A stretch of 64,000 nt of DNA. Source: Janibacter terrae NBRC 107853. GTDB taxonomy: Bacteria; Actinomycetota; Actinomycetes; Actinomycetales; Dermatophilaceae. A model generated the notes under the pieces. It saw only the letters and a list, made by a program, of their open reading frames with translations. It had not been told where the DNA came from and made no database searches. Both the position numbers and the translations under genes were made by a program. The DNA is taken from the NCBI RefSeq assembly GCF_001591405.1, contig NZ_BCUV01000007.1, positions 124,001 to 188,000 on the forward strand. Reading direction: 5' to 3'. This document shows, in pieces, positions 1 through 64,000 of the stretch (its first letter is position 1; every line of letters begins with the position of its first letter).

Positions 1-66
1 CGTGACGACGGCCGCGAGGGCGACGACGACGAGGAGCGCGACGAGGATGAAGAAGATCCAGACCAC
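1..66 (-). CDS. N-terminus of a small membrane protein, cut by the window edge
   Basis: Only the first 22 codons are inside the window. A GTG codon at 66 opens a frame that reads as an almost wholly hydrophobic stretch (WIFFILVALLVVVALAAVV), so the protein starts directly with a membrane helix or signal anchor. It lies 2 bases after the stop codon of the LOG-family gene and is probably translated in the same operon. In related actinobacteria a DivIVA-domain protein with an N-terminal helix often follows a LOG gene and dapE. That identity is a guess from context, because the diagnostic part lies outside the window. Confidence 0.5.
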   Translation of the reverse strand, partial: MVWIFFILVALLVVVALAAVVT

Positions 67-68
67 GG

Positions 69-851
69 CTACTCCGGCTGCTTCGCCGGCTCGGGACGTA
101 CCCGGGCGGACTCGCGCACGAGGTACTCGACGGCCTCGGCGAGGTCGTCGGTCACGTGGAGACGGTCGATGTCCTCGGCGCTGATCATGCCCCCGTCGAG
201 GACGGAGCCGCGCAGCCAGTCGATGAGCCCGCCCCAGTACGCGGTGCCGACGAGGATGATCGGGAAGCTCGTCACCTTGCCCGTCTGCGCGAGCGTCACG
301 GCCTCGAAGACCTCGTCGAGGGTGCCGAAGCCGCCCGGGAGCACGACGAAGCCCTCGCTGTACTTGACGAACATCGTCTTGCGGGCGAAGAAGTAGCGGA
401 AGTTGATGCCGAGGTCGCAGTAGGGGTTCAGACCGGCCTCGAAGGGCAGCTCGATGCCCAGGCCCACGCTCGTGCCGCCCGCCTCGCGGGCACCGCGGTT
501 GGCGGCCTCCATGGCGCCGGGACCGCCACCGGTGATGACGGCGTAGCCGGCCTCGGCCAGGAGGCGACCGAGCTCGATGCCCTGGACGTAGTCCGCGGAG
601 CCGGGCGCGGTGCGCGCGCTGCCGAAGATGCTCACAGCCGGCCCGAGCTCGGCGAGCGCGCCGAAGCCCTCGACGAACTCGGCCTGGATGCGCATGACGC
701 GCCAGGGGTCGGTGTGCAGCCAGTCGGCGTGGCCGCGGTCGTCCAGCAGCCGCTGGTCGGTCGTCGACTTGGGCACCTGACGGCCGCGCATGACGACGGG
801 CCCCTTGTGGTACCACCGGTCGCTGGCGGGCTGCTTCCCCTGATCCGTCAC
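69..851 (-). CDS. LOG family Rossmann-fold protein (TIGR00730 type)
   Basis: A 260-residue protein of the LOG/TIGR00730 family, whose characterised members hydrolyse cytokinin riboside 5'-monophosphate to free base plus ribose 5-phosphate. The Rossmann nucleotide motif GGGPGAMEAANRGA is at about residues 108-121, and the family signature PGGFGTLDE, with its catalytic Glu, is at 172-180. I chose the GTG start at 851 because it lies 10 bases after the dapE stop and the protein then has the longer actinobacterial N-terminus (about 70 residues before the core). The real substrate in bacteria like this one is unknown. It is cotranscribed with dapE and the downstream membrane protein. Confidence 0.9.
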   Translation of the reverse strand: MTDQGKQPASDRWYHKGPVVMRGRQVPKSTTDQRLLDDRGHADWLHTDPWRVMRIQAEFVEGFGALAELGPAVSIFGSARTAPGSADYVQGIELGRLLAEAGYAVITGGGPGAMEAANRGAREAGGTSVGLGIELPFEAGLNPYCDLGINFRYFFARKTMFVKYSEGFVVLPGGFGTLDEVFEAVTLAQTGKVTSFPIILVGTAYWGGLIDWLRGSVLDGGMISAEDIDRLHVTDDLAEAVEYLVRESARVRPEPAKQPE

Positions 852-861
852 GGTCGCGACC

Positions 862-1938
862 CTACGCGAGCCAGCGGAGCACGGCCGCCTCCGCCGTCGT
901 GATCTGCTCGACGGGGCAGCGCTCCTCGTCGTGGTGGGCGAGGTTGGGGTCACCCGGCCCGAAGTTGACCGCTGGGATGCCGAGCGCGCTGAACCGCGCG
1001 ACGTCGGTCCAGCCCTCCTTGGGCCCGACGGGCACGTCGAGCGCGGCGACGAAGGCCTGCGCGGCCGGCAGGTCGAGCCCGGGACGCGCCCCCTCCGCGA
1101 CGTCGCGCAGGTGCAGCTCGCGGCCGGGCAGGACGGTCTGCACGTAGGCGAGGGCGGCCTCGGCGTCCTTGTCCGGTGAGAAGCGGTAGTTGACCAGGAC
1201 GCTGCACGAGTCCGGGATGACGTTGCCGGCGATGCCACCGGAGATGCCGACGGCCTGCAGGGCCTCGTGGTAGTCGAGGCCGTCGACGGTCACGGTCTGC
1301 TCCTCGTGCGCGGCGAGCGCGGCGAGGACCTCGTGGGCGTCGTGGATCGCGTTGTGGCCGTTCCACGGGCGGGCCGAGTGCGCGGCGATCCCCTTGGTGA
1401 CGACCTCGACCCGCATGGTCCCCTTGCACCCTCCCTCGACCATGGCGTTGGTCGGCTCGAGGAGGACGGCGAAGTCGGCGGCGAGCAGCTGCGGGTCGGA
1501 CTCCGCGAGCAGCTGCAGACCGTTGTACACCGCGTCGACCTCCTCGGCCTCGTAGAAGAGGAAGGTGACGTCGCGGCTCGGCTCCTCGACGAGGGCGGCC
1601 TTGAGCTGGACGGCGACGCCGCCCTTCATGTCCACGGTCCCGCGGCCCCAGAGGACGTCGACACCGCCGACGCTCTCGCGGCGGGTCGGCAGGTTGGCCG
1701 GGTCGCTCGTCAGCGGCACGGTGTCGATGTGCCCGGCGAGCACGACCCGCTCGTCGCGGTCGAGGTCGGTGCGCGCGATGACCGTGTTGCCCCGGCGGAT
1801 CACCTCGAGATGACGAAGGGGGGTCAGCGCCGTCTCGATCGCGTCGGCGATCGCGGCCTCGTCGTGGCTGACGGACTCGATGTCGCACAGCTGCTGGGTG
1901 AGGGTGACGACGTCGGCGGTGAGATCCAGGCTCGGCAT
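862..1938 (-). CDS. dapE: Succinyl-diaminopimelate desuccinylase
   Basis: A 358-residue M20-family metallopeptidase homologue. It removes succinate from N-succinyl-LL-diaminopimelate in the lysine and peptidoglycan DAP pathway, in the cytoplasm. Visible metal-site motifs are AGHIDTVP (His70, Asp72), GTVDMKGG (Asp103) and YEAEEVD (Glu pair near 132), in the usual order. The ATG at 1938 is preferred because a TAGGCT -10 box ends 7 bases before it, which predicts a leaderless mRNA; the frame stays open further upstream. With dapD (divergent, 0.9 kb away) and dapC near 7 kb, this gives three of the succinylase-branch enzymes in one window. Confidence 0.95.
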   Translation of the reverse strand: MPSLDLTADVVTLTQQLCDIESVSHDEAAIADAIETALTPLRHLEVIRRGNTVIARTDLDRDERVVLAGHIDTVPLTSDPANLPTRRESVGGVDVLWGRGTVDMKGGVAVQLKAALVEEPSRDVTFLFYEAEEVDAVYNGLQLLAESDPQLLAADFAVLLEPTNAMVEGGCKGTMRVEVVTKGIAAHSARPWNGHNAIHDAHEVLAALAAHEEQTVTVDGLDYHEALQAVGISGGIAGNVIPDSCSVLVNYRFSPDKDAEAALAYVQTVLPGRELHLRDVAEGARPGLDLPAAQAFVAALDVPVGPKEGWTDVARFSALGIPAVNFGPGDPNLAHHDEERCPVEQITTAEAAVLRWLA

Positions 1939-1945
1939 GGTCGCC

Positions 1946-1951
1946 AGCCTA
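1946..1951 (-). promoter_or_regulatory. -10 box of a leaderless dapE transcript
   Basis: TAGGCT on the minus strand ends 7 bases before the dapE ATG, so transcription would begin at or next to the start codon. No Shine-Dalgarno sequence is present. It follows the same spacing seen at many other starts in this window. Confidence 0.55.
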
Positions 1952-2194
1952 GGCACCCGGGGTCGTCTCCGTCCCTTCGGTCCTGACTCGTCCCGTGGAT
2001 CACCTGCCGCGTGCACCCCGGCGTCAGAGCGACCTGCTCCGGAGCCGACCAGCCATCCAGGGTACGAGTCAGGGGTGAAGTGCCGGGCGAACCTCGATAC
2101 CCGTGGTCGTCCACAGAGCCGACCCCCGGCGGTGCGCTGCCCACAGGGTCACGACGGCGACGTCACGCGCGTGGCGTCGGACCCACGATGGGCC
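1952..2194. other. Intergenic region between divergent dapE and the XRE regulator
   Basis: This stretch has no convincing coding frame or RNA gene. It holds two loose CCACAG sequences but no clear operator or strong hairpin. A possible in-frame GTG at 2171 could extend the regulator by 8 residues. Confidence 0.4.
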
Positions 2195-2821
2195 ATGGAC
2201 GAAGAACGCCACGACGACCCTCTGATCATCGATGACTCCGGCGACCAGGTGATCTGCCCCGTGCCGTGTGCGACCTGCGACGAGCTCGGCCCGGGCGGGT
2301 GCGAGGACTGCTTGGACTGCCTCCTGTGGCCAGAGCTGCCTCCACCTCGAGATCGGTCCTACCCAGACCTGCCCGGCCGCACGTCGCCTCTGCGCACGCA
2401 GGCCCTGCAGGCCCGACGGACCGCACTCGACATCGGGGCCCGGATCGGCCTCGTCAGCCGACGGCACCGGCGGCTGGAGCGCCTGAGCCAGCGCGCGCTG
2501 GCCGACGCCCTGGGTTGGAGCCAGCCGAGCCTCAATCGAGCCGAGCGCCACGGCGCCAGTCTGAGCGTGCACAAGATCGAGAGCCTGCTGCGGCACGCCG
2601 GGTTCCGTCTGGCGATCGTGCCGGTCGGCACGGACACCGAGCCGGGGCACGGCGAGGATCCGGACGAGACGTGGGGCACCGTGGAGCTGTTGGCCCGCGA
2701 CGCCCGGGGCCGGCGGCTCCCGCCGCACGGCGAGGTCACCTGGAACAGCGAGAGCGACCGCGGTCTGGTCCCCGGCGACGTCGAGCAGGAGCCCGAGTGG
2801 ACCTGGCGGCGGCCGCGGTGA
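2195..2821 (+). CDS. XRE-type helix-turn-helix protein with a cysteine-rich N-terminus
   Basis: A 208-residue protein. Near the N-terminus six cysteines are arranged C-x3-C-x2-C-x7-C-x2-C-x2-C (Cys21, 25, 28, 36, 39, 42). This is followed by a helix-turn-helix at about 98-117 (LSQRALADALGWSQPSLNRA), typical of Cro/CI-XRE regulators, and a C-terminal part ending in a Trp-rich tail. The cysteines could bind zinc or an iron-sulfur cluster and let the regulator sense metal or redox state; that is inference. No target is evident. It lies just upstream of dapD, from which it is separated by a separate leaderless promoter. The start is uncertain: ATG 2195 or GTG 2171, neither with a good ribosome site. 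Confidence 0.75.
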   Translation: MDEERHDDPLIIDDSGDQVICPVPCATCDELGPGGCEDCLDCLLWPELPPPRDRSYPDLPGRTSPLRTQALQARRTALDIGARIGLVSRRHRRLERLSQRALADALGWSQPSLNRAERHGASLSVHKIESLLRHAGFRLAIVPVGTDTEPGHGEDPDETWGTVELLARDARGRRLPPHGEVTWNSESDRGLVPGDVEQEPEWTWRRPR

Positions 2822-2829
2822 GGGTTTCG

Positions 2830-2835
2830 TAGGAT
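2830..2835 (+). promoter_or_regulatory. -10 box of a leaderless dapD transcript
   Basis: TAGGAT ends 7 bases before the dapD ATG, and no ribosome-binding site is present. The box begins 9 bases after the regulator's stop codon, so dapD has its own promoter. Confidence 0.6.
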
Positions 2836-2842
2836 TCGCCCC

Positions 2843-3775
2843 ATGACGACGACGCGCGCAGCCTGGGGCCACGGAGTGGCCACCGTGACGACCGACGGCA
2901 CCATCCTCGACACCTGGTACCCCGAGCCGGTCCTCGGGGAGGCACCGGAGGCGACGCAGGTCCCGCCGGAGCTGCTCTCCCTCGCCGGCGAGGACGAGGC
3001 CCGCGGTGTGCGCACCGAGGTCGTCACCGTCGCCATCGACCTCGACGCCGCCCCCGAGGGTGCGTCCGACGCCTACCTGCGCCTGCACCTGCTCTCGCAC
3101 CGGCTCGTCGCGCCCAACACGATCAACCTCGACGGCCTCTTCGGCCAGCTGAGCAATGTCGTGTGGACCAACCACGGCCCGTGCGCGGTCGAGGGTTTCG
3201 AGTCCACTCGTGCCCGCCTGCGCGCCCGCGGCCCGGTCCAGGTGAGCAGCATCGACAAGTTCCCCCGGCTCACCGACTACGTCACGCCCTCCGGCGTGCG
3301 CATCGGCGACGCCGACCGGGTGCGCCTCGGCGCGCACCTCGCGTCCGGCACGACGGTCATGCACGAGGGCTTCGTCAACTTCAACGCCGGCACGCTCGGC
3401 ACCTCCATGGTCGAGGGCCGGATCAGCCAGGGCGTCGTCGTTGGCGACGGCTCCGACATCGGTGGCGGTGCGTCGACGATGGGCACCCTCTCGGGCGGCG
3501 GCACCCAGCGCGTCTCGATCGGTGAGCGCTGCCTCGTCGGCGCCGAGGCCGGTGTGGGCATCGCCCTCGGCGACGACTGCGTCGTCGAGGCCGGTCTGTA
3601 CGTCACCGCGGGCACCAAGGTCACGCTGCCCGACGGCTCGGTCGTCAAGGCCGCCGAGCTGTCCGGCCGTGACGGCCTGCTCTTCGTGCGCAACTCGGTC
3701 ACCGGCACCGTCGAGGCCCGTGACCGCACGGGGCACGGCATCGCGCTCAACGACGCGCTGCACGCCAACGACTGA
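2843..3775 (+). CDS. dapD: 2,3,4,5-tetrahydropyridine-2,6-dicarboxylate N-succinyltransferase
   Basis: A 310-residue protein matching the long actinobacterial DapD type. It transfers succinyl from succinyl-CoA to tetrahydrodipicolinate, the committed step of the succinylase DAP pathway. The middle and C-terminal part carries the isoleucine-patch hexapeptide repeats of a left-handed beta-helix (runs such as [20 protein letters not shown] and [18 protein letters not shown]), and an N-terminal domain precedes them. The ATG at 2843 is fixed by the -10 box 7 bases upstream. A GTG gene for a lysozyme-like protein begins 2 bases after its stop, suggesting cotranscription. Confidence 0.95.
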
Positions 3776-3777
3776 CG

Positions 3778-4653
3778 GTGGCCCGGACCGCGCACCCACC
3801 GCTGGACGAGGACCGCGCCCCCCGGTGGCCGGTCGTCGTCGCGGTCGTGTGCGTCCTCGCCCTGCTGGCGGGGGTCGGCGCCTGGTACGCCCGGGACCGG
3901 ATCGGCCTCTTCCTCGGTGAGCAGTGCCGGGCGACCGCGCTCGAGCAGAGCGTGAGCTTCGCGCCGGACCAGATGCACCACGCGAGCACGATCGTGCTGC
4001 TCGGCGTCAAGCGCGGCCTGCCCGCGCGCGCCGGCACGATCGGCGTCGCGACCGCGATCCAGGAGAGCAAGCTGCGCAACCTCTCCTACGGCGACCGCGA
4101 CTCGGTCGGCCTCTTCCAGCAGCGGCCGAGCCAGGGCTGGGGCACACCGGAGCAGCTGCAGGACCCGGTGTACGCCACCACCGCCTTCTACGACGCGCTC
4201 GTCAAGGTCGACGGCTGGGAGGGCATGGTCATCACCGAGATCGCCCAGGAGGTCCAGCGCAGCGGGTACCCGCAGGCCTACGCGGACCACGAGCACGAGG
4301 GCCGCACCATCGCCTCGGCGATGAGCGGCTACTCCCCCGAGGGCTTCGTCTGCCGCCTCGACGGACCGACGGCCGCGGGGCGTCCCGACACCTTCATCCG
4401 GGCCCTGTCCGAGGAGACCGGCCAGAGCGGCACCGCCGACGGCCAGACGGTCACGATCGCCGCGACCGACGAGCGCCATGCCTGGGCGGTCGGCGCCTGG
4501 TCGGTCGGTCAGGCCAAGGCCCGCAACGTCGTGAGCGTGCAGGTCGGTGCCCGCACGTGGACCCGAGGTGCCGGCGAGGACGCCATGGGGTGGTCGGACG
4601 CCGACGAGCCCGTCCCCGCCGGGCGGGTCGTCGTCCGCCTCCACGAGGGCTGA
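3778..4653 (+). CDS. Membrane-anchored lysozyme-like (transglycosylase-fold) protein
   Basis: A 291-residue protein with a single N-terminal transmembrane segment at about residues 18-40 (VVVAVVCVLALLAGVGAW) and an extracytoplasmic remainder. The block AIQESKLRNLSYGDRDSVGLFQQRPSQGWG is characteristic of a lysozyme-fold family, often misnamed heavy metal transporter, that resembles lytic transglycosylases; the Glu in QESK could be catalytic. The roughly 85-residue C-terminal extension is not recognised. It begins with GTG 2 bases after dapD, so cell-wall precursor supply and wall turnover may be coexpressed. Enzymatic activity is inferred from fold only. Confidence 0.7.
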   Translation: MARTAHPPLDEDRAPRWPVVVAVVCVLALLAGVGAWYARDRIGLFLGEQCRATALEQSVSFAPDQMHHASTIVLLGVKRGLPARAGTIGVATAIQESKLRNLSYGDRDSVGLFQQRPSQGWGTPEQLQDPVYATTAFYDALVKVDGWEGMVITEIAQEVQRSGYPQAYADHEHEGRTIASAMSGYSPEGFVCRLDGPTAAGRPDTFIRALSEETGQSGTADGQTVTIAATDERHAWAVGAWSVGQAKARNVVSVQVGARTWTRGAGEDAMGWSDADEPVPAGRVVVRLHEG

Positions 4654-4669
4654 GCGGGTCCGCACGCGC

Positions 4670-4705
4670 GTCGGCCCCCTTCGCCCGAGGACGAAGGGGG
4701 CCGAC
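4670..4705. terminator. Bidirectional terminator hairpin between convergent genes
   Basis: A perfect 14-bp stem (4670-4683 with 4692-4705) around an 8-base loop lies between the convergent stops of the lysozyme-like gene and gltA. Its arms contain the abundant 9-mer CGAAGGGGG and its complement. There is no T-run, as is common for terminators in high-GC actinobacteria. Confidence 0.8.
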
Positions 4706-4720
4706 GGCCGCCGACACAGG

Positions 4721-6004
<1,284 letters not shown>

Positions 6005-6072
6005 GAGGTATCTGCCCTTCGGTCGTGCCGTGCCGCGGAGGCGATGGCCCCGGGCATGCGGTTTCACGTCCG

Positions 6073-6078
6073 AAACTA
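6073..6078 (-). promoter_or_regulatory. Possible gltA -10 box
   Basis: TAGTTT on the minus strand, about 70 bases before the gltA ATG, fits the TANNNT pattern used elsewhere in the window. No convincing -35 element is visible, so this is a tentative call. Confidence 0.3.
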
Positions 6079-6115
6079 CCCGAGCGACGGCACGCGCCAC
6101 CACGCGGGTGCGGGG

Positions 6116-7270
6116 TCAGGCGGAGAGCCGCGCCGCGGCGGCGGCGATGCGCTCGTCGCTCGCGGAGAGGGCCACGCGCACGTGCTCGGCGCCGGCGGCG
6201 CCGTAGAAGTCGCCGGGGGCGACGAGGATCCCGCGCGCCGCGAGCCGGTCGACGGTCGTGCGGCTCGGCTCCCCAGCGGTCGCCCAGAGGTAGAGGCCGG
6301 CCTGGGAGTCGTCGATGCGCAGGCCCGCGGCCTCCAGCGCCGGCCGCAGGACCAAGCGCCGGGCCCGGTAGCGCTCCCGCTGCTGCGCCACGTGCTCGTC
6401 GTCGCGGACGGCGGCGAGCAGGGCCCGCTGCACGGGCCAGGGCACGATCATGCCGGCGTGCTTGCGCACCTCGGTGAGCTGGCGCACCAGCCTCGGGTCG
6501 CCGGCGACGAAGGCCGCCCGGTAGCCCGCGAGGTTGGACTGCTTGGAGGTCGAGTACACGGTGAGCAGCCCCTCGTGGGAGCCACCCGTGACGCGCGGGT
6601 CGAGCAGGCTGGGCGTCGTCGGCAGCTGCGCGTAGGACTGCCCGCGCTCGGCCTCGGAGCGCCAGTCGAGCTCGGCGTAGCACTCGTCGGAGGCGACGAC
6701 GACCCCGCGCTCGCGGGCCCATGCGACGACCTTGGCCAGGTGCTCGACGCCGAGGACCTTGCCGGTCGGGTTGCTCGGGGAGTTGAGCCACAGCAGCCGG
6801 GGCGCGGTGGCCGGCGTCGTCGGCCCGAAGGCCGTCGTGGCGTCCGCGGCGAAGGGGGTCGCCCCTGCGATCCGCGCGCCCACGTCGTACGTGGGGTAGG
6901 CGACGCGGGGGAAGCCGACGACGTCCCCCTGCCCCAGCCCGAGGAGGGTCGGCAGCCACGCGACGAGCTCCTTGGAGCCGACCGTCGGCAGCACCCCGTC
7001 CGGGTCGACGTCCGGTGCGCCCCGGCGTCGCTCGAACCAGGCCGCGATGCCCTCACGCAGGTCGGGCGTGCCCCAGGTCTGGGGGTAGCCAGGGGCGTCG
7101 GCGGCGTCGCGCAGGGCCTGCTGGACGACCTGCGGCGTGGGGTCGACGGGCGTGCCCACCGACAGGTCGACGATGCCGTCGCCCTGCGCGGGGTCGTCGG
7201 AGGAAAAGGCTCTCGCCCGCTCCTTGGCAGGAGCGAGCGAGTCCCAGGGGAAGTCGGGCAGGGACTTCAC
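6116..7270 (-). CDS. dapC: Succinyldiaminopimelate transaminase
   Basis: A 384-residue class I/II aminotransferase. In the succinylase pathway it makes N-succinyl-LL-diaminopimelate from N-succinyl-2-amino-6-ketopimelate with glutamate as donor. PLP-site motifs are NSPSNPTGK (163-171), SDECYAEL (194-201) and the Schiff-base lysine in TSKQSNLAGYR (Lys243). The start is GTG at 7270, 16 bases after fdxA, with GAGGAC as ribosome site. The fdxA-dapC pairing is a common actinobacterial arrangement. With dapD and dapE it completes the three succinylated-intermediate steps in this window. Confidence 0.93.
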   Translation of the reverse strand: MKSLPDFPWDSLAPAKERARAFSSDDPAQGDGIVDLSVGTPVDPTPQVVQQALRDAADAPGYPQTWGTPDLREGIAAWFERRRGAPDVDPDGVLPTVGSKELVAWLPTLLGLGQGDVVGFPRVAYPTYDVGARIAGATPFAADATTAFGPTTPATAPRLLWLNSPSNPTGKVLGVEHLAKVVAWARERGVVVASDECYAELDWRSEAERGQSYAQLPTTPSLLDPRVTGGSHEGLLTVYSTSKQSNLAGYRAAFVAGDPRLVRQLTEVRKHAGMIVPWPVQRALLAAVRDDEHVAQQRERYRARRLVLRPALEAAGLRIDDSQAGLYLWATAGEPSRTTVDRLAARGILVAPGDFYGAAGAEHVRVALSASDERIAAAAARLSA

Positions 7271-7286
7271 GAGTCCTCACGCTGCG

Positions 7287-7613
7287 TCATTCGGAGTGCT
7301 CCTGCGGAGGCAGCGCCGCGACGATCGGGTGGTCCTTGTCGATCATGCCCATCTTGGCCGCGCCACCCGGGCTGCCGAGGTCGTCGAAGAACTCGACGTT
7401 GGCCTTGTAGAAGTCGGCCCACTCCTCGGGGGTGTCGTCCTCGTAGTAGATGGCCTCGACGGGGCACACCGGCTCGCAGGCGCCGCAGTCGACGCACTCG
7501 TCGGGGTGGATGTAGAGACTGCGCTTGCCCTCGTAGATGCAGTCGACGGGGCACTCCTCGATGCAGGCCTTGTCCTTGAGGTCCACACACGGCTGCGCGA
7601 TCACGTACGTCAT
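7287..7613 (-). CDS. fdxA: 7Fe ferredoxin
   Basis: A 108-residue soluble electron carrier of the FdxA type. Cysteines 9, 17, 21 and 25, then 40, 43, 46 and 50, reproduce the C-x7-C-x3-C-x3-C plus C-x2-C-x2-C-x3-C pattern for a [3Fe-4S] and a [4Fe-4S] cluster. The protein opens with the family-typical MTYVIAQPCVD. An upstream ATG (7622) exists, but a -10 box (TAGTAT) ends exactly 7 bases before 7613, supporting the short start on a leaderless mRNA. Its promoter overlaps that of the divergent GNAT gene. It is cotranscribed with dapC. Confidence 0.95.
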   Translation of the reverse strand: MTYVIAQPCVDLKDKACIEECPVDCIYEGKRSLYIHPDECVDCGACEPVCPVEAIYYEDDTPEEWADFYKANVEFFDDLGSPGGAAKMGMIDKDHPIVAALPPQEHSE

Positions 7614-7620
7614 GCCCGAC

Positions 7621-7627
7621 ATACTAT
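7621..7627. promoter_or_regulatory. Bidirectional promoter with overlapping -10 boxes (fdxA / GNAT gene)
   Basis: The seven bases ATACTAT contain TACTAT on the plus strand (7622-7627) and TAGTAT on the minus strand (7626-7621). The first ends 8 bases before the GNAT ATG at 7636 and the second ends 7 bases before the fdxA ATG at 7613. Both mRNAs are therefore predicted to be leaderless and the two initiation complexes cannot bind at once. Confidence 0.65.
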
Positions 7628-7635
7628 GTCGCCCC

Positions 7636-8637
7636 ATGAGCGATCTCATGGTGGGTCTCACCACAGGGACGCGCGTCGCGGTCCGCACCCGGATCGACCC
7701 CGTGCCCGAGCACGGTCCCACGCTCACGGACACGGTCGGTGAGCTCCTCTCGCTCGACGACGACCGGGTGCTCATCGCCACCCGCAGCGGGGAGGTCACG
7801 CTCCGGCGCGAGCTCGTCGTCGCCGCCCGGGCCATCCCACCCAGGCCCGTGCGCCGCGGCGCCCCGCACCGCGCCATCACGATCGAGGACCTGCACCTCG
7901 TCATGACCAAGGGCCAGCCGGGGCTCGAGGAGTCGTGGCTCGGGACGAAGGGGGCCGGCTGGCTCCTGCGCGCCGGCGCCGGCTGGACGGGCCGCTCCAA
8001 CTCGACCCTGCCCGTGGGCGACCCCGGCCTGCCGCTGCCGCGGGCCGTCGACGCCGTCGAGGACTGGTACCGCGAGCGGGACCTCACGCCGCTCGTCATG
8101 CTGCCCCGGCCGACGGGCGTGGCGACGCTCGAGGACCCGCTCGGCGCGCTGCTCCTCGAGCGTGGCTGGCTCGAGGGCCACCGGACCGACGTCCTGACGG
8201 GCAGGACGCAGACGCTGGTGGGTGAGGCGGTCGCACCCGCCGGGCTCACCATCGCCGCGGGCGCGCACCCGGACGCGGACTGGTTCGCCGGCGGGTCACC
8301 GCGCCTGCGCGACCACCTCGACGCGGCGCGAGCGGTCCTCGCACGGCCGCCGCGACAGGTCTTCCTCACCGCGCGCGACGCCGACGGACCGGCCGGGGTC
8401 GTGCGGGTCTCGCTCGACGACGGCTGGGCGGGCCTCTACGGCCTGCACGTCCCCCCTTCGCACCGCGGTCGCGGCATCGGCCGCTGGCTCACGGTCGCCG
8501 CCGCCCGCGCGGCCCTCGACGCCGGCGCGAGCCTGACCTACCTCCAGGTCGAGCCGGGCAACGAGCCCGCCCAGCGCCTCTACCGCGGCCTCGGCCTGAC
8601 GACGCACCACGAGTACGTCTACCTCGCCCGGCGCTGA
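7636..8637 (+). CDS. GNAT family N-acetyltransferase with an extra N-terminal domain
   Basis: A 333-residue protein. The C-terminal third has the acetyl-CoA-binding GNAT motif A (LHVPPSHRGRGIGRWLTVAAARAAL, with RGRGIG as the pyrophosphate loop) and a final QVEPGNEPAQRLYRGLGL motif B. The first 75 residues form a small beta-rich module (RVAVRTRI...GEVTLRRELVVAARAIP) found in other actinobacterial GNAT proteins next to fdxA and dapC. The substrate is unknown. The ATG is fixed by a -10 box 8 bases upstream. The 3' end overlaps the convergent phosphopantetheinyl transferase gene by 19 bases. Confidence 0.85.
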   Translation: MSDLMVGLTTGTRVAVRTRIDPVPEHGPTLTDTVGELLSLDDDRVLIATRSGEVTLRRELVVAARAIPPRPVRRGAPHRAITIEDLHLVMTKGQPGLEESWLGTKGAGWLLRAGAGWTGRSNSTLPVGDPGLPLPRAVDAVEDWYRERDLTPLVMLPRPTGVATLEDPLGALLLERGWLEGHRTDVLTGRTQTLVGEAVAPAGLTIAAGAHPDADWFAGGSPRLRDHLDAARAVLARPPRQVFLTARDADGPAGVVRVSLDDGWAGLYGLHVPPSHRGRGIGRWLTVAAARAALDAGASLTYLQVEPGNEPAQRLYRGLGLTTHHEYVYLARR

Positions 8638-9182
8638 GCGAGCGCCGACTCCTCCGGCCCGTGCGCGCGCACGTCCACCGCGTCGCCGGTGACTGCCTCA
8701 CCACCGACCGCGAGCGCTGCGTGGTAGCCGGGCAGGGGCGCCTGCAGGCCGACCACCCGGACGCCGTCCGGGGAGCGTGCGCCCGTGGCCTTGAAGGTCG
8801 CCTCCTGCACGACCCACGCGGCGATGTCCCCTCCGCGGGAGCCGGACTCGACGTCGACGCCCACCGGCACGGGCGCGGTGGCGACGAGGACGAGCGGCCC
8901 GGCGTGCGCGACGCTCGCGTGCACCCCGTCGACGATCGGGCGACCGTGCGGCCCGCCGCAGTCGGTGCAGGTGCGGTCGACGACCACGGCGCGCGGGTCG
9001 GCCCCGGTCGCCGCCCCCACCGCGACCCGCAGCAGCCAGGCCCCGACGACGAAGCGCCCCAGGTCCGCGGGCCGGGCGATGCCGGCGGCCCGGGACGCCT
9101 CGAGCGGGTCGAGGAGCGGCAGGAGGTCCAGGTCCATCGCCCGCAGGTCCGACCACCAGGTGTCCACGACGTGGGTGTGCAT
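8619..9182 (-). CDS. 4'-phosphopantetheinyl transferase, Sfp/EntD-like
   Basis: A 187-residue member of the Sfp superfamily, which attaches phosphopantetheine from CoA to a carrier-protein serine. The Mg2+/CoA motif GVDVES (Asp110, Glu112) and a WVVQEATFKATG block (123-134) match the family. The usual WxxKEAxxK has Gln in place of the first Lys. The most obvious partner is the carrier domain of the protein encoded 61 bases away on the opposite strand. ATG 9182 has AGGA 6 bases upstream. It shares the intergenic region containing a DtxR-like box, so it may be iron-regulated with the divergent operon. Confidence 0.85.
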   Translation of the reverse strand: MHTHVVDTWWSDLRAMDLDLLPLLDPLEASRAAGIARPADLGRFVVGAWLLRVAVGAATGADPRAVVVDRTCTDCGGPHGRPIVDGVHASVAHAGPLVLVATAPVPVGVDVESGSRGGDIAAWVVQEATFKATGARSPDGVRVVGLQAPLPGYHAALAVGGEAVTGDAVDVRAHGPEESALAQRRAR

Positions 9183-9224
9183 GTGAGGTCCTGACGTCGA
9201 CGGTTGTACGCTCGCCCTGAGTAC

Positions 9225-9243
9225 TAAGGATAGGCACACCAAC
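9225..9243. promoter_or_regulatory. DtxR/IdeR-like iron box
   Basis: The 19 bases immediately before the ATG at 9244 (TAAGGATAGGCACACCAAC) match the mycobacterial IdeR consensus TWAGGTWAGSCTWACCTWA at 14 of 19 positions, including AGG-N-TAGGC and ACC. Binding of Fe2+-loaded DtxR/IdeR here would cover the start codon and promoter. The downstream operon encodes a ferric-iron importer, which strengthens the call. The match is imperfect on the right half. Confidence 0.5.
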
Positions 9244-11820
9244 ATGACCCTCACAGCGACGCTCACCGAGACGGCCGCCCCGGCTCCCGAGCGCGTCCGG
9301 GGCCGGTCGGCGGTTCCCTTCGTCCACCCCGGGTCGACCCGTCCGGCGCTGCTCGACGGCGACCGGGTGCTGACGCACGCCGACCTCGCCGCGCGCGTCC
9401 AGGCGCTCGCCGACCGGCTGCCCGACGTCGCCACCGGTCGGCGCCTCGTCCACCTCCACCCGACCCGCGACGTGCCGGGCGTCGTCGCCCACCTGGCGGT
9501 GCTCGCGGCCGGCCACGTCGCACTCGTCACCGGCCCGGGCGGGGAGTCGGTGACCGAGCGGTTCGCCCCGGACGTGCGGCTCGTCGGCGAGCGCGTCGAG
9601 GCCCTCTCGACCGAGCCCCAGCACCTGCTGCACCCCGACCTCGCGCTGCTGCTGTCGACCTCCGGCAGCACCGGCAGCCCCAAGCTCGTGCGCCTCTCGC
9701 ACGACAACCTCACGAGCAACGCGGCCGCGATCGCCGAGGGCCTCGCCCTGCAGGCGGGCGACCGCGCGATCACCTCGCTCCCCCTGCACTACTGCTACGG
9801 CCTGTCGGTCCTGCACAGCACGCTGCTCGCCGGCGGCAGCCTCGTCGTCACCGAGCGCTCCGTGACGGACGACGAGTTCTGGCGGCTGCAGGCCGAGCAC
9901 GGCGTCAGCGTCCTCGCGGGGGTGCCGCACACCTTCGACCTCGTCGACGCGCGCCTGCGCGCCGGGACGCCCGCGCTGCGTCTCGTCACCCAGGCCGGCG
10001 GTGCGCTGGGCGCCGAGCGGGTGCGCGAGCTCGCGACGCTCGGTCGCCGGCAGGGCTGGGAGCTCGCGGTCATGTACGGCCAGACCGAGGCGACCGCGCG
10101 CATGGCGATCCAGCGCGGCGCCGAGGTCCTCGAGCACCCCGACGCCGTCGGGCGGGCGATCGCCGGGTCGGACTTCCGTCTCGACCGCGACGTCCCCGGC
10201 GGCGGACCGGACGTCGGCGAGCTCGTCTTCACCGGGCCCGGCGTCATGCTCGGCTATGCCGAGCACCCCGACGAGCTCGCCCTCGGCCGCATGGTCGCGG
10301 AGCTGCGCACCGGCGACCTCGGCCGGCTCGACGGCGGTCGCGTGCGGGTCATCGGGCGCCGCGACGAGATCGCCAAGGTCCTCGGGCTGCGCATCGACCT
10401 CGGACGGGTCGCCGCCGCCCTCGCCGACGCCGGCCACGAGGTGGTCGTCACCGCCGACGCCCGCCACCTGCTCGTCACCCTGGTCACGGACGAAGGGGGC
10501 GCCCCGGACCTCGTCCGCTCCGTCCGCGAGACCGCGGTCCGGGCCGCCGGCCTGGCCCCCGGGGCCGTCGTCGTCGACACAGTGAGCGACCTGCCCCGCC
10601 TCCCCAACGGCAAGACCGACCGGGCCGCCTGCCGCGAGCGCGCGCTCGCGGCGACGGGAGGCGAGGCCGTGCCGACGGGTGACCTCCTCGCCGCCACCGT
10701 GGCCGTGGTCGCGAGCGCCCTGCGGCGCGACGAGGTCGACCCGGACCGCTCCTTCGCCGACCTCGGCGGCGACTCCTACAGCCTCGTGCAGACGTCGGTG
10801 GCGCTCGAGCGGGTCCTCGGCCCCCTCCCCGACGGCTGGCACCGGGTCCCCCTTCGTGCTCTCGCGGCGCAGGCGCGCACCCCCGGCGACATCGTGCGCT
10901 GGGCGGAGACCCCGGTCGTGCTGCGCGCGGTCGCCGCCCTCGCGATCTGCGCCAGCCACCTCGGGATCGTCGCCGTCCCCGGCGGCGCGCACACGCTCCT
11001 CGCGCTCGCCGGCTGGTCGCTCACCCGGTTCACCCTCGACGACCCCCGACCCGCCGAGCGGCGCCGCCGCGGGCTGCGCTCGATCGCCACCTTCGCGGTG
11101 CCGTCGATGGCCGTCGCGCTCTTCGGGCTGGCCACCGCCTCCGGCTACGGCTGGGAGAACGTGCTGCTCGTCAACTGGCTCGTCGGCGAGGTCGAGTGGG
11201 GTGCGCGGATCAACCTGTGGTTCATCGAGGCCCTGCTCGCCTGCACCGTCCTCGCGCTCGCGCTCGTCGCCGTGCCCGGGCTCGGCCGCCTCCACGTGCG
11301 CCACCCGTGGGCGTGGAGCATGGCCCTCGCGGCGATCGCCCTGGTCCCCCGATGGATCCTCGTCCCGGAGTCGACCGGCGCGACGCGCGGCCTGCCCGGG
11401 TCCGTCCTGTGGCTCTTCGCCCTCGGCATGGCCCTCGGCGCGGCCCGCACCCACCGCCAGCGGCTGGCGACCCTGGCGCTCACCGCGGTCGGGATGTGGG
11501 ACTTCTTCGTCGAGCCCAGCCGCGGCCTCACGGTGCTCGTCGCGATCGTCGTCCTCGCCCTCGTCCCGCGCGTCCCGCTGCCGCGACCGCTCGTGCTGCC
11601 CCTCGGGCTCGTCGCCGCCGCGTCGCTGCACATCTACCTGGTCCAGTGGCAGGTCTTCCGGGTCGTCGACGACCCGTGGGCCGCCCTCATCGCCTCCCTC
11701 GCGCTGGGAGTCGCCTTGTGGTGGCTCCTGCAGCGCCCGACCCTCGCCCTGGCCGACCTGGCCACCCGGCACCGACGTCCCACCCCCGCCCCGACCGGCC
11801 CCCGGGCCGGGACCGCCTGA
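9244..11820 (+). CDS. Adenylation - carrier - integral-membrane acyltransferase-like fusion protein
   Basis: An 858-residue three-part protein. Residues 1-465 are an ANL adenylate-forming domain: P-loop STSGSTGSPK 138-147, YGQTEA 278-283, TGDLGRLDGG 356-365, hinge RRDEIAK 372-378, C-terminal catalytic lysine in LPNGK (Lys457). Residues about 480-550 are a carrier domain with the phosphopantetheine serine in DLGGDSYS (Ser511). Residues about 557-840 hold around nine or ten membrane helices resembling acyltransferase-3 proteins and ending LHIYLVQWQVF. The protein can plausibly activate an acid, load it on its own carrier and transfer it at or across the membrane. Substrate and acceptor are unknown. 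It heads an operon with FbpABC-like genes and diverges from a matching phosphopantetheinyl transferase. Confidence 0.85.
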   Translation: MTLTATLTETAAPAPERVRGRSAVPFVHPGSTRPALLDGDRVLTHADLAARVQALADRLPDVATGRRLVHLHPTRDVPGVVAHLAVLAAGHVALVTGPGGESVTERFAPDVRLVGERVEALSTEPQHLLHPDLALLLSTSGSTGSPKLVRLSHDNLTSNAAAIAEGLALQAGDRAITSLPLHYCYGLSVLHSTLLAGGSLVVTERSVTDDEFWRLQAEHGVSVLAGVPHTFDLVDARLRAGTPALRLVTQAGGALGAERVRELATLGRRQGWELAVMYGQTEATARMAIQRGAEVLEHPDAVGRAIAGSDFRLDRDVPGGGPDVGELVFTGPGVMLGYAEHPDELALGRMVAELRTGDLGRLDGGRVRVIGRRDEIAKVLGLRIDLGRVAAALADAGHEVVVTADARHLLVTLVTDEGGAPDLVRSVRETAVRAAGLAPGAVVVDTVSDLPRLPNGKTDRAACRERALAATGGEAVPTGDLLAATVAVVASALRRDEVDPDRSFADLGGDSYSLVQTSVALERVLGPLPDGWHRVPLRALAAQARTPGDIVRWAETPVVLRAVAALAICASHLGIVAVPGGAHTLLALAGWSLTRFTLDDPRPAERRRRGLRSIATFAVPSMAVALFGLATASGYGWENVLLVNWLVGEVEWGARINLWFIEALLACTVLALALVAVPGLGRLHVRHPWAWSMALAAIALVPRWILVPESTGATRGLPGSVLWLFALGMALGAARTHRQRLATLALTAVGMWDFFVEPSRGLTVLVAIVVLALVPRVPLPRPLVLPLGLVAAASLHIYLVQWQVFRVVDDPWAALIASLALGVALWWLLQRPTLALADLATRHRRPTPAPTGPRAGTA

Positions 11821-11838
11821 TCGATCGGAGACCCCTCG

Positions 11839-12861
11839 ATGATGACCCGACGCACCCTCATGGTGAGCGCCCTCGGCGCGTCCGTCCTCGCCCTCGCCGC
11901 CTGCGGCGGCGCGGACGGCCCGGCGACCGACCCGGACGCGCTGCAGATCTACTCCAGCCAGCACGACAACCTCACCAAGGCGTGGGCGGACGGCTTCACG
12001 CAGAAGACCGGCATCAAGACCCAGGTCCGCCCCGGCAAGGACTCCTCGATGGGCCACCAGATCGTGCGAGAGGGCGCGAAGTCCCCCGCCGACGTCTTCC
12101 TCACCGAGAACAGCCCCGCGATGACCCTCGTGGAGGACAGCAAGCTGCTCGCCCCGATCGACGCCAAGACCCTGGAGCAGGTCCCGGAGAACCGGCGCCC
12201 CTCGAGCGGCGACTGGACCAGTGTCGCCGCCCGCTCCACGGTCCTCGTCTACAACCCGGACAAGGTCTCGGAGAAGGACCTGCCGGCCTCCCTCATGGAC
12301 CTGCAGGACCCGAGGTACAAGGACCAGTGGGGCGCGGGCGCCACCGGCGCCGACTTCCAGGCCATCGTCGCCGGGATGCTCGCCGACCAGGGCGAGGACA
12401 AGACGAAGAGCTGGCTCGAGGGCATGAAGACCAATGCCCGGATCTACGAGAACAACATCGCGACGATGAAGGCGGTCAACGCCGGCGAGGTCCCGATGGG
12501 CGTCATCTACCACTACTACTGGTACCGCGACCAGGCCGAGACCAAGGAGGGCACGGCCAACACCAAGCTGCACTACTTCAAGCACGAGGACCCGGGCGCC
12601 TTCGTCAGCCTGTCCGCGGCCGGCGTGCTCAAGGGCGCCAAGCACCCCGACGAGGCGCAGCAGTTCGTCGACTACATTCTCTCGGACGAGGGCCAGCGGG
12701 TCCTCGAGACGAGCGGGTCCAAGGAGTACGCCGTCGCCGAGGGCGCCGACTCCGACCCCGACCTGCCCACGCTCGAGTCGCTCCAGGCACCCGCCGTCGA
12801 CCCCTTCGACCTCGACTCCGAAAAGGTGACCCAGCTGATGACCGATGCCGGCCTCCTCTAG
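11839..12861 (+). CDS. Ferric-iron ABC transporter substrate-binding lipoprotein (FbpA/FutA-like)
   Basis: A 340-residue extracellular binding protein. The N-terminus is a lipoprotein signal with lipobox LAAC (Cys22). The body is a class II periplasmic-binding fold with family phrases QIYSSQHDNLTKAWADGFTQKTGIK and DVFLTEN. The tyrosine cluster YHYYWYRDQ (Tyr224, 226, 227) matches the position where FbpA-type proteins coordinate Fe3+ with paired tyrosines. It follows the fusion protein by 18 bases and precedes the permease, which it overlaps by 17 bases. The ligand could be free Fe3+ or a ferric chelate; the sequence does not decide this. Confidence 0.87.
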   Translation: MMTRRTLMVSALGASVLALAACGGADGPATDPDALQIYSSQHDNLTKAWADGFTQKTGIKTQVRPGKDSSMGHQIVREGAKSPADVFLTENSPAMTLVEDSKLLAPIDAKTLEQVPENRRPSSGDWTSVAARSTVLVYNPDKVSEKDLPASLMDLQDPRYKDQWGAGATGADFQAIVAGMLADQGEDKTKSWLEGMKTNARIYENNIATMKAVNAGEVPMGVIYHYYWYRDQAETKEGTANTKLHYFKHEDPGAFVSLSAAGVLKGAKHPDEAQQFVDYILSDEGQRVLETSGSKEYAVAEGADSDPDLPTLESLQAPAVDPFDLDSEKVTQLMTDAGLL

Positions 12862-14374
12862 GCACCCGATGATGGCCGCGGCGATCATCGTCGCGGCCAT
12901 CACCCTGCTCCCGATCGCCGTCGTCGCCGTCGACGGTCTCGGGAGCTCGCCCGCGGGCGCCATCGACTACCTGCTGCGGCCCCGCACGGCCGAGCTGCTC
13001 AGCAACACCCTCCTGCTCGTCCTGGTCACCGTCCCCGCGTGCATCCTCATCGGGGTCGGGGCCGCATGGCTCGTCGAGCGGACCGACCTCCCCTTCGCCG
13101 GGGTGTGGCGGGTCCTGCTCGGCGCCCCGCTCGCCGTGCCTGCCTTCGTCGCCGCGTACGCCTGGGTCTCCTTCCGCCCCGGGCTCGACGGGCTCGCGGG
13201 GGCCGCCCTGGTGACGACCGCCGCGTACTTCCCCTTCGTCTACCTGCCCGTCGCCGCGATCCTGCGCGACCTCGACGCCGCGCCCGAGGAGGACGCCCGC
13301 GCGCTCGGCGCGAGCCCGCTGGCCGCCTGGCGACGCACCGTCCTGCCGCGGCTGCGCCCGGCCATCAGCGGTGGCGGCCTCCTCGTCGGGCTGCACCTCC
13401 TCGCGGAGTTCGGCGTGCTCGAGATGATGCGCTACCCGACCTTCACCACCGCGATCCTCGTCCAGTACCAGGTGAGCTTCAGCAGCAACCAGGGCAGCCT
13501 GCTCGCGCTCGTCCTCGCCCTGCTGTGCGTCACCGTGCTCACCCTCGAGCACCTCGTGCGCGGCTCCGCCCGCACCTCGCGCGTCGGGCGCGGAGTGCAC
13601 CGTCGCGGCACCCAGGTGCGCCTCGGACGCTGGGCGCCGCTGGTCTGCGTCGTCCTCGCCGGGCTCGTCCTGGTCGCCCTCGTCGTGCCGGTCACTCTCG
13701 TCGGCAGGTGGCTGCTCGCCCACCTCGCGGCACCCGCCGACGACCTCGGCATCCGGCCCTCGCTCCTGCTCACCACCGGCTCGACGATCTCCCTCGCGCT
13801 CGCCGCCGCGGTGCTCACGACGGTCATGGCCCTGCCCGGCGCGTGGCTGCTGAGCCGCCGCCGCTCCGGCTGGACACTCGTCCTCGAGCGGGTCACCTAC
13901 GTCGCCAGCTCCCTCCCGGGCGTCGTCATCGCCCTGGCCCTGATCACCGTGTCGGTGAGCTACGTGCCGGGGATCTACCAGAGCCCGCTGCTCCTCGTCC
14001 TCGGCTACACGATCCTGTTCATCCCGCGCGCGATGGTCTCGCTGCGCGCGGGCCTGGCCGCCGCGCCGCCGGAGCTCGGCGAGGCCGCCCGCTCGCTCGG
14101 CTGCAGCCCCGCGGCGGCCTTCCGCCGCGTCGTGCTGCCACTCATCCTGCCGTCCGTCCTCACCGGCGCCGCGCTCGTCGCCATCGCGACCGCCACCGAG
14201 CTCACCGCGACGCTGCTGCTGTCACCGACCGGCACCTCGACCCTCGCCACCGCCTTCTGGGCCGCGAGCGACGAGTTCGACTACGCCGGGGCGGCCCCCT
14301 TCGCAGCGATGATGATCCTGCTGTCCGCCCCCCTGACCATCCTGATGCTCCGACAGAGTGGGATCGAAGAATGA
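12845..14374 (+). CDS. Ferric-iron ABC transporter permease (FbpB-like, duplicated permease domain)
   Basis: A 509-residue integral membrane protein with about 12 helices made of two homologous ABC-permease halves. Each has an EAA-type loop (EDARALGASPLAAWRRTVLPRLRPA in the first half, ELGEAARSLGCSPAAAFRRVVLPLILP in the second). That double structure is typical of FbpB/AfuB ferric permeases. The ATG at 12845 lies inside the end of the binding-protein gene; ATGs at 12869 and 12872 are alternatives. Its stop overlaps the start of the ATPase gene (ATGA), indicating translational coupling. Confidence 0.87.
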   Translation: MPASSRHPMMAAAIIVAAITLLPIAVVAVDGLGSSPAGAIDYLLRPRTAELLSNTLLLVLVTVPACILIGVGAAWLVERTDLPFAGVWRVLLGAPLAVPAFVAAYAWVSFRPGLDGLAGAALVTTAAYFPFVYLPVAAILRDLDAAPEEDARALGASPLAAWRRTVLPRLRPAISGGGLLVGLHLLAEFGVLEMMRYPTFTTAILVQYQVSFSSNQGSLLALVLALLCVTVLTLEHLVRGSARTSRVGRGVHRRGTQVRLGRWAPLVCVVLAGLVLVALVVPVTLVGRWLLAHLAAPADDLGIRPSLLLTTGSTISLALAAAVLTTVMALPGAWLLSRRRSGWTLVLERVTYVASSLPGVVIALALITVSVSYVPGIYQSPLLLVLGYTILFIPRAMVSLRAGLAAAPPELGEAARSLGCSPAAAFRRVVLPLILPSVLTGAALVAIATATELTATLLLSPTGTSTLATAFWAASDEFDYAGAAPFAAMMILLSAPLTILMLRQSGIEE

Positions 14375-15405
14375 GCACCGTCGACATCGCCGGCATCACC
14401 GTCGGGTACGGCTCCGAGCCGATCCTGCACGGGGTCGACCTCACCGTGCCGACCGGCACGACCACCGCCGTCCTCGGCGCCTCCGGCGGCGGCAAGACGA
14501 CGCTGCTGCGCGTCATCGCCGGCTTCCTCACCCCGGACGCGGGCACCGTGCGCATCGGCGACCGGGTCGTCCACGGCCAGGGTCGCTCGGTGCCGCCCGA
14601 GCGCCGCGGCATCGGCTACGTGCGCCAGGACGGCGGGCTCTTCCCACACCTCGACGTCGCCGGCAACATCACCTTCGGCATGGACCGACCGGCCCGGCGA
14701 CGCGGCGACCGCGTCGAGGAGCTGCTCGAGCTCGTCGGACTGCCCGCGAGCACCGCGACCCGTCGCCCCGACCAGCTCTCCGGTGGCCAGCAGCAGCGCG
14801 TGGCGCTCGCCCGGGCCCTGGCCCTGTCCCCGGCCGTCGTCCTGCTCGACGAGCCCTTCTCCTCGCTCGACACGGCACTGCGCGCCAGCACGCGCGAGGC
14901 GGTGGCCACCGCGCTCGCCGAGACCTCGGCGACCACGATCCTCGTGACGCACGACCAGCAGGAGGCGCTGTCCTTCGCCGACCGGGTCGCGATCATGCGC
15001 GACGGACGGTTCAGCCAGATCGGGACGCCTCGAGAGGTGTACGAGGCGCCCGTCGACGCCCGTGAGGCCGGCTTCCTCGGCGACGTCATGCGCCTGCCGG
15101 GCCACCCGGGCACCGGTGGTGTCACGTGCGCCCTCGGCGTCGTCACCGCGCGGGGCGAGGTCCCGGCTGCTCCCGAGGTCGACGTCGTCGTGCGGCCCGA
15201 GGACCTCACGCTCACCGACTCCCCGCGCTGCCCGCACGGCACCGTCCAGGACATCGGCTACCACGGGGCCCACGCTCTCGTGCGGGTCGCGCTGGCCGAC
15301 GGCACGCTCGTCAGCGTGCGCGTGCCCGGCCGACGCGCCCCCGAGCCGGGCGAGCAGGTCCCGGTGAGCGTCGACGGGCCGGTGCTCGTCTACGCGCGGG
15401 ACTGA
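14371..15405 (+). CDS. Ferric-iron ABC transporter ATP-binding protein (FbpC-like)
   Basis: A 344-residue ABC ATPase. Walker [10 protein letters not shown] (36-44), signature LSGGQQQR, Walker B VVLLDEPF and a His switch in THDQQEAL are all present. A C-terminal TOBE-like regulatory domain of about 110 residues follows ([10 protein letters not shown] and [10 protein letters not shown] motifs), as in FbpC/PotA-type importers. It is the last gene of the iron block and meets the VanW gene tail-to-tail, 19 bases apart, with no visible terminator. Confidence 0.88.
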
Positions 15406-15424
15406 CGCGGGCGAGCCGCGAGCG

Positions 15425-17173
15425 TCAGGACCTGGTGCAGGTCACGTCGTCCTGCGGGATGTAGGTCGTGGTGAAGGTCGAGGTCTTGACCGTCCTGCCG
15501 CCCTCGACGAAGCTGCGCTTGACGTCGACGGTGAACCCCGGCGCCGGCGACTGGGGCACGCAGCCCTTGCTGTCGTCGGTGATCTTCTTCGGTGGGGTGA
15601 TGTTGCGACGGGCGCTCTTGTCGGCCTTGACCTCGTCGTAGGGCTTGCGTCCGTGGAAGGTCACCGTCACCTCGTCCCCGTTGACCTGCGCCGTGATGAG
15701 GATGCCCGCGCCCGTGTCGTTGGTGAAGCGGTTGTCGACGTCCGGCCAGGAGATCGTCGCCTCGCGACCCTCGGGGTAGCGCGAGATGTAGAAGGAGTGC
15801 GGGTGGAACTCCTCGATCCGCGCGCCCGAGAAGAAGACCGCGTTGAAGAGCGTCGTGGACAGCTGCGAGATGCCGCCGCCGTAGTCGTTGGTCAGCCGCC
15901 CGGCGTTGATGACGCCCGCCTTCTGGTAGCCCCTGCCGGGCGTGCGCTCACCGAGCCGCTGATTCATCGAGAAGGTCTCGCCGGGTGCGACGTAGGCGCC
16001 GTTGAGCCGGCGGGCGGCGATCTTGATGTTGCTGGTGCGCACGGGGTTGTCGGGCAGGTACGTGGTGAAGGTGGAGATCTGCTCCTTCGGGAGCGTCTTC
16101 TTGGCCTCGGCGGTCGTGAGCTCGGGCTCGGACTCCTGCGAGTCGACCGTGACCGCGCGCTGGTCGCCGGACTTCGTCATCGCCCCGGCGACCTTCGCAC
16201 CCAGGCCGTCCTCGCGCAGGGCCAGGCCGGTGCGCGAGGGGGTGACCGCGAACTGCGAGCCGCCGCGGTGCACGACTCCCGCGTCGACGGCCTCGCGGAA
16301 GTGCCCGGAGGCCGAGCCGGCGGCGAGCGTGCTCTCGGCGACCTTCTTCTCGTCCACGCTCGCGGAGAGCGTGCCGTCGGTGTCCTTGATCGAGACCGCG
16401 GCGGCGAGCGACTCGGCCGGGACGCCGAAGGAGATGTCCTTGTCGGCGCCCTTGCCCTGCGGGTCGGTCGTGCGCACGGTCACCGGGCCGGAGACGAGCG
16501 GGGCGAGGTCGTCCTCGGCGAACCGGTCGATCTCGTCCTGGGAGAGCTCAGGCGCCGGCGCGCTCGTCGGCGCCTCGTGGGTGCGGGTCCGCGGCCAGCC
16601 GTCGGCGATCGCCTGCACGAGCTCCTCGCGCCGGACGGTCAGGCCGGGCCTGGAAGCGGTCTTGACGATCTTCGTGCCCTGGAGGCGCACCCTGCCCTCG
16701 ACCGGCTTCTTGTCCAGGGCCTTGGTCTTGTCCTCGACGGCCGCGGAGAGCGCGTCCTCGTCGACCTCGACCTCGACCTCACGCTCGATGCCGCCGCGCA
16801 CGTGGGCGAGCAGGTCGGCAGGGTTGAGGCTGAACCCGGTGAGCCCGGCGACGGACCCCTCGTAGTCGTAGGACAGGCCCGAGTCCGCGGGCGCGAGCTC
16901 GACCTCGGTCCCCGCGACGTCGACGACGACCGGCTCGGCCTCCTCGTCGGCCAGCTCGGCCTCGAGGGTCTGCTGCGCCTCGCTCGGGGTCCGGCCGCCG
17001 ATGGCGACCCCGCCGACGCGGGTGTCGGCCGGAACCTTGTCGCCGAGGTACAGCGCCGCCGCCGCGTACAGCGCGGCGATGACGACGAGCACGAAGGCGC
17101 CGGCGAGCAGCCCACGGCCCCGCCCGGGACGGTCGAGCACGTCCTCGTCCGTCCAGTTCGCGTCCTGCGTCAT
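15425..17173 (-). CDS. VanW family protein, membrane-anchored
   Basis: A 582-residue protein with a short cytoplasmic N-terminus, one transmembrane segment (about residues 22-46), repeated peptidoglycan-binding-like domains (GGVAIGGRTPSEAQQTLEAEL motif), and a C-terminal VanW domain (GYQKAGVINAGR, DYGGGISQLSTTLFNA, IEEFHPHSFYISRYPEG). VanW proteins are named after a gene in vancomycin-resistance clusters, but most chromosomal copies such as this have no proven role; cell-wall association is likely. It starts 4 bases after the flavin reductase stop and is the last gene of the typA-led operon. Confidence 0.85.
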   Translation of the reverse strand: MTQDANWTDEDVLDRPGRGRGLLAGAFVLVVIAALYAAAALYLGDKVPADTRVGGVAIGGRTPSEAQQTLEAELADEEAEPVVVDVAGTEVELAPADSGLSYDYEGSVAGLTGFSLNPADLLAHVRGGIEREVEVEVDEDALSAAVEDKTKALDKKPVEGRVRLQGTKIVKTASRPGLTVRREELVQAIADGWPRTRTHEAPTSAPAPELSQDEIDRFAEDDLAPLVSGPVTVRTTDPQGKGADKDISFGVPAESLAAAVSIKDTDGTLSASVDEKKVAESTLAAGSASGHFREAVDAGVVHRGGSQFAVTPSRTGLALREDGLGAKVAGAMTKSGDQRAVTVDSQESEPELTTAEAKKTLPKEQISTFTTYLPDNPVRTSNIKIAARRLNGAYVAPGETFSMNQRLGERTPGRGYQKAGVINAGRLTNDYGGGISQLSTTLFNAVFFSGARIEEFHPHSFYISRYPEGREATISWPDVDNRFTNDTGAGILITAQVNGDEVTVTFHGRKPYDEVKADKSARRNITPPKKITDDSKGCVPQSPAPGFTVDVKRSFVEGGRTVKTSTFTTTYIPQDDVTCTRS

Positions 17174-17177
17174 GTGG

Positions 17178-17666
17178 TCACCTCGTGGTCGTGTAGCGGC
17201 TGCGGTAGTAGATCAGTGGGTCATCCCGGTGGGCGTCGGCGCGGCTCGCGACGACCTCCCCCACGACAATCGTGTGGTCCCCGGCGTCGTGCAGGCCGCT
17301 CGTGCGGCACTCCAGGGTGGCGAGTGCGTCGTCGACGAGCGCGACCCCGAGCTCGCCGCGGTGGTGCGGGATGCGGGTCAGCTGGCCGTGGAGCGGCCGC
17401 CCGCCGGTGCTCAGCCAGCTCGCGGCCGGTCGCCCGTCGCGCGGCATGATCGACACGCCCCAGATCCCGGCCTCGGTCACGGCCTCGTGCCAGCCGGTGT
17501 CCTTCTGGACGCAGACGAGCACGAGCGGCGGCTCGAGCGAGACGGAGGTGACGGAGTTGGCCGTCATCGCGTGGTCGTGACCGTCCTGCACGGTCGTCAC
17601 GACGGTCACCCCGGTCGCGAAGTGCGCCATCGCGTGCCGCAGGCCCGTCGGTGCCAGCCCGCTCAT
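17178..17666 (-). CDS. Flavin reductase family protein
   Basis: A 162-residue FMN-binding split-barrel protein of the flavin reductase/HpaC-like family, which reduces flavin with NAD(P)H, often for a partner monooxygenase. Typical phrases are FATGVTVVTT, MTANSVTSVSLEPPLVLVCV and HTIVVGEVV. Its ATG overlaps the mshB stop by 4 bases (ATGA), so the two are translationally coupled. No partner oxygenase lies next to it. A link to mycothiol redox metabolism is suggested only by position. Confidence 0.85.
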   Translation of the reverse strand: MSGLAPTGLRHAMAHFATGVTVVTTVQDGHDHAMTANSVTSVSLEPPLVLVCVQKDTGWHEAVTEAGIWGVSIMPRDGRPAASWLSTGGRPLHGQLTRIPHHRGELGVALVDDALATLECRTSGLHDAGDHTIVVGEVVASRADAHRDDPLIYYRSRYTTTR

Positions 17667-18583
17667 CGGCGGACCACCAGCCCCGGGCGCGCGTCGGGGT
17701 CCGCGGGCACCGGTTCGCCGGTGCGCAGGTCGAGGCGGGCGTAGCCCTCGCGCCCGGGCAGCAGCGCGGCGATGTCGTTGGACAGCGCGTAGGTGCGCGC
17801 GGGGCCGAGCGTCACCTGCGTGCGGTGGTGCCGCAGGGCGGCGACCTGCCCGGCGACGGCGTCCGCGTCGACCACCGCGTGGGTCACGACCGCGTCGTCG
17901 ACGACCGAAGGGGGGAAGTCCCCCGTCGGCTGCGTCCACCCGAGGTCGGCGAGCTGCGGGACCCCGACGAGGAGGTCGGCGAGGAGGCGACGGTCCTCCT
18001 GCGCCCACGAGCGCGGGGTGAAGGTCCCGAAGAGGGCCGGTCGCTCCCCCGCGTCCATCGTGGCGACGGCCCGTCGGGTCACCTCGTGGGTGCGGATGTG
18101 GTCCGGATGCGCGTAGCCGCCGTGCGCGTCGTAGGTGACGACGACGTCCGGGGCGACCCGGGCGATGACCTCGCCGACGGCCGCGAGGGCCTCCGCGTCG
18201 TCGGAGCGGACCCAGGCGCGCGGGTCGTCGGCGCTCGGGGTCCCGGCCATGCCGGAGTCGCGCCAGCGGGAGAGGCGACCGGCCTCCTGGTCCTCCCCGA
18301 GGACGGTGCTGCCGGCGCCGATCGCCGTCATGGCCCCACGCAGCTCGTCCCTGCGGAACTCGCCGAGCGTGTCCTCGTGGTCGGCATCCAGGTGGGCCAG
18401 CTCCGGCGGGATGATCTCGCCCTGCTCGCCGAGCGTGCAGGTGAGCACGTGGACGTCGTCGCCGACGGCGAGGTGGTGGGCGATGGCGACGCCGGTCGCG
18501 AGGGACTCGTCGTCGGGGTGCGCGTGGACGAAGAGCAGCCGCGCCGGCCGCCCGGTCACCACGACGGGCTCGGCGGCGGTCAC
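17663..18583 (-). CDS. mshB: Mycothiol biosynthesis deacetylase
   Basis: A 306-residue zinc deacetylase of the PIG-L/MshB family. It removes the acetyl group from GlcNAc-inositol during synthesis of mycothiol, the main actinobacterial thiol. The metal motif HAHPDDES is at about 20-27 and the second histidine motif is YAHPDHIRTHEV, which also fits mycothiol-conjugate amidase; MshB is preferred from the operon with typA. The start is GTG at 18583, overlapping the stop of the solute-binding protein gene by 4 bases. It is directly coupled to the flavin reductase downstream. Confidence 0.85.
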   Translation of the reverse strand: MTAAEPVVVTGRPARLLFVHAHPDDESLATGVAIAHHLAVGDDVHVLTCTLGEQGEIIPPELAHLDADHEDTLGEFRRDELRGAMTAIGAGSTVLGEDQEAGRLSRWRDSGMAGTPSADDPRAWVRSDDAEALAAVGEVIARVAPDVVVTYDAHGGYAHPDHIRTHEVTRRAVATMDAGERPALFGTFTPRSWAQEDRRLLADLLVGVPQLADLGWTQPTGDFPPSVVDDAVVTHAVVDADAVAGQVAALRHHRTQVTLGPARTYALSNDIAALLPGREGYARLDLRTGEPVPADPDARPGLVVRR

Positions 18584-20319
18584 TCGGAGACCCCGATGAC
18601 CCCGATCTCGGGGACACCTCCGTACACGGGGTTGCCGATGAGCGCGGTGACCTCGGAGCCGGCCGCGTACGTCAGACGGCTCTGGCGAAGGGGGATGTAC
18701 GCCCCGTCCTCGAGGAGCCCGGTGTCGATCTTCGCCCACGCGTCGGCGCGGTCCGCGGGGTCGCGGGTGCGGGCAGCCTTGTCCATGGCCCGGTTGACGT
18801 CCTTGTCGGCGAAGGCGCCGTAGTCGCGACCGACCGAGGTCCTGGACAGGTTGATCCGGTCGTCGAAGAGCGGCGGCAGCACGGTGCCCGCGGACGGGAA
18901 GTCGGGACCCCAGTTGGCCCAGATGACGTCATGCTCCTGCGCGACCTTGCGCTGACCGATCTGCGTGAAGTAGTCGTCGTCGAGGGCCTTGAGGGTGACG
19001 TCGAAGCCGGCGTCCTCCCACTGACCCTCGAGGCGCTTCATGGCGGCGTCGAGGTCGCCGCCGCGGTGGGCGACGCTGATCCTGACGGGCACCTTGACCT
19101 TGGCCTTCCTGAGCATCCGGCGGGCCTCGGCGGCGTCGCCGGCGGGCCCGCGGTCGAGCACGGTCTCGTGGGCGGACGGCAGCGCCGTGCCGAGCAGTGA
19201 CCACGTCGGCGTACCGGTCGCGGCTCCGCGCTCCTGCGTGTAGGCCTCCCGGTCGGTCGCGGTGGCGAGGGCCCGGCGGACGGCCTGCTTCTTCAGCGAC
19301 GTGCTCGTGGCGCTCACCGCGAGGTAGTCGACGAGCTGGCCGTCGACGTCGACCGACTGGGCCGTCTCGCCGGCCTCGTCGAGGGCCGGGGTGAGGGCGC
19401 TCGGGAGCGGGTCGAGCATGAGCGTGCGCCCGCCGTCGTCGCCCTCGACGATCGTCTCGAGCGCGTCCTTGGGCTCGACGCCTTCCTTGTGCAGGATCGT
19501 TGCCGGTCCGACACGACGCAGGGGGTCGCTCGCGCGGTCCCACTCGCGGTTGCGCACCCACGTGCCGCCGGAGCTCGGGGTCCAGCCGTCCTCGAGCTCG
19601 TAGGGGCCCGAGGAGAAAGCGTCGTAGCCGCCCTTGCCCTCGCGCGAGCGCTTGTACGGCGCGAACTCGGGCAGCGAGACGACCTCGTCGAAGTTGCCGA
19701 CCGGCTCGGCGAGGTGGAAGACGACCGTGCGCGCGTCCTTGCACTCCACGGCGTCCTGGATCAGCTCCTTGGACCTCGCCGAGGTCCCGCCCGCCGCGAT
19801 CGGCCCGCGGTAGGTCGACGTGCCGTCCGGCTTCTTGGGGATGTCGAGGTAGTTCAGTGCGTAGCCGCTGGAGGAGATCTTGGCGTCGAAGGAGCGGGCG
19901 ACCCCGTACCGGACGTCCTGGCAGGTGATGGGTGAGCCGTCCTGCCAGGTCACGCCCTTGCGCAGGGTGAAGGTCCACGCCGACGCGTCCTTGTTGGGCA
20001 GGCCGGTGCTGCGGGCGAGGTCGCCGGTGAGCGTGCGCTGCCCGGCGAGGTCGGTCGCGGGCTCGTAGGCGGTGAGCGTGCGCATCCAGGTGCGCGAGGC
20101 GAAACCCGCGGCCTGGCGCGAGGTGATGCGCTGCGGGTCCCAGGCGTCCACCGGCCCCGCGGCGACGACGGTCAGCTGGTCCTTCGCGCCGCTCACCCTG
20201 CCCTCGGTGGACGTGGTGCTGGCCCGGGGGGCACCCCCTTCGTCGTCCGTGCACGCGGTCGCACCCACCACGAGGGTGAGTGCGACCGCGACGGCGGTGA
20301 GTCCTCTGCTGCGCCTCAT
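18580..20319 (-). CDS. ABC transporter family 5 solute-binding lipoprotein
   Basis: A 579-residue extracellular binding protein with a lipoprotein signal (lipobox VGATAC, Cys about 24) and an SBP_bac_5 body: QLTVVAAGPVDAWDPQRITS near the start, WTFTLRKGVTWQDGSPITCQDVRYG in the middle. This family binds oligopeptides, dipeptides, nickel or sugars. There is no permease or ATPase next to it, so it may use another transporter, for example one of the two Dpp/Opp systems downstream, or act in another way. The start ATG 20319 has GAGAGGAG 6-12 bases upstream. It lies between typA (11-base gap) and mshB (overlap). Confidence 0.85.
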   Translation of the reverse strand: MRRSRGLTAVAVALTLVVGATACTDDEGGAPRASTTSTEGRVSGAKDQLTVVAAGPVDAWDPQRITSRQAAGFASRTWMRTLTAYEPATDLAGQRTLTGDLARSTGLPNKDASAWTFTLRKGVTWQDGSPITCQDVRYGVARSFDAKISSSGYALNYLDIPKKPDGTSTYRGPIAAGGTSARSKELIQDAVECKDARTVVFHLAEPVGNFDEVVSLPEFAPYKRSREGKGGYDAFSSGPYELEDGWTPSSGGTWVRNREWDRASDPLRRVGPATILHKEGVEPKDALETIVEGDDGGRTLMLDPLPSALTPALDEAGETAQSVDVDGQLVDYLAVSATSTSLKKQAVRRALATATDREAYTQERGAATGTPTWSLLGTALPSAHETVLDRGPAGDAAEARRMLRKAKVKVPVRISVAHRGGDLDAAMKRLEGQWEDAGFDVTLKALDDDYFTQIGQRKVAQEHDVIWANWGPDFPSAGTVLPPLFDDRINLSRTSVGRDYGAFADKDVNRAMDKAARTRDPADRADAWAKIDTGLLEDGAYIPLRQSRLTYAAGSEVTALIGNPVYGGVPEIGVIGVSE

Positions 20320-20330
20320 CGGCGCTCCTC

Positions 20331-22226
<1,896 letters not shown>

Positions 22227-22492
22227 GTCCGCGATTCTCTCAGCCGACCTCCCCATGCCCCAAATGGAAGGGGGGTGACCTTCCCTTCGTCGGTGGCGCC
22301 GAGGGTTTTCCCGCTGTCACCGCACGAGTCGCGCCCCCGTGGTCTCACTCCGGTAAAGGTGAGGGCGCAGACCCACATCGGCCGCAGGATGGGGTTAGGT
22401 TCCGCTCTACCCGGTGTGTCGTGGGCCGCGTCCCCGTGCCCGGGCCAACCCCCGGGAACCCTGCCCGGGCCGGACACGGAGCGAGGAACACC
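22227..22492. other. Intergenic region between divergent typA and the first oligopeptide operon
   Basis: No coding frame or structured RNA is evident in these 266 bases. A possible plus-strand -10 (TAGGTT, 22396-22401) would give the downstream binding-protein gene a leader of about 85 bases. There is a weak GGAAGG/CCTTCC inverted repeat near 22266-22285. Confidence 0.4.
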
Positions 22493-24157
22493 ATGTCGAT
22501 GAGGAAAGCAGCCCCGCTGGCCGCTCTCGCCGCCACCGCACTCACCCTGAGCGCGTGCGCGCAGAGCGACCGCGACGAGTCGGGCGACGGCGGTGGCGGC
22601 GGCAGCACGGACGGCACCTTCACCTTCGGCGCCGCCGGCGCGCCCGAGGTCTTCGACCCCTTCTACGCCAGCGACGGCGAGACCTTCCGCGTGACCCGCC
22701 AGATCTTCGAGGGCCTCGTCGAGGTCAAGGAGGGCGGCTCCGAGATCGGGCCCGGCCTCGCCACCGAGTGGGAGCCGTCCGCGGACGGCACGACCTGGAC
22801 CTTCACCCTGCGCGACGGCGTGAAGTTCACCGACGGGGAGACCTTCGACGCCGAGGCCGTCTGCGCCAACTTCGAGCGCATGGCCGACCAGAACGCGACC
22901 GCCCAGGCCGGCCCGGCCGAGTACTGGGCCTACACGATGGAGGGCTTCGGCAAGGACGCCCTCTACCGCAGCTGCTCCGCCAAGGACGCGCAGACCGTCG
23001 AGCTGAAGATCGCCCGCGCGACCTCGAAGTTCCCCGCGATGCTCTCGCTGTCCGCCTTCGCCATGCAGTCGCCGAAGGCACTGGAGGAGGGCAAGGCCAA
23101 CGACGTCAAGAAGCAGGGCGAGGGGTTCGCCTACCCGGCGAACTCGAAGAACCCCGTCGGCACCGGCCCGTACACCTTCGGCACGTACGACGAGGCGAAC
23201 AAGACCGTCACCCTCGAGCGCAACGACGACTACTGGGGCGAGAAGGCGAAGAACGCCAAGGTCGTCTTCAACATCATCCCCAACGAGAGCACCCGCCGGC
23301 AGGAGCTCGAGGCCGACAGCATCAACGGCTACGACCTGCCCAACCCGGTGGACTGGAAGGGCCTCGAGGACGACGGCAACAAGGTCGAGATCCGCGACCC
23401 CTTCAACATCCTCTACGTCGCCTTCAACCCGGAGAAGAACCCGGCGCTGAAGGACCTCAAGGTCCGCCAGGCGCTCGACATGGCCGTCAACCGCGAGCAG
23501 CTCGTGAAGTCGCAGCTGCCCGAGGGCGCCTCCGCCGCGTCCCAGTTCATCCCCGACACCGTCGAGGGCTACAACAAGGACGTCGCGGTCACCGAGTACG
23601 ACCCCGAGGGCGCCAAGAAGCTGCTCAAGGAGGCCGGCGAGGAGAACCTCGAGCTGACCTTCGCCTACCCGAGCGAGGTCACCCGCCCGTACATGCCCAA
23701 CCCGCAGAAGATCCACGAGGCGATCCGCAAGGACTTCGAGGCCGTGGGCGTGAAGGTCAAGGTCGTCACCAAGCCGTGGAACGGCGGCTACCTCGACGGT
23801 GTCGACAACGGCCAGTTCGACGCGTGGCTGCTCGGGTGGACCGGTGACTACAACACCGCGGACAACTTCATCGGCACCTTCTTCGGCAACCTCAAGTCCA
23901 ACGACTTCCACACCTCGGCGACGGACTTCGGTGCCGACCTGAGCAAGGAGCTCAAGGCCGCCGACTCGACGGTGGACGAGGGTGAGCGGACCTCGATGTA
24001 CGAGGACCTCAACAAGAAGATCCACGACGAGTACGTCCCCGGTCTGCCGATCTCGCACTCCCCGCCGGCCATCGTCGTCAACGAGGACGTCGAGGGCCTG
24101 GTCGCCAGCCCGCTGACCGCCGAGCGCTTCTCCACGGTCTCCGTCGGCGGCAAGTGA
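22493..24157 (+). CDS. Oligopeptide/dipeptide ABC transporter substrate-binding lipoprotein, operon 1
   Basis: A 554-residue SBP_bac_5 lipoprotein (lipobox LSAC, Cys about 21). A Gly/Ser linker after the cysteine is followed by FTFGAAGAPEVFDPFYASDGETFRVTRQIFEGL and WTFTLRDGVKFTDGETFDAEAV, typical of DppA/OppA. The ATG at 22493 has a good ribosome site (GCGAGGA). It is followed by a strong hairpin and then two permeases and two ATPases, so the operon is complete. The substrate class, peptide versus another small polar compound, cannot be decided from sequence. Confidence 0.9.
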   Translation: MSMRKAAPLAALAATALTLSACAQSDRDESGDGGGGGSTDGTFTFGAAGAPEVFDPFYASDGETFRVTRQIFEGLVEVKEGGSEIGPGLATEWEPSADGTTWTFTLRDGVKFTDGETFDAEAVCANFERMADQNATAQAGPAEYWAYTMEGFGKDALYRSCSAKDAQTVELKIARATSKFPAMLSLSAFAMQSPKALEEGKANDVKKQGEGFAYPANSKNPVGTGPYTFGTYDEANKTVTLERNDDYWGEKAKNAKVVFNIIPNESTRRQELEADSINGYDLPNPVDWKGLEDDGNKVEIRDPFNILYVAFNPEKNPALKDLKVRQALDMAVNREQLVKSQLPEGASAASQFIPDTVEGYNKDVAVTEYDPEGAKKLLKEAGEENLELTFAYPSEVTRPYMPNPQKIHEAIRKDFEAVGVKVKVVTKPWNGGYLDGVDNGQFDAWLLGWTGDYNTADNFIGTFFGNLKSNDFHTSATDFGADLSKELKAADSTVDEGERTSMYEDLNKKIHDEYVPGLPISHSPPAIVVNEDVEGLVASPLTAERFSTVSVGGK

Positions 24158-24183
24158 CGCCCAACCGCAGGTGACCACGTGAC

Positions 24184-24217
24184 GGGGCCGCCTCGACCAC
24201 CCGGTCGAGGCGGCCCC
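24184..24217 (+). terminator. Hairpin between binding protein and permease genes (operon 1)
   Basis: A perfect 15-bp stem (24184-24198 with 24203-24217) with the loop ACCC lies 26 bases after the binding-protein stop. It probably terminates part of the transcripts or protects the 3' end of the binding-protein mRNA, giving more binding protein than permease. An equivalent hairpin occupies the same place in operon 2. Confidence 0.75.
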
Positions 24218-24246
24218 CGTCCGCGATCCACGTCAGGAGCGCATCC

Positions 24247-25251
24247 GTGCTGAGATTCATCTTCCGCCGGCTCATGCAGCTGGTGCTCGTCGTCTTCGTC
24301 CTCTCGCTGCTGCTCTTCCTGTGGCTGCGGGCCCTGCCCGGCGGCATCGTCTCCGCGATGCTCGGCGAGCGCGCCACCCCGGAGAGCCGCGCCCGCCTCA
24401 CCCACGAGCTCGGGCTCGACGAACCCATCTGGGTCCAGTACTGGACCTTCCTCAAGCGGGCGGTCACCGGGGACTTCGGCGTCTCCAACGGCGTCCAGCC
24501 GGGCAAGCCCGCGATGGAGCTGCTCCTCGACCGCTTCCCCGCGACGATCGAGCTGAGCGTGCTGGCCCTCGTCATCGCGATCGGCCTGGCCCTCCCCCTC
24601 GGCTACCTCGCCGCCAAGCGGCACGGCAGCATGCTCGACAACCTCAGCGTCGTCGGGTCGCTCGTCGGCGTCGCGGTCCCCGTCTTCTTCCTCGCCTTCC
24701 TGCTGCGCTACCTCTTCGCGCAGGAGCTGCACTGGCTCCCGGTCTCCGGCCGGCAGGAGGTCGACGCCACACGCGTCACGGGCTTCTTCGTCCTCGACGG
24801 CTTGCTCACCCGGGAGTGGGACGCCGCGTGGGACGCGCTCAAGCACCTGCTGCTGCCGGCGATCGCCCTGGCCTCCATCCCCTTCGCCATGATCTTCCGG
24901 ATCACCCGGGCCAGCGTGCTCGAGGTCCTCGACGAGGACTACGTGCGCACCGCCGAGTCCAAGGGCCTCACCCAGCGGGTCGTGCGCGGCCGCCACGTCA
25001 TGCGCAACGCGCTGCTGCCGGTCATCACGGCCATCGGTCTGCAGATGGGTGGGCTGCTCGCCGGCGCCGTCCTCACCGAGTCGGTCTTCAACCTCGCCGG
25101 CATCGGTGACGCCCTGCGACAGGCCTTCAGCCTGCGCGACTACCCGGTCCTGCAGGTGCTCATCCTCGCGGCCGCGTGCACGTACGTGCTCGTCAACCTG
25201 CTCGTGGACATCCTCTACGCCGTCGTCGACCCCCGAGTGAGGACCCGATGA
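24247..25251 (+). CDS. Oligopeptide ABC transporter permease, DppB/OppB-like, operon 1
   Basis: A 334-residue inner-membrane permease with six predicted helices, the N-terminal MLRFIFRRLMQLVLVVFVLSLL opening typical of DppB/OppB, and the EAA loop (YVRTAESKGLTQRVVRGRHVMRNALLPVI). The start is GTG at 24247 with AGGAG 8 bases upstream. Its stop overlaps the next permease's ATG (ATGA), indicating coupled translation. It pairs with the DppC-like permease. Confidence 0.9.
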   Translation: MLRFIFRRLMQLVLVVFVLSLLLFLWLRALPGGIVSAMLGERATPESRARLTHELGLDEPIWVQYWTFLKRAVTGDFGVSNGVQPGKPAMELLLDRFPATIELSVLALVIAIGLALPLGYLAAKRHGSMLDNLSVVGSLVGVAVPVFFLAFLLRYLFAQELHWLPVSGRQEVDATRVTGFFVLDGLLTREWDAAWDALKHLLLPAIALASIPFAMIFRITRASVLEVLDEDYVRTAESKGLTQRVVRGRHVMRNALLPVITAIGLQMGGLLAGAVLTESVFNLAGIGDALRQAFSLRDYPVLQVLILAAACTYVLVNLLVDILYAVVDPRVRTR

Positions 25252-26210
25252 ACTCCCGTCGCAAGCAACGCATCGACGCGCTCGCCGCGAGCAGCGGCAC
25301 GACGACCGTCGCCGAGGCCGGGCACATCAAGGACACCGGCGGGGTCGGCCTGGTCGCCTCGGCGTGGCGACGGCTGCGCCGCAACCCGATCTTCCTCCTC
25401 GGCCTGGCCATCACGATCGCCTTCATCGTCCTGGCGGTCATCGCGCCGTGGATCGCGCCGCACGACCCGGCCGACAACCCGCTCATCGACAAGGTGAGCC
25501 CGCAGTCCAACCCCATCCCCGGCCCGGAACCCGGCTACCCCTTGGGCGCCGACAGCTCCGGCCGCGACTTCCTCTCCCGGCTCATCGTCGGCAGCCGCCA
25601 GACGCTGATCGTCGGGGTCGCCGCGACCATCGGCGGGCTCGGCGGCGGGCTCGTCCTCGGCACCCTCTCGGGGGCCTTCGGCGGGGCGGTCGACGCCGTC
25701 ATCATGCGCGTCGTCGACGTCATGCTCTCCATCCCGAGCCTGCTGCTCGCCTTCTCCATCGCGGCCATCGCCGCGCGGCCGAGCCAGTGGACGGTCATCA
25801 TCGCCATCGCGGTCGTGCAGGTGCCGATCTTCGCCCGGCTCCTGCGGGGCTCGATGCTCGCGCAACGCAGCAAGGACCACGTCCTCGCGGCCCGGGCCCT
25901 CGGCGTCAGGCGTTCGGCGATCGTGCTGCGGCACATGCTGCCCAACTCGCTCGGGCCGGTCATCGTGCAGACGACGCTCGTGCTCGCGACCGCCATCATC
26001 GATGCCGCCGCGCTGTCCTACCTGGGCCTCGGGCTGCCCGACGACCGTGTCCCCGAGTGGGGGCAGATGCTCGGCACCTCCGAGACCTACTTCCAGGACC
26101 ACCCGCACCTCGCCGTCTACCCCGCGCTGTGCATCATCGTCGTCGCGCTCGGGTTCACCCTCATGGGTGAGTCGCTGCGCGAGGCCCTCGACCCCAAGAG
26201 CCGGAGGTGA
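25248..26210 (+). CDS. Oligopeptide ABC transporter permease, DppC/OppC-like, operon 1
   Basis: A 320-residue permease with a cytoplasmic N-terminal stretch, a first helix at about residues 48-72, the GADSSGRDFLSRLIVGSRQTL segment typical of DppC/OppC, and the EAA loop (HVLAARALGVRRSAIVLRHMLPN). It ends with the conserved LREALDPKSRR. It is coupled by ATGA to the preceding gene. Confidence 0.9.
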   Translation: MNSRRKQRIDALAASSGTTTVAEAGHIKDTGGVGLVASAWRRLRRNPIFLLGLAITIAFIVLAVIAPWIAPHDPADNPLIDKVSPQSNPIPGPEPGYPLGADSSGRDFLSRLIVGSRQTLIVGVAATIGGLGGGLVLGTLSGAFGGAVDAVIMRVVDVMLSIPSLLLAFSIAAIAARPSQWTVIIAIAVVQVPIFARLLRGSMLAQRSKDHVLAARALGVRRSAIVLRHMLPNSLGPVIVQTTLVLATAIIDAAALSYLGLGLPDDRVPEWGQMLGTSETYFQDHPHLAVYPALCIIVVALGFTLMGESLREALDPKSRR

Positions 26211-26215
26211 GCGGC

Positions 26216-27265
26216 ATGGCGACCGCCTCGACCCACCGGGCCGCCGACGCGGCCTCTCCCCTGCTGTCCGTGCGCGACCTGTCGGTGACCTTCACCCGGC
26301 AGGGGGCCGAACCCTTCGTCGCCGTCGACGGCGTGAGCTTCGACGTCCAGCCCGGTCAGACGATCGGCCTCGTCGGCGAGTCCGGCTGCGGCAAGTCCGT
26401 GACCTCGCTCGCGATCATGGGCCTGCTGCCCACCCGCGGCAACAGGGTCACCGGCACCGTCGAGCTCGAGGGGACCGACCTGCTGGGCCTGTCCGACAAG
26501 GAGATGCGCGCACGACGGGGTCGCGACGTCGGCATGATCTTCCAGGACCCGCTGTCCTCCCTCAACCCCGTCGTCCCCATCGGTCGGCAGGTCACCGAGG
26601 TCCTCGAGCGACACAAGGGCATGTCCCGCAAGGAGGCGACGCCGCACGCCCGCGACATGCTCGCCAAGGTCGGCATCCCCGACCCCGACCGCCGGCTGCG
26701 GGACTACCCGCACCAGCTCTCCGGCGGGATGCGGCAGCGGGCGCTCATCGCCATGGCGCTGGCCTGCGAGCCGCGGCTGCTCATCGCCGACGAGCCGACG
26801 ACCGCGCTCGACGTGACGATCCAGGCGCAGATCCTCGCACTGCTGCGCGAGCTCGTCGAGGACACCGGCACGGCCCTGATCATGATCACGCACGACCTCG
26901 GCGTCGTCGCCGGCCTGTGCGACGAGATCAACGTCCTCTACGGCGGCCGGATCGTCGAGCGCGCCGAGCGCCACGCGCTCTTCGGCGAGCCCCGGCACCC
27001 CTACACCGGCGGGTTGCTCGCCAGCGTGCCGAGCCTGGACGGCGAGCGCGGGGCGCGGCTCGAGCCGGTCCCGGGGTCGGTCGCCGACAACCTGCCGTGG
27101 ACGAGCGCCTGCGCCTTCGCCCCGCGCTGCTCGAGCGCGACCGACCACTGCCGGGAGGCGACGCCGGCGCTCGCCCTGAGCGGGTCCCGCGCCCTGCGCT
27201 GCTTCAACCCTCTCGCCGGCGAGCCCTCGCCCGCCGAGGGCGCGACGACCCAGGAGGTCCGATGA
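26216..27265 (+). CDS. Oligopeptide ABC transporter ATP-binding protein, DppD/OppD-like, operon 1
   Basis: A 349-residue ATPase with Walker A GESGCGKS, signature LSGGMRQR, Walker [15 protein letters not shown] and the C-terminal oligopeptide-transporter extension with Cys motif ([14 protein letters not shown]), which in this family can carry an iron-sulfur cluster. I prefer ATG 26216 over the GTG at 26207, because GGAGG (26203-26207) is 8 bases from the ATG and would overlap the GTG. Confidence 0.9.
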
Positions 27266-28434
27266 CGACCACGACCGAGCCGCAGACCCCGTCCGGCACC
27301 GCGGCCCACGACGTCCTCGTCGACGTGCGCGGGCTCAAGGTGCACTACCCGATCACCAAGGGCGTCGTCTTCGACAAGGTGGTCGGCCACGTCTACGCGG
27401 TCGACGGCGTCGACCTGCAGATTCGCCGTGGCGAGACCTACGGCCTCGTCGGCGAGTCCGGCTGCGGCAAGTCCACGCTCGGCCGGGCGATCCTGCACCT
27501 CGAGCCGACGACCGACGGCACCGTGACCTTCGACGGCGAGCCGATCAGCACGCTCACGGGTGAGGACCTGCGCCGCCGGCGCAAGGACCTGCAGATGGTC
27601 TTCCAGGACCCGATGGGCAGCCTCGACCCGCGGCAGAGCGTCGAGGCGCTGCTCGTCGAGGGCATGAAGGCCCACGGCATCGTCAGCAACGCCAAGGAGG
27701 CGCAGCCGCGGCTGCGCCAGCTCCTCGCCGACGTCGGCCTGCCCCCGGCCGCGCTCAAGAAGTACCCCCACGAGTTCTCGGGGGGCCAGCGCCAGCGCAT
27801 CGGCATCGCCCGGGCGCTGAGCGTCAACCCCGAGCTCATCGTCGCCGACGAGCCGGTCTCGGCCCTGGACGTGTCCGTGCAGGCGCAGGTCATCAACCTC
27901 ATGTCGGACCTGCAGGACGAGTACGAGCTGACCTACCTCGTCATCGCCCACGACCTCGCCGTCGTGCGCCACATCTCCGACCGGGTCGGCGTCATGTACC
28001 TCGGCGGGATCGTCGAGGAGGCCCCGGCCGACGGCCTGTACGCCGCTCCCCTGCACCCCTACACGCGGGCGCTGCTGTCGGCCGTCCCCGTCCCGGACCC
28101 GGTCGTCGAGGACACGCGCGAGCAGATCCTCCTCACCGGCGACCTCCCCTCGCCGGCCAACCCGCCCACCGGCTGCCGCTTCCACACCCGCTGCCCCTGG
28201 CGGCAGGAGACGATGTGCGACACCGACCGGCCTCAGCTGCGCGTGGTCGAGATCCGCGGCGCCCTCGGGGACGACGCCGGCCCGGAGCACAAGGTCGCCT
28301 GCCACTGGGCCGAGCAGATCGCCTCCGGCGAGCTGCAACCGCACGCGGTGACCGGCTCGGTGGACGAGACCGGGGCGCGCCTGGCCGCGGAGGCCGAGGC
28401 CGAGCGCATCACCGGGGACATCCCCTTCGCCTGA
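27262..28434 (+). CDS. Oligopeptide ABC transporter ATP-binding protein, DppF/OppF-like, operon 1
   Basis: A 390-residue ATPase with VHYPITKGVVFDKVVGHVYAVDGV at the N-terminus, Walker [10 protein letters not shown], signature FSGGQRQR, Walker B LIVADEPVSALDVS and a C-terminal Cys block (CRFHTRCPWRQETMC). The last 40 or so residues (AVTGSVDETGARLAAEAEAERITGDIPFA) are an acidic extension. It overlaps the preceding ATPase gene by ATGA. It is the last gene of operon 1, facing operon 2. Confidence 0.92.
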   Translation: MTTTTEPQTPSGTAAHDVLVDVRGLKVHYPITKGVVFDKVVGHVYAVDGVDLQIRRGETYGLVGESGCGKSTLGRAILHLEPTTDGTVTFDGEPISTLTGEDLRRRRKDLQMVFQDPMGSLDPRQSVEALLVEGMKAHGIVSNAKEAQPRLRQLLADVGLPPAALKKYPHEFSGGQRQRIGIARALSVNPELIVADEPVSALDVSVQAQVINLMSDLQDEYELTYLVIAHDLAVVRHISDRVGVMYLGGIVEEAPADGLYAAPLHPYTRALLSAVPVPDPVVEDTREQILLTGDLPSPANPPTGCRFHTRCPWRQETMCDTDRPQLRVVEIRGALGDDAGPEHKVACHWAEQIASGELQPHAVTGSVDETGARLAAEAEAERITGDIPFA

Positions 28435-28456
28435 CCGTCACCGCCCCGCACCACGA

Positions 28457-28500
28457 CGAAGGGGGCGCCCCACCGGTGATCCGGCGGGGCGCCCCCTTCG
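28457..28500. terminator. Strong bidirectional terminator between the two convergent oligopeptide operons
   Basis: A perfect 15-bp stem (28457-28471 with 28486-28500) encloses a loop that itself contains CCGG/CCGG. The outer arms carry CGAAGGGGG and its complement. It lies between the DppF-like stops at 28434 and 28519 and can terminate both operons. Confidence 0.85.
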
Positions 28501-28518
28501 CGCGTCCTGCGGTCGGCC

Positions 28519-29661
28519 TCAGGCGCCGGCCGTCGAGGTGTCCGGCGAGGCAGTGCCGGTGGCACCACCGGCCTGGCCGGCGACCACCGCGTCGGACTGG
28601 TCCACGAGGCCCTGCCCGGCGAAGAGACCACCGCCCTGCTGGTCGCTGACGTCCTCGGTCCGGACGATGACCCGCGGCTCGGCGAAGTGACAGCGCGAGA
28701 GGTGCTCTCCGTCACCGTCGCTGCGCAGCTCAAGCAGCGGGGTCTGCGTCGTGCAGATGTCCTGCGCCTTCCAGCAGCGGGTGTGGAAGTGGCAGGCCGA
28801 GGGCGGGTTGGCGGGTGACGGGACATCGCCCGAGAGGACGATCTGGTCACGCTGCCCACGCAGCGTCGGGTCCGGCACCGGCACCGCGGACAGCAGCGCC
28901 TGCGTGTACGGGTGCGTCGGCCGCGAGTAGATGTCGTCCTCGTCGCCGATCTCGACGATGCGGCCGAGGTACATGACCCCGACCCGGTCGGAGATGTGGC
29001 GCACGACGGACAGGTCGTGGGCGATGAAGATGTAGGACAGCCCGAGCTCGTCCTGCAGCTTTTCCATCAGGTTGATGACCTGTGCCTGAACCGACACGTC
29101 GAGTGCGGAGACCGGCTCGTCGCAGATGAGCACCTTGGGGTTGAGCGCGATGCCGCGCGCGATCCCGATACGCTGCCGCTGGCCACCGGAGAACTGGTGC
29201 GGGTAGCGGTTGATGTGCTCGGGGTTGAGGCCCACGAGCTCGAGGAGCTCCTGGACCCGCTGCTTCCGCTTGCCCTTGGGCACGACGTCCGTGTGGATCT
29301 CCAGGGGCTCGGCCACGATCTCACCGACGGTGCGTCGCGGGTTGAGCGAGGTGTAGGGGTCCTGGAAGACGATCTGGATGTCGCGACGCAGCTTGCGCAT
29401 GTCGCTGCCCGACTGGGAGTACATGTCGGTGCCGTCGAAGGTGACGGTGCCCTCCGTCGGCTCCTCGAGCCGCATCAGCAGGCGACCCAGGGTGGACTTG
29501 CCGCACCCGGACTCACCGACGATGCCGAGCGTCTCGCCCTTGTAGAGCTCGAAGTCGACACCGTCGACGGCCTTGACGTGGCCGACGGTCGTGCGGAGCA
29601 CACCACCCTTGATCGGGTAGTGCTTCTTCAGGCCCTGGGCCTTGAGGATCACATCAGGCAT
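28519..29661 (-). CDS. Oligopeptide ABC transporter ATP-binding protein, DppF/OppF-like, operon 2
   Basis: A 380-residue ATPase homologous to the last gene of operon 1: HYPIKGGVLRTTVGHVKAVDGV, Walker [10 protein letters not shown], signature FSGGQRQR, Walker B VLICDEPVSALDVS. The Cys block CHFHTRCWKAQDIC is followed by a divergent Gly/Ala-rich tail. It overlaps the preceding DppD-like gene by 8 bases. It is the final gene of operon 2. Confidence 0.92.
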   Translation of the reverse strand: MPDVILKAQGLKKHYPIKGGVLRTTVGHVKAVDGVDFELYKGETLGIVGESGCGKSTLGRLLMRLEEPTEGTVTFDGTDMYSQSGSDMRKLRRDIQIVFQDPYTSLNPRRTVGEIVAEPLEIHTDVVPKGKRKQRVQELLELVGLNPEHINRYPHQFSGGQRQRIGIARGIALNPKVLICDEPVSALDVSVQAQVINLMEKLQDELGLSYIFIAHDLSVVRHISDRVGVMYLGRIVEIGDEDDIYSRPTHPYTQALLSAVPVPDPTLRGQRDQIVLSGDVPSPANPPSACHFHTRCWKAQDICTTQTPLLELRSDGDGEHLSRCHFAEPRVIVRTEDVSDQQGGGLFAGQGLVDQSDAVVAGQAGGATGTASPDTSTAGA

Positions 29662-30655
29662 CGAGCACCTCCTGGCTGAAGTGGCAGGCCGACTGGCGCA
29701 TCGGACCGACGTCGAGCAGCTCGGGGCGCTCGGTGCGGCAGATGTCCTGCGCCATGACGCAGCGCGGGTGGAAGGCGCAGCCGGGCGGGATGCGGGTGAG
29801 GTTCGGCGGCAGACCGCCGATGGCCGAGAGCTTCTGGCCCTTCTGGTCCAGACGCGGGATCGACTCGAGCAGCCCCTTGGTGTACGGGTGCGCGGGCTTC
29901 GCGTAGATGTCGTTCACCTCGGCGCGCTCGACGATCCGCCCCGCGTACATGACGGCGATCCGGTCGGCGACGTCGGCGACGACGCCGAGGTCGTGCGTGA
30001 TGAGGATCAGACCCATCCTGAACTCCTCCTGCAGCTCCTGCAGGAGGGCCATGATCTGGGCCTGGACCGTCACGTCGAGTGCCGTCGTCGGCTCGTCCGC
30101 GATGAGGATCTTGGGGTTGAGGGCGATGGCCATCGCGATCATGATGCGCTGGCGCATGCCGCCGGAGAACTGGTGCGGGTAGGCCTTGACGCGGTCCTTG
30201 GCGCCGGGGATGTTGACCCGCTCCATGAGGCGGACCGCGTTGGCGTAGGCGTCCGAGCGGTTCATCTTCTGGTGGACGCGGAACATCTCGCCGATCTGCC
30301 ACCCGACGGGGAAGACGGGGTTGAGGGAGCTCAGCGCGTCCTGGAAGACCATCGAGATCTCCGGGCCGCGCATCTTGCGCCGCTCCTCCTCGGGCATCGT
30401 CAGGATGTCGCGACCCTTGTAGAGGATCCGTCCGCCGGGGATCTTGGCGGGCGGCATGTCGAGGATGCCCATGATCGCCTGGGCGGTCACCGACTTGCCC
30501 GACCCCGACTCGCCGAGGATCGCGAGGGTCTCGCCCTCGTCGAGGCTGAAGTTCACGCCGTTGATCGCCTTGGCCACGCCCTCATGGGTGTGGAACTCGA
30601 CGTACAGGTCGTCCACCTCGAGGAGGTGCTCGCCCGCTGGTGTCGTCGTGCTCAT
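29654..30655 (-). CDS. Oligopeptide ABC transporter ATP-binding protein, DppD/OppD-like, operon 2
   Basis: A 333-residue ATPase with Walker A GESGSGKS, signature FSGGMRQR, Walker [15 protein letters not shown] and the family C-terminal Cys motif (CAFHPRCVMAQDIC). I chose ATG 30655, preceded by AGGTGA, rather than the far-upstream in-frame starts that would overlap the permease gene. It lies 19 bases downstream of the DppC-like permease stop. Confidence 0.9.
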   Translation of the reverse strand: MSTTTPAGEHLLEVDDLYVEFHTHEGVAKAINGVNFSLDEGETLAILGESGSGKSVTAQAIMGILDMPPAKIPGGRILYKGRDILTMPEEERRKMRGPEISMVFQDALSSLNPVFPVGWQIGEMFRVHQKMNRSDAYANAVRLMERVNIPGAKDRVKAYPHQFSGGMRQRIMIAMAIALNPKILIADEPTTALDVTVQAQIMALLQELQEEFRMGLILITHDLGVVADVADRIAVMYAGRIVERAEVNDIYAKPAHPYTKGLLESIPRLDQKGQKLSAIGGLPPNLTRIPPGCAFHPRCVMAQDICRTERPELLDVGPMRQSACHFSQEVLDA

Positions 30656-30674
30656 GTACTGGTTCACCTGACTC

Positions 30675-31679
30675 TCAGCGGCTCTTGGGGTCGAAGGCGT
30701 CACGCACGGCGTCGCCGAGCATGATGAACGCCAGGACCGCCAGGCTGAGGAAGAGGGCGGGGAAGAAGAGGATGTGCGGCGAGGCCCGCACCGTCTGCAG
30801 CGAGTCGCTGATCATGACGCCCCACGAGACGGTCGGCGGACGCAGACCGATACCGAGGAAGGACAGCGTCGCCTCGGCCGCGATGTAGGCACCGAGGTTG
30901 ATCGTCGAGACGACGATCGCCGGTGCCATCGCGTTCGGCAGGACGTGCCGGCGGATGATCCGCATCGGCGAGGCGCCGAGGGCCCGGGCCGCCTGGACGT
31001 AGTCGTTGGGCTTGACCTGGATGACCGAGGAGCGCATGAGGCGCATGAGGCTCGGCCAGCCGAAGATCACGAAGACGAGCACGACCTGGATGATCACGCC
31101 GAGGTAGCCCTGGATCGGGATGCCCAGCAGCTTCTCGGTGTCCTGCAGCGAGGACAGGAAGATGATGCCCGAGAGCAGCAGCGGGATGGCGAAGAAGATG
31201 TCGCCGATGCGGCTGATCAGGGTGTCGACGGTGCCACCGACGTAGCCGGCCACGAGCCCGAGGAAGGAGCCGAGGAGCAGCACGCCGAGCGTCGCGAGGA
31301 CGCCGACGAGGATCGAGGCCCGGGCGCCGTAGACGGTGCGCGTGTAGATGTCGGCGCCCTGGATGTCGGTGCCGAACCAGTGGTCTGCGCTCGGTCCCTG
31401 ACGGGCGATGCTCAGGTCGTTGAACTTCAGGTCGTAGGGCGTGAAGATCGACGGGAACGCGGCCATCAGCATGAGGACGATGATCAGCACGCTGGAGATC
31501 CAGAAGAGCGGGTTGCGCTTCAAGGACTGGAACGCGTCCGAGGTGAGCGAGCGCGCCTGACCGGTGTCCTGCGTCGTGTCCGCGGCGAGGGCCCCGCCGC
31601 GGGTCGTCGTGGCGCCGACCTCGTCCTCGCCGGGTCCGGGCTGGGTGGCGACGTCGCGCGTCGCGTGGTCGTCAGTCAT
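30675..31679 (-). CDS. Oligopeptide ABC transporter permease, DppC/OppC-like, operon 2
   Basis: A 334-residue permease with an unusually long hydrophilic, Thr/Gly-rich N-terminus (about 45 residues) before the first helix (NPLFWISSVLIIVLMLMAAF). WFGTDIQGADIYTRTVYGAR and the EAA loop (YVQAARALGASPMRIIRRHVLPNA) are typical of DppC. It ends DAFDPKSR. Its ATG overlaps the end of the DppB-like gene by 8 bases. Confidence 0.9.
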   Translation of the reverse strand: MTDDHATRDVATQPGPGEDEVGATTTRGGALAADTTQDTGQARSLTSDAFQSLKRNPLFWISSVLIIVLMLMAAFPSIFTPYDLKFNDLSIARQGPSADHWFGTDIQGADIYTRTVYGARASILVGVLATLGVLLLGSFLGLVAGYVGGTVDTLISRIGDIFFAIPLLLSGIIFLSSLQDTEKLLGIPIQGYLGVIIQVVLVFVIFGWPSLMRLMRSSVIQVKPNDYVQAARALGASPMRIIRRHVLPNAMAPAIVVSTINLGAYIAAEATLSFLGIGLRPPTVSWGVMISDSLQTVRASPHILFFPALFLSLAVLAFIMLGDAVRDAFDPKSR

Positions 31680-32601
31680 TGCTGATCCTCGGGTCGAGGG
31701 CGCCGTAGAGCAGGTCGACGAGCAGGTTCACGAGGAGGTACACGATGACCAGCGCCGTGACCGCACCGACGACGGCGACGCCGTCCCGGTGGCGGATGCC
31801 CTCGAAGATGTACCCACCGACACCCTGGATGCTGAAGATGCCCTCGGTGACGATCGCGCCACCGAGCAGGGCACCGAAGTCGTAGCCCATGAAGGTGATG
31901 ACGGGGATCATCGAGTTGCGCAGCGTGTGCACACCGATGATCCGGCGCGGGGTCAGCCCCTTGGCCTTGGCCGTGCGCACGTAGTCGGACTTCACGTTCT
32001 CGGCGATGTTGGTCCGCATGAGGCGTGCGATGTACGCCAGGGAGGTCGAGCCGAGCACGATCGCCGGCAGGATGAGCGCCGTGAACTCCGGGTTCTTGCC
32101 GCGGGCGAGCGGCGGCAGGAGCTCGAGGTTGAGGCCGATCGTGTACTGCAGGACGGTACCGATGACGAAGACCGGCACCGAGATGACGAAGAGGGTGCTG
32201 ACGAGGACGAGGTTGTCGATGAACCCGCCCTTGCGCAGGCCGGCGAGGACTCCGGCGGCGATGCCGAGCACACCCTCGAAGGCGAGGGCCATGACACCGA
32301 GCTTGGCCGTGACCTGGAAGCGCTCGGCGAGCTCCTCGGAGACGGGGCGGCCGAACTGGTTCTCACCGAGGTCACCCTGGGCGACGTCCTTGGCGTACTC
32401 GTAGTACTGGATCGGCAACGGCTCGTTCAGGTGGTACTTCTCGTTGAACGCGGCGATGTAGGCCGGCGGGCAGGGCCGCTCACCACACTTGCCAGCCGTG
32501 GGGTCACCCGGCATGGCGAAGACCATGGCATAGATCAGGAACGTGGAGAAGATGATCACCGGGATCATCTGGAGCAATCGACGGACGATGTACTTGCCCA
32601 C
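31672..32601 (-). CDS. Oligopeptide ABC transporter permease, DppB/OppB-like, operon 2
   Basis: A 309-residue permease opening with GKYIVRRLLQMIPVIIFSTFLIY, with an extracytoplasmic insert that contains a Cys pair (GKCGERPCPPAY) and the EAA loop (YVRTAKAKGLTPRRIIGVHTLRNS). The GTG at 32601 is selected because AAGGAGG lies 4 bases upstream; longer frames lack this. It follows the binding-protein gene after a 173-base gap containing a strong hairpin. Confidence 0.9.
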   Translation of the reverse strand: MGKYIVRRLLQMIPVIIFSTFLIYAMVFAMPGDPTAGKCGERPCPPAYIAAFNEKYHLNEPLPIQYYEYAKDVAQGDLGENQFGRPVSEELAERFQVTAKLGVMALAFEGVLGIAAGVLAGLRKGGFIDNLVLVSTLFVISVPVFVIGTVLQYTIGLNLELLPPLARGKNPEFTALILPAIVLGSTSLAYIARLMRTNIAENVKSDYVRTAKAKGLTPRRIIGVHTLRNSMIPVITFMGYDFGALLGGAIVTEGIFSIQGVGGYIFEGIRHRDGVAVVGAVTALVIVYLLVNLLVDLLYGALDPRISND

Positions 32602-32701
32602 GGCACCTCCTTCGGATCTGGGACGCACCTCGACCCGGGGTGCCGGGTGAGGCTAACTCATGTGCATGTGACCGACGCTACGCCGTGCGGACGCCGGTCG
32701 G

Positions 32702-32752
32702 CACGACTACCGGCCGGCCATCTCGAGTGGGGATGGCCGGCCGGCGGTCGTG
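32702..32752 (-). terminator. Hairpin between binding protein and permease genes (operon 2)
   Basis: Two 21-base arms (32702-32722 and 32732-32752), complementary except for two adjacent positions, surround a 9-base loop about 22 bases after the binding-protein stop. As in operon 1, it should terminate or process the transcript so that the binding protein is made in excess. Confidence 0.75.
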
Positions 32753-32774
32753 CGTCGTCAACCCTGCGTCAGGG

Positions 32775-34427
32775 TCAGCTCTTGACCTTCATCGCGGCCA
32801 GGTCGGGGTTGCCGAACGGGGTCGCCTGGACGTCGGAGACGTTCTCGGACCAACCGATGATGGTCTTGCCGTACCACGTCGGGATGGTCGTGAACTCCTT
32901 GGCGATCATGCCCTCGGCCTCCTGGTACAGCTTGTTGGCCTCCTCGGGCGTCTCGGCGGCACCGGCCTCACGCATCTTCTTCTGGAAGTCGTCGTTGGCG
33001 TAGCCGTAGTAGTTCGAGCTCGCACCCTTGCCGTAGATCGGCGAGAGGTAGTTCTCGATGGACGGGTAGTCCATGACCCAGCCCATGCGGAACATGCCCT
33101 TGAGCTCGTCGTTGCCGAGCTTGGTCAGCATGGTCGCGAAGTCGACCGTGGGGGTCGCGACGCAGTCGATGCCGAGGGTCTTGTTGATCGAGTTGCACAC
33201 GGCCTCGGTCCAGCCCTTGTGGCTGGCGTCACCGTTGTACGTCAGGGTCAGCTTGCCCTCGTAGCCGCCACCCTCCTTGAGCAGCTGCTTGGCCTTCTCC
33301 GGGTTGAACTCGCAGAACTCGCCGCAGGTGCCCTCCTTGTAGCCGTCGACGACCGGGGAGACCCAGCCGGTGGCGGGGGTGAAGGCGTCGTTGAAGATCT
33401 GCTTGACGATCGTCTTGCGGTCGATCGCCATGGAGAGGGCCTGACGGACCTTGACGTCCTTCAGCTTCGGGTCGACGTGGTAGTTCATGCCGATGAACTG
33501 GAGGGTGGAGTTCTCCTTCTCCAGGTAACGACCCTCACCGAGGTCGTCCTTGAACTTGTTGTCGACGAGGGCGCTCGCGGGGATCTCGCGGACGACGTCG
33601 AGGTCACCGGACTGCAGGGCCACGTACGCGGCGTCGGAGTCCTGGTAGTTCTGGAAGATGATCTTGTCGGCGTTGCCCCCGAAGTCACCGGAGTAGTCGG
33701 CGAACTTGCTCAGGGTGATCGCCTGGTTCTTCTCCCAGGAGTCGAGCTTGTACGGCCCGGCCGCGATCGGCTTGTCGCCGAACTTCTCCGGGTCCTCGAA
33801 GAAGGAGTCGGGCTGCGGCGCGAAGGCGGTGTAGCCCAGGCGCAGCGGGAGGTTGGAGACCTTCTCCGTGGTCTTGATCGTGAAGGTGTGGTCGTCGACG
33901 ACCTTGAGGCCCGTGAGCTCCTTGGCCTTCGGCGCACCCTTGCCGGCGCACGGCTTCTTCTCGTCGTCACCGGTGCACTGCAGGTCCGCGAAGCCCTCGA
34001 TGGGCTCGTAGAAGTAGCTGCCCTGCTGACCGTTCTCGCCGTTGGCGGTGTAGTTCCACGCGTCGACGAAGTTCTTGGCCAGGACCTCGCTCCCGTCGTG
34101 GAACTTGTAGCCCTTCTTCAGCTTGACCGTGAAGGTCTGGTTGTCGTCGGTCTCGATGGACTCGGCGATGTCGTTCTCGGGCTCGGCCGTCTCCGGGTTG
34201 TAGTGGACCAGCTTCGCGGTCAGGACGTCGAGGACGTCACCGCCACAGGTCTCAGCGGTGTTACCCGCGACGAGCGGGTTCTCCGGGTTGCAGCCGGACG
34301 CGGTGATGGTGCCGCCCTCGCCACCGCCCGAAGTGCTTTCGTCGTCGCTGCCGCCGCCACAGGCGGTCGCGAGGAGCGCGACCGCGGAGATGCTGGCAAC
34401 AGCCATCGCGCGAGACTTGACTCGCAT
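32775..34427 (-). CDS. Oligopeptide/dipeptide ABC transporter substrate-binding lipoprotein, operon 2
   Basis: A 550-residue SBP_bac_5 lipoprotein (lipobox LATAC, Cys about 23) with a Gly/Ser/Asp-rich linker, TFTVKLKKGYKFHDGSEVLAKNFVDAWNY and VRQALSMAIDRKTIV, typical of OppA/DppA. Two extra Cys pairs (CTGDDEKKPC, CGEFC) suggest extracellular disulfides. The ATG at 34427 has GTAGGAGGA 5-13 bases upstream. It is clearly distinct in sequence from the operon 1 binding protein, so the two systems probably take different substrates. Confidence 0.9.
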   Translation of the reverse strand: MRVKSRAMAVASISAVALLATACGGGSDDESTSGGGEGGTITASGCNPENPLVAGNTAETCGGDVLDVLTAKLVHYNPETAEPENDIAESIETDDNQTFTVKLKKGYKFHDGSEVLAKNFVDAWNYTANGENGQQGSYFYEPIEGFADLQCTGDDEKKPCAGKGAPKAKELTGLKVVDDHTFTIKTTEKVSNLPLRLGYTAFAPQPDSFFEDPEKFGDKPIAAGPYKLDSWEKNQAITLSKFADYSGDFGGNADKIIFQNYQDSDAAYVALQSGDLDVVREIPASALVDNKFKDDLGEGRYLEKENSTLQFIGMNYHVDPKLKDVKVRQALSMAIDRKTIVKQIFNDAFTPATGWVSPVVDGYKEGTCGEFCEFNPEKAKQLLKEGGGYEGKLTLTYNGDASHKGWTEAVCNSINKTLGIDCVATPTVDFATMLTKLGNDELKGMFRMGWVMDYPSIENYLSPIYGKGASSNYYGYANDDFQKKMREAGAAETPEEANKLYQEAEGMIAKEFTTIPTWYGKTIIGWSENVSDVQATPFGNPDLAAMKVKS

Positions 34428-34500
34428 GGATGTCCTCCTACGTCATGCCGCCGGGAAGGCGGGTTCATACGGCGTTCCCGACGGTCCGGGTCCACCCCTG

Positions 34501-34525
34501 GGAGCAGCGCTGTCGCGACTGCTCC
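34501..34525 (-). terminator. Possible malQ terminator hairpin
   Basis: A 7-bp inverted repeat, GGAGCAG/CTGCTCC, with an 11-base loop lies in the 205-base gap between malQ and the operon 2 binding-protein gene. It could end malQ transcription. No T-run follows, so the role is uncertain. Confidence 0.35.
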
Positions 34526-34632
34526 GCACATCAAAAACCACGCGGCGGGCCCAGAGGACGAACCGGTGTGGGGTGAGACACAACTGTGACTCTTCGGTGA
34601 CCGCTCCGGCACCCCGCGCGGGAGATGCAGGG

Positions 34633-36720
34633 TTATCCCTCGACGAGGTCGTCGAGCAGCACCGGCCGGCGGTCCGGCCCGGCCAGCGGCAGGCGCCAGT
34701 TGGGGTACTCCTCGTCGGTCCCGGGCTGGTTGATCGCACGCACGTCGCCGACGAGGTCGGTGAGCGCCACCCCACGCATCCGCGAAGGGGTCTGGCCGAT
34801 CCACGCGTGCAGCGCCGCCACGACCGCAGCGTCCGGGGCGTCGACGTCCTCGAGCAGGCCCCGCTCCCGCAGGGCCTCGCGCACGGCGCGGACACTCCCT
34901 TCCTCCGCCGCGCGCTCCTCCTCCACGGGCCGGGTCAGCAGACCCAGCCGCTCGCGGATCGCCACGTGCTCCAGCGCGAGGTAGCCCGCGCTCGGCGGGA
35001 GGTCGTGCGTCGTGACGGTGGCCAGGCACAGCTCCCGGTAGTCCTCGGGCGGCAGCGGGCGGCCGTCCTCGCCCCACTCGAACCACGCGACGCTCGTGCC
35101 GAGCACGCCGCGCTCGAGCAGGTGCTCGCGCACCCACGGCTCGACGACGCCGAGGTCCTCACCCACGACGAGGCACCCGGCCCGGTGGGCCTCGAGCGCC
35201 AGGATGCCGACGAGGGCCTCGTGGTCGTAGCGCACGTAGGCGCCCTCGCCCGGCGCGTGGCCCTCCGGCACCCACCACAGGCGGAACAGGCCGATGATGT
35301 GGTCGATGCGCAGCCCACCGGCGTCGGCCAGCACCGCGTGCAGCATGTCGCGGAAGGGGGCGTAGCCGAGCTCGGCGAGCCGGTCCGGGCGCCACGGCGG
35401 TTGGGACCAGTTCTGCCCCAGCTGGTTGAACTGGTCCGGCGGGGCTCCGACGTCGATGCCGCGCGCGAGCGCGTCGCCGAGCGCCCAGGTGTCGGCCCCC
35501 TCGGGGTGGATGCCGACCGCGAGGTCTGCGACCACGCCGATCCCCATCCCGGCTGCCCGCAGCCGCGCCTGCGCGGCCGTGAGCTGCCCGCGCACGACCC
35601 ACTGCAGCCACACGTGGAAGGAGATCTCCGCGCGGTGCGCGTCCCGGTGGGCCGCCACGGCGTCCGATGCCGGGTCGTGCAGCTCCTGCGGCCACTGCGT
35701 CTCCCACAGCGTCCCGTGCTCGGTCGCGAGGCTGCACCACGTCGCGAAGTCGACGAGCGCCTGGCCCTCGCTGGCGTGCAGCGCCGCGACCCCGGACGCG
35801 TGGTCCTCGGCGAGGTACCGGTAGGCGATCCGCAGGGCGGCCTGCTTGAGGGCCCAGGCTGCGTCGCGGTCGATCGTGTCCGCGGCGTTGAGAGCCGCCG
35901 CCTCGGCCACGAGCGCGTCGTACTCCGTGCGTGCCGTGGTCGGCAGCGCGTCGAGCCCGGGTACCTGCCGCAGGTCGGTGTAGACGGGGTTGAGGAACCG
36001 GCGCGAGGTCGGCAGGTAGGGCGAGGGCTCCATCGGCGCGACCGGCTCGGCCGCGTGCAGCGGGTTGACGAGCACGAAGTGCGCGTCGTGCGCGCGAGCG
36101 GCCCACTCCCCCAACGTCGCCAGGTCGCCGAGGTCCCCGATGCCCTGGCTGCCGGAGCCACGCACCTGGTACAGCTGCGTCATGAGCCCGGTCCTCGGCT
36201 CCTCCGCGAGCACGGGGGGCAGCTCCAGCCGCTGCGGGACGGTGACGAGCACCGCCCGGCTCCCCGGGTCCGGCGACGCGTCGGTCCGGGCCACGAGCTC
36301 GTGCCAGCCGAGCGGCAGGTCCGCCGGCACCGCGAACGCGGCCTCGCCCACGAGCGCGCCGTCGACGTCGACCGGCTCCACGACGTGCTCGAGCTGATCG
36401 AGGTCGCGGCGGGAGCCCCCTTCGAGCACGACGTGGACGGCCACCTCGCTCCCGTGCGGCACGTGCACGAGGAGGCGAAGGGGGTCCCCCTCACGCTGCA
36501 CGACGGTCGGGGGCAGCGTCCGGCGCCACGGCGCGGTCCGGGCCCGCTCGAGGCCCGCGGCGACCTCGGCCTCGCTGCCGACGTCCTCGCCCATGGCCTG
36601 GAGCACCGCCCGCAGGGTGTCCTCGGGGACGTCGCGGTGCTCGCCGCGCCAGTCCCACCACTGGGTGTCGACCCCCCGCGCAGCAGCCAGGTGGACGATC
36701 AAGGAGGTCGCATCCGTCAC
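34633..36720 (-). CDS. malQ: 4-alpha-glucanotransferase (amylomaltase)
   Basis: A 695-residue GH77 enzyme, the longer actinobacterial MalQ with an N-terminal beta-rich domain (about 1-150). It transfers maltooligosaccharyl units between alpha-1,4-glucans in the cytoplasm. Family motifs include VRGSGSQGIGDLGDL, NPLHAAEPVAPMEPSPYLPTSRRF, GLRIDHIIGLFRLWW (nucleophile Asp), VVGEDLGVVEPWVREHL (acid/base Glu) and TTHDLPPSAGY (third Asp). The start is GTG 36720, with GGAGG upstream. Its 5' end is 60 bases from the divergent pirin gene. Confidence 0.95.
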   Translation of the reverse strand: MTDATSLIVHLAAARGVDTQWWDWRGEHRDVPEDTLRAVLQAMGEDVGSEAEVAAGLERARTAPWRRTLPPTVVQREGDPLRLLVHVPHGSEVAVHVVLEGGSRRDLDQLEHVVEPVDVDGALVGEAAFAVPADLPLGWHELVARTDASPDPGSRAVLVTVPQRLELPPVLAEEPRTGLMTQLYQVRGSGSQGIGDLGDLATLGEWAARAHDAHFVLVNPLHAAEPVAPMEPSPYLPTSRRFLNPVYTDLRQVPGLDALPTTARTEYDALVAEAAALNAADTIDRDAAWALKQAALRIAYRYLAEDHASGVAALHASEGQALVDFATWCSLATEHGTLWETQWPQELHDPASDAVAAHRDAHRAEISFHVWLQWVVRGQLTAAQARLRAAGMGIGVVADLAVGIHPEGADTWALGDALARGIDVGAPPDQFNQLGQNWSQPPWRPDRLAELGYAPFRDMLHAVLADAGGLRIDHIIGLFRLWWVPEGHAPGEGAYVRYDHEALVGILALEAHRAGCLVVGEDLGVVEPWVREHLLERGVLGTSVAWFEWGEDGRPLPPEDYRELCLATVTTHDLPPSAGYLALEHVAIRERLGLLTRPVEEERAAEEGSVRAVREALRERGLLEDVDAPDAAVVAALHAWIGQTPSRMRGVALTDLVGDVRAINQPGTDEEYPNWRLPLAGPDRRPVLLDDLVEG

Positions 36721-36768
36721 GGGCCCACCCTCCAGCAGTCGACCGGGCCGTGTCCAACGGGCGCGGGG

Positions 36769-36774
36769 TAGCGT
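36769..36774 (+). promoter_or_regulatory. -10 box of a leaderless pirin transcript
   Basis: TAGCGT ends 6 bases before the GTG start at 36781, and there is no ribosome-binding site. It matches the spacing seen at other leaderless starts in the window. Confidence 0.5.
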
Positions 36775-36780
36775 GATCAG

Positions 36781-37698
36781 GTGGACGACGTACAGATCCT
36801 GCAGCCCCGTGAGGTACCCCTCGGTGGACCGCGTGCCATGCCGGTGCGGCGGACGCTGCCGTCGCGGCAGCGCTCCCTCGTCGGCGGATGGTGCTTCCTC
36901 GACCACTACGGCCCCGACGACGTCGCGAGCACCGGCGGCATGGTCGTCCCGCGGCACCCGCACACCGCGCTCGCCACGGTCTCGTGGCTCTTCACCGGCG
37001 AGATCGAGCACCGTGACTCCACCGGCGCGCACGCGATCGTCCGACCCGGCGAGCTCAACCTCATGACCGCCGGCCGTGGGGTGAGCCACTCGGAGTTCTC
37101 CACCGACGGCACGACCACCCTCCACGGCGTGCAGCTGTGGTTCGCCCTGCCCGCCGCCTCGGTCGACCGCGAGCCGACCTTCGAGCACCACGTGCCCGAG
37201 CCCGTCTACGTGCCCGGCGGCATCGCCCGGGTCTTCCTCGGCGAGCTCTTCGGCGAGCGCTCCCCGGTCGTCACCGACGGGGCGCTCACGGGCGCGGAGA
37301 TCCTCCTCGACGCCGACGCCGAGACCGTCATCGAGGTCCCGGCCGACCACGAGCACGCGATCCTGCTCGACGACGGCGACATCACCGTCGAGGGCACCGC
37401 GCTGGAGCAGTCCGAGCTCGGCTACGTCGCGCCCGGGCGCACGAGGATCACGCTGCGCTCGGCGACGGGCGCCCGGTTGGTGCTCGTCGGCGGCGAGCCC
37501 CTCGGGGAGCAGATCGTCATGTGGTGGAACTTCGTCGGTCGCTCCCACGAGGACGTCGTCGCCGCACGCGACGCGTGGATGGCCGAGATCGCGGAGAAAC
37601 CTCAGGTCGAGGGCCGCTTCGGTCCCTTCGCCCCGGACCAGCCCGCCCCGCTGCCCGCCCCGGCGCTGCCGGGCGGCCGACTCCGGGCGCGTGGCTGA
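36781..37698 (+). CDS. Pirin family cupin protein
   Basis: A 305-residue bicupin of the pirin family. The N-terminal metal-binding cupin is recognisable from FLDHYGPDDV, PRHPHTALATVSWLFTGEIEHRDS (iron-ligand histidines) and GELNLMTAGRGVSHSEFS. Some pirins have quercetin dioxygenase or regulatory activity; the role here is unknown. A leaderless GTG start at 36781 is supported by the -10 box. The alpha/beta hydrolase gene overlaps its end by 8 bases, so the two form an operon. Confidence 0.88.
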   Translation: MDDVQILQPREVPLGGPRAMPVRRTLPSRQRSLVGGWCFLDHYGPDDVASTGGMVVPRHPHTALATVSWLFTGEIEHRDSTGAHAIVRPGELNLMTAGRGVSHSEFSTDGTTTLHGVQLWFALPAASVDREPTFEHHVPEPVYVPGGIARVFLGELFGERSPVVTDGALTGAEILLDADAETVIEVPADHEHAILLDDGDITVEGTALEQSELGYVAPGRTRITLRSATGARLVLVGGEPLGEQIVMWWNFVGRSHEDVVAARDAWMAEIAEKPQVEGRFGPFAPDQPAPLPAPALPGGRLRARG

Positions 37699-38398
37699 CA
37701 TGGGCGTCTGGGCCACCCCCACCGTGCGCACCGTCTTCGTCCACGGCCGCGGCCGCACCGGCGCCGCCGCCTGGCCCCTCGTGGCGGCGGAGCACGACCC
37801 GACCCACGTCTTCCTCGAGCGCACCTGCCAGGCGGACCAGCCCGAGCGCGACGCCGACCGTGCCCTGGCTGCCCTCGAGGGTCGCGGGCACCTCGTGGGG
37901 CACTCCTACGGCGCGGTGACCGCGATGCTCGCCGCGCAGCGCCGACCCGACTGCCTGCGCAGCCTGGTCCTCATCGAGCCGGCCTGCTACGACGTGGCCC
38001 GCGGCGGCCGACAGGTGGAGCGGCACATCAGCGCGATGGCCCCGGTCTTCGCCGTCGCCGACGACCCGAGCGTCGACGGGCGCGAGTTCATCACCCGGTT
38101 CGCCGAGGGCATGGGGGCGCCGGCACCCGCCCTCGACGACGAGACCTGCGCCGACGTCGCGGCCCGCATCCGGGCGACCCCGGCGCCCTGGCAGGTGTCG
38201 CTGCGCACGGACACCCCGGCCCTCGTGCCGACGCTCGTGATCACCGGAGGCGTCGACCCGATGTACGCGGAGGTCGCCGCCGCGCTCGAGGCGAAGGGGG
38301 CGACCCACCGCGTCGTCCCGGGCTGCGGCCACCGCCCCCAGGACACCCCGGAGGGCCTGGCCGCGATGCACGAGTTCTGGGACGCGCACGGGGCCTGA
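37691..38398 (+). CDS. Alpha/beta hydrolase
   Basis: A 235-residue hydrolase. The oxyanion region is VFVHGRGRTGAAAW and the nucleophile elbow is GHSYGAV (catalytic Ser). A late Asp (GGVDPMY) and a His near the C-terminus (GCGHRPQDTPEGL) complete a plausible triad. The substrate is unknown. The start is GTG 37691 overlapping the pirin gene, or ATG 37700. Cotranscription with pirin suggests a shared detoxification or oxidative role, which is inference. Confidence 0.8.
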   Translation: MADMGVWATPTVRTVFVHGRGRTGAAAWPLVAAEHDPTHVFLERTCQADQPERDADRALAALEGRGHLVGHSYGAVTAMLAAQRRPDCLRSLVLIEPACYDVARGGRQVERHISAMAPVFAVADDPSVDGREFITRFAEGMGAPAPALDDETCADVAARIRATPAPWQVSLRTDTPALVPTLVITGGVDPMYAEVAAALEAKGATHRVVPGCGHRPQDTPEGLAAMHEFWDAHGA

Positions 38399-38428
38399 CG
38401 CCCGTCGCCGGGCCCCGCGCGCGGTGGC

Positions 38429-39340
38429 TCAGTGCCGGTGCAGGACCGCCACGGGGCAGGTCGCGAGCGCCAGGACGCGCTGCGAGACCGAGCCCAGGAG
38501 CATCCCGCGGAACCCGCCGCGACCCCGCGAACCGACGAGCAGCATGTCCGCGCCCTCGGACACCTCGACGAGGGTGTCGGCGGCCCGGCCGTGGTGGACC
38601 TCCACGGTGACGTCGATCTCGGGGTGCGCCGCACGGTCCTCGGCGATGGTGCGCTCGGCCATCGTGCGGTAGCGAGCATCCACCGCCTCCCACGCCGGGG
38701 TGCCGGGCTCGGTGACGACGACGCCGTGCTCGACCTCGACGTTCCACGTCGTGACCGTCGTGACCTGCTTGCCGCGCACCTGGGCGGCGTCGAGCGCGTG
38801 CCGGAAGGCCAAGCGGCTGTGGTCGCTGCCGTCGACGCCGACGACGACGCGCCCGTCCCCCTTCGTCGAGCTGCCCTCGGGCACCAGCACGACCGGGCAC
38901 GGGGCGTGGGCGACGACGCTCAGCGAGGTCGTGCCGAGGACGATGCGCTGGGCGCGGTTCTTGCGGGCCGAGCCGACGACGAGGACGCGGGCACCGCTGG
39001 CGGCGTTGAGCAGGGCACCGGCCGGGGCACCCGTGGGCAGCGCTGTCGTGACCGACAGGTCGGGGTGCTCGGCGACGACCTGGGCGCGGGCCTGCGCGAC
39101 GACCCGCTCGGACTCCTCCTCGACCCGCTCGACGATCTCGGGGCTGGTGAGCAGCTCGCCGTACGCGGAGAGCGGCGTGCCGAGGTCGACGGCGTGGACG
39201 AGGTGGAGGGGCGCGTCGATGGCCGTGGCCTCGGCGGCGGCCCAGGCGAGGACTGCGGCGTCCCGGTGGCTGCCGTCGAGCGCCGCCACCACGGCGGCGG
39301 CTGGGGTCGGGGTGTCGTGGGGGCTCGCGTCGTTGCTCAT
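38429..39340 (-). CDS. Universal stress protein with two Usp domains
   Basis: A 303-residue tandem Usp protein. Each half ends with an ATP-binding G-x2-G-x9-G(S/T) type motif: VVGSARKNRAQRIVLGTTS in the first, LVGSRGRGGFRGMLLGSVS in the second. Each is followed by a CPV-V/A strand. Domain boundaries are at about 15-150 and 160-303. Such proteins bind ATP and accumulate under starvation, hypoxia or nitrosative stress in actinobacteria. It stands alone, facing the alpha/beta hydrolase gene. Confidence 0.92.
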   Translation of the reverse strand: MSNDASPHDTPTPAAAVVAALDGSHRDAAVLAWAAAEATAIDAPLHLVHAVDLGTPLSAYGELLTSPEIVERVEEESERVVAQARAQVVAEHPDLSVTTALPTGAPAGALLNAASGARVLVVGSARKNRAQRIVLGTTSLSVVAHAPCPVVLVPEGSSTKGDGRVVVGVDGSDHSRLAFRHALDAAQVRGKQVTTVTTWNVEVEHGVVVTEPGTPAWEAVDARYRTMAERTIAEDRAAHPEIDVTVEVHHGRAADTLVEVSEGADMLLVGSRGRGGFRGMLLGSVSQRVLALATCPVAVLHRH

Positions 39341-39380
39341 GCCCCATTGTCCCCATGCCGCGTCGCCGCGGGAAGGGGGG

Positions 39381-39836
39381 TCACCCCCAGTCGGTGAGTC
39401 CCTGCCGGTCGTGCGAGCCCTCGGGCCACACGGCCCGGACGATGCCGGCCGCGGCGAGGGCCTTGCGGCAGCCCGGGCAGGGCGGGTCGGTGATGTACGC
39501 CGTCGCCCCCTTGGTGTCCCGGGTGGCGAAGAGCAGCGCGTTGACCTCCGCGTGGATCGCGATGCAGAACCCGGGCGTGCCCGGGCGGTCGTAGTCCCCC
39601 AGGCCGGGCACGGCGTCGTAGTCGAGCCGCCCCCTCGGGCACGCCCCCTCGAGGCAGTCCGCCTCGCCGGGGGCCGCGCCGTTGTACCCGGTCGCGATGA
39701 TCCGGTGGTCGATCGTCAGCACGGCACCGACCCGCCGCCGCGTGCACTTGGCGCGCGCCGCGACCGCGCCGGCGATGCCGAGGAAGTACTCGTCCCAGCT
39801 CGGTACGGTCCGCTCGGGCGTCGTCAGGTCGGGCAT
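39381..39836 (-). CDS. Deoxycytidylate deaminase-like protein
   Basis: A 151-residue member of the cytidine/dCMP deaminase zinc family. Zinc ligands and the catalytic Glu are in HAEVNALLF, and the Cys pair is in PPCPGCRKAL. An upstream Cys cluster (CLEGACPRGRLDY) matches the ComE/dCMP deaminase subgroup. Conversion of dCMP to dUMP for dTMP synthesis is the likely reaction. ATG 39836 is supported by the TAGGAT box 7 bases upstream. Confidence 0.88.
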   Translation of the reverse strand: MPDLTTPERTVPSWDEYFLGIAGAVAARAKCTRRRVGAVLTIDHRIIATGYNGAAPGEADCLEGACPRGRLDYDAVPGLGDYDRPGTPGFCIAIHAEVNALLFATRDTKGATAYITDPPCPGCRKALAAAGIVRAVWPEGSHDRQGLTDWG

Positions 39837-39843
39837 GAGGGTG

Positions 39844-39849
39844 ATCCTA
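39844..39849 (-). promoter_or_regulatory. -10 box of a leaderless deaminase transcript
   Basis: TAGGAT on the minus strand ends 7 bases before the ATG at 39836. No Shine-Dalgarno sequence lies between them. Confidence 0.6.
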
Positions 39850-39906
39850 GGCAGGGCGCGGGGTGGGACCGATGCGGCGACCGGGCACCACCGGTGGTAG
39901 ACCACG

Positions 39907-41139
39907 GTGGTGAGCAGCCACGAGACCCCGGTGACGGGGAAGATCCACCGGACTCCCCCCTTCGGCCCCGTCCTGGTCGTCGCCGCGGTGGCGCTCGTCT
40001 CCGTCAACCTCCGCCCGGGCGCGACCTCCCTCGGACCCCTGCTGCAGGAGGTGCGGGCCACGCTCGGCCTCGGGTCGACGCTCGCCGGCGTGCTCACGGC
40101 CCTGCCCGGGTTCGCCTTCGCGGTCGCCGGGGGCGCGGCCGTCGGGCTCGCCCGTCGCGTCGGTGTCTCGGCCGGCATCACCCTCGGGGTCCTCGCGGTC
40201 GTCATCACGCTCGTCACCCGCGTGCTCACCGACTCCGCCGCGGTCTTCCTCGTCCTCACCGCGATCGGCCTCGCGGGCATGGGCCTGGGCAATGTCCTCG
40301 TGCCCGCGTGGATCAAGAGGCACTCGAGGGACGGCGGGGTGCGGCTGATGACGGTCTACGGCATGGGCCTGACCGTCGGCGGCACGCTCGGTCCGCTGCT
40401 CGCGGCCCCGGTCGCGGCCGTCGCGCCCGGCGAGTGGCGCGGCGCCCTCGGCATGTGGGGGCTCGTCGCGCTCACCGCGCTGGTGCCGTGGGTCGTCATC
40501 AGCCTCAGGGACCGGGTGCACCGCCGCTCGGCCGGCGAGAACCCCACGTCGCGGATCCGCCACTCCCCGACCGCGATCGCGTTGACGGTCCTCTTCGGCG
40601 TGCAGTCCACCAACGCGTACGTGCAGTTCGGCTGGCTGCCGCAGATCTACCGCGACGCAGGGCTCTCGGCCGGGTCCGCGGGCGCGTACACCTCGATCGT
40701 CGCGGGGCTCGGCATCGTCGGCGGCCTGATGATGCCGACGGTCATCGCGCGCAGCCGGGACCTGTCGGCCTGGATGGTCGGCTTCGGTGTGCTCGCGGTG
40801 GCCGGGTACCTCGGTCTGCTCGTCGCACCGGCCGCGGCGCCGTGGCTGTGGGCGACGCTGCTCGGCCTGTCCGGCTTCGCCTTCCCCACGGCCATCTCGC
40901 TCATCACGGCGCGCACCCGTGACCCGCACGTCACGGCCCAGCTGTCCGGCTTCGTCCAGCCCATCGGGTACCTCGTGGCGGGAGTGGGGCCCTTCGTCGT
41001 CGGTGTCCTCCACGAGGCGACCGGAGGGTGGACGGCGGTGCTCCTGCTCCTCATGGCCACGGGCGTCGGCATCACCCTCTCCGGTCTGCGCGTCGCGCGT
41101 CCGGTCTTCGTCGACGACGAGGTGGCGGAGGGGGCCTGA
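39907..41139 (+). CDS. MFS transporter, CynX/NimT family
   Basis: A 410-residue, 12-helix major facilitator of the CynX/NimT (cyanate/nitroimidazole) family, recognised from VSVNLRPGATSLGPLLQEV in the first helix region and GLAGMGLGNVLVPAWIKRH in the fourth. The substrate is unknown. The start is GTG 39907 or 39910. The gene ends one base before the convergent thiE stop with no visible terminator, so read-through antisense into thiE is possible. Confidence 0.85.
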   Translation: MVSSHETPVTGKIHRTPPFGPVLVVAAVALVSVNLRPGATSLGPLLQEVRATLGLGSTLAGVLTALPGFAFAVAGGAAVGLARRVGVSAGITLGVLAVVITLVTRVLTDSAAVFLVLTAIGLAGMGLGNVLVPAWIKRHSRDGGVRLMTVYGMGLTVGGTLGPLLAAPVAAVAPGEWRGALGMWGLVALTALVPWVVISLRDRVHRRSAGENPTSRIRHSPTAIALTVLFGVQSTNAYVQFGWLPQIYRDAGLSAGSAGAYTSIVAGLGIVGGLMMPTVIARSRDLSAWMVGFGVLAVAGYLGLLVAPAAAPWLWATLLGLSGFAFPTAISLITARTRDPHVTAQLSGFVQPIGYLVAGVGPFVVGVLHEATGGWTAVLLLLMATGVGITLSGLRVARPVFVDDEVAEGA

Positions 41140-41140
41140 C

Positions 41141-41788
41141 TCAGCCCCACGCGGCGAGCACCGCCGCTGCGGCGGCGCCCGGGTCGGCGGCACCCATGAC
41201 CTCGCGCACGACGGCGACCCCGGCGACACCGGTCGCCGACAGCGCCGGGACGTCGGCGAGCGTGACGTCGCCGATCGCGATGACCGGCAGGCGCGTCGCC
41301 GCCACGCGCAGGGGGTAGCCCGCCAGCCCCACCGGTGGGCGACCGACGTCCTTGGTCGGCGTGGGGCGGAAGGGCCCGCTGCCGAGGTAGTCGGGTCGCG
41401 CGGCGCCCCTGCGGGACTCCGCCTCGCGGACGTGCTCGAGGGTGCCCGCCGTGAGCCCGACGAGCGCATCGCTCCCGAGGAGTGCCCGGGCCGCGGCGAC
41501 GGGCAGGTCGGCCTGCCCGAGGTGGACCCCGTGCACGGGTGCACCGTGGCGGCGGGCGGCGTGGGCGACGTCGGCGCGGTCGTCGACGAGGACGCGGGTG
41601 GCCGGCGCCACCGCGGCGACCGCCCCGGCCACGTCGATGACGAGGTCGAGCAGCTCACCGGCGAGCAGGTGCTTGGCCCGCACCTGGATGACACCGGCTC
41701 CTGCGGTGGCCGCCGCCGCTGCGGCGGCCACCGTGGCCGGCCCGTCGCCCGAGGTCACGAGGTACGCGCGCCAGTCGATCAGCCCCAT
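41141..41788 (-). CDS. thiE: Thiamine phosphate synthase
   Basis: A 215-residue TIM-barrel enzyme that joins HMP pyrophosphate and thiazole phosphate to thiamine phosphate. Recognisable motifs are GAGVIQVRAKHL, RVLVDDRADVA, GVHLGQADLPVAAAR, DYLGSGPFRPTPTK and PVIAIGDVTL. It overlaps thiM by 10 bases and is the last gene of the riboswitch-controlled thiC-MFS-thiM-thiE operon. Confidence 0.93.
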   Translation of the reverse strand: MGLIDWRAYLVTSGDGPATVAAAAAAATAGAGVIQVRAKHLLAGELLDLVIDVAGAVAAVAPATRVLVDDRADVAHAARRHGAPVHGVHLGQADLPVAAARALLGSDALVGLTAGTLEHVREAESRRGAARPDYLGSGPFRPTPTKDVGRPPVGLAGYPLRVAATRLPVIAIGDVTLADVPALSATGVAGVAVVREVMGAADPGAAAAAVLAAWG

Positions 41789-42578
41789 GCCAGCCGCACC
41801 TCCCCCGCGACCTCGTCCGCGCCCACCTCGTCGAGCGCGTCGAGGAGGCCGACGCGAAAGCTCCCGGGCCGCAGGTGCGCCACCCGCTCCGATGCCACGG
41901 TGAGCAGGGCGGTGGCGGCCACCGCTGCGACGAAGGGGGTCGCCACCGCCAGGTGTGCCGCCGTCAGCGCCCCCAGGAGGCAACCCGTCCCGGTGACCCG
42001 GGTGAGCAGCGGTGTCCCCGAGGAGATCCGGGCGGAGCGCCGGCCATCGGTCACGAGGTCCACCTCACCGGAGACGGCGACGACGCACGCGTGGTCGAGG
42101 GCGAGCGCCCGGGTCGCGCGGGCGGCCGCTTCGGGGCAGGCGGTGCTGTCGGCGCCGCGGCCCCCCGTCGTCCCGCCGGCGAGCACGAGGACCTCGGAGG
42201 CGTTGCCGCGGACCACCGACGGTCGCAGGGCGAGCAGCTCGCGGGCGAGGGGCGTGCGCACGGGCGCGATGCCGATCGCCGTCGGGTCCAGGACCCACGG
42301 CACGCCGCGCTCGGCCGCGGTCCGCGCCGTCGGGAGGAATCCGACCATGCCGTCCGTGCTCAGCGACCCGAGGTTGACCAGGAGGGCATCCGCGACGGTG
42401 ACGAGGGTCGGAGCCTCCGCGGCGCTCTCGGTGAGCATGGGCCGCGCGCCGGCCGCGAGGAGCCCGTCGGCGACGAGGGCCCGGGTCACGGATCCGGTCG
42501 CGCCGTGCACGAGGGGCGCTCGCTCGCGCAGCGCCCCGACCGCGGCGGCGACCCGGGGCCGCAGGTCGTCCACGTCGC

Positions 42579-42582
<4 letters not shown>
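41779..42582 (-). CDS. thiM: Hydroxyethylthiazole kinase
   Basis: A 267-residue ribokinase-like kinase that salvages hydroxyethylthiazole by phosphorylation. Features are GSVTRALVADGLLAAGARPML near the N-terminus, NLGSLS, VLDPTAIGI, VRGNASEVLVL and the anion hole/catalytic GTGCLLGAL. Its ATG overlaps the transporter stop (ATGA). No thiG, thiS, thiF or thiO is in this locus, so salvage of thiazole through ThiM may matter here. Confidence 0.92.
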
Positions 42583-45784
<3,202 letters not shown>

Positions 45785-45803
45785 CTAGATACAACCACAT
45801 GGT

Positions 45804-45809
45804 TACGTT
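45804..45809 (+). promoter_or_regulatory. -10 box of a leaderless thiD transcript
   Basis: TACGTT ends 6 bases before the thiD ATG, and GTGACT lies 17 bases upstream as a possible -35. The thiD mRNA is thus predicted to be leaderless and outside the control of the divergent riboswitch. Confidence 0.55.
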
Positions 45810-45815
45810 GGCGGC

Positions 45816-46658
45816 ATGGCACCCCCTCTCCCCCGACCGCCGGTGGCCCTGACGATCGCAGGGTCGGACCCCTCGGGAGGTGCGGGCGTCCAGGCGGACC
45901 TCAAGACCTTCAGCGCGCTCGGGGCGTACGGCACGAGCGTGCTCACGGCCCTCACGGCGCAGTCCACGCGTGGCGTCACGAGGGTTCACGACGTGCCGGT
46001 CGCGGTGGTCCGCGCGCAGGTCGAGACGCTCGTGGCCGACGTCCGCATCGACGTCGTGAAGGTCGGGATGCTGGCCTCGCGGGCGCTCGTCGAGACGGTG
46101 CACGAGCTCCTCTCCCACGGTGCCCTGGGCGACGTGCCCGTCGTGCTCGACCCGGTCATGGTGTCCACCTCCGGGTCGCGTCTGCTCGCCGAGGGCGCCG
46201 TCGCCGCCGTGCGCGAGCTGCTCCCCCGGGCCGACGTCATCACGCCCAACGTCCCGGAGGCCGCGGTCCTGCTCGACGAGCCGGTCGCTGGGTCACCGGA
46301 CGAGCTCGCGGACCAGGCCCGGCGCCTGCGCGAGCTCGGCGCACGCAGGGTGCTGGCCAAGGGAGGGCACCTCGCCGGCGACGCGTCCGTCGACATCTGG
46401 CTCGACGTCTCGGACCCGTTGCCGCTCAAGGCTCCTCGCATCACGACGGGGGCGACGCACGGTACCGGTTGCACGCTGAGCTCGGCGATCGCCGCCCTTC
46501 GTCCCCGACACGACGAGTGGCTGCCCGCGGTCATCGAGGCCAAGGCGTGGCTCACCGAGGCACTGCGTCACGGTGAGGCCCTCGACATCGGCCGGGGGCC
46601 GGGGCCGGTGCACCACTTCCACGAGCACGAGCGGTGGCGGGCGCCGGTCGGCGGGTGA
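45816..46658 (+). CDS. thiD: Hydroxymethylpyrimidine / phosphomethylpyrimidine kinase
   Basis: A 280-residue ribokinase-family enzyme that phosphorylates HMP and HMP phosphate. Family phrases are [65 protein letters not shown] and the catalytic [14 protein letters not shown]. It diverges from thiC and completes the pyrimidine branch with it. No riboswitch precedes it; its start is at the end of its own promoter. Confidence 0.95.
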
Positions 46659-46679
46659 GCCGCGTCCCCGGGGCCGGCC

Positions 46680-47705
46680 CTACCGCTCGCGGCGCCCGGC
46701 CCGCACCCAGCTGACCGCCATGGCCCCTGCCGCGAGCAGCCACGCCGTGACGGCGACCCACAGCCACGCCGCCCCGATGGCCTCGACGAGCGGCAGGGCG
46801 TCGGCCCGCCCGAGGTACATCCCGGCGACCGCGTACATGCCGAGCGGGAAGACGATGCTCCACCACGTGGACTCGTACCGCAGGGGGATGCGGTGCACGA
46901 GGTGGCGCCAGACGCCGACCGCGAAGAGCACGGGGATCAGCCACGTCGCCCAGGCCCAGCACAGGACGACGAGACCGGCGATGAGCCCCGAGGTCGCGTC
47001 CACCATCGGCGTCGAGTCCATCTCGACGATCTTGGCGCCCGCGACGACGGTGATCGCGACCGCACCCATCGAGACCCAGTACGGGGGGTTGAGGTCCTGC
47101 GGGCTGAGCGGGTAGAGCACGAGCCGCAGCGCGACGAAGACGGCACAGGCGGCGTAGAGGACGACCCCGACAGACCACGCGAGGACCGCGAGGACGGCGA
47201 GCGCCTGCCTCCCGGAGGTGACGACGGGCTCGAGCCCCGCGGCGGCCGCGGCGACCGACTGGCTGCCGACGACCCAGATGAACCAGGTGCCGTTGGCCTC
47301 CGTGAGCACGGGTCGCTCCGCCCGGGAGAGGACGGCGGCCCACGGCACCCCGTAGCCGAGGAGGACCCAGGCGGTCGTGGCAGCGACGAGGAGGACGGCG
47401 CTCACGCCGGGCGCGATCTCGATGAGCCGGACGGCGAGCACGCCCGTCCCGGCCACGACCGTGAAGTAGCCGAAGGCGAGCCGCGGGTCGTGCAGGTCGG
47501 CGAGCGCCCGCTCGCGGTGGCCCACGAGTCGGACGACGAGCGCGAGCACCAGGGCGACCCACGCCGTCGCGGCGACGACGAGCAGGACGGTCGAAGGGAG
47601 GGCCCGCCCCTGCTGGTCCATCCCGACCGAGACGATGCCGGTCGCCATGACGAAGGCGAAGGCTCCGGGTGGCAGACCCGCGACCGCCGAGCGCACGTGG
47701 TCCAT
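46680..47705 (-). CDS. TDT family transporter (tellurite-resistance/dicarboxylate, SLAC1-like fold)
   Basis: A 341-residue membrane protein with about ten helices of the TehA/SLAC1/Mae1 superfamily. Clues are GAFAFVMATGIVSVG at the start of helix 1, FGYFTVVAGTGVLA, ANGTWFIWVVGSQSVA and STWWSIVFPLGMYAVAG. Relatives are anion channels or dicarboxylate and sulfite transporters; the substrate here is unknown. It starts 1 base after the DinB-family gene and is presumably cotranscribed with it. Confidence 0.82.
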   Translation of the reverse strand: MDHVRSAVAGLPPGAFAFVMATGIVSVGMDQQGRALPSTVLLVVAATAWVALVLALVVRLVGHRERALADLHDPRLAFGYFTVVAGTGVLAVRLIEIAPGVSAVLLVAATTAWVLLGYGVPWAAVLSRAERPVLTEANGTWFIWVVGSQSVAAAAAGLEPVVTSGRQALAVLAVLAWSVGVVLYAACAVFVALRLVLYPLSPQDLNPPYWVSMGAVAITVVAGAKIVEMDSTPMVDATSGLIAGLVVLCWAWATWLIPVLFAVGVWRHLVHRIPLRYESTWWSIVFPLGMYAVAGMYLGRADALPLVEAIGAAWLWVAVTAWLLAAGAMAVSWVRAGRRER

Positions 47706-47706
47706 G

Positions 47707-48243
47707 TCAGGCGTCGACGTCGTGCAGGTGGTGCTCGACGTCGTGCAGGAGGTAGCGGGCGAGCTGGGTGACGGTGAAGGGCAGGCCGTCTCCGCGCAGA
47801 CCCGTCCGCTCCCAGTCGTCGCCGCGCACCCGGGCCAGGACGGCAACGGTGCGCTGCGTCTCGTCGGCGATCTCGCGCTCGACCTGCGCCGGGTCTGCGG
47901 CCCAGAACCGACGACGGACCGCCTCGGCCTCCCCGTCGTAGTCGGCGAAGGGAGCGCCCTGCGTCGCGAGCATCGCCTCGACCCGCTCACGCAGGACCCG
48001 GACGAGGTCACGGGAGTGGCCGGCGTACTCGACGGTCGACCAGACGCCGGGGGCCGGTCGCTCGCCGGCGTCCGGGCGCTGCAGCGCCGTCGCGAAGCGG
48101 CGGGCAGCGGTCTGCAGACGCTCGCCGGTCAGCACGGGGTCGTGGGGGGCGTACCCGCACTCCCGGCACCCGTCGTCCACGACGAAGGTCCAGTCGCGGG
48201 CGTCGGGCGTGGCGGGAGGAGGCGTGGCGTCCATGACCGCCAT
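47707..48243 (-). CDS. DinB superfamily protein
   Basis: A 178-residue protein with the four-helix DinB/MDMPI fold pattern. RDWTFVVDDGCRECGYAP near the N-terminus, VWSTVEYAGHSRDLVRVLRERV in the middle and ARYLLHDVEHHLHDV at the C-terminus carry the three spaced histidines that bind a metal. Members include mycothiol-dependent enzymes, which fits a mycothiol producer. The start is ATG 48243 or 48234, neither with a strong ribosome site. It diverges from the LuxR gene. Confidence 0.8.
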   Translation of the reverse strand: MAVMDATPPPATPDARDWTFVVDDGCRECGYAPHDPVLTGERLQTAARRFATALQRPDAGERPAPGVWSTVEYAGHSRDLVRVLRERVEAMLATQGAPFADYDGEAEAVRRRFWAADPAQVEREIADETQRTVAVLARVRGDDWERTGLRGDGLPFTVTQLARYLLHDVEHHLHDVDA

Positions 48244-48295
48244 GGTGCCACTCGGGCTCTTTACTGAATGCTTAACCTCCACCACACTGGTGGGC

Positions 48296-49093
48296 GTGGC
48301 GAACGACCCCACCACCGAAACCCTCGCGACGGTGGTCGAGCTCGTGACCCGGGTGGGCAGTGCCTCGCAGGAGCCGGACCAGCGACTCGAGGTCATCGTC
48401 GACCTGCTGGCCGAGCGTCTGCACTCCGGCGTGGGCCTGATGGTGCACGGCGCGCCCGACGGCTACGCCGTGCGGGCGGTCGGTCGCGCCGCCACGCCGC
48501 ACGCGCGACAACGCATGGGCGAGGAGATGCGCATCACCGGCGCCCCCGACCCGCTCCTCGACCCCTTCCGCCAAGGGATCCTCGAGCCGACGACCGCGGC
48601 GCGCGCCCACGGCGGCCAGGAGACCTGGCAGGCGAGCGCCAAGTGCATCGGCAGCATCGAGATCTGGGGCATCAACCAGGTCGCAGCCCTGCCGGTGAGG
48701 GGTGGCGTGGAGTTCGTGGCCTTCCTCATCGGGCGGTACGGCGAGGACTACGACGACGACGACCTGGACCTGCTGCGGTCGGTCCAGCCGGTCGTCGCTG
48801 GTCTGGCGCAGCTCCTCGAGCCCGAGCACCTGGCCGGGCCGAACCTGCGGGTCGCCCGTCTCACGGCGCGCGAGGAGGAGGTGTTGCGGCTGCTTGCCGG
48901 CGGGCACAAGGCCAGCTCCATCGCGCGCCGGATCGGGTGCTCCCAGCGGACGGTGCACCGGCACCTGTCCAACGTGTACGGCAAGCTCGACGTGGGCGAC
49001 CGGCTGACGGCGGTGACCCGGGCCCAGCAGCTCGGCCTGCTTGCGGAGGTTCCGGTCTTCGAGCTCGAGCCCTCCGACGACGGGACGCGTTGA
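48296..49093 (+). CDS. LuxR-family transcriptional regulator with a GAF-like sensor part
   Basis: A 265-residue regulator. The first 190 residues look like a ligand-sensing domain (LEVIVDLLAERLHSGVGLMVHG, FVAFLIGRYGEDYDDDDLDLLRS, as in GAF proteins). The C-terminus has a LuxR/NarL helix-turn-helix (LTAREEEVLRLLAGGHKASSIARRIGCSQRTVHRHLSNVYGKL). There is no phosphoacceptor receiver domain. The GTG start at 48296 is a judgement (another GTG is at 48290). A 26-base perfect dyad lies just downstream, before the small exported-protein gene, and could be its operator. Confidence 0.82.
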   Translation: MANDPTTETLATVVELVTRVGSASQEPDQRLEVIVDLLAERLHSGVGLMVHGAPDGYAVRAVGRAATPHARQRMGEEMRITGAPDPLLDPFRQGILEPTTAARAHGGQETWQASAKCIGSIEIWGINQVAALPVRGGVEFVAFLIGRYGEDYDDDDLDLLRSVQPVVAGLAQLLEPEHLAGPNLRVARLTAREEEVLRLLAGGHKASSIARRIGCSQRTVHRHLSNVYGKLDVGDRLTAVTRAQQLGLLAEVPVFELEPSDDGTR

Positions 49094-49110
49094 CCGGCCG
49101 CCCACCCCCG

Positions 49111-49136
49111 CGCCATGGGTAGATGTACCCATGGCG
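49111..49136. promoter_or_regulatory. Perfect inverted repeat between the LuxR gene and the small exported-protein gene
   Basis: Two 11-base arms (CGCCATGGGTA at 49111-49121 and TACCCATGGCG at 49126-49136) flank the loop GATG. It starts 17 bases after the luxR-type stop. It may be a terminator, or an operator for the adjacent regulator controlling the gene at 49213. The AT-containing arms and lack of a G/C-only stem make an operator credible. Confidence 0.5.
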
Positions 49137-49212
49137 AGGCCCGGCGGCTCAGCGGTGTGCTTGGACCCGTGACCACCGGACGGGCCGGTGGCCCGGGGAG
49201 AGGAACCATCCG

Positions 49213-49338
49213 ATGTCACGCACCATCCTGCGCAGAACCCTGGCCGTCACGGCCGGCGCGGCCGCACTCACCTTCGGCGTCGCCAGCACGGCCAGCGCCC
49301 ACCACTGCTACAAGGTCGACTGGAACGAGAAGGCCTAG
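49213..49338 (+). CDS. Small exported protein, probably the 5' half of a split gene
   Basis: A 41-residue frame: a textbook signal peptide (SRTILRRTLAVTAGAAALTF...ASTASA) with cleavage after ASA leaves only the 12-residue mature peptide HHCYKVDWNEKA. The ATG has GGAGAGGAA upstream. Its TAG is followed after one base by the ATG of another small frame. The mature part is too short for a normal secreted protein, and its start looks like the N-terminus of longer actinobacterial exported proteins. A frameshift or internal deletion that split one gene is likely; a genuine secreted peptide is the alternative. Confidence 0.55.
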   Translation: MSRTILRRTLAVTAGAAALTFGVASTASAHHCYKVDWNEKA

Positions 49339-49339
49339 G

Positions 49340-49519
49340 ATGAGCGAGACCGGCACCACCACGGAGCCGCTCATCCACAGCAAGGCGACCGCCGGGGGCG
49401 GCGCCGCCCACCAGGGCAAGACCGTCAAGCCCTTCGCCTACCTCGGGGACGCCGACTTCGCGATCCTCGAGGAGGGCCTCGGGATGGCGATCGAGCAGTG
49501 CATGGCCGACCAGGCCTGA
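49340..49519 (+). CDS. Small protein following the exported peptide, possible 3' half of a split gene
   Basis: A 59-residue frame, MSETGTTTEPLIHSKATAGGG..., ending PFAYLGDADFAILEEGLGMAIEQCMADQA. It has no signal peptide of its own. It starts 1 base after the upstream TAG (TAGGATG), so translation would depend on termination-reinitiation. The sequence looks like a protein C-terminus, which supports the idea that it was once fused to the preceding signal-peptide frame. No function is recognised. Confidence 0.5.
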   Translation: MSETGTTTEPLIHSKATAGGGAAHQGKTVKPFAYLGDADFAILEEGLGMAIEQCMADQA

Positions 49520-49546
49520 TCGCGTCTGGTGGTCGGGCGGCCGGGA

Positions 49547-50119
49547 TCAGTCCTCGACGAGGGGGACGAACCGGTAGCGACCGTGACGGGTCACGGTCGC
49601 GCCGCCCGGCCCCCGCACCACGCGCAGCATCTCGCCGGCGACGGGGATGACCATCACCCCTCCGGGACCCAGCTGCTCGACCAGCGCGTCGGGCAGCACG
49701 TCGGGCTCGGCGGAGACGAGCACACGGTCGAAGGGGGCCCGGTCCGGGGCTCCCAGGACGCCGGTCTCGGCCTGCTCGACGCGCACCCAGGCTCGGGGGT
49801 CGAGGGCGAGCGCGTCCCGGGCCGCTGCCACCAGCTGCGGGATGCGCTCGACGCCCAGGACGCTGCCGGAGGGGCCGACGAGCTCGCCGAGGATCGCCGC
49901 CGTCCAGCCCGAGCCGCTGCCCACGTCCAGGACGTTCTGGCCCGGGCGCACGTCGAGCAGGCGCAGCATCGCCAGGACGGTGCGGGGCTGGGAGTTGGTC
50001 TGCTGGTGCCCGATGGCCACGCGGGCGTCGAGGTGGGCCGAGCGTCGACGTGCCGGGGGGAGGAACCGCTCACGCGGACAGGCGCGCATCGCGGCCTCGA
50101 CCCGGTCCGGACGCTGCAT
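49547..50119 (-). CDS. Protein-L-isoaspartate O-methyltransferase-like methyltransferase
   Basis: A 190-residue SAM-dependent methyltransferase of the PIMT family, which initiates repair of isoaspartyl residues. The start ACPRERFLPPARRRSAHLDARVAIGHQQTNSQPRTVLAML includes the family's substrate loop, and VLDVGSGSGWTAAILGELVG is the SAM-binding motif I. The length is slightly short for the family (about 200-210). The ATG at 50119 has AGGAGG 8 bases upstream. It lies downstream of, and in line with, the SRPBCC gene. Confidence 0.82.
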   Translation of the reverse strand: MQRPDRVEAAMRACPRERFLPPARRRSAHLDARVAIGHQQTNSQPRTVLAMLRLLDVRPGQNVLDVGSGSGWTAAILGELVGPSGSVLGVERIPQLVAAARDALALDPRAWVRVEQAETGVLGAPDRAPFDRVLVSAEPDVLPDALVEQLGPGGVMVIPVAGEMLRVVRGPGGATVTRHGRYRFVPLVED

Positions 50120-50151
50120 CCTGTGACCTCCTGACGCCGACCCGGAGACCG

Positions 50152-50595
50152 TCAGGCGAAGAGCGCGGCGAGCCGGTCGAGGGAGACCTGCAGCCGCTCG
50201 CTCGTCGTGCGACGGGCGCGGGCGAGGCGCCGCTCGTCGGTCAGCTCGCTCCAGTCGTAGGTGTGGGTGACCTCGGTGCGGCCGTCGTCGGTCGGGGTGA
50301 GCTCCCAGCGCCACAGGTGGCCGGGAGGCACGCTGCCCGGCTCGGCGGGTCGCCAGGCGATCCGCCGCCCCTCCTCGAACTCGACGACGTGGTTGTCCCG
50401 CCGCATGCCGTCCTTGGTGAGGACCATGACGAAGACGTCACCGACGGCCCGGACGCGCTGCCCCGACGGCGCCTCGGCGAGGTTGTCGTTGCCGTCCCAC
50501 GCGGGTTGGCGGGCCGGGTCGGCGATCTGCTCGAAGACCGCCTCCGGGGGCGCGTCGACGACGGCGGTGGCACTGACGACCTTGGTCTCGTCCAT
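50152..50595 (-). CDS. SRPBCC (START-like) family protein
   Basis: A 147-residue helix-grip protein of the polyketide cyclase/SRPBCC superfamily: ATAVVDAPPEAVFEQIADPARQPAWDGN at the N-terminus, RIAWRPAEPGSVPPGHLWRWELTPTDDGRTEVTHTYDWSE in the middle. It probably binds a small hydrophobic ligand; no specific function can be given. I chose ATG 50595 because the TAGGGT box ends 7 bases upstream; a GTG at 50604 is inside the promoter. Confidence 0.85.
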   Translation of the reverse strand: MDETKVVSATAVVDAPPEAVFEQIADPARQPAWDGNDNLAEAPSGQRVRAVGDVFVMVLTKDGMRRDNHVVEFEEGRRIAWRPAEPGSVPPGHLWRWELTPTDDGRTEVTHTYDWSELTDERRLARARRTTSERLQVSLDRLAALFA

Positions 50596-50602
50596 GGCAC
50601 CC

Positions 50603-50608
50603 ACCCTA
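50603..50608 (-). promoter_or_regulatory. -10 box of a leaderless SRPBCC transcript
   Basis: TAGGGT on the minus strand ends 7 bases before the ATG at 50595. No ribosome-binding site is present. Confidence 0.5.
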
Positions 50609-50617
50609 GGGCGGACG

Positions 50618-51541
50618 TCAGTCGGTGACCGCGATGACGATCTTGCCGTTGGCGGAGCCGCTGCGGCTCAGGGCGAAGGCGTCGGCCACCTGCTCGAGGG
50701 CGAAGGAGCGGTCGATCTCGACCGCGAGCCGCCCGGCGGCGACCTCCTGCAGCAGCTGTGCCAGACGCTCGCCGTCGGGCCGCACCCACACCCACCGGCC
50801 GCCGTGCTCCTCGACGGTGGGGTCGGCGACCGAGGCGAGGCGGCCCCCTTCGCGCAGCACGTCGAGGGAGACGTCGAGGACCCCGCCCACGAGGTCGGCG
50901 ACGGCGTCGACCCCGTCCGGGGCCACCTGCGTGAGGCGCTCGTGCAGCCCCTCCCCGTAGGCCACCGGCGTCACCCCGATCGCCGTCAGGCGGTCGTGGT
51001 TGGCGGGCGACGCGGTGCCCAGCACGGTCGCGCCGGCGGCCACGGCCAGCTGCGAGGCCAGGTACCCGACGCCTCCGGACGCGGCGTGGACCAGGAGGGT
51101 GTCCCCCTTCGTCACGGCGAGCGTCTCGAGGACGCGCAGAGCGGTGAGCCCGGTGAGCGGCAGGGCGGCGGCGACGTCGTCGCCCACCTCGTCCGGGACG
51201 GCCGCGACGTCGTCGGCCATGACCGTCACGTACTCGGCGAAGGTCCCGGCGGAGACGATCTGCTTGCGCGCATAGGAAGCCACCCGGTCGCCCTCGGCGA
51301 GGTCCGGGGTGTCCGGGCCCACCGCGTCGACGACGCCGGCCACGTCCCACCCGGGGATGACGGGGAAGCTCGCGTCCATGAGGGCGTCGAGCCCGCCGGA
51401 CATGACCTTCCAGTCCACCGGGTTGACCGCGGCGCGGGTCACGCGGATGCGGACCTCACCGGGCCCGACCTTGGGGACGGGCAGGTCCGCCATCCGCAGC
51501 TCGTCGTCGTCGCCGTACCGGTCATACGTCATTGCTCGCAT
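50618..51541 (-). CDS. NADP-dependent quinone oxidoreductase-like zinc-free alcohol dehydrogenase family protein
   Basis: A 307-residue MDR-superfamily protein: MRAMTYDRYGDDDELRMADLPVPKVGPGEVRIRV, VNPVDWKVMSG, PGWDVAGVVDAVG and the Rossmann LLVHAASGGVGYLASQLA. It lacks the structural zinc cysteines, as expected for quinone oxidoreductases. It likely reduces quinones or enones with NADPH. ATG 51541 gives the family-standard N-terminus; ATG 51532 is an alternative. Confidence 0.87.
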   Translation of the reverse strand: MRAMTYDRYGDDDELRMADLPVPKVGPGEVRIRVTRAAVNPVDWKVMSGGLDALMDASFPVIPGWDVAGVVDAVGPDTPDLAEGDRVASYARKQIVSAGTFAEYVTVMADDVAAVPDEVGDDVAAALPLTGLTALRVLETLAVTKGDTLLVHAASGGVGYLASQLAVAAGATVLGTASPANHDRLTAIGVTPVAYGEGLHERLTQVAPDGVDAVADLVGGVLDVSLDVLREGGRLASVADPTVEEHGGRWVWVRPDGERLAQLLQEVAAGRLAVEIDRSFALEQVADAFALSRSGSANGKIVIAVTD

Positions 51542-51586
51542 GGTGGGGTCAACCGCCCGATGGGGCGTGGGCATTCCGGACGGGGC

Positions 51587-51952
51587 TCAGTCCGCCTTCT
51601 TCACGACGCTGGACTTGAGGAGGATCTCGCCGAAGGGAGCCACCTTGGCCTCGAGGTCGTGCCCGTCACCGCGGTCGGGGATGATCCGGATGCTGCGGAC
51701 CTTCGTCCCGATCTTGAGCACGCCGCCGCCGGATCCCTTGACCTTCAGGCCCCGGACCACGGTGACGCTGTCGCCGTCGACGAGGACGTTGCCGACGGCG
51801 TCCTTGGTCACCGGCTCGGCCGCGTCCGGGCCCGGCTGCGACGCGTCGTCGGGCGACCACTCGTGGGCGCACATCGGGCAGGTGAGGAGTGCGCCGGACG
51901 CGTAGGTGAACTCGCCCGCGCACTCGGGGCACGCCGGCAGCTGGTCGCTCAT
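51587..51952 (-). CDS. Zinc-ribbon PhnA/YjdM-like protein
   Basis: A 121-residue protein with an N-terminal four-cysteine zinc ribbon (CPECAGEFTY...CPMCAHEW) and the PhnA C-terminal domain (KDAVGNVLVDGDSVTVVRGLKVKGSGG, VLKIGTKVRSIRI). The family's role is not settled; early annotation as alkylphosphonate utilisation protein is not supported for most members. The ATG at 51952 is preceded by a minus-strand -10 box 8 bases away. It diverges from the VOC gene. Confidence 0.9.
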   Translation of the reverse strand: MSDQLPACPECAGEFTYASGALLTCPMCAHEWSPDDASQPGPDAAEPVTKDAVGNVLVDGDSVTVVRGLKVKGSGGGVLKIGTKVRSIRIIPDRGDGHDLEAKVAPFGEILLKSSVVKKAD

Positions 51953-51960
51953 GGGTCCGG

Positions 51961-51970
51961 ACTCTAGCCT
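51961..51970. promoter_or_regulatory. Bidirectional promoter with overlapping -10 boxes (PhnA-like / VOC genes)
   Basis: The ten bases ACTCTAGCCT contain TAGAGT on the minus strand (51966-51961) and TAGCCT on the plus strand (51965-51970), sharing the CTAG core. They end 8 bases before the PhnA-like ATG (51952) and 6 bases before the VOC ATG (51977). Both transcripts should be leaderless and mutually exclusive at initiation. Confidence 0.6.
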
Positions 51971-51976
51971 GAGGTC

Positions 51977-52411
51977 ATGGCCCTGAGGATGGACAACGTC
52001 GGCATCGTCGTCGAGGACCTCGCCGCGACGGTGGAGTTCTTCCGTGAGCTCGGTCTCGAGCTTGAGGGCGAAGGGGAGGTCGCGGGCGAGTGGGCCGGTC
52101 GCGTCACCGGTCTGGGCGACCAACGCGTCGAGATCGCGATGATGCGCACACCGGACGGCCATGCTCGCCTCGAGCTCAGCCGCTTCGTCGAGCCGGCCGT
52201 CATCGCCGACCACCGCACTGCGCCGGTCAACGCGCTGGGCTACCTGCGGGTGATGTTCGCCGTGGACGACCTCGACGTGACGCTGGAGCGGTTGCGGGCC
52301 AAGGGCGCCGAGCTCGTGGGCGAGGTCGAGCGGTATGAGGACGCCTATCGGCTCTGCTACATCCGCGGTCCCGAGGGCATCCTCATCGGCCTGGCCGAGG
52401 AGCTCGGCTGA
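51977..52411 (+). CDS. VOC family (glyoxalase/dioxygenase fold) protein
   Basis: A 144-residue protein with two beta-alpha-beta-beta-beta modules: MDNVGIVVEDLAATVEFFRELGLELEGEG, VEIAMMRTPDGHARLELSRF, VMFAVDDLDVTLERLRAKGAEL and CYIRGPEGILIGLAEELG. Metal-binding Glu residues (ARLELS, GILIGLAE) are in family positions. The substrate is unknown. The start is fixed by the TAGCCT box 6 bases upstream. Confidence 0.87.
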   Translation: MALRMDNVGIVVEDLAATVEFFRELGLELEGEGEVAGEWAGRVTGLGDQRVEIAMMRTPDGHARLELSRFVEPAVIADHRTAPVNALGYLRVMFAVDDLDVTLERLRAKGAELVGEVERYEDAYRLCYIRGPEGILIGLAEELG

Positions 52412-52431
52412 CCCGTCCGGGCCCGGCTCCC

Positions 52432-53106
52432 TCAGGCCAGGAGGTTCCCGCTCAGGTGGACCTCCACGTCGTGGGCGTGCGCGAGGTCGACGAGCCGCGG
52501 AGCGATGTCGGCGAAGGACTGCGGTGACAGCGGGAGCGTGAGGTCGCGCAGGGCGCTGCGACCGTCGACGAGCTCGAGCTCGATGGACCGCCGCCCGTCA
52601 CGCATGCCGAGCCCGGTGCCGGCCGTGCGGTCGAGGCCGCCCTGGACCGCGGCTCGCAGGCGGTACCCGGGATCGAGCCGGGCGAGCGCGTTGGTGCGGC
52701 GAGCTCCCGGCAGATGGCTCCCGAGGGTGAGCGAGGAGATCTCGTCCCAGTCGATGTGGGGCTGGCCGACGCTGACCATCCCGTCGAGGACGACGAGCCC
52801 GTCCAGACCGCGGTCGTCGACGACGACCAGGGCGTCGGCCTGCCGGGACTGCCGCAGGACCTTGGTGAGCACCTCGACGGCACTGACCACTGTCGCGAGG
52901 GCCAGCAGGAAGAAGAAGATCCCGAACCCACAGCCGACGATCTTGCCGGCGAGGTCCAGCTGCTCGAGGGAGCCGATGACCATCCAGACCCCGAGGGCGC
53001 CCAGGGCGATCATCAGGAGCGTGGCGAGGCCGAAGCCCACGAGCTGCCGGCCGGCGCGACCCGGGTCGTACCGCAGGCTCAGCCGCTCACCGCTCCACGT
53101 GCTCAC
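52432..53106 (-). CDS. Two-helix membrane protein of unknown function
   Basis: A 224-residue protein I do not recognise. It has a short hydrophilic start, two closely spaced transmembrane helices (about residues 23-45 and 55-80), then a cytoplasmic domain of about 140 residues with SVGQPHIDWDEISSLTLG in the middle. This PH-like arrangement (membrane hairpin plus bPH-like domain) is common in actinobacterial hypothetical proteins. The GTG start at 53106 is supported by a TACGCT box 6 bases upstream. Confidence 0.7.
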   Translation of the reverse strand: MSTWSGERLSLRYDPGRAGRQLVGFGLATLLMIALGALGVWMVIGSLEQLDLAGKIVGCGFGIFFFLLALATVVSAVEVLTKVLRQSRQADALVVVDDRGLDGLVVLDGMVSVGQPHIDWDEISSLTLGSHLPGARRTNALARLDPGYRLRAAVQGGLDRTAGTGLGMRDGRRSIELELVDGRSALRDLTLPLSPQSFADIAPRLVDLAHAHDVEVHLSGNLLA

Positions 53107-53112
53107 GGGTCG

Positions 53113-53118
53113 AGCGTA
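53113..53118 (-). promoter_or_regulatory. -10 box of a leaderless transcript for the two-helix membrane protein
   Basis: TACGCT on the minus strand ends 6 bases before the GTG at 53106, with no ribosome-binding site. Confidence 0.5.
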
Positions 53119-53134
53119 GGGCCGCGACCTCCAC

Positions 53135-53140
53135 TAGCGT
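53135..53140 (+). promoter_or_regulatory. Probable -10 box for the dodecin-amidase transcript
   Basis: TAGCGT lies 49 bases before the dodecin ATG. Unlike many neighbours this gene has a normal leader with a GGAGG ribosome site at about 53180-53184. Confidence 0.4.
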
Positions 53141-53189
53141 GACGGGACCGATCCTCGGCAACGGCGCCGGGGCCGACCTGGAGGCAGTC

Positions 53190-53399
53190 ATGGCGAACCG
53201 GACGTACAACATCAGCGAGATCGTCGGCACGTCCCCCGACGGGGTGGACGCGGCCGTGAGGAACGCGATCTCCGAGGCATCGCAGACGCTGCGCAACCTC
53301 GACTGGTTCGAGGTGCAGTCCGTCCGCGGTCACGTGCAGGGCGACCAGGTCGCCGACTGGCAGGTGACGATCAAGCTGGGCTTCCGGCACGAAGGGTGA
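53190..53399 (+). CDS. Dodecin family flavin-binding protein
   Basis: A 69-residue dodecin, a small protein that forms hollow dodecamers storing flavins or related ligands. The sequence follows the family closely (YNISEIVGTSPDGVDAAVRNAISEASQTLRNLDWFEVQSVRGHV; the Trp stacks on flavin in known members). The ATG has GGAGG 6 bases upstream. Its stop overlaps the amidase GTG (GTGA). Confidence 0.93.
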   Translation: MANRTYNISEIVGTSPDGVDAAVRNAISEASQTLRNLDWFEVQSVRGHVQGDQVADWQVTIKLGFRHEG

Positions 53400-54696
53400 G
53401 CGGGGGCGGCCACGGGGCCGAGGCGGCCGTCGCGGAGGTCCTGGAGCGCGGGCGGACGGATCCGGCGGCGGCGCACGTCTTCACGCGGACGTATGCCGCG
53501 GATGCCCTGGCCGCGGCTCGCGCGGCGGACGTTGCCGCCCCGGGGCCCGAGCGCCCCCTGGCCGGCCTGCCGGTCACGATCAAGGACCTCTTCGACGTCG
53601 CCGGCGAGACCACGCTGTCCGGCACGTCCGTGCGCCGGGGGTTGCCCGCCGCCGAGGCCGATGCCGTCGTCGTGGCGCGCCTGCGCCGGTCCGGCGCAGC
53701 GATCACCGGACGGACCAACATGGTCGAGTACGCCTTCGGCGGGGTGGGCCTCAACCCCCACCTGGGCACCCCACGCAACCCTGCGGACCCCGACGTGGCG
53801 CGCGTCCCGGGCGGCTCCTCGTCCGGTGCCGCGGTGTCGGTGGGGCTGGGGCTGGCGGTCGCTGCCGTCGGCTCGGACACCGCCGGGTCGGTGCGGATCC
53901 CCGCAGCCCTGTGCGGACTCGTCGGGTTCAAGCCCACCCAGCGGCGGGTGCCGCTGACCGGGGCGGTCGAGCTGTCCCGCTCGCTGGACTCGATCGGGCC
54001 GATCGCCCACTCGGTCGCCGACTGCCTCACCCTGGACGCCGTCCTGGCCGACGACCCGCTCGACGTGGCCGCGCGTCCGTTGTCGGGCATGCGGCTCGCG
54101 GCTGCCACGACGCTCGTCCTCGACGACCTCGAGCCGGCGGTCGCCACGGCCTACGAGCGGGCCCTGCGGATCCTCGCCGATGCGGGGGCGAGCGTCGAGG
54201 AGGTGCCGCTGCCGCAGCTCGGCCGGATCGCGGAGCTCAACCAACCGGCCGGCCTGTCACCGATCGAGTGCTACGCCGCGCACGGAGAGCTGGTCCGCTC
54301 CCGTCACGACGAGGTCGACCCCCGCGTCTGGCAGCGGATGGCGCCGGGGCACGGGATCAGCGCGGCCGACTACCTCGCCATCCAGGACCGCCGCGCGCGG
54401 TGGATCGCCGAGACCGAGCGGGCGCTCCCTTCGACGCCGTGCTGTGCCCGACGGTGCCGATCGTGGCGCCGGCGATCGCCGAGCTGGAGGCCTCCGACGA
54501 GGCCTACTTCGCCGCGAACCGGCTGCTCCTGCGCAACCCCTTCGTCGTCAGCTGGCTCGACGGCTGCGCCTTCTCGCTGCCCTGCCACGCGGCCGGAGAG
54601 CTGCCGGTCGGCCTCATGGTCGCGGGACCCCGCGGCACCGATGCCCGCGTCGCCGAGGTGGCCCTGGCGGCCGAGCTGGCGCTCGCCGCGCGCTGA
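53396..54696 (+). pseudogene. Amidase (amidase signature family), interrupted by a single-base frameshift
   Basis: The first frame (53396 to about 54427) and a second frame (about 54428 to 54696) together read as one amidase of about 433 residues. The amidase Ser-Ser-Lys triad is intact: the Lys region is LPVTIKDLFDV, the cis-Ser GGSSSGAA and the nucleophile Ser region GSDTAGSVRIPA. After ...IAETERAL the reading continues only in another frame as PFDAVLCPTVPIVAPAI...PCHAAGELPVGLMV. The break is at the CCC run 54427-54429; one more C would restore the frame. Either a real recent mutation or a sequencing error is possible. It is translationally coupled to dodecin. Confidence 0.8.
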
Positions 54697-54707
54697 GCGG
54701 GTGCGGG

Positions 54708-55793
54708 TCAGACGTTGAAGCGGAACTCCACGACGTCACCGTCGACCATGACGTAGTCCTTGCCCTCCATGCGGACCTTGCCGGCGGCCTTGGCCTCGGC
54801 CATGGACCCGAGCCGGTCGAGGTCCTCGAAGGAGACGACCTCGGCCTTGATGAACCCGCGCTCGAAGTCGGTGTGGATGACACCGGCCGCCTTGGGGGCG
54901 GTGTCGCCGCGGTGGATCGTCCACGCGCGCGACTCCTTGGGGCCGGCGGTGAGGTAGGTCTGCAGGCCGAGCGTGTTGAACCCCTTGCGCGCCAGCTGGT
55001 CCAGACCCGGCTCGTCGATGCCGACGCTCTCGAGGAGCTCACGCGCGTCCTCGTCGTCGAGCTCGGCGACCTCGGACTCGAGCTTGGCGTTGAGGAAGAT
55101 CGCCTCGGCCGGCTCGACGAGCGCCTGCATCTGCGCCTGCAGCTCGGTGTCGGTCAGCTGGTCCTCGTCGACGTTGAAGACGTAGAGGAAGGGCTTGGTC
55201 GTGAGGAGACCGAGCTGGGAGGCGATCTTCATGTCGACCCCGGCGGCGGCCCCCTTCGCGAAGAGCGTGTCGCCCGCCTCGAGCACCTCGCGGGCGGCGA
55301 GCGCGGTGTCGAGGACGTCCTTGTCGGTCTTCTTGCCCTTGACCTCCTTCTCGATCCGCGGGATCGCGGACTCGAGGGTCTGGAGGTCGGCGAGGACGAG
55401 CTCGGTGTTGATCGTCTCCATGTCGGAGGCCGGGTCGATCTTGCCGTCCACGTGGGTCACGTCGTCGTCGACGAAGGCGCGCACCACCTGGCAGATCGCG
55501 TCCGACTCGCGGATGTTGGCGAGGAACTTGTTGCCGAGGCCCTCCCCTTCGCTCGCGCCACGGACGATGCCGGCGATGTCGACGAAGGAGACCGTCGCGG
55601 GGAGGATCTTCTCGCTCCCGTGGATCTCGGCGAGCCGCTTCAGGCGCGCGTCCGGCAGCGGGACGACGCCGACGTTCGGCTCGATGGTCGCGAAGGGGTA
55701 GTTCGCGGCGAGGACGTTGTTCTTCGTCAGGGCGTTGAACATCGTCGACTTGCCGACGTTGGGGAGACCGACGATTCCGATGGAGAGTGCCAC
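54708..55793 (-). CDS. ychF: Redox-regulated ATPase YchF (Obg-like)
   Basis: A 361-residue P-loop protein of the YchF/OLA1 family, an ATPase that binds ribosomes. G1 GLPNVGKST is at about 8-16, G3 DIAGIVRGASEGEGLGNKFL, and NVDEDQL in the G4-like position (family-typical non-NKxD). The C-terminal TGS domain ends MVDGDVVEFRFNV. The GTG start is 9 bases after a TAGACT box (55803-55808 on the minus strand), so its leader is at most about 2 bases. Confidence 0.95.
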   Translation of the reverse strand: MALSIGIVGLPNVGKSTMFNALTKNNVLAANYPFATIEPNVGVVPLPDARLKRLAEIHGSEKILPATVSFVDIAGIVRGASEGEGLGNKFLANIRESDAICQVVRAFVDDDVTHVDGKIDPASDMETINTELVLADLQTLESAIPRIEKEVKGKKTDKDVLDTALAAREVLEAGDTLFAKGAAAGVDMKIASQLGLLTTKPFLYVFNVDEDQLTDTELQAQMQALVEPAEAIFLNAKLESEVAELDDEDARELLESVGIDEPGLDQLARKGFNTLGLQTYLTAGPKESRAWTIHRGDTAPKAAGVIHTDFERGFIKAEVVSFEDLDRLGSMAEAKAAGKVRMEGKDYVMVDGDVVEFRFNV

Positions 55794-55802
55794 GGGGACA
55801 GG

Positions 55803-55808
55803 AGTCTA
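55803..55808 (-). promoter_or_regulatory. -10 box of ychF
   Basis: TAGACT on the minus strand ends 9 bases before the ychF GTG, placing the predicted transcription start at or within about two bases of the start codon. It lies just before the stop codon of the upstream membrane protein gene. Confidence 0.45.
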
Positions 55809-56099
55809 ACCGCGCGAAGGGGGATCCCCCGCCTCGCCCGTCCCCGCGGCCACCCAGCGGTGGAGCACGACCCGCAGGACGCACCAGATCGCGACGAAGA
55901 GGAGGAGCAGGCCGACCAGCCGCGGCCACGACCCGCCGGAGGTCGCGAGGACGGGCACGTAGATCAGGACGCAGACCACAGGGATCGCCGCGAGGAGCAG
56001 CGCGAAGTCCTTGGCGGTCTCCCGACCCCACATGGACCAGAAGGGCAGGCGCGTGGTCCGCCGCGGCAGCTGCACGTCCTCGAGCGGGTCGTCGCTCAC
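55806..56099 (-). CDS. Small two-helix membrane protein
   Basis: A 97-residue protein not assigned to a known family. A hydrophilic start (SDDPLEDVQLPRRTTRLPFWSMWGRE) is followed by two transmembrane helices (about 29-52 and 60-82) and a short Gly/Pro tail. Its GTG overlaps the NUDIX stop by 4 bases (GTGA), so it is translationally coupled to that gene. Confidence 0.7.
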   Translation of the reverse strand: MSDDPLEDVQLPRRTTRLPFWSMWGRETAKDFALLLAAIPVVCVLIYVPVLATSGGSWPRLVGLLLLFVAIWCVLRVVLHRWVAAGTGEAGDPPSRG

Positions 56100-56656
56100 G
56101 CGTCCTCCGGCGGGGTGGAGTTCTCGAGGTAGGCGGTGGCGTCGACGGCGCCCATGGCGACCTCCGCGACCATGGCCGCGGTGTACGGGGCCACCCGCTC
56201 GGCGACGGTCTGCGCGTCGGCCCAGTGGACCGCCTTGATCTCGCGTGCCTGGAGCCGGGCGTCGGCGAGGACCTCCTCCGGGACGTGGCCGAGGTCGAAG
56301 AGGCACAGCAGAGCGTCATCCCAGCCGCGGTAGGGCGGCAGCCAGTTGACGGCGAGCAGTCCCCGGACGGTGACGTCGAGGCCGAGCTCCTCCCTGACCT
56401 CCCGCACGACGCAGTGGGCCGGCGACTCCCCCGGGTCGACGATGCCGCCGGGCAGGTCCCAGTCCTGCTTGTAGACCAGCTCGCACAGGGCGATGCGACC
56501 GCCGTCCGTGCGCAGGACCCCTTGGGCGATGAGCCGCTTCTTGGGCAGGCGGGCGTTGAGGACCGTGTTGAAGGCGAGGCGCCCGGCCTCGGTCCCGAGG
56601 TCGGGACGAGCCGTCGAGGCCTTGACCTGCTCCTCGGTGGGCTCGTCGCGCGTCAT
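56096..56656 (-). CDS. NUDIX hydrolase
   Basis: A 186-residue NUDIX protein. The motif GGIVDPGESPAHCVVREVREELGL (about 70-93) fits the NUDIX box G-x5-E-x7-REUXEEXGU. It hydrolyses a nucleoside diphosphate linked to some other moiety; the substrate is unknown. The ATG at 56656 is fixed by the TAGCCT box 7 bases upstream. It forms a two-gene unit with the small membrane protein. Confidence 0.9.
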   Translation of the reverse strand: MTRDEPTEEQVKASTARPDLGTEAGRLAFNTVLNARLPKKRLIAQGVLRTDGGRIALCELVYKQDWDLPGGIVDPGESPAHCVVREVREELGLDVTVRGLLAVNWLPPYRGWDDALLCLFDLGHVPEEVLADARLQAREIKAVHWADAQTVAERVAPYTAAMVAEVAMGAVDATAYLENSTPPEDA

Positions 56657-56663
56657 GGCCCCG

Positions 56664-56669
56664 AGGCTA
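56664..56669 (-). promoter_or_regulatory. -10 box of a leaderless NUDIX transcript
   Basis: TAGCCT on the minus strand ends 7 bases before the ATG at 56656. It follows the stop codon of the upstream DinB remnant by about 7 bases. Confidence 0.55.
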
Positions 56670-56675
56670 CCCGCG

Positions 56676-57136
56676 CTACTCCCCCAGACGGCCGTCGATG
56701 CGCTCACGCAGCAGGTCCGCGTGGCCGAGGTGCCGGGCGTACTCGTCGATCATGTGCCCGAGCAGGGAGCGCAGGTTCCACTGCCACCCGCTGTGGTCGA
56801 CGAAGGCCCGACCGCCTCGCCCCACTCACCGTCCATGTTGCCCGGACCGCGGAAGAGGGTAGCGACGTCCTCCCCTTCGACGCACTGGCGGAACCACCCG
56901 CGCTCGACGCGCGCCATGTGGCGGACGAGCCCGAGGAGGGAGATCGTCGACGGCTCCACCGCGCGCTCGGCGAGCTGCTCTGGGCCCAGCCCGGCGCACT
57001 TGGCCTCGAGCGTCTCGCGCTGCCGCCGGAGGTACCCGGTGAGCATCGTGCGCTCGTCGCCCGCGAGGTCCTGGGGCGAGCGGGGGTCGCGTCCGCTCGC
57101 GTCGACGAGTCCTTCGGCGCGCTGGGTGTCGCTCAT
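56676..57136 (-). pseudogene. DinB/DUF664 family gene, frameshifted and internally shortened
   Basis: The first frame from ATG 57136 reads SDTQRAEGLVD...[40 protein letters not shown], a good DUF664 N-terminal two thirds. It then runs into nonsense. The family's C-terminus ([34 protein letters not shown]) continues in a different frame to a TAG at 56676-56678. The change of frame is near 56806-56812. Compared with an intact relative at 60100, about 30-40 residues between the ERGWF and LLGHMIDEY regions also seem missing. This points to a deletion rather than a sequencing slip. Confidence 0.75.
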
Positions 57137-57212
57137 GGCTCCACGATCCTGCGGCGCCTGCCGGTGGTCAACGGGTCGGCACCGTTGTCGGTGGTCGACG
57201 AGAGGATCAGTC

Positions 57213-58862
57213 ATGGGGTCGTCGACACGGACGAAGGGGGATGACGTGGCAGTCGTCGAGACAGATCCGATGGACGCGAGGGGCACGGGGTCCGCAGGAG
57301 GTGGGGAGGGGCCGCCGGGGGCGATCGCCGCGGTGATCTCAGGCGTGGCCCGGGCCCACGCGGGTGCCCGCACCGCGGCACCGGGCATGGACGACCGGGA
57401 CCTCGAGGCGGCACTCCGGAGCACCGAGGCGGCACGCCGCACCATCGATGCCCTCGAGCTCACGCTCGTGGCGGAGCTCAACCGGCGGGGCGAGGAGCGG
57501 GGCCCCGACGGGCTCTTCCGCGAGCTCCGGCTGCCGGCCGACCGGGTCGCCGACATGGCACCGGACGTCCTCGCCCTCGCGGTCGCGGTGGGGCCGACGG
57601 AGGCCGGGCGCCGCTGCGAGCTCGCTGCCCGCGCTGCGACCGACCTGGCCGGCATCGTTCCCCTGCTTGCCAGCGGCCAGGTGAGCCGCCGGGCGCTGGA
57701 GCAGGTGCACCGGCACACGCAGGACACGAGCGCGGAGACGACGCAGGCGATCGTCGAGCACCTCCTCGGGGCCCGACGAGGCCAGCCCGGCTCCGTCCGG
57801 ATCTGCGGGATGGAGCCGCACGAGATCGCCAAGACCTGCCGACGGCTGATCAGCCGGCTCGACCCCGACCTCATGCAGGCACGGGCCGAGGCCAACCGGC
57901 GGGACCGGCTCGACGTGCGCACCGACCCGGGGCCGGTCGGCACGACGTGCCTGACGGCGACCCTGCCCACTGAGGTGGGGGCCGCGATCAAGGCTGCGGT
58001 CGACGCCGCCGGGCGGGTCCGGCGGGAGAGCGACCCGACACTGACCGCCGGGAGCGCGCGAGCCCTCGGTCTCGCGGACCTGGTCCTGCGCGGGGTCGAG
58101 GTGGAGGCACAGGTACGCCTGGGGATCCCCGTCATCGCCTCCGCCGTGTCCCGCCTGACCTTCGCTCCGCCGCAGGGGTGCTGCGGAGGCACGACGGAGA
58201 GGGTGCGCCTCGTCACCGGGTCGAGCCCGGACGCGGTCGAGGTCCTCGCCGAGGAGTGGATGGCGGACGTCACCACCCAGGTCCGGCTCGACGACTCGGA
58301 CCAGTCTCCGTGGATCTCCGGCACGACCATCCCGGGTGTCGGGTTCGTCCCGCCGGACGTCGTCGCCGCCATCGTCGGGCGCCTGGACACCCGGGTGGGC
58401 AGAGCGCTCCTGGACGCCCGCACCGGCACCCTCCTCGAGACGTCCACCGACCGGTACGTCGTCCCCAGGGCCCAGCGCGAGTTCGTCGCGACGCGTGACG
58501 GCACGTGCCGGATGTGGGGCTGCGGTCGCCCGGTGGAGTCCACGCGACTCGGCTGGCAGGCCGACGTGGACCACGCGCTCCCGTGGCCGCGGGGCGGGAC
58601 CACGCCCGCCAACCTCTCGGCGCTGTGCCGGCACCACCACCGCGTCAAGCACGCTCCGCGCTGGACCCACCGGCTGCGGGCGGACGGGTCCACCGAGTGG
58701 GTCACCCCCGGCGGCACGACCGCCTTCACCTTCCCGGCGCACACCGTGGACACCGTGGACACCGTGGACGCAGACGACCGGGCCAGGACCTCGTCCCCAC
58801 CCACGGGGACCAACGAGGCAACCGGGCCGGCGACCCGGAGCGACGACCCGCCACCCTTCTGA
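57213..58862 (+). CDS. DUF222 / HNH endonuclease domain protein (13E12-like)
   Basis: A 549-residue protein. The first 300 or so residues are the DUF222 region (DLEAALRSTEAARRTIDALELTLVAELNRRG, PDLMQARAEANRRDR), and the C-terminus is an HNH nuclease with CRMWGCGRPVESTRLGWQADVDHALPWPRGGTTPANLSALCRHHHRVKH (DH and the H-x3-H region). Such proteins occur in many copies in actinobacteria and resemble the mycobacterial 13E12 repeat family; function is unknown. The tail has a short tandem repeat, ACCGTGGAC three times (near 58744-58770). The start is ATG 57213 (GAGGA upstream) or GTG 57246. Confidence 0.8.
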   Translation: MGSSTRTKGDDVAVVETDPMDARGTGSAGGGEGPPGAIAAVISGVARAHAGARTAAPGMDDRDLEAALRSTEAARRTIDALELTLVAELNRRGEERGPDGLFRELRLPADRVADMAPDVLALAVAVGPTEAGRRCELAARAATDLAGIVPLLASGQVSRRALEQVHRHTQDTSAETTQAIVEHLLGARRGQPGSVRICGMEPHEIAKTCRRLISRLDPDLMQARAEANRRDRLDVRTDPGPVGTTCLTATLPTEVGAAIKAAVDAAGRVRRESDPTLTAGSARALGLADLVLRGVEVEAQVRLGIPVIASAVSRLTFAPPQGCCGGTTERVRLVTGSSPDAVEVLAEEWMADVTTQVRLDDSDQSPWISGTTIPGVGFVPPDVVAAIVGRLDTRVGRALLDARTGTLLETSTDRYVVPRAQREFVATRDGTCRMWGCGRPVESTRLGWQADVDHALPWPRGGTTPANLSALCRHHHRVKHAPRWTHRLRADGSTEWVTPGGTTAFTFPAHTVDTVDTVDADDRARTSSPPTGTNEATGPATRSDDPPPF

Positions 58863-58897
58863 CCCGCGTTGTCGGCGGCCGCTGGTTGGCTGGGGCC

Positions 58898-60103
58898 ATG
58901 GAGATCACGACGCTGCTGACCGGACTGGTGATCGGTGCGCTGGTGGGGGCCCTCGTCGCGCACCTGGCCGCACAGGCTCGGGTGGCGACTGCCCGCGCCG
59001 AGCGTGACGGGCTGCGCGAGCGGGTCGACGAGCTCACCTCGGCGCACGAGGACGACTCGCGCACGGCGGCCGCGCTGGCACCGATGGAGGAGGTGCTGCG
59101 GCGCGTCTCGCGCAAGGTCGAGGAGCTCGAGCGCGACCGGGTCGACCAGTTCGCCTCCGTCCGTGAGGCGCTCGGCCGGGTCGAGCAGACGACGACGCGC
59201 GTCGGGCACGAGGCGTCCTCGCTCGCCTCCTCGCTGCGCGTGTCCTCCGTGCGGGGTGCGTGGGGCGAGGTGCAGCTGCGTCGGGTGCTCGAGGTCTCCG
59301 GGATGCTGGCGCGCAGCGACTTCGACGAGCAGGCGAAGGGGGTGACCTCCGCCGGTCGTGACGTGCGGCCCGACGTCGTGGTCCGCCTGCCCGGCGGCAA
59401 GCACCTCGTCGTCGACGCGAAGGCCCCCATGTCGCACTGGTTGCAGGCTCAGGCCGAGGACATCGACCCGGGTGAGCGCGAGCGTCTGCTCGAGGGGCAC
59501 GCGGCCTCACTTCGCGCGCACGTCGACACGCTCTCGGGCAAGGGGTACTGGACCGCCTTCGACCCCTCGCCGGAGATGGTCGTGTGCTTCGTGCCGTCGG
59601 ACGCGACGCTGGCCGCCGCGCTGGCCCGGGTGCCCGGGCTCCACGAGGAGGCGATGGCGAGCAAGGTCGTGCTCGTCTCACCCAGCACCCTGCTGGCGCT
59701 GCTGCGCACCGTCGCCTTCGCCTGGCAGCAGGACACCGTGACGAGCGAGGCCCGCGAGCTGCTGGCGGTCGGCCGGGAGCTCTACGCGCGGCTCGGCAAC
59801 CTCGGCGAGCACGCGACCCGGATGGGTCGCTCGCTCCAGCGGTCGGTCGAGGACTACAACCGCCTCGTCGGCTCGCTCGAGAGCCGGGTCCTCGTGAGCG
59901 CCCGCCGCATGCAGGAGCTCGGGCTGGCGACGGACACGATCGCCGAGGTCCAGCCGGTGACCGTGGCCCCGCGGCCGCTCACCGCCCCCGAGCTCCTCGA
60001 TGCGGTGGCCGTCGAGGACGCACGCCCCGAGCTGGACGTCGACAGCACGCAGGGTCGGTGGGAGGGTGGCCGGACGAGCACCGCGCAGGAGGAGGCCTCA
60101 TGA
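58898..60103 (+). CDS. rmuC: DNA recombination protein RmuC-like
   Basis: A 401-residue protein with an N-terminal transmembrane segment (TTLLTGLVIGALVGALVAHL), a coiled coil at about 30-100 and the RmuC nuclease-like domain (SSVRGAWGEVQLRRVLEVSGM, PDVVVRLPGGKHLVVDAKAPM with D..K motif, VSPSTLLALLRTVAFAWQQ). RmuC limits inversion at short repeats in E. coli. It is coupled by ATGA to the following DinB gene. No ribosome site is visible; a weak TTGGCT box ends 6 bases before the ATG. Confidence 0.9.
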   Translation: MEITTLLTGLVIGALVGALVAHLAAQARVATARAERDGLRERVDELTSAHEDDSRTAAALAPMEEVLRRVSRKVEELERDRVDQFASVREALGRVEQTTTRVGHEASSLASSLRVSSVRGAWGEVQLRRVLEVSGMLARSDFDEQAKGVTSAGRDVRPDVVVRLPGGKHLVVDAKAPMSHWLQAQAEDIDPGERERLLEGHAASLRAHVDTLSGKGYWTAFDPSPEMVVCFVPSDATLAAALARVPGLHEEAMASKVVLVSPSTLLALLRTVAFAWQQDTVTSEARELLAVGRELYARLGNLGEHATRMGRSLQRSVEDYNRLVGSLESRVLVSARRMQELGLATDTIAEVQPVTVAPRPLTAPELLDAVAVEDARPELDVDSTQGRWEGGRTSTAQEEAS

Positions 60104-60678
60104 CGCAGTCACCGCAGGCGCACCCGGACATCCCGCCGTGGGAGCCGCCGGTCGCCGGCACCGACGCCGAGCAGGTCGTCGCCGCCCTCGACCGGCAGCG
60201 CGCCACCTTCCGGTGGAAGGCCGACGGCCTCGACGAGACGGGGCTGGCCCACCGGGTCGGCGTCTCCGAGCTCTCGCTCGGTGGCCTGCTCAACCACCTG
60301 GCCTTCATCGAGGACCTCGCCTCGACGCACTCGCTGGACGGTACCGAGATCGCCGAGCACTGGGGTGACCCGAGGGAGCCGGACCGGTGGGCGGAGATCT
60401 TCGCGCCGAGCGAGTCGGCCGAAGAGCTGTACGCCCGCTATGACGACGCGGTGGCCCGGGCGCGCACCCGCATCGCCCAAGCGGTCGCGGCCGGTGGGCT
60501 CGACCAGACGGTCGAGGTCGAGGACCCCGACCGCGGCAGCGCCAACCTGCGCCGCCTCCTGCTCGACCTGCTCGAGGAGTACGGCCGGCACACCGGCCAT
60601 GCCGACCTGATCCGCGAGTCCGTTGACGGACGCACGGGCGAGGACCCGCCGGACGACTGGGCCTGGCCCCCGGCCTGA
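60100..60678 (+). CDS. DinB/DUF664 family protein
   Basis: A 192-residue intact member of the DUF664 (DinB superfamily) group: VVAALDRQRATFRWKADGLDETGLAHRVGVSELSLGGLLNHLAFIEDL and LLDLLEEYGRHTGHADLIRESVDGRTG carry the metal-binding histidines. In mycothiol producers such proteins may be thiol-dependent transferases; this is inference. The ATG overlaps the rmuC stop (ATGA). Comparison with the remnant at 56676 shows what that gene has lost. Confidence 0.88.
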   Translation: MTQSPQAHPDIPPWEPPVAGTDAEQVVAALDRQRATFRWKADGLDETGLAHRVGVSELSLGGLLNHLAFIEDLASTHSLDGTEIAEHWGDPREPDRWAEIFAPSESAEELYARYDDAVARARTRIAQAVAAGGLDQTVEVEDPDRGSANLRRLLLDLLEEYGRHTGHADLIRESVDGRTGEDPPDDWAWPPA

Positions 60679-60702
60679 CGACGGCCGACCCGGACCGTGC
60701 GC

Positions 60703-61926
60703 TCACCCGCCGAGCGCCGCCCCGAGTCCCGGCTCGGCACCGACCGTCTCCCACACGTCCATCGTCCCGAGCAGCGAGGGCGTGGCGAGCGCGACCCCAC
60801 TCAGCAGGTAGCTGCGGGTCTTCGCGGGGTCCGCTGCAACACTGCGGAAACCGTCGAGCCGCTCCTCGGTGGGCTCGAAGACCAGCCGCTTGCTGTCGCT
60901 CGAGATCGGCGTCGTGTAGTCCCAGAAGACGCGCTGGCGCTCCTGCGCGTACCGGTCGAGGAGCTCGAGGTCGGCCCCGTCGATCACGGCCCCGAGCGCC
61001 TCCGTCAGCGTGAAGGCGTCGAACATGCCGCCGACGAGGCCGAAGCCGCGGGTCGGGTTGGTCACGTGGGCGGCATCTCCCGCGAGCAGGACCCGTCCGA
61101 CGCGGTAGGTCTCGGCCGAACGCTGGTGTATCCGGTAGTGCCTCCACAGGATCATCTCGTGCTCGAAGTCCTCCGCCGGCAGCACGGCCCGGAAGTGCTC
61201 GACCATCCGCTGCTCGATCCCCTCCTCGGGCAGGTCGAGGGACTCGGAGAAGGTGTGCCGCCACAGGCCGTCGGTGGTGATCTTGTGGATCACGGCTCCG
61301 TGCTCGTGGTCGATGAGGTACCCCGAGACGAAGTGGTCCTCGTACCGACCGCGGCAGTTGGTCGCGACGAAGCGCTCACCCCAGGTCATGCCCGCGAAGT
61401 CGAGGCCGAGTCCCCTGCGCACCACGCTGCGGGCACCATCTGCGCCGATGAGCCAGCCGGCGCGCAGGTCGTGGGTCCCGTCGGCGGTCTCGACGTGCAC
61501 CGTGACGCCGGTGTCGTCCTGCTCGAAGCCCGTGACGACGTGCCCCCAGCGGATCTGCGCGTCGGGCAGCCGCTCCAGGTGGCTCCGCACGACGCCGGCG
61601 AGGGCGTCCTGCCCGAGGATGAGGCTGTAGGGGTGACGCACGTCGTCCGCCAGCAGCCCGATGTCCATCGACAACCGCTCGCCGGTGCGGAGCACCTGAG
61701 CGCTCCAGTCGTGGTTCAGCCACCCGGTGGCCATGGCGTCGTCGAGGACGCCGAGGCGCTCGAGCCCGGCCAGCACCGCCCAGTGGTAGGTCATGCCCCG
61801 GGGTTCGTCCAGGATGTCCTCTGCCGCGTCGAGCATCGTCACGGACACCCCCTGCTGGGCCAGTCCCAGTGCGGTGATGAGCCCGACCGGGCCCGCACCG
61901 ACGATGATGACGTCGTTGTCGCTCAT
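60703..61926 (-). CDS. FAD-dependent aromatic hydroxylase-like monooxygenase
   Basis: A 407-residue class A flavoprotein. The Rossmann motif VGAGPVGLITALGLAQQG, the DG motif GADGARSVVRRGLGL and the GD motif VLLAGDAAHVTNPTRGFGLVGGMFDA are all present. It resembles the 3-(3-hydroxyphenyl)propionate or phenol hydroxylase group but lacks the C-terminal thioredoxin-like extension of MhpA-type enzymes. ATG 61926 is preferred because AGGAGG is 7 bases upstream; ATG 61932 would be too close. It is part of a probable remnant of an aromatic-degradation locus. Confidence 0.85.
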   Translation of the reverse strand: MSDNDVIIVGAGPVGLITALGLAQQGVSVTMLDAAEDILDEPRGMTYHWAVLAGLERLGVLDDAMATGWLNHDWSAQVLRTGERLSMDIGLLADDVRHPYSLILGQDALAGVVRSHLERLPDAQIRWGHVVTGFEQDDTGVTVHVETADGTHDLRAGWLIGADGARSVVRRGLGLDFAGMTWGERFVATNCRGRYEDHFVSGYLIDHEHGAVIHKITTDGLWRHTFSESLDLPEEGIEQRMVEHFRAVLPAEDFEHEMILWRHYRIHQRSAETYRVGRVLLAGDAAHVTNPTRGFGLVGGMFDAFTLTEALGAVIDGADLELLDRYAQERQRVFWDYTTPISSDSKRLVFEPTEERLDGFRSVAADPAKTRSYLLSGVALATPSLLGTMDVWETVGAEPGLGAALGG

Positions 61927-62064
61927 GCTCATGCCTCCTGCGCGATGCCGCGCTGACGATGGGTTGCCGCATCCTCGCCCGCGCCGACGATCGACCCGCA
62001 CTGCTCTTTCCACGCCTCGGAACCGCTCGGAAGCACCCTCTTCGTCCCGGGCGATGATGGCCCC

Positions 62065-62313
62065 ATGACCACTGCGACGGGATCACCGGCCGACTGGTAC
62101 TTCGAGGACTTCGCCGCCGGGCAGGTCTTCCGCACCCAGGGCCGCACCATCACCGAGGCCGACCTCGTGGGTTTCGCCGGGTGGAGCTGGGACACCAACC
62201 CGGTGCACACCGACGCCGTGCACACGGCGGACGGACGCTTCGGCCGGCCCATCGCCCACGGCGTGCTCGGCCTGTCGGTCGCCATGGGCCTGGCCTCCCG
62301 CCTGGGCATCTAG
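62065..62313 (+). pseudogene. MaoC-like dehydratase, truncated N-terminal half
   Basis: 82 codons read as the start of a hot-dog-fold MaoC dehydratase (YFEDFAAGQVFRTQGRTITEADLV, WDTNPVHTDA, FGRPIAHGVLGLSVAMGL). The frame then hits TAG at 62311, where family members of about 150 residues would continue. The break coincides with the end of a truncated gene on the opposite strand, so the missing half was removed by a deletion. The GRPIAHG hydratase loop is present, but the fold is incomplete. Confidence 0.75.
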
Positions 62314-62402
62314 TGGATCCGGTGGGTGGCCGTCTGCACGAAGCGGCTGGTGCTCTCGGCGGTGAGCTCGGCGCTCTGCTCGACGGTGAGTTGTGCGCTC
62401 AT
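62310..62402 (-). pseudogene. Alpha/beta hydrolase, N-terminal stump only
   Basis: ATG 62402 has a strong ribosome site (AGGAGG 8 bases upstream) and opens a 30-residue frame, MSAQLTVEQSAELTAESTSR followed by FVQTATHRIH, then TAG. This is what the first residues of a meta-cleavage-product type alpha/beta hydrolase look like (family members continue HYHEAG). Everything after is missing, and the last codons overlap the truncated MaoC stop. The codon pattern and ribosome site show it was a real gene. Confidence 0.55.
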
Positions 62403-62520
62403 GGGGGATGCCTCCTGGGCAGTGGTGGAACTGGTGTGTGCGTGACGCTAGCCACGCGCGTGCGCGCGCCCCAGAGGAGGTTCCGGCGCCCGGAACCCAC
62501 TGGGCCGCCGTGAGCCCACG

Positions 62521-62573
62521 CACGACGAAGGGGGTGGATCCCGGTCGAGCCGGGACACACCCCCTTCGTCGTG
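62521..62573 (-). terminator. Terminator after the MHS transporter gene
   Basis: A perfect 16-bp stem (62521-62536 with 62558-62573) encloses a second stem TCCCGG/CCGGGA. It is 10 bases after the transporter stop on the minus strand. The arms again contain CGAAGGGGG and its complement. Confidence 0.85.
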
Positions 62574-62582
62574 GTCGCGGAC

Positions 62583-63950
62583 CTAGGCGGTCACGGCAGG
62601 CGCGGCGTCCGTGCTCTCCGTGCCCCCCTCGATCTCGCGGTGGTCGTGGTCGTAGAGCGACTCCTTGCTCGTCTCCCGCATGAGGACGACGGAGACGACG
62701 GCCACGGCCGCGAGGACCGCGAGCATGATCGACAGACCGATGCTCCCGTAGCCCGCGAGGATCGGGGCCGCGAGGATCGGCGGGAGCGCACCGGCGACGA
62801 CGCTGCCGATGTTGAAGGAGACGCCCGTGCCCGTGCTGCGGTACGCGGTACGGAAGGTCTCCGGGAGGAAGACCGTCGTCGACGCGTTGGACAGACCGAC
62901 GACGAAGAGGGTGACGGTCAGCGCGATGCCGATGATGACCGGCTTGCCCGTGTCGACCATCGGGAAGAGGACGAAGGCCCACACCACGGCGGCACCGTTG
63001 CCGGCGAGGAGGATGGCGCGGCGCCCGACCTTGTCCGACATCCGTGCGCCGATCACCTGGCCGAGGATGCAGCCGGCGATCGCGATGAACTGGATGGTCA
63101 GCATCGTGTTCTTGGGGATGCCGAGGACCTTGGTGCCGTAGTTCGTCAGGTAGACGGCCCCCATGTAGAAGAAGGACAGCCACATCAGCACCGACCCGGA
63201 GGCGAGGAAGACCTCCTTGCGCTGGTTGGCGAAGAGCTCACGGACCGGCGCCTTGGCCGCCTTGGCGTGCTCGGCCTGGGCCATCGCGTCCTTGAAGACC
63301 GGGGTGTCGGTCACCCCGAGCCGGACCCACATGCCGACCGCGACGAGGATCGCGCTCAGCAGGAAGGGGATGCGCCAGCCCCACGAGGCGAAGGCGGCCT
63401 CGGAGATGCTCAGGCCGATGACGAGGAAGGTCAGCGTCGCGAGGAGCAGGCCGAAGGTCGTGCCCAGCGTCTGCGCGAGGGAGTACAGACCACGCTTGCC
63501 GGGTGGGGCGTGCTCGACGACGAAGAGGGCGGCGCTGCTCCACTCACCGCCGACGGCCAGGCCCTGGAGGAAACGCAGGACGATGAGGAGGATGGGCGCG
63601 GCCAGGCCGATCGTGTTGCCCGAGGGCAGCAGGCCGATGAGCACGGTGGCCGCACCCATGAGGAGCATCGTCGTGATGAGCGTGGCCTTGCGACCGACGC
63701 GGTCGCCCATCTGGCCGAAGACCAGGCCGCCGACCGGGCGCGCCAGGAAGGCGACGCCGAAGGTCGCGAAGGACGCGGCCGTGCCGGCTGCCGTCCCGAG
63801 GGCTGGGAAGAAGAGCTTCGGGAAGACGAGCGCGGCGGCCGTCCCGTAGATGAAGAAGTCGAAGTACTCGATCGTCGTGCCCATGAAGCCGGCAGCGACG
63901 ACGCGCTTGAGCCCCTGGGGCTCGGCCGTTGGAGCGGTGGTTGCGGACAT
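62583..63950 (-). CDS. MFS transporter, metabolite:H+ symporter (MHS) family
   Basis: A 455-residue, 12-helix symporter: MGTTIEYFDFFIYGTAAALVFPKLFFP at helix 1, ARPVGGLVFGQMGDRVGRKATL in loop 2-3, LQGLAVGGEWSSAALFVVEHAPPGKRGLYSL in loop 4-5, and GARMSDKVGRRA in loop 8-9, all typical of MHS (ProP/KgtP/ShiA-like). Aromatic or dicarboxylic acids are common substrates. Next to remnants of aromatic-catabolism genes, uptake of an aromatic acid is plausible. The ATG at 63950 has GAGAGG 8 bases upstream. Confidence 0.88.
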   Translation of the reverse strand: MSATTAPTAEPQGLKRVVAAGFMGTTIEYFDFFIYGTAAALVFPKLFFPALGTAAGTAASFATFGVAFLARPVGGLVFGQMGDRVGRKATLITTMLLMGAATVLIGLLPSGNTIGLAAPILLIVLRFLQGLAVGGEWSSAALFVVEHAPPGKRGLYSLAQTLGTTFGLLLATLTFLVIGLSISEAAFASWGWRIPFLLSAILVAVGMWVRLGVTDTPVFKDAMAQAEHAKAAKAPVRELFANQRKEVFLASGSVLMWLSFFYMGAVYLTNYGTKVLGIPKNTMLTIQFIAIAGCILGQVIGARMSDKVGRRAILLAGNGAAVVWAFVLFPMVDTGKPVIIGIALTVTLFVVGLSNASTTVFLPETFRTAYRSTGTGVSFNIGSVVAGALPPILAAPILAGYGSIGLSIMLAVLAAVAVVSVVLMRETSKESLYDHDHREIEGGTESTDAAPAVTA

Positions 63951-63969
63951 GCAGGGTGCCTCTCGCCGG

Positions 63970-63991
63970 CATGGGGCCCCGTTGCCCCATG
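63970..63991. promoter_or_regulatory. Inverted repeat upstream of the MHS transporter gene
   Basis: Two 8-base arms, CATGGGGC and GCCCCATG, are separated by 6 bases and lie 20-41 bases upstream of the transporter ATG. It could be a repressor operator or a leader hairpin. Nothing else in the last 50 bases is assignable. Confidence 0.35.
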
Positions 63992-64000
63992 TCTTGAGGG

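Follow-up and report, generated by a model that had tools for sequence, protein, structure and literature searches.

In singleton fs-genes, as described by Antonov et al. (2013; PMC3711429), two adjacent open reading frames (ORFs) correspond to the two termini of a gene that relatives carry intact, with the break found in a single genome only. The locus analysed here, from Janibacter terrae, is alike in both respects. The lesion itself is different: singleton fs-genes are broken by one or two bases, whereas more than 100 nt are missing here and the arrangement TAG-G-ATG has been left by chance. A literature search for a Janibacter LuxR regulator with a secreted protein found no paper, and a second search, on pseudogenes in Janibacter genomes, returned none on this gene among the matches listed.

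The window, which is the whole 64,000-nt stretch of DNA analysed, belongs to the genome designated G000. The 5' fragment (49213..49338, + strand) encodes 41 residues (MSRTILRRTLAVTAGAAALTFGVASTASAHHCYKVDWNEKA, then stop) and comprises a predicted signal peptide and the first 12 mature residues, HHCYKVDWNEKA. The signal peptide was judged by eye from an Arg pair, a hydrophobic core and ASA before HH, and the gene's likely ribosome binding site, GGAGAGGA at 49197..49204 (+ strand), was also picked out by eye. The 3' fragment (49340..49519, + strand) encodes 59 residues (MSETGTTTEPLIHSKATAGGGAAHQGKTVKPFAYLGDADFAILEEGLGMAIEQCMADQA, then stop) and constitutes the C-terminal end of the same gene, out of frame. 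Direct reading of the spacing gives TAG at 49336-49338, G at 49339 and ATG from 49340, so that coordinates and sequence agree with the first-pass annotation, which described a signal-peptide ORF with 12 mature residues and a second ORF one base after its stop. Its description of two separate small ORFs is correct as to their presence and placement but not as to their nature, since they are really pieces of one gene. The sequence GAGAAGG is located 6 nt before the second ATG (49340) and makes translation of the C fragment possible. Downstream of the 3' fragment, a PCMT-type methyltransferase gene occupies the opposite strand from 49547 on. A perfect 10-4-10 palindrome, GCGACCGTGACGGGTCACGGTCGC, is found at 49577-49600, within the 3' end of the methyltransferase gene and just past the 3' fragment.

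Comparison with other genomes reveals what the two ORFs are. Each piece was searched against 58 genomes, and a profile of the intact protein was searched against 16 Janibacter genomes (E <= 0.001). The fused version that the first-pass annotation had suggested looking for in relatives was found: 6 of the 16 genomes (G007, G008, G010, G011, G012 and G013) carry an intact single gene, and in each of these the matches to the N and C pieces fall in one open frame of 142-147 codons. Across the six genomes, the N piece is 65-78% identical to the 5' end of the intact gene (E 2.4e-16 to 1.0e-12), and the C piece is 67-84% identical to its 3' end (E 1.6e-29 to 5.9e-20). Chance does not explain the two frames: each matches the corresponding end of the intact gene in other Janibacter genomes, and both are homologous to one and the same gene. 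In G000 the profile matches only the two pieces themselves, with no second copy, and in the remaining 15 Janibacter genomes it detects no split arrangement. Beyond the six whole copies, these hold a 3' remnant in G006 and no match in eight genomes, among them G015, which is 79% complete. A broader search, over 396 genomes of the order that included only part of the genus, added five weak hits from outside Janibacter, and none of these is split. Of the two alternatives offered in the first-pass annotation, this distribution supports the one in which a deletion has interrupted an ancestral secreted protein, with the gene whole in 6 of 16 genomes and split in 0 of the 15 others.

The deletion junction, TAGG at 49336..49339 (+ strand), stands where the relatives have 126 or 138 nt in the alignment. 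Between the aligned parts there are 126 nt in G007, G008, G011 and G013 and 138 nt in G010 and G012, compared with 4 nt in the window. The missing length is 122 or 134 nt, which is 2 mod 3 in all six comparisons, and the 5' piece is ended by a premature TAG stop at 49336. The second ATG is the internal Met codon of the motif HWM[AE]ETG and is preceded by TGG in all six intact copies, which accounts for the GG of the junction. The TA on its other side was perhaps derived from a Tyr codon, although this source is uncertain: four of the six relatives have TAT or TAC directly after Ala41, but G007 and G013, which ThiC places nearest, have GCC there. Of the 61 alignment columns that are invariant among the six intact proteins, 13 lie in the deleted part, including W52, C76, H86 and W87.

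This is, with high confidence, a decayed gene, in which a small exported-protein gene of this Janibacter lineage lost its middle through an internal deletion that broke the frame. In the proposed course of events, the left side of the break ends in TA after Ala41, and the right side starts with GG, left over from the TGG (Trp) codon in front of the internal Met. Once joined, the two sides read TAG-G-ATG, by which the 5' piece gains a stop and the 3' piece seems to start at what is an internal Met. The regulator and the palindrome remain, but the product would be no more than a 12-residue exported tail, perhaps accompanied by a fragment in the cytoplasm. The product in this lineage is most likely dead, and we infer that it lacks function.

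We infer from one assembly of one genome that the organism itself carries the deletion. A scan for further records of the locus, which may omit close ones, returned two loci, both from other species. An assembly or consensus error, by which the gene would be whole in the organism and its middle missing from the assembly, is unlikely. The single assembly, in 11 contigs, leaves room for such an error, as do the imperfect direct repeats within the gene of the intact relative L033. Against this, no repeat pair in L033 joins the two ends of the break, nor does any in the intact relative L034, which has no direct repeat at all. Furthermore, the G000 assembly (3.58 Mb) scores 99.99% for completeness and 0.04 for contamination, and the break is 173 kb into a contig of 1.37 Mb. 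As a general matter, assembly errors would seldom take the form of a clean gap this large.

Very improbable is a true bicistron, in which the 12-residue exported peptide would be a signal and the 3' ORF its coupled partner, both under the LuxR protein. Translational coupling of adjacent ORFs is known (PMC3711429). The spacing TAG-G-ATG could permit reinitiation, GAGAAGG precedes the second ATG, and a LuxR-type gene and a palindrome adjoin. Yet the six whole copies do not share GAGAAGG and have GAGAACG, CCCAACG, GCCAAGG, GACAAGG (twice) and GAGCGTG in its place; the second start is an internal Met codon in all six; and the C piece has no export signal. The first-pass proposal of a bicistron with a 12-residue secreted peptide also runs counter to the other 15 Janibacter genomes, which comprise no split copy, six whole ones, one remnant and eight with nothing. 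Equally improbable is that HHCYKVDWNEKA still acts as a secreted peptide with its function in the N-terminal His-His-Cys stretch; if it did, the regulator, the palindrome and the signal peptide would be kept by selection. Recoding, by frameshifting or skipping, to join the two frames into one protein is hardly conceivable even though both frames are open and conserved, because the gene is one frame in relatives and the middle residues are missing from the DNA, which makes the relatives' protein unobtainable by this route.

The state of the two pieces bears on the age of the proposed deletion. Only 2 of the 48 retained invariant positions are changed in G000 (H3R and V105A), and the first nine residues of HHCYKVDWNEKA are identical in all seven genomes. 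Pairwise dN/dS (NG86), which compares pairs and not branches, is 0.43-0.83 for the C piece in comparisons with G000, as against 0.37-0.75 in four intact pairs, over few codons. The corresponding values for the N piece are 0.19-0.50 with G000 and 0.15-0.19 among intact pairs, over 41 codons. Well-conserved pieces, dN/dS values with no clear sign of relaxed selection and the possible translation of the C fragment count against decay, but they fit a recent deletion.

Loss is not confined to G000. In G006, the LuxR-type gene and most of the secreted-protein gene are gone, leaving a 34-residue 3' remnant (L048, L075; G006:C13:228512-228625) between thiD and dinB-type genes, while ThiC places this genome beside the intact G008 (IQ-TREE bootstrap 100). 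G009 has neither gene, and its ThiC stands beside that of the intact G010 (IQ-TREE bootstrap 100; FastTree 0.803). G000 itself groups on ThiC with the intact G007 and G013, at 0.934 with FastTree on proteins and at 74 with IQ-TREE on nucleotides. These trees represent one gene in 10 of the 16 genomes, the other six having no ThiC match, and their G011 row derives from a shortened locus that starts too early and is missing some C-terminal residues. Given the ThiC placements and the losses in G006 and G009, the split is best read as a derived state, with the pair lost more than once in the group. In the LuxR tree, G000 is not grouped with G007 and G013 but placed elsewhere with weak support (0.631), and has no supported partner within the genus. 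The C piece is closest to G010 (84%), as against 69% to G007. Together with the LuxR tree, this makes exchange between species possible.

Gene order around the pair varies as well. The position of the pair within a thiD - transporter - dinB - PCMT block differs between genomes (L076-L081 compared with 43931-51574 in the window): the LuxR-type gene adjoins thiD in G008, G010, G011 and G012, and adjoins dinB in G000, G007 and G013. These differing positions indicate that the block has been rearranged.

The regulator in the window is a LuxR-type protein of 265 aa with a C-terminal GerE HTH (Pfam GerE, E=2.2e-14), encoded at about 48296..49093 on the + strand. Its frame is intact, and the GTG start is our choice. 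Between this gene and the 5' fragment lies a 24-nt palindrome, GCCATGGGTA-GATG-TACCCATGGC (49112..49135, no strand assigned), a perfect 10-4-10 repeat and predicted LuxR operator; it is one of four perfect 10-4-10 palindromes in the window. At E <= 1e-20, the LuxR-type gene is present in seven of the 16 Janibacter genomes. These are the very genomes with a whole or split secreted-protein gene, and in the six besides G000 it is likewise directly upstream of that gene. The form CATGGGTA-N4-TACCCATG is present at the locus with 0-1 mismatch in six of the seven genomes with the gene pair and is degenerate in G008. A second element, GT[GC]TGCT, is kept in all seven about 35 nt downstream of the palindrome centre. 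No promoter was found by a scan for the sigma-70 consensus.

Judged from sequence, the 24-nt palindrome is a probable operator to which the LuxR-type protein would bind, and the intact gene probably encodes a LuxR-controlled secreted protein that would be switched via this site. The link between LuxR protein and operator drawn in the first-pass annotation is supported as a property of the intact gene, given the co-occurrence in 7 of 16 genomes and the palindrome in 6 of 7. One genome with a whole secreted-protein gene, G007, has its LuxR gene out of frame in the HTH part, with 5 nt lost relative to the matched frames; this may be decay or a sequencing error.

Outside the genus, a LuxR match (E <= 1e-15) is found in 13 other genomes of the family. 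In the 11 of these loci that were read, all but L099 and L104, there was neither an AHxC-type frame within 1.5 kb downstream nor a similar palindrome near the gene end. Beyond Janibacter, an association of this LuxR type with an AHxC protein was looked for and not found in these 11 loci. Within the family, genus g47 has LuxR-type regulators that resemble those of Janibacter at 39-50% identity across most of their length (10 genomes), but differ from them in having no AHxC frame within 1.5 kb downstream and no palindrome (9 of 10 read).

Similar sites occur elsewhere in these genomes. The only other mismatch-free CATGGGTA-N4-TACCCATG site in G000 is G000:C6:748196-748215 (L057, L084), which lies 82 nt upstream of an ORF for an unrelated secreted protein (197 aa, no Pfam match). 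This ORF is possibly a second target of the LuxR-type protein. Its relative in G006, which has no LuxR-type gene, is 78% identical and has one half-site left. Related palindromes of the form CATGGGGA-N4-TCCCCATG are found at G000:C6:437657 and in G002, G008, G009, G010, G012 and G015. Allowing up to 2 mismatches from CATGGGTA-N4-TACCCATG, the 16 genomes contain 32 sites of all kinds, compared with 3 for the reversed control.

The intact protein is 142-147 aa long and consists of a signal peptide and a mature part that begins at HHCYKVDWN, with three invariant cysteines. Searches with two of the proteins gave no Pfam match; a sub-threshold one to GAF_2 (E 0.02) was taken as chance. There was no accepted match in NCBIfam or PHROGs, and a PDB sequence search returned nothing convincing (best E 0.064). 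A single-sequence structure prediction for the intact protein of L033 had a mean pLDDT of 42.7 and was set aside.

There is a distant resemblance to secreted proteins of other Micrococcales with the motif AHEC[YF]..RSD[KQ]GN (L036-L039), which have a signal peptide, H-E-C-[YF] in place of the H-H-C-Y of Janibacter, and then W..L. Profile comparison between the two gives 97.9% probability over 98 columns, the second profile consisting of 3 sequences only. The match has 26% identity and falls largely in the signal peptide and first mature residues, whereas the C-terminal halves are unlike. A LuxR-type HTH match lies upstream of the gene in one of these four (L037). By analogy with a histidine brace, the N-terminal His of the mature Janibacter protein might be a metal ligand.

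The phenomenon is an ordinary one, with its closest parallel in bacterial pseudogenes formed by out-of-frame deletion. It illustrates that a chance junction can mimic a bicistron when the join creates a stop that stands one base ahead of an internal Met codon. Of further use is the combination of a LuxR-type regulator with a secreted protein that has no name as yet, which could be studied in the six other Janibacter genomes, five of them with the palindrome.
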